NCBI GenBank assembly: GCA_018830405.1
Contig: JAHJSF010000157.1
Span: forward strand, 1 to 13,711
Direction of reading: 5' to 3'
From: Nitrospinota bacterium
GTDB lineage: Bacteria > Nitrospinota > Nitrospinia > UBA9942 > JAHJSF01
DNA length: 13,711 bases
A program made the translations under genes and the position numbers. The notes under the pieces are model-generated. The model was given only the letters and a program-made list of their open reading frames with translations, was not told the origin of the DNA and made no database searches. Shown here piece after piece: positions 1 through 13,711 of the stretch. Numbering within the stretch: the first letter of the stretch is position 1; each line of letters starts with the position of its first letter.

Positions 1-34
1 TCCCCTAACCCCTCTTTGCTAAAGAGGGAAGATT
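1..34. repeat. Partial palindromic repeat after queE
   Basis: A perfect 8-bp inverted repeat (CCCTCTTT at 10-17, AAAGAGGG at 21-28, 3-nt loop) begins 6 bases beyond the queE stop. It resembles the CCCCCTT/AAGGGGG hairpins found in other gaps of this window, and a C-rich left flank (CCCCTAACCCC) runs to the window edge, so the element is probably cut off. It has no U-run on the queE strand, so I do not call it an intrinsic terminator. Confidence 0.55.
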
Positions 35-691
35 TTATACGCCCCTAGTCTCAGAACTCCAAATGATTTTATGCAGCTGCAGATTCAACCTAACATCCAG
101 CCCATCTTCCATCATCCACTCAACCAAAGAACTCGGCTCTAATACCTTATATATAGGAGAGAAGAGAATCGGACATCTGCCGATAAGTTTATATTTGTCT
201 ATAACCTCCAGCGACCAGTCGTAGTCTCTCCGATACCCCAGAACAAATTTTATCTCGTCGTCGGCCGTTACATGTTTCAGATTATCCCAACAAACTCTAT
301 CCGATACCCCGCTACTCGGTGTCTTTATATCAAGGATAATATGCAGTTCACCGGCCTTTCTTAAACGGCTCAGCGGCTCAATGGAAAGTGTCCCGTTAGT
401 CTCCACCAAAACCTTGTACCCTTCGGAAAGAAGCGCCTCTATAAGCAGGTCTGCCTCTCCCTGAGCCAGAGGCTCCCCACCGGTTATCTCAACCAAATTG
501 CAATTAAAAGATTTTATGCGGGAAAGGATGTCCTCAATCTCCATCTCATCCCCCTCCTCATAGGCATATCTGGTATCACAGTAGTTACACCTTACATTAC
601 AGCCGCTAAGTCTGATAAATGTACAGGGGAGACCGGCATGGGTCGATTCCCCCTGAATAGACTTAAATATCTCGTTGACCTTAATCGGCAT
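35..691 (-). CDS. queE: 7-carboxy-7-deazaguanine synthase QueE
   Basis: Radical SAM enzyme that converts 6-carboxy-tetrahydropterin to 7-carboxy-7-deazaguanine on the way to queuosine-type tRNA modification. At 218 aa it has normal length. Visible marks are the N-terminal IQGES (12-16), the iron-sulfur motif CNVRCNYC with C31, C35 and C38 (the CxxxCxxC spacing of QueE), TGGEPL at 70-75 (SAM binding) and the C-terminal LQLHKIIW typical of the family. The ATG lies inside the end of the preceding radical SAM gene (11-bp overlap), with a GGGAG ribosome site about 10 nt upstream, which suggests translational coupling. No other queuosine genes (queC, queD, queF) are visible here. The overlap of two radical SAM genes does not by itself link their functions. 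Confidence 0.95.
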   Translation of the reverse strand: MPIKVNEIFKSIQGESTHAGLPCTFIRLSGCNVRCNYCDTRYAYEEGDEMEIEDILSRIKSFNCNLVEITGGEPLAQGEADLLIEALLSEGYKVLVETNGTLSIEPLSRLRKAGELHIILDIKTPSSGVSDRVCWDNLKHVTADDEIKFVLGYRRDYDWSLEVIDKYKLIGRCPILFSPIYKVLEPSSLVEWMMEDGLDVRLNLQLHKIIWSSETRGV

Positions 692-1745
692 TCAACAGAT
701 ACTCCCTGTTATAGATAATTTCTTTTCCGTCACCGGCCTCATAGACTATAGAATCCGCCTCGAGGGTTTCGTCCCCGCTGATTGTAAAACCAAGGTTGAA
801 GCGTTTGGCCAGTCTGCTCCGATTCTCCCCCTTATTTCCGATATAGGCGGAGAGTTCCCTTTGGGGCACCCTTACCCTAACCTCTCTCTCAATATCACCC
901 CTATCGGCAACTATGGCTTCAAGGGCCGTATAGTTCAGGTATGACTCAACCAGTTCTCCAAAGGCGGGGTGATAGGGGCCGGCGGCTATATTCCCATCTT
1001 CTTCAAGGGTAGGGGCAGACTGAAGTCCCACCCTAATCACCTCGATACCCATTTTCCTGAAACGCCTGACCGATTCGGCGCTCCACCTGACCCCCTCATC
1101 CAATGATAGAGGGATATATTGGCCGCTAATATATAGGTCGTGAAGCTTGGTATCCTTGATAACAACGGTCGGATATATTCGGACAAATTGGGGGGCCAGG
1201 CCGATAACCTCTTCGGCCGTGGTCATACTCTTTTCGAAGGTATCCCCCGGAAGACCTGGCATAAGCTGTATCCCAACCGTGAATCGATATTTTTTAAGTA
1301 GCCTAACGGCCTCAATAACGGTCTCTTTTGAATATTCCCTCCCTGACTTGCGGAGCACCTCATCATCCATCGATTGAACCCCCAGCTCGATAGTCTTGAC
1401 CCCATACTTTTGAAGTAAAAGAAGGTTCTCCTCACTCAGGCAATCGGGACGGGTGGACACCCTTATACTTGAAACTGTGCCCGAATCAATAAAAGGGGAG
1501 GCAGCCTTAAGCATGCGCCCCTGCTCTTCAATCGGCAGAGAGGTAAAGGTTCCTCCATAAAAGGCAACCTCAACTGGCCGATTCTCATCGCTACGATAAC
1601 CGAGCCATTTGGTGATCTCTTCGGCAATCTCTTCGGAGGTTAGATAGCTATTCTCCTTCCCTGTATTCTTAGACTGGTCGCAGAAGATACAGCGGTAGGG
1701 ACAACCTAAGTTGGGAATAAAAATGGGAATGATAAATGGTTTCAT
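681..1745 (-). CDS. Elp3-like radical SAM protein
   Basis: A 354-aa radical SAM protein of the group often annotated 'elongator protein 3-like' in bacteria, found beside rnc in many genomes. The cluster motif is GCPYRCIFC near the N terminus (C15, C19, C22 from the chosen start; CxxxCxxC), followed by FYGGTF, the STRPD segment and GVQSMDDEVL, which match the Elp3/YhcC type of TIM barrel. The C-terminal third would be the Elp3-type radical SAM C domain. The acetyltransferase domain of true Elp3 is absent, so tRNA wobble-uridine modification is not assured and the substrate is unknown. I start at the ATG at 1743-1745, giving MKPFIIPIFIPN as in relatives, rather than the GTG three codons upstream; neither has a clear ribosome site. 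It follows rnc after a repeat and overlaps queE by 11 bp. Confidence 0.82.
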   Translation of the reverse strand: MKPFIIPIFIPNLGCPYRCIFCDQSKNTGKENSYLTSEEIAEEITKWLGYRSDENRPVEVAFYGGTFTSLPIEEQGRMLKAASPFIDSGTVSSIRVSTRPDCLSEENLLLLQKYGVKTIELGVQSMDDEVLRKSGREYSKETVIEAVRLLKKYRFTVGIQLMPGLPGDTFEKSMTTAEEVIGLAPQFVRIYPTVVIKDTKLHDLYISGQYIPLSLDEGVRWSAESVRRFRKMGIEVIRVGLQSAPTLEEDGNIAAGPYHPAFGELVESYLNYTALEAIVADRGDIEREVRVRVPQRELSAYIGNKGENRSRLAKRFNLGFTISGDETLEADSIVYEAGDGKEIIYNREYLLNAD

Positions 1746-1770
1746 AATAAGCACACTATATTAGTACAAA

Positions 1771-1846
1771 TGTCATTTCGAGGAGTTTTGCGACGAGAAA
1801 TCTCGTGACAGGCAAAAAGAGATTCCTCGCTTTGCTCGGAATGACA
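1771..1846. repeat. TGTCATTTCG palindromic repeat
   Basis: A 76-bp imperfect palindrome fills the gap between rnc and the Elp3-like gene. The ends TGTCATTTCG (1771-1780) and CGGAATGACA (1837-1846) pair with one G-T mismatch, and GAGAAATCTC near 1795-1804 pairs loosely with GAGATTCCTC near 1819-1828. This is the type of dispersed 'CGAGGAGTTTTGCGACGAGAAATCTC' repeat I recognise from many bacterial genomes. It separates two genes that otherwise look co-transcribed. Confidence 0.75.
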
Positions 1847-1860
1847 GAGATGAGAAGGTA

Positions 1861-2583
1861 TCAAAACGAAAACCCTCCGGCATCAATCTCATCAAGCAAC
1901 GCCTTAGCCGCTACCCTCTCCGCATCCTTTTTGCTCTTACCTTGCCCTCTGGCATACCCCTTATCCCCAATCATAATCTCTACCTCGAAAACCTTGTCAT
2001 GGTCGGGGCCTGATTCTTCAACTAAACGGTAGGTGGGGTTTTGGTGTATCCTCCCTTGGACAACCGTTTGGAGTCTCCCCTTATAATCCCCCGAAAACCG
2101 CCCCCCATCCTTCTCCAAATCTATCCTCTCCTTAAGGATATTAATAATTATCCGGTATGTATCCTGGTAGGAGGAATCGAGGTAGATTGCGGCCATAATG
2201 GCCTCCATCGCGTCCTCAAGTATACTGTTTTTATCGGCCCCGCCGGAGCTTTGTTCCCCACGCCCCAGTAGAATATATTTCCCTATATTGAGCTCACGGG
2301 CCAAGGATGAAAGGGGAATCTCCCCCACAATATTGGAGCGGATAATGGTCAGTACCCCTTCGTCACTATCCGGGTAGGTCTTAAAGATATAATCGCTGAC
2401 AATGAGGGATAGAATGGCATCGCCCAGAAACTCCATCCGTTCATTATCCTCAAACCCTTCGGTACCATTCTCGTTTCTGAGAGATTTATGGGTCAGGGCT
2501 TGGTTTAGAAGGGTTATATCTTTAAAGGTGTAGTGGAGACTCCCCTCAAGCTCACTTAAAATTATTCGTCTTGCCTCGTTCAT
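1861..2583 (-). CDS. rnc: Ribonuclease III
   Basis: Double-strand-specific endoribonuclease that processes rRNA precursors and structured mRNAs in the cytoplasm. The 240-aa length is typical. The catalytic domain carries the signature NERMEFLGDAIL at 47-58, with metal-binding E48, E51 and D55, and a second acidic pair D124 and E127 in LEDAMEAI. A double-stranded RNA-binding domain follows from about residue 163 and ends in the GKSKKDAERVAA helix. The usual DYKTRLQ entry to that domain reads DYKGRLQ here. The gene follows fabF after 57 bp. Its start has only a weak AGG close to the ATG, and that AGG lies in a small hairpin. Linkage of rnc to the fab cluster is common in bacteria. Confidence 0.97.
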   Translation of the reverse strand: MNEARRIILSELEGSLHYTFKDITLLNQALTHKSLRNENGTEGFEDNERMEFLGDAILSLIVSDYIFKTYPDSDEGVLTIIRSNIVGEIPLSSLARELNIGKYILLGRGEQSSGGADKNSILEDAMEAIMAAIYLDSSYQDTYRIIINILKERIDLEKDGGRFSGDYKGRLQTVVQGRIHQNPTYRLVEESGPDHDKVFEVEIMIGDKGYARGQGKSKKDAERVAAKALLDEIDAGGFSF

Positions 2584-2585
2584 AA

Positions 2586-2628
2586 CCTAAAGATTAGGAG
2601 GGAAAATATTGGGGGGCAAAATGCCCCC
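2586..2628 (-). other. Two hairpins in the rnc leader
   Basis: The 57-bp fabF-rnc gap contains a perfect 7-bp GC-rich hairpin (GGGGGCA 2612-2618, TGCCCCC 2622-2628, loop 3) and, next to the rnc start, a 5-bp hairpin (CCTAA 2586-2590, TTAGG 2594-2598). In the transcript the second hairpin ties up the only AGG near the rnc ATG. The first is followed by AATATTTT rather than a clean U-run, so it is at best a weak terminator; it could also be an RNA-processing site. Function is inferred only from position. Confidence 0.5.
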
Positions 2629-2640
2629 AGAGATATACGG

Positions 2641-3879
2641 TTAGGCCTGATACTTCTTGAATAGAATAGAGGCATTTGTTCCTCCAAATCCGAAAGAATT
2701 GGAGAGAGAAACATCTATATTCATCTTGCGGGCCACATTCGGGACATAATCCAAATCACAATCAGGATCTGCCTCTTCCTGGTTGATTGTCGGCGGGGCA
2801 ATCCCGTCTCTTATAGCCAAGATAGAAAATACCGCCTCTACCCCTCCGGCCGCCCCGAGAAGATGTCCAATCATAGATTTGGTGGAACTTATTGCAACCT
2901 TACGGGCATGCTCCCCAAAGGTGGCTTTTATGGCATTCGTCTCCACCATATCGGCAAATGTGGAGGTAGCATGGGCGTTGATATAATCAACCTCCTCAGG
3001 CCTGATACTCCCATGTTCAAGGGCCATCCTCATACACCTGGCCGCCCCCTCCCCATCGGTAGGAGGAGCGGTAATATGATAGGCATCGGCACTGGCCCCG
3101 TATCCGGCCACCTCGGCCAATATGTTGGCTCCCCTGTTAAGGGCTGTTTCGAGCGACTCAAGAATCACTATCCCGGCCCCCTCCCCCATAACAAAACCGT
3201 CCCTATTCTTATCAAAAGGCCGACTCGCCTTTTCCGGCTCGTCATTTCTGGTAGATAGTGTTTTAGCGGCTGCAAAACCGCCTATAGCCAATGGGGTAAT
3301 AACCGATTCGGTCCCTCCGGCTATCATCGCATCGGCATCACCTCTGGCGATAACCTCATAGGCATCGCCAATCGAATGGGTTCCGGTAGCGCAGGCGCTG
3401 ACAATACAAGAGTTAATCCCCTTAGCCCCGAACCGTATAGAAATATTTCCAGCAGCCATATTGCTTATGACCATTGGGATAAAGAATGGGGAAATTTTCC
3501 TAACCCCTTTTTCTTTGTAGATATCGTAGTATCTCTCGATAGCCGGGAGTCCCCCTATTCCGGCCCCGACCATAACACCAACCCTGTCGGCATTGGTATG
3601 ATCTATCTTTAGGCCGGAGGCATCCATAGCCATTGTGGCCGCAGCCAGGGCGTACTGAATGAAGATATCGACCTTCTTGACCTCCTTCGCCTCCATATAG
3701 TCAGTGGGGTCAAAACCCTTAACCTCTCCGGCAATGCGGACAGGCATGTCGGGATCATTAAAACGGGTAATAGGGCCTATGCCCGATTTCCCCGCCAATA
3801 TCCCCGACCAGGTCTCTTCAACCCCTATACCGAGAGGGGTCAGCAGACCGACCCCTGTTACTACGACTCGTCTCTTCAT
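2641..3879 (-). CDS. fabF: 3-oxoacyl-ACP synthase II FabF
   Basis: Condensing enzyme (KAS II) that extends acyl-ACP with malonyl-ACP in type II fatty acid synthesis. At 412 aa it is full length. The active-site triad is visible: nucleophile C163 in [10 protein letters not shown]303 in NAHATST and H339 in [15 protein letters not shown], with K334 in the TKS motif. The C terminus [13 protein letters not shown] forms the usual glycine-rich end. The ATG is only 2 bp after the acpP stop, so it is translated from the same message as its substrate carrier. Nothing suggests a polyketide enzyme: there is no extra domain and the neighbours are all primary metabolism. Confidence 0.98.
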
Positions 3880-3881
3880 AA

Positions 3882-4112
3882 TTACGTATTGGCTTGAATA
3901 TAATCCACGGCGTGTTTAACGGTGGTTATCTTCTCGGCCTGCTCATCAGGTATCTCGATGTCAAAGCTCTCCTCAAAGGCCATGACCAATTCAACCGTGT
4001 CGAGTGAATCAGCGCCAAGGTCATCAACAAATGAGGCCTCCATGGTTACCTTAGACTCTTCAACTCCGAGCTGCTCAACGATAATCTCTTTTACCTTGTC
4101 AAATACCTGCAT
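3882..4112 (-). CDS. acpP: Acyl carrier protein
   Basis: A 76-aa acidic carrier protein that holds growing acyl chains on a 4'-phosphopantetheine arm. The attachment serine is S36 in the [10 protein letters not shown] motif, followed by the recognition helix [12 protein letters not shown] start at the ATG at 4110-4112 rather than 15 codons upstream: it gives the standard ACP N terminus ([15 protein letters not shown]) and has a perfect AGGAGG upstream. It sits between fabG and fabF, with a 2-bp gap to fabF and a repeat-bearing 284-bp gap after fabG. That long gap leaves room for a separate promoter to supply the high ACP levels cells need, but I see no clear one. Confidence 0.98.
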
Positions 4113-4122
4113 AATTACCCAT

Positions 4123-4128
4123 CCTCCT
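4123..4128 (-). promoter_or_regulatory. Ribosome binding site that fixes the acpP start
   Basis: A perfect AGGAGG (minus strand) ends 10 nt before the acpP ATG at 4112. It excludes the longer reading frame that begins upstream at 4157. A spacing of 10 nt is slightly long but the match is complete, fitting strong translation of acyl carrier protein. Confidence 0.8.
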
Positions 4129-4211
4129 ATTAGTGTGACGTTAATATTAAACAACAAACTCTAAACAAAACTCTCTACAAAACCCGCCAGAAGCGAGATT
4201 AATGTGGAGTT

Positions 4212-4383
4212 GCATTCAAAATGATAACAAGGCGGCAAGGAGAAAGCGACTCACAACCCCCTTATTCCCCCTTTTCTAAGGGGGAATTATGGGGGGAATT
4301 GCAGTAGAGTCCTCCTTGGAAAAGGGGCATCCAACGATTCCCCCTTAACAAAGGGGGATAGGGGGTTGTTAGCGTTTGAATGC
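4212..4383. repeat. Composite palindromic element between fabG and acpP
   Basis: About 172 bp bounded by the inverted repeat GCATTCAAA (4212-4220) / TTTGAATGC (4375-4383). A second inverted pair lies inside: ACAACCCCC (4253-4261) / GGGGGTTGT (4361-4369). Between them are two family-A core hairpins: ATTCCCCCTT/AAGGGGGAAT at 4264-4287 (perfect 10 bp, 4-nt loop) and CCCCCTT/AAGGGGG at 4340-4357 (loop AACA). It looks like two repeat units placed side by side. There is no open reading frame of note. The element occupies most of the fabG-acpP gap. Confidence 0.75.
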
Positions 4384-4396
4384 CACTTCGCATAAA

Positions 4397-5134
4397 CTAC
4401 ATATACATACCTCCGTTAACATTAATAACCTGTCCCGTAATATACGACGCGCCGTCAGAAACAAGAAAGAGGACCGCCTGAGCCACATCCTCTACCTGTC
4501 CCAATTTCTTCATCGGGATAACGGCAGTCAGGGCATTACGCTCATTATCGGGGAGGGCCCTGGTCATATCAGTCTCAATAAAACCGGGAGCCACCGCATT
4601 CACGGTAACCCCCCTGGAGGCGACCTCTCTGGCGACAGACTTAGTTAAGCCTATAACACCCGCCTTTGAGGCGGAATAGTTGACCTGCCCCACATTCCCC
4701 ATAACTCCGACTATAGAAGAGATGTTAACTATCCTTCCACTCTTTTGTTTTATCATATATTTTACTACCGCCTTTGTAAAGTTGAAGACTCCGGTCAGGT
4801 TTACCCCTATAACGGCATCCCAGGCCTCTTTCTTCATCCTCAGCAGCAGGGAATCTCTGGTAATACCGGCATTATTGATAAGGATATCCACTTTCCCGAA
4901 TCTTTCAATACATTTTTCCACTACCATATCGGCGTCATCGGGGTTGGCGACATTGCCGGTGATTGATATGGCGTTTACCCCTAACTTCTCCATCTCCTTA
5001 ACGGTATCACTCCCGTCTGATATATCTGTAACAACGATATCTATTCCATTTTTAGCCAAAAGAAGGGCAATCTCTCTCCCTATCCCTTGGGCAGCCCCGG
5101 TAACAATCGCACTCTTCCTCACTTCATTGCTCAT
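4397..5134 (-). CDS. fabG: 3-oxoacyl-ACP reductase FabG
   Basis: Short-chain dehydrogenase that reduces 3-oxoacyl-ACP to 3-hydroxyacyl-ACP. The 245-aa protein has the nucleotide-binding TGAAQGIG at 12-19, NNAG at 87-90, and the catalytic tetrad N112, S140, Y153 and K157 (YSASK). The C terminus INVNGGMYM is typical of FabG. The cofactor loop is unusual: the position of the phosphate-binding Arg of NADPH enzymes is Gln16, and the end of the second strand carries Asp37 (VVTDIS), a pattern usually linked to NADH. Its ATG overlaps the fabD stop (ATGA) and an AAGGAG lies about 7 nt upstream. Position in the fab operon makes true FabG far more likely than another dehydrogenase. Confidence 0.96.
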   Translation of the reverse strand: MSNEVRKSAIVTGAAQGIGREIALLLAKNGIDIVVTDISDGSDTVKEMEKLGVNAISITGNVANPDDADMVVEKCIERFGKVDILINNAGITRDSLLLRMKKEAWDAVIGVNLTGVFNFTKAVVKYMIKQKSGRIVNISSIVGVMGNVGQVNYSASKAGVIGLTKSVAREVASRGVTVNAVAPGFIETDMTRALPDNERNALTAVIPMKKLGQVEDVAQAVLFLVSDGASYITGQVINVNGGMYM

Positions 5135-6060
5135 AGCAGCTCCTTCAACGTTTTTTCCAAACTATCCTTATCGGCCACATTAAGGGTCTTGGCCTCTTTA
5201 TCTATCCTCTTGACCAGTCCGCAGAGGATCTTCCCCGGACCAACCTCAATAAACGTATCGACACCTTCCGACAAAAGATATTGAATAGACTCGACCCACC
5301 TGACGGGGGAACAAACCTGCCTCTTAAGAGACTCTCTCGCCTCACCACCGCTTGAGCAAGCCACCGCATCAACATTGGTAATTATCGGCCTAATCGGGTC
5401 TTTAAAATCAAGCCTGTCCAACTCCCCAGCTAGTCTGATCTCCGCCTCTTTTATAAGAGGTGTATGGAACGGTGCACTTACGGGAAGCATAATCGCCCTC
5501 TTAGCCCCCTCCTCCGTAGCCAGTTTACAAACCTCCTCAACAGCGGCCTTGTCCCCCGAGATAACAGTCTGAATAGGGCTGTTGTAGTTGGCCGGTCTGA
5601 CAAAACCGGGAAGATCGTCAGATTTGCAGATGGCCAGTATCTCCTCCCCTGACAGGCCAATGATGGCCGCCATGGCGCCGGAACCAACAGGGGCCGCCTC
5701 CTGCATAAACTGTCCTCTTTTGCGGACAACGGCAATCGCCTCCTCAAAGGTTATCGCTCCGGCCGACATCAGGGCCGAATATTCACCCAGGCTATGACCG
5801 GCCAGATAATCAGCCTTTATCCCCGCCTCGCTCAAGAGTAGATTGGCGGCCGCGCTGACCAACAATATAGCCGGCTGTGTATTCTCGGTTAAATTTAATG
5901 ACTCAACGGGACCGTTCAGGCAAAGTCCCTTGATATCAAAACCCAATATATCGTTGGCCTTAAGGAATAGTTCTTTGGTTCTCGAATCGTCAACAAAGTC
6001 TGAACCCATCCCCACTTCCTGAGAACCTTGTCCCGGAAATATAAAGGCTATCTTACCCAT
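5131..6060 (-). CDS. fabD: Malonyl-CoA:ACP transacylase FabD
   Basis: Transfers malonyl from CoA to acyl carrier protein, supplying the extender for FabH and FabF. With the start chosen here it has 309 aa, the normal size. Motifs are FPGQGSQ at 8-14, nucleophile S90 in AGHSLGEYSAL, R115 in VVRKRG, H199 in SAPFHTP and EVGPGKIL near the C terminus. I use the ATG at 6058-6060, which gives MGKIAFIFPGQGSQ and follows a GAGGGGGG purine run. The in-frame ATG seven codons upstream lies inside a dispersed repeat (6077-6149) and would add an atypical MTRGGWG, so it is probably fortuitous. The stop overlaps the fabG start by 4 bp. Confidence 0.97.
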   Translation of the reverse strand: MGKIAFIFPGQGSQEVGMGSDFVDDSRTKELFLKANDILGFDIKGLCLNGPVESLNLTENTQPAILLVSAAANLLLSEAGIKADYLAGHSLGEYSALMSAGAITFEEAIAVVRKRGQFMQEAAPVGSGAMAAIIGLSGEEILAICKSDDLPGFVRPANYNSPIQTVISGDKAAVEEVCKLATEEGAKRAIMLPVSAPFHTPLIKEAEIRLAGELDRLDFKDPIRPIITNVDAVACSSGGEARESLKRQVCSPVRWVESIQYLLSEGVDTFIEVGPGKILCGLVKRIDKEAKTLNVADKDSLEKTLKELL

Positions 6061-6076
6061 CCCCCACCCCCCTCTC

Positions 6077-6149
6077 GTCATTCCGGCGAAGGCCGGAATC
6101 CAGTCCTTTAAGCTTTTTTCTCTGGATTCCGTGTCAAGCGCGGAATGAC
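6077..6149. repeat. GTCATTCCGGCGAAGG palindromic repeat
   Basis: A 73-bp palindrome with ends GTCATTCC (6077-6084) and GGAATGAC (6142-6149) and an inner pair GGAATCCAG / CTGGATTCC. The sequence GTCATTCCGGCGAAGGCCGG is a dispersed repeat I recognise from many bacterial genomes. It lies just upstream of fabD. Its left end supplies an extra in-frame ATG for fabD that I do not accept as the start. Its outer ends resemble those of the repeat at 1771-1846. Confidence 0.85.
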
Positions 6150-6166
6150 AAACATATTTTAAACCA

Positions 6167-6249
6167 TAGTGAAGGCATTAAGTGAATTGATATCAAATCC
6201 CCCTTCATCCCCCTTTTCTAAAGGGGGAATTTATTTAAGGCCTTCACTA
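6167..6249. repeat. 83-bp element with TAGTGAAGGC inverted ends
   Basis: Perfect 10-bp inverted ends, TAGTGAAGGC (6167-6176) and GCCTTCACTA (6240-6249), bracket a family-A core hairpin TCCCCCTTT/AAAGGGGGA at 6208-6228. Partial pairing continues inward (ATTAAGTGAATT against AATTTATTTAAG), so almost the whole element could fold on itself. It ends 6 bp beyond the fabH stop and separates fabH from fabD. The TA at both outer edges is suggestive of a small non-autonomous insertion, but no target duplication beyond TA is evident. Confidence 0.7.
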
Positions 6250-6255
6250 AATTAA

Positions 6256-7242
6256 TTACCAACTGACTAGGGCGGAACCCCAAGTCATACCTCCACCAAA
6301 GGCCACCAGAAGAAGGAGGTCATCCCTATTCAGTCTCCCCTCCTTAACCGCCTCATCAAGGGCAATTGGAATAGTTGCCGCCATCGTATTTCCATATTTT
6401 TCTATATTGACAAAAACCTTCTCGGGGGGCAAACCAATCCCCTCACCCACCGCCTTGATAATTCTCATATTGGCCTGGTGCGGAACTAATATATCGACGT
6501 CGGAGATAACCTTTCCGTTGGCCGCCAGGGCCTCACCGACAACCTCCACCATCTTCCTTATAGCTATCTTAAAGGTAGCGTTCCCCTGCATCTTGAGGAG
6601 ATTCTCTTTACTATCTATCGCCTCATGGCTAAGCCTGCCGGAACTCCCCCCACCCTTCAGATAGAGATGCCCACCATAGGTCCCGTCTGAATAGATATGG
6701 GTCGAAAGTATCCCCTTGTCACCGTTATCCTCGGCGGATAAAATTACAGCCCCGGCCCCGTCACCGAATAGGATACAGGAACTCCTGTCGGTCCAATCGA
6801 GAAATCTGGTCAGCAGGTCTGTCCCGACCACAAGTATCTTCTTATACATCCCTGTCTTTATATATTGATCGGCTACAGAAAGGGCATATATGAAACCGGA
6901 ACAGGCCGCCGATATATCAAAGCCGACCGCCTTAACCGCTCCTATTTCCTTCTGAATAATGCAGGCGGTCGATGGGAAAAGCATATCAGGCGTCCCCGTA
7001 GCCACAAGGATAAGGTCGAGTTCCTTGGCCTTTACACCGGCATCCTTCAGGGCACGGCGGGCGGCCTCAACCCCCATAGTCGAAGAGGTCTCATCATCAG
7101 CGGCAACCCTACGCTCCGACATACCGGTTCTGGTTCTTATCCATTCATCGGAGGTGTCGAGCATACTCTCCAAATCATGGTTGGAGAGTACCTTCTCAGG
7201 CAGGTATGACCCTGTCCCTATAATTCTTGATCTTAATCCCAT
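6256..7242 (-). CDS. fabH: 3-oxoacyl-ACP synthase III FabH
   Basis: Initiating condensing enzyme (KAS III) that joins an acyl-CoA primer, usually acetyl-CoA, to malonyl-ACP. The 328-aa protein has the complete triad: C114 in FDISAACSGF, H255 in VPHQAN and N285 in EKYGNTMAAT. The N-terminal GTGSYLPEKVLSN, DEWIRTRTGM and the C-terminal FGGGMTWGSALV are typical. It begins 6 bp after the plsX stop, with a GGAA run within the plsX end as the likely ribosome site. Whether it prefers straight or branched primers cannot be told from the sequence alone. A repeat, not a tight junction, separates it from fabD. Confidence 0.98.
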   Translation of the reverse strand: MGLRSRIIGTGSYLPEKVLSNHDLESMLDTSDEWIRTRTGMSERRVAADDETSSTMGVEAARRALKDAGVKAKELDLILVATGTPDMLFPSTACIIQKEIGAVKAVGFDISAACSGFIYALSVADQYIKTGMYKKILVVGTDLLTRFLDWTDRSSCILFGDGAGAVILSAEDNGDKGILSTHIYSDGTYGGHLYLKGGGSSGRLSHEAIDSKENLLKMQGNATFKIAIRKMVEVVGEALAANGKVISDVDILVPHQANMRIIKAVGEGIGLPPEKVFVNIEKYGNTMAATIPIALDEAVKEGRLNRDDLLLLVAFGGGMTWGSALVSW

Positions 7243-7248
7243 AAGCCG

Positions 7249-8325
7249 TTATTCCGATAGCGGTGTAAATTGGTTTCTGATTTTATCCCAAAGACCGCCA
7301 TTCTCTCCATCATCCTTCTTATCCGTATTAATCGCCGGATTTAGTGCAAGGTCATCCTTGATATGCTCAATAATTTTATTGGCCACCAGCTTTTTGGCCT
7401 GCAGGACGGCACTCTTTATCGCCTTTTTGTTGGATGACCCGTGGGCGATAATACATATCCCGTTTATGCCGAGAAGCGGAGCCCCGCCATACTCGGTATA
7501 GTCTATCTTCTTTTTAAACCCTTCAAGATAGGGCTTAATTAACAGATAGCCTATCTTGGTTCTGAGGTTGGTCGCAAATATCCCCCTGAGTGAAGAACTT
7601 ATCATCCCGGCCAAACTCTCGCTGACCTTAAGGGCTATGTTCCCTACAAAACCATCGGTAACCACAACATCGGCCACCCCGTTGTAAAGGAGTTTGCCGT
7701 CAATATTACCTATGAAATTCCGGGAGTGACTCTTAAATATCTTAAACGACTCCTTGACAACCTCATTCCCCTTCTCATCCTCTTCTCCGTTGCACAGTAT
7801 TCCAACCCTCGGGTTCTGTCTCCCGAACGCATACTTGGAATAAACCTGTCCCATGACGCCGAACTGAAAAAAATGGTGAGGTTTACAGTCAACATTGGCT
7901 CCGCCATCTATCAGCACCACCGGCCCTGTCATAGTTGGTATATTGACCGCTATAGCCGGCCTTGAGATACCGGCCAAAGGTTTAAGCATTATAATAGCCG
8001 AGGCCATAACCGCCCCGGTATTCCCCGCACTTACAAAGGCCTGGGCCTCCCCCTTTTGGACCAGCTTGAGCCCAACCCTTATGGAGGAATCCCTCTTATA
8101 CCTAAGGGCATGGGTGGGAGACTCGTGCATCTCAACCGCCTGTGAAGCGTGGACAATAGAGAAGGGGTGCGATGACATCCCCCTCTTACCAAGCTCCTCT
8201 ATGATGGTAGACCTATCCCCGACAAGGATAATGGACACACCCGGTTCTTTGATAGCCTCTATGGCACCATCCAGAATAGCGGCAGGGGCATAATCCCCCC
8301 CCATGATATCAAGGGCAATTTTCAT
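7249..8325 (-). CDS. plsX: Phosphate acyltransferase PlsX
   Basis: Peripheral membrane enzyme that converts acyl-ACP to acyl-phosphate, the donor for PlsY in phospholipid synthesis. Recognised by the N terminus MKIALDIMGGDYAP, AGNTGAVMASA at 100-110, GGANVDCKPHHFFQFG around 141-156, DGFVGN and the EYGGAPLLGINGICIIAHG segment. At 358 aa it is slightly longer than most relatives because of a charged tail after about residue 325 (DKKDDGENGG). It lies between rpmF and fabH, its usual place. Only a weak ribosome site is seen before the ATG, despite the clear N terminus. It ties fatty acid output to membrane lipid synthesis. Confidence 0.97.
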   Translation of the reverse strand: MKIALDIMGGDYAPAAILDGAIEAIKEPGVSIILVGDRSTIIEELGKRGMSSHPFSIVHASQAVEMHESPTHALRYKRDSSIRVGLKLVQKGEAQAFVSAGNTGAVMASAIIMLKPLAGISRPAIAVNIPTMTGPVVLIDGGANVDCKPHHFFQFGVMGQVYSKYAFGRQNPRVGILCNGEEDEKGNEVVKESFKIFKSHSRNFIGNIDGKLLYNGVADVVVTDGFVGNIALKVSESLAGMISSSLRGIFATNLRTKIGYLLIKPYLEGFKKKIDYTEYGGAPLLGINGICIIAHGSSNKKAIKSAVLQAKKLVANKIIEHIKDDLALNPAINTDKKDDGENGGLWDKIRNQFTPLSE

Positions 8326-8396
8326 CTTTTTGAGAGAGACTATCCCCTAAAAATGGAAAATTTTACGCGAAGAAACTAAGAGTAGGAAAAACAACC

Positions 8397-8579
8397 CTAA
8401 ACCTCTTCAACCTTTAAAACCTCTTTCTCATTATAGTGACCGCAATGAGGGCAAACATTATGAGGCTGTTTCGTCTCGTGACAATTAGAACATTCAGATA
8501 CAGCCGGCGTAGTCAGCTTATCGTGTGAACGCCTCATCCCTCTTCTTGCGGCAGATCTTTTCTTCTTTGGTACTGGCAT
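8397..8579 (-). CDS. rpmF: 50S ribosomal protein L32
   Basis: Small basic ribosomal protein of 60 aa with the family N terminus [20 protein letters not shown]. It keeps a complete zinc ribbon, C30-x2-C33 and C43-x2-C46, so it is the zinc-binding form. An AAGGAG lies about 6 nt upstream of the ATG. It follows DUF177 across a repeat-bearing 94-bp gap and precedes plsX by 71 bp, the order conserved in many proteobacteria. Confidence 0.98.
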
Positions 8580-8632
8580 TTTCTTCTCCTTAAAATAAAA
8601 CTTAAAAACTAAACAACCCTTATCTCAGGGGA

Positions 8633-8670
8633 ACAACCCCCTTCATCCCCCTTTGGTAAGGGGGAATAAC
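8633..8670. repeat. Family-A palindromic repeat before rpmF
   Basis: ACAACCCCC (8633-8641) is followed by the core hairpin TCCCCCTT/AAGGGGGA (8646-8653 and 8658-8665, loop TGGT). The right outer arm is degenerate. It begins a few bases after the DUF177 stop and lies in the leader-side gap before rpmF. No U-run follows on the minus strand. Confidence 0.75.
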
Positions 8671-8673
8671 TCC

Positions 8674-9219
8674 CTAAGAATTACCCCTAAGACTCTTAAG
8701 CACCTCTAAACGAGGGTCTATATCTTCAGAGACACAACTGCACCCCATACCATTACGGTCAGCGCCGCACCGGGGACATACCCCTTGGCAATCTTCAGAA
8801 CATAACGGCTTCATCGGAATAGAGAGATATATATTATCCCTGATAATTGGCAAGATATCTACCTTACCAGATTCGTAGAAGGATATGTCGGGGCCGGACT
8901 CATCCAACATCTCCTCAACCCCTTCCCCCTCAACCTTGGCCCTAAATGTCCCATCTAACTCTATAAGACTATCAACCTTGTAGCTTTTCAGGCAACGGGA
9001 ACAGACCATCTCGAAGGGAACAGTCATGGAACCGGTCAATATTATATCCTCCCGGCGGGGTTTCAGCTCGGCCGTTAACCTTACATCCCCTCTCAGACTA
9101 ATACCTGTTTCAGCGACATCAAAAAGGGTTCGGCAGAGTAAAAGATCCAGTTCTACTTTACCGGTTAAAAGATCAGCCACCTTGAACAGGAGCTCTTTTT
9201 CACCTACACATTCACTCAT
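8674..9219 (-). CDS. DUF177 (YceD-like) protein
   Basis: A 181-aa protein of the DUF177/YceD family, whose gene nearly always precedes rpmF; members are implicated in 23S rRNA accumulation, but the mechanism is not well settled. It shows the family's cysteine pairs, C73 and C76 (VCSRC) and C140, C144, C148 and C151 (PLCSEDCQGVCPRCG), plus C160 and C162, so metal binding is plausible. The C terminus has the DPRLEVLKSL motif typical of the family. The start at 9217-9219 is the first ATG; its ribosome site is weak. It is the first gene after the promoter and terminator at 9307-9398, so it heads the fab transcript. Confidence 0.9.
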   Translation of the reverse strand: MSECVGEKELLFKVADLLTGKVELDLLLCRTLFDVAETGISLRGDVRLTAELKPRREDIILTGSMTVPFEMVCSRCLKSYKVDSLIELDGTFRAKVEGEGVEEMLDESGPDISFYESGKVDILPIIRDNIYLSIPMKPLCSEDCQGVCPRCGADRNGMGCSCVSEDIDPRLEVLKSLRGNS

Positions 9220-9244
9220 CGGAAATACCCAAAACTTACAAGAA

Positions 9245-9283
9245 ACGCTTACTGCTCAAAGGAAGACAAGTCCGATTAAGCGT
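9245..9283 (-). other. Stem-loop in the fab operon leader
   Basis: ACGCTTA (9245-9251) and TAAGCGT (9277-9283) form a perfect 7-bp inverted repeat with a 25-nt loop, 26 bases before the DUF177 start. It lies between the leader terminator and the coding region. No known riboswitch or protein-binding motif is recognised. Confidence 0.4.
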
Positions 9284-9306
9284 GTAAACAACCGCCCTAA
9301 AATAAC

Positions 9307-9331
9307 AAAAAACCTGACCTCAAGCCAGGTT
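9307..9331 (-). terminator. Intrinsic terminator inside the fab operon leader
   Basis: On the minus strand AACCTGGC (9331-9324) pairs with GTCAGGTT (9318-9311 with one G-U pair), a stem of about 8 bp with a 5-nt loop, and is followed by six Us (9312-9307). This is a good Rho-independent terminator. It lies about 115 bp after the M16 peptidase stop but also downstream of the promoter at 9371-9398. It would therefore end both M16 read-through and most transcripts from that promoter unless relieved. Confidence 0.8.
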
Positions 9332-9367
9332 GCAATCTAAATCTCGATTATCCTTAAAAGATTGCAA
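9330..9367 (-). other. Leader stem next to the terminator
   Basis: TTGCAATCT (9330-9338) and AGATTGCAA (9359-9367) are a perfect 9-bp inverted repeat with a 20-nt loop. The predicted start of transcription falls at about 9363-9365, so the stem forms at the very 5' end of the RNA and abuts the terminator hairpin, sharing at most two bases. It could stack on the terminator or protect the 5' end. Confidence 0.55.
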
Positions 9368-9370
9368 TAC

Positions 9371-9398
9371 ATTGTATCAAACTATGATAGTCGGTCAA
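9371..9398 (-). promoter_or_regulatory. Sigma-70 type promoter for the DUF177-rpmF-fab operon
   Basis: On the minus strand TTGACC (9398-9393) and TACAAT (9376-9371) match the -35 and -10 consensus at five of six positions each, with a 16-bp spacer. A TG one base before the -10 box makes an extended -10. An A/T-rich stretch lies upstream. Transcription would start near 9363-9365, giving a leader of about 145 nt before DUF177. Confidence 0.7.
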
Positions 9399-9447
9399 GG
9401 AGATTGAATATTGAAATCAAAGGGATTGACAGTCCTTATACCCGCCC

Positions 9448-10650
9448 CTAAGAAAGCAAAACATCCTTATTATCCCCGAATACCGCACCGGCAACCTTTA
9501 TAATCTCCTCGCCCGTTACCCCATGTATCAAAGAGTAGACCTCCTCAAACTCTCGGTAATTGCCAAGCAGATAGTTTATAGCGTAATAGAGCACATATCC
9601 GGTACTTGTCTCGGTACTCATAGCCAGCGACGAGGTATAATCAACCTTGGAGATATCTATCAATTTTGACTCGATCCCTTTCTTTTTAACATCATCAACT
9701 ATCTGATAAATAAGCCCTTTAGCCATATCGAGATTGTTCTTGGAAAGATTAGTGCCGATAGCCAGAGCCGAGAAGTTATCGAAAGTTCCCATCTCCCAAG
9801 CTCCTATACTGTAGCATAACCCCTTCTCCTCCCGTATCTCCTTAAAGAGGAGGGAATGCATACCGCCGCCAATAGCATTAAGGAGTACCTTTTGGGCATA
9901 GTAGAGCGGGTCTTTCTTCCCGAATCCCTTGTACAGGAGAATGGAGTAGGCCTGCTGAAGATTTTCTCTCTCAACCGACAGAGGGGTGAAATTAAAGGCA
10001 ACATCCTCGGAGAAAAACTCCTTTTCACTCTTCTCAGCCTGCGGGACATGTCTTGATATGGTATCAACCACCTCATCCCTATCGACATCGCCGCAGACGG
10101 AAATCAGGACATTATTCCCCCGGTAATTTTTATTTATAAACGACACCAGATCATTGCGGGTGATGGAGGCGATACTCTCCAGGCTCCCTATTATGCGATG
10201 CCCCCTGTTGGGAGAAAGGGCATGCTCGACAGCCTCCTCCGTAATAAAATTCTCATGGTCATCTATATTGCTCTTGGCCTCCTCAAGGATAACATTACGC
10301 TCCTTGGCAATCTCCTTCTCATCAAAGACTGAATTAAAAAAGATATCGGACAATATCTCAAAGGCCTCCCCCCAATTCATCTTGATAATACGGATATAGT
10401 AGGAGACGACCGATCTGGAGGTAAAGGCGTTGATCTGCCCGCCGATAGAGGCCACCTCGTCGCTTATGTCGAGATAGCTCCTCTTATTAGTCCCCTTAAA
10501 TATCAGGTGTTCTACAAAGTGGGCGGTCCCGAAGCTCCGCTCCGACTCCTCCTTCTCAGCACCGGCCAGAACAGTAAAACGGATATCAACAATCTTGCTA
10601 CTGTTACGCTGATAGAAGGTCTCCCACCCGTTTATATTAAGTATCTCCAT
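9448..10650 (-). CDS. M16 family zinc metallopeptidase
   Basis: Insulinase/processing-peptidase family enzyme (M16B type), 400 aa with two homologous lobes, as in bacterial single-chain subunits that dimerise. The inverted zinc motif HFVEH (H44, E47 catalytic, H48) is complete, and the third zinc ligand is the Glu of VILEEA (E123 or E124). The second lobe holds REEKGLCYSI, the substrate-binding R/Y motif. All catalytic residues are present, so it should be active rather than a regulatory subunit. There is no signal peptide, which points to the cytoplasm. The substrate is unknown. It stands alone between two repeat-rich or regulated gaps, and an upstream palindrome lies 13 bp before the start. 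Confidence 0.92.
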   Translation of the reverse strand: MEILNINGWETFYQRNSSKIVDIRFTVLAGAEKEESERSFGTAHFVEHLIFKGTNKRSYLDISDEVASIGGQINAFTSRSVVSYYIRIIKMNWGEAFEILSDIFFNSVFDEKEIAKERNVILEEAKSNIDDHENFITEEAVEHALSPNRGHRIIGSLESIASITRNDLVSFINKNYRGNNVLISVCGDVDRDEVVDTISRHVPQAEKSEKEFFSEDVAFNFTPLSVERENLQQAYSILLYKGFGKKDPLYYAQKVLLNAIGGGMHSLLFKEIREEKGLCYSIGAWEMGTFDNFSALAIGTNLSKNNLDMAKGLIYQIVDDVKKKGIESKLIDISKVDYTSSLAMSTETSTGYVLYYAINYLLGNYREFEEVYSLIHGVTGEEIIKVAGAVFGDNKDVLLS

Positions 10651-10662
10651 TATGCTGTCTTT

Positions 10663-10831
10663 CTATACAACCCCCTTTGTATAGCTCCCCTCCTATTTTA
10701 GGAGGGGTGGCCGAAGGCCGGGGTGGTAAGTTTTCCAAACCAACCACCCCTGCCCCTCCTTAACCAAGGAGGGGAGCTTGTAGGCTACCCCCTTTGATTC
10801 CCCCTTTGTTAAGGGGGATTGAGGGGGTTGT
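10663..10831. repeat. Family-A palindrome interrupted by another element
   Basis: The left arm CTATACAACCCCCTT (10663-10677) is identical over 15 bp to the arm at 12813-12827. The right part is the core hairpin TCCCCCTT/AAGGGGGA (10799-10818) followed by GGGGGTTGT (10823-10831). The two parts are separated by the element at 10680-10786. Deleting 10680-10796 gives an uninterrupted ACAACCCCC-TTTG-ATTCCCCC-core-GGGGGTTGT palindrome like the other copies in this window. Confidence 0.75.
10680..10786. mobile_element. Small palindromic inserted element with 10-bp flanking duplication
   Basis: About 107 bp with strong inverted arms AGCTCCCCTCC (10683-10693) and GGAGGGGAGCT (10768-10778), an internal hairpin CTCCCCTCC/GGAGGGG and an inner pair GGGGTGGT / ACCACCCC. 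ACCCCCTTTG occurs on both sides (10670-10679 and 10787-10796), as expected of a target duplication. There is no coding capacity, so any movement would need a transposase supplied elsewhere. The outermost few bases of the inverted ends are imperfect (TATAGCT against AGCTTGTA). Confidence 0.65.
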
Positions 10832-10853
10832 TTCACACAATAGGGCCAAAAAA

Positions 10854-12425
10854 CTACTTACCAAAACCTCCGAATAACCTTTTTAATATACCGCCGGATC
10901 TCTTCTTCCCCCCTTTGGCCAAGGTAAAATCCTCCCCATACTTCTCTTTGTAATGGGCCAGACGGGCCTCGACCGACTTGGGAGGGATTTGCTTTCCGGA
11001 CGGCTTTTTATGCTCTCCGTTGTTAGAAGGCTTTTTGACAGTCTGCTTCTTTTCAAAGTCGGCCTTTTTCTCAAAATCAGGCTTCTTCTCAAAGTCCCGC
11101 TTCTTTTCAAAGTCGTCTTTCTTTTTTCCGGCATGCCTATCCTCGTCACTCCTGTTATGGGCTCCGTGAGATTTTTCTTTGTCTTTATAACTATGCTTGG
11201 GATATCCTTTATTATCTGAAAATTTCTCCCTCTCTTCCGCCCTATCCTCTTTAATCCTGCTACGGCTGTACGAACCGGCCTTATCCTCAACCATATCGGC
11301 GGCCTCTATCCACTCACTCTCAATCTTCTTCTCTATATATTTTTCTATATAAGGGAGATTTATAACATGGTCCTCGCAGCCCAAACTGTAGGCCACGCCG
11401 CTATGCCCGGCCCTGGCGGTTCTGCCTATCCTATGGACGTAGGTAGCCGCCTCCTGCGGGAGGTCGTAGTTTATAACATGGGTAATGCCATCGATATGAA
11501 GACCCCTTGAGGCCACATCGGTAGCCACCAGAATTCTTATCTTCCCATCCTTCATGTCGTCTACAATCCGCTTTCTTTTATCCTGATTTATATCCCCGGT
11601 AAGAACCTTACTCGGGAAACCATTCTCCTCAAGCCTCCAGCCAACCTCCTCGGCCGTGCACTTCATATTGGTGAAAATAAGTACCCTCTCCGCCTCCGGT
11701 CTCTTTAGAATAGACATAAGGACGGGAAGCTTCTCCTCGTTGGAAACATAGATAATCCTCTGATGAATCGAATCGACCGTAATCTGCTCCGGCTCAATCT
11801 CAATCATCAACGGGTCGGCCTTCATATACTTAAGGGCCAGCCTGTGGACCTGGCTGTCTATGGTGGCTGAACAGAGTATAGTCTGCCTATCGTTATCCCT
11901 CGGCAGGTTGTTGGCAATATAATATATGTCAGATACAAATCCCATATCAAACATCCTGTCCGCTTCATCGATAATAAGCTGCTCTATCGCATCGAGTGAA
12001 ACAATATGCGACTTATAGAGGTCTATCAACCTACCGGGGGTGGCCACAATAATGTCGACTCCCTCACTGAGGGGCTTCTCCTGCTTTCGATATTCGACAC
12101 CACCATATATGGCCAGTGAACGGTATGGGAGATACTTTCCCAGCTTTACCGCATCCTCATAGACCTGCTCGGCCAACTCGCGTGTCGGAACCATAATCAA
12201 AGCTCTCGGCACACCGGGCGCTTTCCCCTCTGTTATCAGCTTATTAAAAATGGGGAGAAGAAAAACAGCCGTCTTCCCCGTTCCCGTTTGGGCCTGGGCA
12301 ATAATATCCTTCCCCAGCATACTCTCAGGCAAGGCCTGTTCCTGTACGGGGGTGCACTTCTCGAAACCGGCATCGGCCAGTCCCTTCAATATCTTTTCAT
12401 CTAAATTTAAACTATCAAACCTCAT
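10854..12425 (-). CDS. DEAD-box ATP-dependent RNA helicase
   Basis: A 523-aa RNA helicase of the RhlE/RhlB-like group, acting in RNA remodelling, ribosome assembly or decay. Motifs appear in order: Q-motif FEKCTPVQEQALP (21-33), Walker A AQTGTGKT (45-52), PTRELA (80-85), TPGR (129-132), DEAD (153-156), SAT (186-188), and HRIGRTAR (331-338) in the second RecA domain. After about residue 375 a basic, low-complexity tail carries four DFEKKx hexapeptide units and ends in EKYGEDFTLAKGGKKRSGGILKRLFG. I start at the ATG at 12423-12425, preceded by AAAGGA, because the longer frame begins at TTG and lacks conservation. The subfamily is not certain. It is followed by repeats and preceded by a 770-bp gene-free stretch. 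Confidence 0.96.
   Translation of the reverse strand: MRFDSLNLDEKILKGLADAGFEKCTPVQEQALPESMLGKDIIAQAQTGTGKTAVFLLPIFNKLITEGKAPGVPRALIMVPTRELAEQVYEDAVKLGKYLPYRSLAIYGGVEYRKQEKPLSEGVDIIVATPGRLIDLYKSHIVSLDAIEQLIIDEADRMFDMGFVSDIYYIANNLPRDNDRQTILCSATIDSQVHRLALKYMKADPLMIEIEPEQITVDSIHQRIIYVSNEEKLPVLMSILKRPEAERVLIFTNMKCTAEEVGWRLEENGFPSKVLTGDINQDKRKRIVDDMKDGKIRILVATDVASRGLHIDGITHVINYDLPQEAATYVHRIGRTARAGHSGVAYSLGCEDHVINLPYIEKYIEKKIESEWIEAADMVEDKAGSYSRSRIKEDRAEEREKFSDNKGYPKHSYKDKEKSHGAHNRSDEDRHAGKKKDDFEKKRDFEKKPDFEKKADFEKKQTVKKPSNNGEHKKPSGKQIPPKSVEARLAHYKEKYGEDFTLAKGGKKRSGGILKRLFGGFGK
11043..11114 (-). repeat. Four 18-bp tandem units in the helicase tail
   Basis: Four consecutive 18-bp units encode DFEKKR, DFEKKP, DFEKKA and DFEKKQ (residues 438-461). 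The sixth residue varies and synonymous changes separate the units at the DNA level, so the array is not freshly duplicated. It makes a charged, probably disordered RNA-binding segment. Copy number could vary between strains. Confidence 0.85.
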
Positions 12426-12497
12426 AAAAATCCTTTCTAAAATAAATCCCTTCCTCCTACCCAAACTTGCAAGATATTTCGTTGCCTGGGTAACGGA

Positions 12498-12673
12498 GTA
12501 AAGAGACAGAAACTTTTAGGGCTTGCAAAGAAATAACCTATACATTTTGACTTGTTCTTTTTCCATTTTTCTTCGTTGCGAATTTTGCTTATAGTCGCAA
12601 GCTATTAGCTGCAATTCGCGCCTTGAAAAACATCAAAATAACTGCGTCAATTCTGTAAACCTTGTCTCTTTAC
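12498..12673. mobile_element. Possible MITE with GTAAAGAGACA inverted ends
   Basis: GTAAAGAGACA (12498-12508) and TGTCTCTTTAC (12663-12673) are perfect 11-bp inverted ends of a 176-bp stretch. Its centre is also palindromic: TTGCGAATT and AATTCGCG flank GCTTATAG / CTATTAGC. There is no open reading frame of note. A TA lies near each end, but no longer target duplication is visible. It sits upstream of the helicase gene. Confidence 0.6.
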
Positions 12674-12683
12674 AAACCCTTAA

Positions 12684-12705
12684 CCGTAAAATTACCATTT
12701 TACGG
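12684..12705. repeat. Perfect 9-bp hairpin
   Basis: CCGTAAAAT (12684-12692) and ATTTTACGG (12697-12705) are exact inverse complements around a 4-nt loop. It lies between the two larger palindromic elements. It has no U-run on either strand, so a terminator is unlikely; a protein-binding site or repeat remnant is possible. Confidence 0.5.
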
Positions 12706-12740
12706 CGACACAACCGGTAGTGGGGATAAGGGATGAAATC

Positions 12741-12940
12741 TAGTGCTTAATTGCCTAAATCTTGCTGTAGTCGACCGGCCTTTGGCGTGCCTGGCTTTGT
12801 TGCCAATCCTCGCTATACAACCCCCTTATTCCCCCTTAACAAAGGGGGATGCTGGGGGGTTATATACTGTGGTTGTCTTCGCGCCAGCCGCGCCAAATTC
12901 TCGGTCTTGGTACTGACGCAGACTTAGGCAACTAAACACC
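12741..12940. repeat. Long palindromic element centred on a family-A core
   Basis: A 200-bp imperfect palindrome centred near 12840. Matching arms include TTGCCTAA (12751-12758) / TTAGGCAA (12924-12931), TTTGGCG (from 12781) / CGCCAAA (near 12891-12897), and CTATACAACCCCC (12813-12825) against GGGGGGTTATATA to the right. The centre is the CCCCCTT-AACA-AAGGGGG hairpin at 12831-12848. The match may extend weakly outward to the GGTAGT and ACTACC at about 12716 and 12964. There is no coding capacity. Confidence 0.65.
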
Positions 12941-13195
12941 AGGAGACACACTTGGTTACGAGAAACTACCCGCAAATCCTTTCGTCGGACAGAAAGGGAA
13001 AGAATAAAGAGAATGGTCTTTGAGAAAAGCCTCTGTTGTCAGCAACTGATTTTATCAGCCGCCAACCGAAAATCTCAACAACCCGGGTAGAATAGAGGGA
13101 CTTAAAACATTTGGGAGCCCCCCATAATACCCCAACCATCTCCTTTATAAACTTAACCGGAGACCTCTCTGCCAAACACTACCGGAGATGGTCTA
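12941..13195. other. Gene-free stretch after trxA with inverted repeats
   Basis: About 255 bp without a supportable gene; the longest minus-strand frame uses TTG and has no recognisable motif. It contains CCATCTCC (13136-13143) / GGAGATGG (13184-13191), an 8-bp perfect stem enclosing a repeated CCGGAGA (13157-13163 and 13182-13188), and a small CTGAT/ATCAG hairpin at 13046-13058. The 13136-13191 stem begins 5 bp after the trxA stop but lacks a U-run. I recognise no RNA family. Confidence 0.4.
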
Positions 13196-13522
13196 CTACA
13201 AAACCTTATTTACAACCTCCTGCAACTTCGCCTTATTGGCCGCTCCGACAATCTGGTCAACCGGAGATCCCCCCTTAAACAGTATTAAGGTAGGTATACT
13301 CCTGATACCATACTGCGTCGGAATAGACTTATTATCGTCAACATTCATCTTGCAAACCTTAATCTTGCCGGCATTATCCTTGGCCAACTCCTCCACAACA
13401 GGGGCAACCATCTTGCAAGGCCCGCACCATGGCGCCCAGAAATCAACGAGAACAGGAAGTACAGAATCAGCTACTTCATCCTGAAACGTCCCATCCGTTA
13501 TCTCCAACAAACTCTCACCCAT
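13196..13522 (-). CDS. trxA: Thioredoxin
   Basis: Cytoplasmic disulfide reductase of 108 aa, the standard thioredoxin length. It has the active site WCGPC at 32-36 (C33 and C36), preceded by VDFWAP, with the buried acid at D27 and the cis-proline P77 in RSIPTL. The C-terminal [15 protein letters not shown] helix is complete. One extra cysteine, C57, lies in the third strand. The ATG at 13520-13522 is preceded by GGGAG at good spacing. It starts 65 bp after the stop of the Cys-rich protein and may share its transcript. Its partner thioredoxin reductase is not in the window. Confidence 0.97.
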
Positions 13523-13587
13523 AACACTCTCCCAATAATAAAATTTCAGCCAACCTTATTCTCGCCCCTAAAACAACCGTCCAAAAA

Positions 13588-13711
13588 TCAAGAAATAGGG
13601 GGCATCCCGCAGCATCCTCCGGCGGGACAGGTTGGTCCACTATTGCCGATTCCGCAACCACCGGCGGAACAGGCACCAATATCACCTGACGAGCCAACCT
13701 TGGCCGCAAAA
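13588..13711 (-). CDS. C-terminal end of a Cys/Gly-rich, possibly FmdB-family protein (partial)
   Basis: Only the last 40 residues are present; the start lies beyond the window. The visible part begins FAAKVGSSGDIGACSAGGC and continues with more Cys and Gly pairs, ending CCGMPPIS and a TGA stop. Cys/Gly-rich tails of this look, after a segment such as 'FAAKVGSSG', are common at the end of FmdB-type small zinc-ribbon proteins, whose N terminus (MPIYEY plus a CxxC ribbon) cannot be checked here. The codons continue smoothly to the window edge. Another Cys-rich protein is possible. It precedes trxA on the same strand. Confidence 0.5.
   Translation of the reverse strand, partial: FAAKVGSSGDIGACSAGGCGIGNSGPTCPAGGCCGMPPIS

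Follow-up and report, generated by a model that had tools for sequence, protein, structure and literature searches.

Genomic setting and the interrupted palindrome

The window (the whole 13,711-bp stretch analysed here) belongs to a 1.42-Mb assembly in 185 contigs that is 87% complete. The site of interest lies in the 203-bp gap that separates two minus-strand genes, from the start of one for an M16 peptidase (9448-10650), which is only ∼30% identical to its counterparts in relatives of the same order, to the end of one for a DEAD-box helicase (10854-12464). Direct reading of the plus strand shows that this gap contains the decamer ACCCCCTTTG twice, at 10670-10679 and again at 10787-10796; the two copies are exactly 107 bp (10680-10786) apart. 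At the same 107-bp spacing, none of the other start points in the window yields an abutting direct repeat longer than 6 bp.

When the 107 bp and one copy of the repeat are excised, the flanks join into ACAACCCCCTTTGATTCCCCCTTTGTTAAGGGGGATTGAGGGGGTTGT, a complete palindrome of the CCCCCTT type (family A hereafter) that is one base off an intact copy in contig C162 (L019). The left fragment of the interrupted copy, ACAACCCCCTTTG (10667-10679, plus strand), matches the start of the C162 copy, and this 13-mer occurs at only two sites in the assembly, the present locus and C162; the remainder (10787-10831, plus strand) shows one difference from the matching part of the C162 copy (L019:647). Another A palindrome of the window, identified by a repeat search at 12817-12862 (plus-strand coordinates), is uninterrupted and lies on the strand opposite to that of the interrupted copy. 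The sequence CCCCCTTTG is an arm of palindrome A and recurs at 10800 and 10909, so that a match of the 10-bp motif is less surprising than that of a random 10-mer would be. Nevertheless, given the restored palindrome and the confinement of ACAACCCCCTTTG to two sites, the 107-bp segment, which carries a second repeat (doublet B), is likely to be a real interruption of A. Judging from the C162 paralogue, B was probably inserted into a pre-existing A, and the order in time proposed in the first-pass annotation, with B at this locus younger than the A copy that it interrupts, stands. The 169-bp composite, the recurrence of which as a single unit had been named beforehand as evidence against such an insertion, does not recur whole in a repeat search of the genome.

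Structure and dispersal of doublet B

The inserted segment (10680-10786, plus strand) is represented in the assembly by 8 full-length copies on 8 contigs and ∼17 partial or mosaic matches. Comparison of the eight copies delineates a conserved core, AGCTCCCC...GGGGAGCTT (10683-10779, plus strand), which is an inverted pair of homologous hairpin units. Unit L (10683-10732, plus strand) consists of the hairpin CCCCTCCTATTTTAGGAGGGG, GGCCGAAGGCC, followed by GGGGTGGTAAGTT, with the overall composition CTCCCCTCCTATTTTAGGAGGGG, TGGCCGAAGGCC, GGGGTGGTAAGTT; its inverted homologue, unit R (10739-10779, minus strand), consists of ACCACCCC and the hairpin CCCCTCCTTAACCAAGGAGGGG, with the composition AACCAACCACCCC, TG, CCCCTCCTTAACCAAGGAGGGGAG. 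The 107-bp segment folds as DNA at -36.2 kcal/mol, compared with a mean of -17.5 for shuffled sequences (z = -7.0). Apart from the L-R order, the units are found in the R-L order (C11 and C83), singly (L at C34; R at C157:2985 and at the ends of contigs C3 and C173, both of which break inside B copies) and in rearranged mosaics (C25 and C175). The other seven full-length copies are 94-96% identical to the copy in the window, with 3-5 base differences in the core where the lengths match, and none of the eight lies inside an open frame. Doublet B is, therefore, a dispersed, extragenic pair of inverted hairpin units.

The ends of the insert implied by the 10-bp repeat do not coincide with the ends of this repeat family. 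They fall outside the conserved core, the outermost left bases and about seven extra bases on the right are absent from most B copies, and the inverted repeats AGCTCCCCTCCT/AGGAGGGGAGCT near the ends of B begin 3 bp (left) and 8 bp (right) inside the implied ends. Longer flank homology between the C51 copy and the window copy might have pointed to a larger moved unit, but this possibility was rejected because the homology is weak (right, p ∼0.05; left, none).

The breaks of C3 and C173 inside B copies, in an incomplete assembly of so many contigs, raise the question of whether the contig is a chimera that joins two loci across the 107-bp repeat; this is highly improbable, given that the flanks add up to a single intact A palindrome, something that a chimera would produce only by coincidence, and that the B copy in the window has private bases.

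None of the other genomes among the 77 searched in the class contains the exact doublet pattern. It is present in seven GTDB metagenome-assembled genomes, from Thermodesulfovibrionia, Nitrospirae, Acidobacteria, Desulfuromonadales and Bacteroidetes, and these related doublets are 55-85% identical to the window copy. Another genome of the same class (G007; L027, L034, L039, L041 and L043) contains more than 20 matches to single units of the form AAATTCCCCTCTTGAGAGGGGTGGCCGAAGGCCGGGGTGTGT, a one-hairpin relative of unit L. No match was obtained in Rfam, no doublet in IMG/VR and, in a literature search, no paper carrying the A sequence.

Family A and its proximity to unit R

About 150 sites on each strand of the assembly match the pattern of family A. 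Among the 106 ACAACCCC sites in ∼81 kb, two were flagged as orphan A arms; on reading, one of these seems to match by chance, whereas the other proves to be a compact hairpin. A arms without a hairpin are essentially absent from this sample. In contig C39 (L023:670-790), four A hairpins are arranged in tandem with a 34-bp period, and A units thus also amplify in tandem.

Three loci, one in the window and the others in C25 and C173, have an A hairpin at a distance of 25-26 bp downstream from unit R, and C25 and C173 resemble each other at the junction. This clustering leaves room for another explanation, under which A and B are a recurring neighbour pair, the left A arm derives, as a stump, from a second A copy and the repeat is family sequence common to two A copies rather than one split target. 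The tandem units at C39, together with the fact that CCCCCTTTG is intrinsic to A, are compatible with such an arrangement, but the rare TTTG variant is found in the left stump and the right copy alike, the two A pieces overlap into one intact palindrome and there are next to no orphan arms elsewhere, all of which makes this explanation unlikely.

Target duplication across repeat copies

The first-pass annotation had taken the locus as direct evidence that such repeat units duplicate their target. This generalization fails: flanking duplications, the lack of which at other copies the annotation itself had named as a refutation, are missing in 7/7 of the other full-length B copies of this genome and in 7/7 of the foreign doublets. 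For the former, no direct repeat between the 25-bp flanks exceeds 4-5 bp, similar to unrelated flank pairs, and a wider look, to 100 bp around these copies, revealed nothing abutting; for the latter, the longest end repeat is 3-5 bp, with the right end of L140 not reliably placed. Overall, a direct repeat of constant length at both ends of B is seen in 1/8 own copies and 0/7 foreign ones. The symmetric copies of A (n=26) have direct repeats of at most 2-6 bp at their ends. With the other own B, the foreign B and the A copies all devoid of duplications, duplication of the target is characteristic of neither A nor B, and for B-type units it is not supported at any junction beyond 10663-10831.

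The exact, abutting 10-bp repeat would be a true target-site duplication if B were a MITE that a DDE transposase mobilizes in trans, with a staggered cut of ∼10 bp; the duplications around the other copies would then have decayed, or these copies would have spread by recombination. The repeat itself, of the kind left by a staggered-cut transposase and accompanied by a restored target, and the inverted repeats near the ends of B speak for this possibility. However, seven copies that differ from the window copy at so few core positions retain no trace of a duplication, the inverted repeats miss the implied insert ends on both sides and the 87%-complete assembly yielded no match to the PF01609 (DDE) transposases, so that this scenario appears unlikely.

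Junctions of family A with family C

A further family, C, consists of 124-bp imperfect palindromes with the ends TACGGAGTTGCATTCAAA/TTTGAATGCGACTTCGTA, found in the window at 4202-4393, at L125-L129 and L136 and at other sites in the genome. Exact 3-bp TNA direct repeats surround 12 of 25 C copies, and the middle base is common to both flanks in 19 of the 25; these sequence features give C the appearance of a MITE that duplicates a 3-bp TNA target. Many C copies hold A in their apex. Six A-free copies (L125-L129 and L136) and the A-holding copies were compared against the C consensus. Between 15 and 52 bp of C are missing from the A-holding copies, the junctions fall into about five classes, and no C sequence is duplicated at any of them. 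The loss of C sequence and the variation of the junctions indicate that A joined imprecisely. Variable joins of this kind would also fit the B/A junction in the window, where 10 bp were gained, better than a fixed staggered cut.

Candidate enzymes

For the putative enzyme acting in trans that the first-pass annotation had proposed, the transposase families searched were PF01609 and Y1. The only IS200-like/RAYT gene detected in the genome, in contig C26 (L044:1369-2345), is assigned by NCBIfam to the REP-associated tyrosine transposases. It is flanked by GGGGTCAGGTCTTGCA repeats, which are unlike A and B, and this enzyme was set aside as a candidate mover of either repeat because the end repeats differ. 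The 18 Y1 loci of relatives have no recognizable A- or B-type flank, isolated motifs aside; GGGGTCA/TGACCCC motifs, similar to the flank repeats of the C26 gene, border some of the relatives' genes. The absence of a matching enzyme is weak evidence because the assembly is only 87% complete.

Relationship to known repeat classes

In its architecture, B resembles the REPINs/BIMEs (PMC3116915), with two inverted homologous hairpin units that are separated by a short linker and can fold as one long hairpin, a dispersed and extragenic distribution, units in alternating arrays and a tendency to nest within other repeats or next to them. REPINs that have inserted into, or adjacent to, other REPINs have been reported in P. 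fluorescens SBW25 (Bertels and Rainey 2011, PMC3116915). Unlike REPINs, B has few full copies (8) and lacks a conserved GTAG tag, with GTAG or CTAC near B in some copies only, at no fixed place, and no constant tag 5' of the hairpin. The REPIN/BIME class is, thus, the closest known kind, but B fits it only in part, as it has no conserved GTAG-type tag and the search yielded no cognate RAYT with matching ends. With MITEs, B shares a size of ∼100 bp, non-coding and dispersed character, inverted repeats near the ends and, in one copy, a direct repeat at the ends, whereas it differs from them in having no constant target duplication and in that its inverted repeats are not at the duplication-defined ends; family C of the same genome fits the MITE class much better. 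Single-strand elements of the IS200/IS605 type are not known to produce target duplications, and B is similar to these in its hairpin-ended DNA and in the absence of such duplications from most copies; it differs in that no recognition motif, cleavage site or matching Y1 transposase was identified for either A or B.

Origin of the junction and implications

The preferred interpretation, which we consider to have about an even chance of being correct, is that a REPIN-like doublet was imprecisely inserted into or beside another hairpin and that the 10-bp repeat is a by-product confined to this single locus. Under this scenario, B would spread in the manner of REPINs/BIMEs, with a hairpin-forming single strand handled by an HuH (RAYT-like) nuclease or, alternatively, through copying by template switching, and would land within or next to other hairpins, the joins being imprecise. 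The 10-bp repeat could have arisen if copying, on its return to A, resumed 10 bases upstream of the position at which it had left, and would then not be the mark of a transposase's fixed staggered cut. This interpretation is favoured by the restored A palindrome, the rare 13-mer common only to this locus and C162, the near absence of orphan A arms, the alternating inverted units of B, the lack of end duplications in the other B and A copies, the variable junctions of A within C and the 25-26-bp spacing between unit R and A at three loci. The exactness of the abutting 10-bp repeat and the failure to find a RAYT with A- or B-type ends speak against it. A broader proposal, that A and B are members of a single cross-phylum class of hairpin repeats (an ACMACCCC tag with a CCCCTCC-type hairpin, often in inverted doublets) which colonize each other's hairpins by replication-coupled, imprecise joining without a dedicated transposase, is speculative and, in our estimate, distinctly improbable.

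The region 10663-10831 appears to be a singular junction between ordinary REP-like repeats rather than proof of a target-duplicating transposon, and a single striking junction gives no warrant for family-wide target duplication. Nested repeats are natural junctions that record the gain or loss of target bases, and in this genome the record comprises variable joins of A (15-52 bp lost), one 10-bp gain for B and a clean 3-bp duplication for C.
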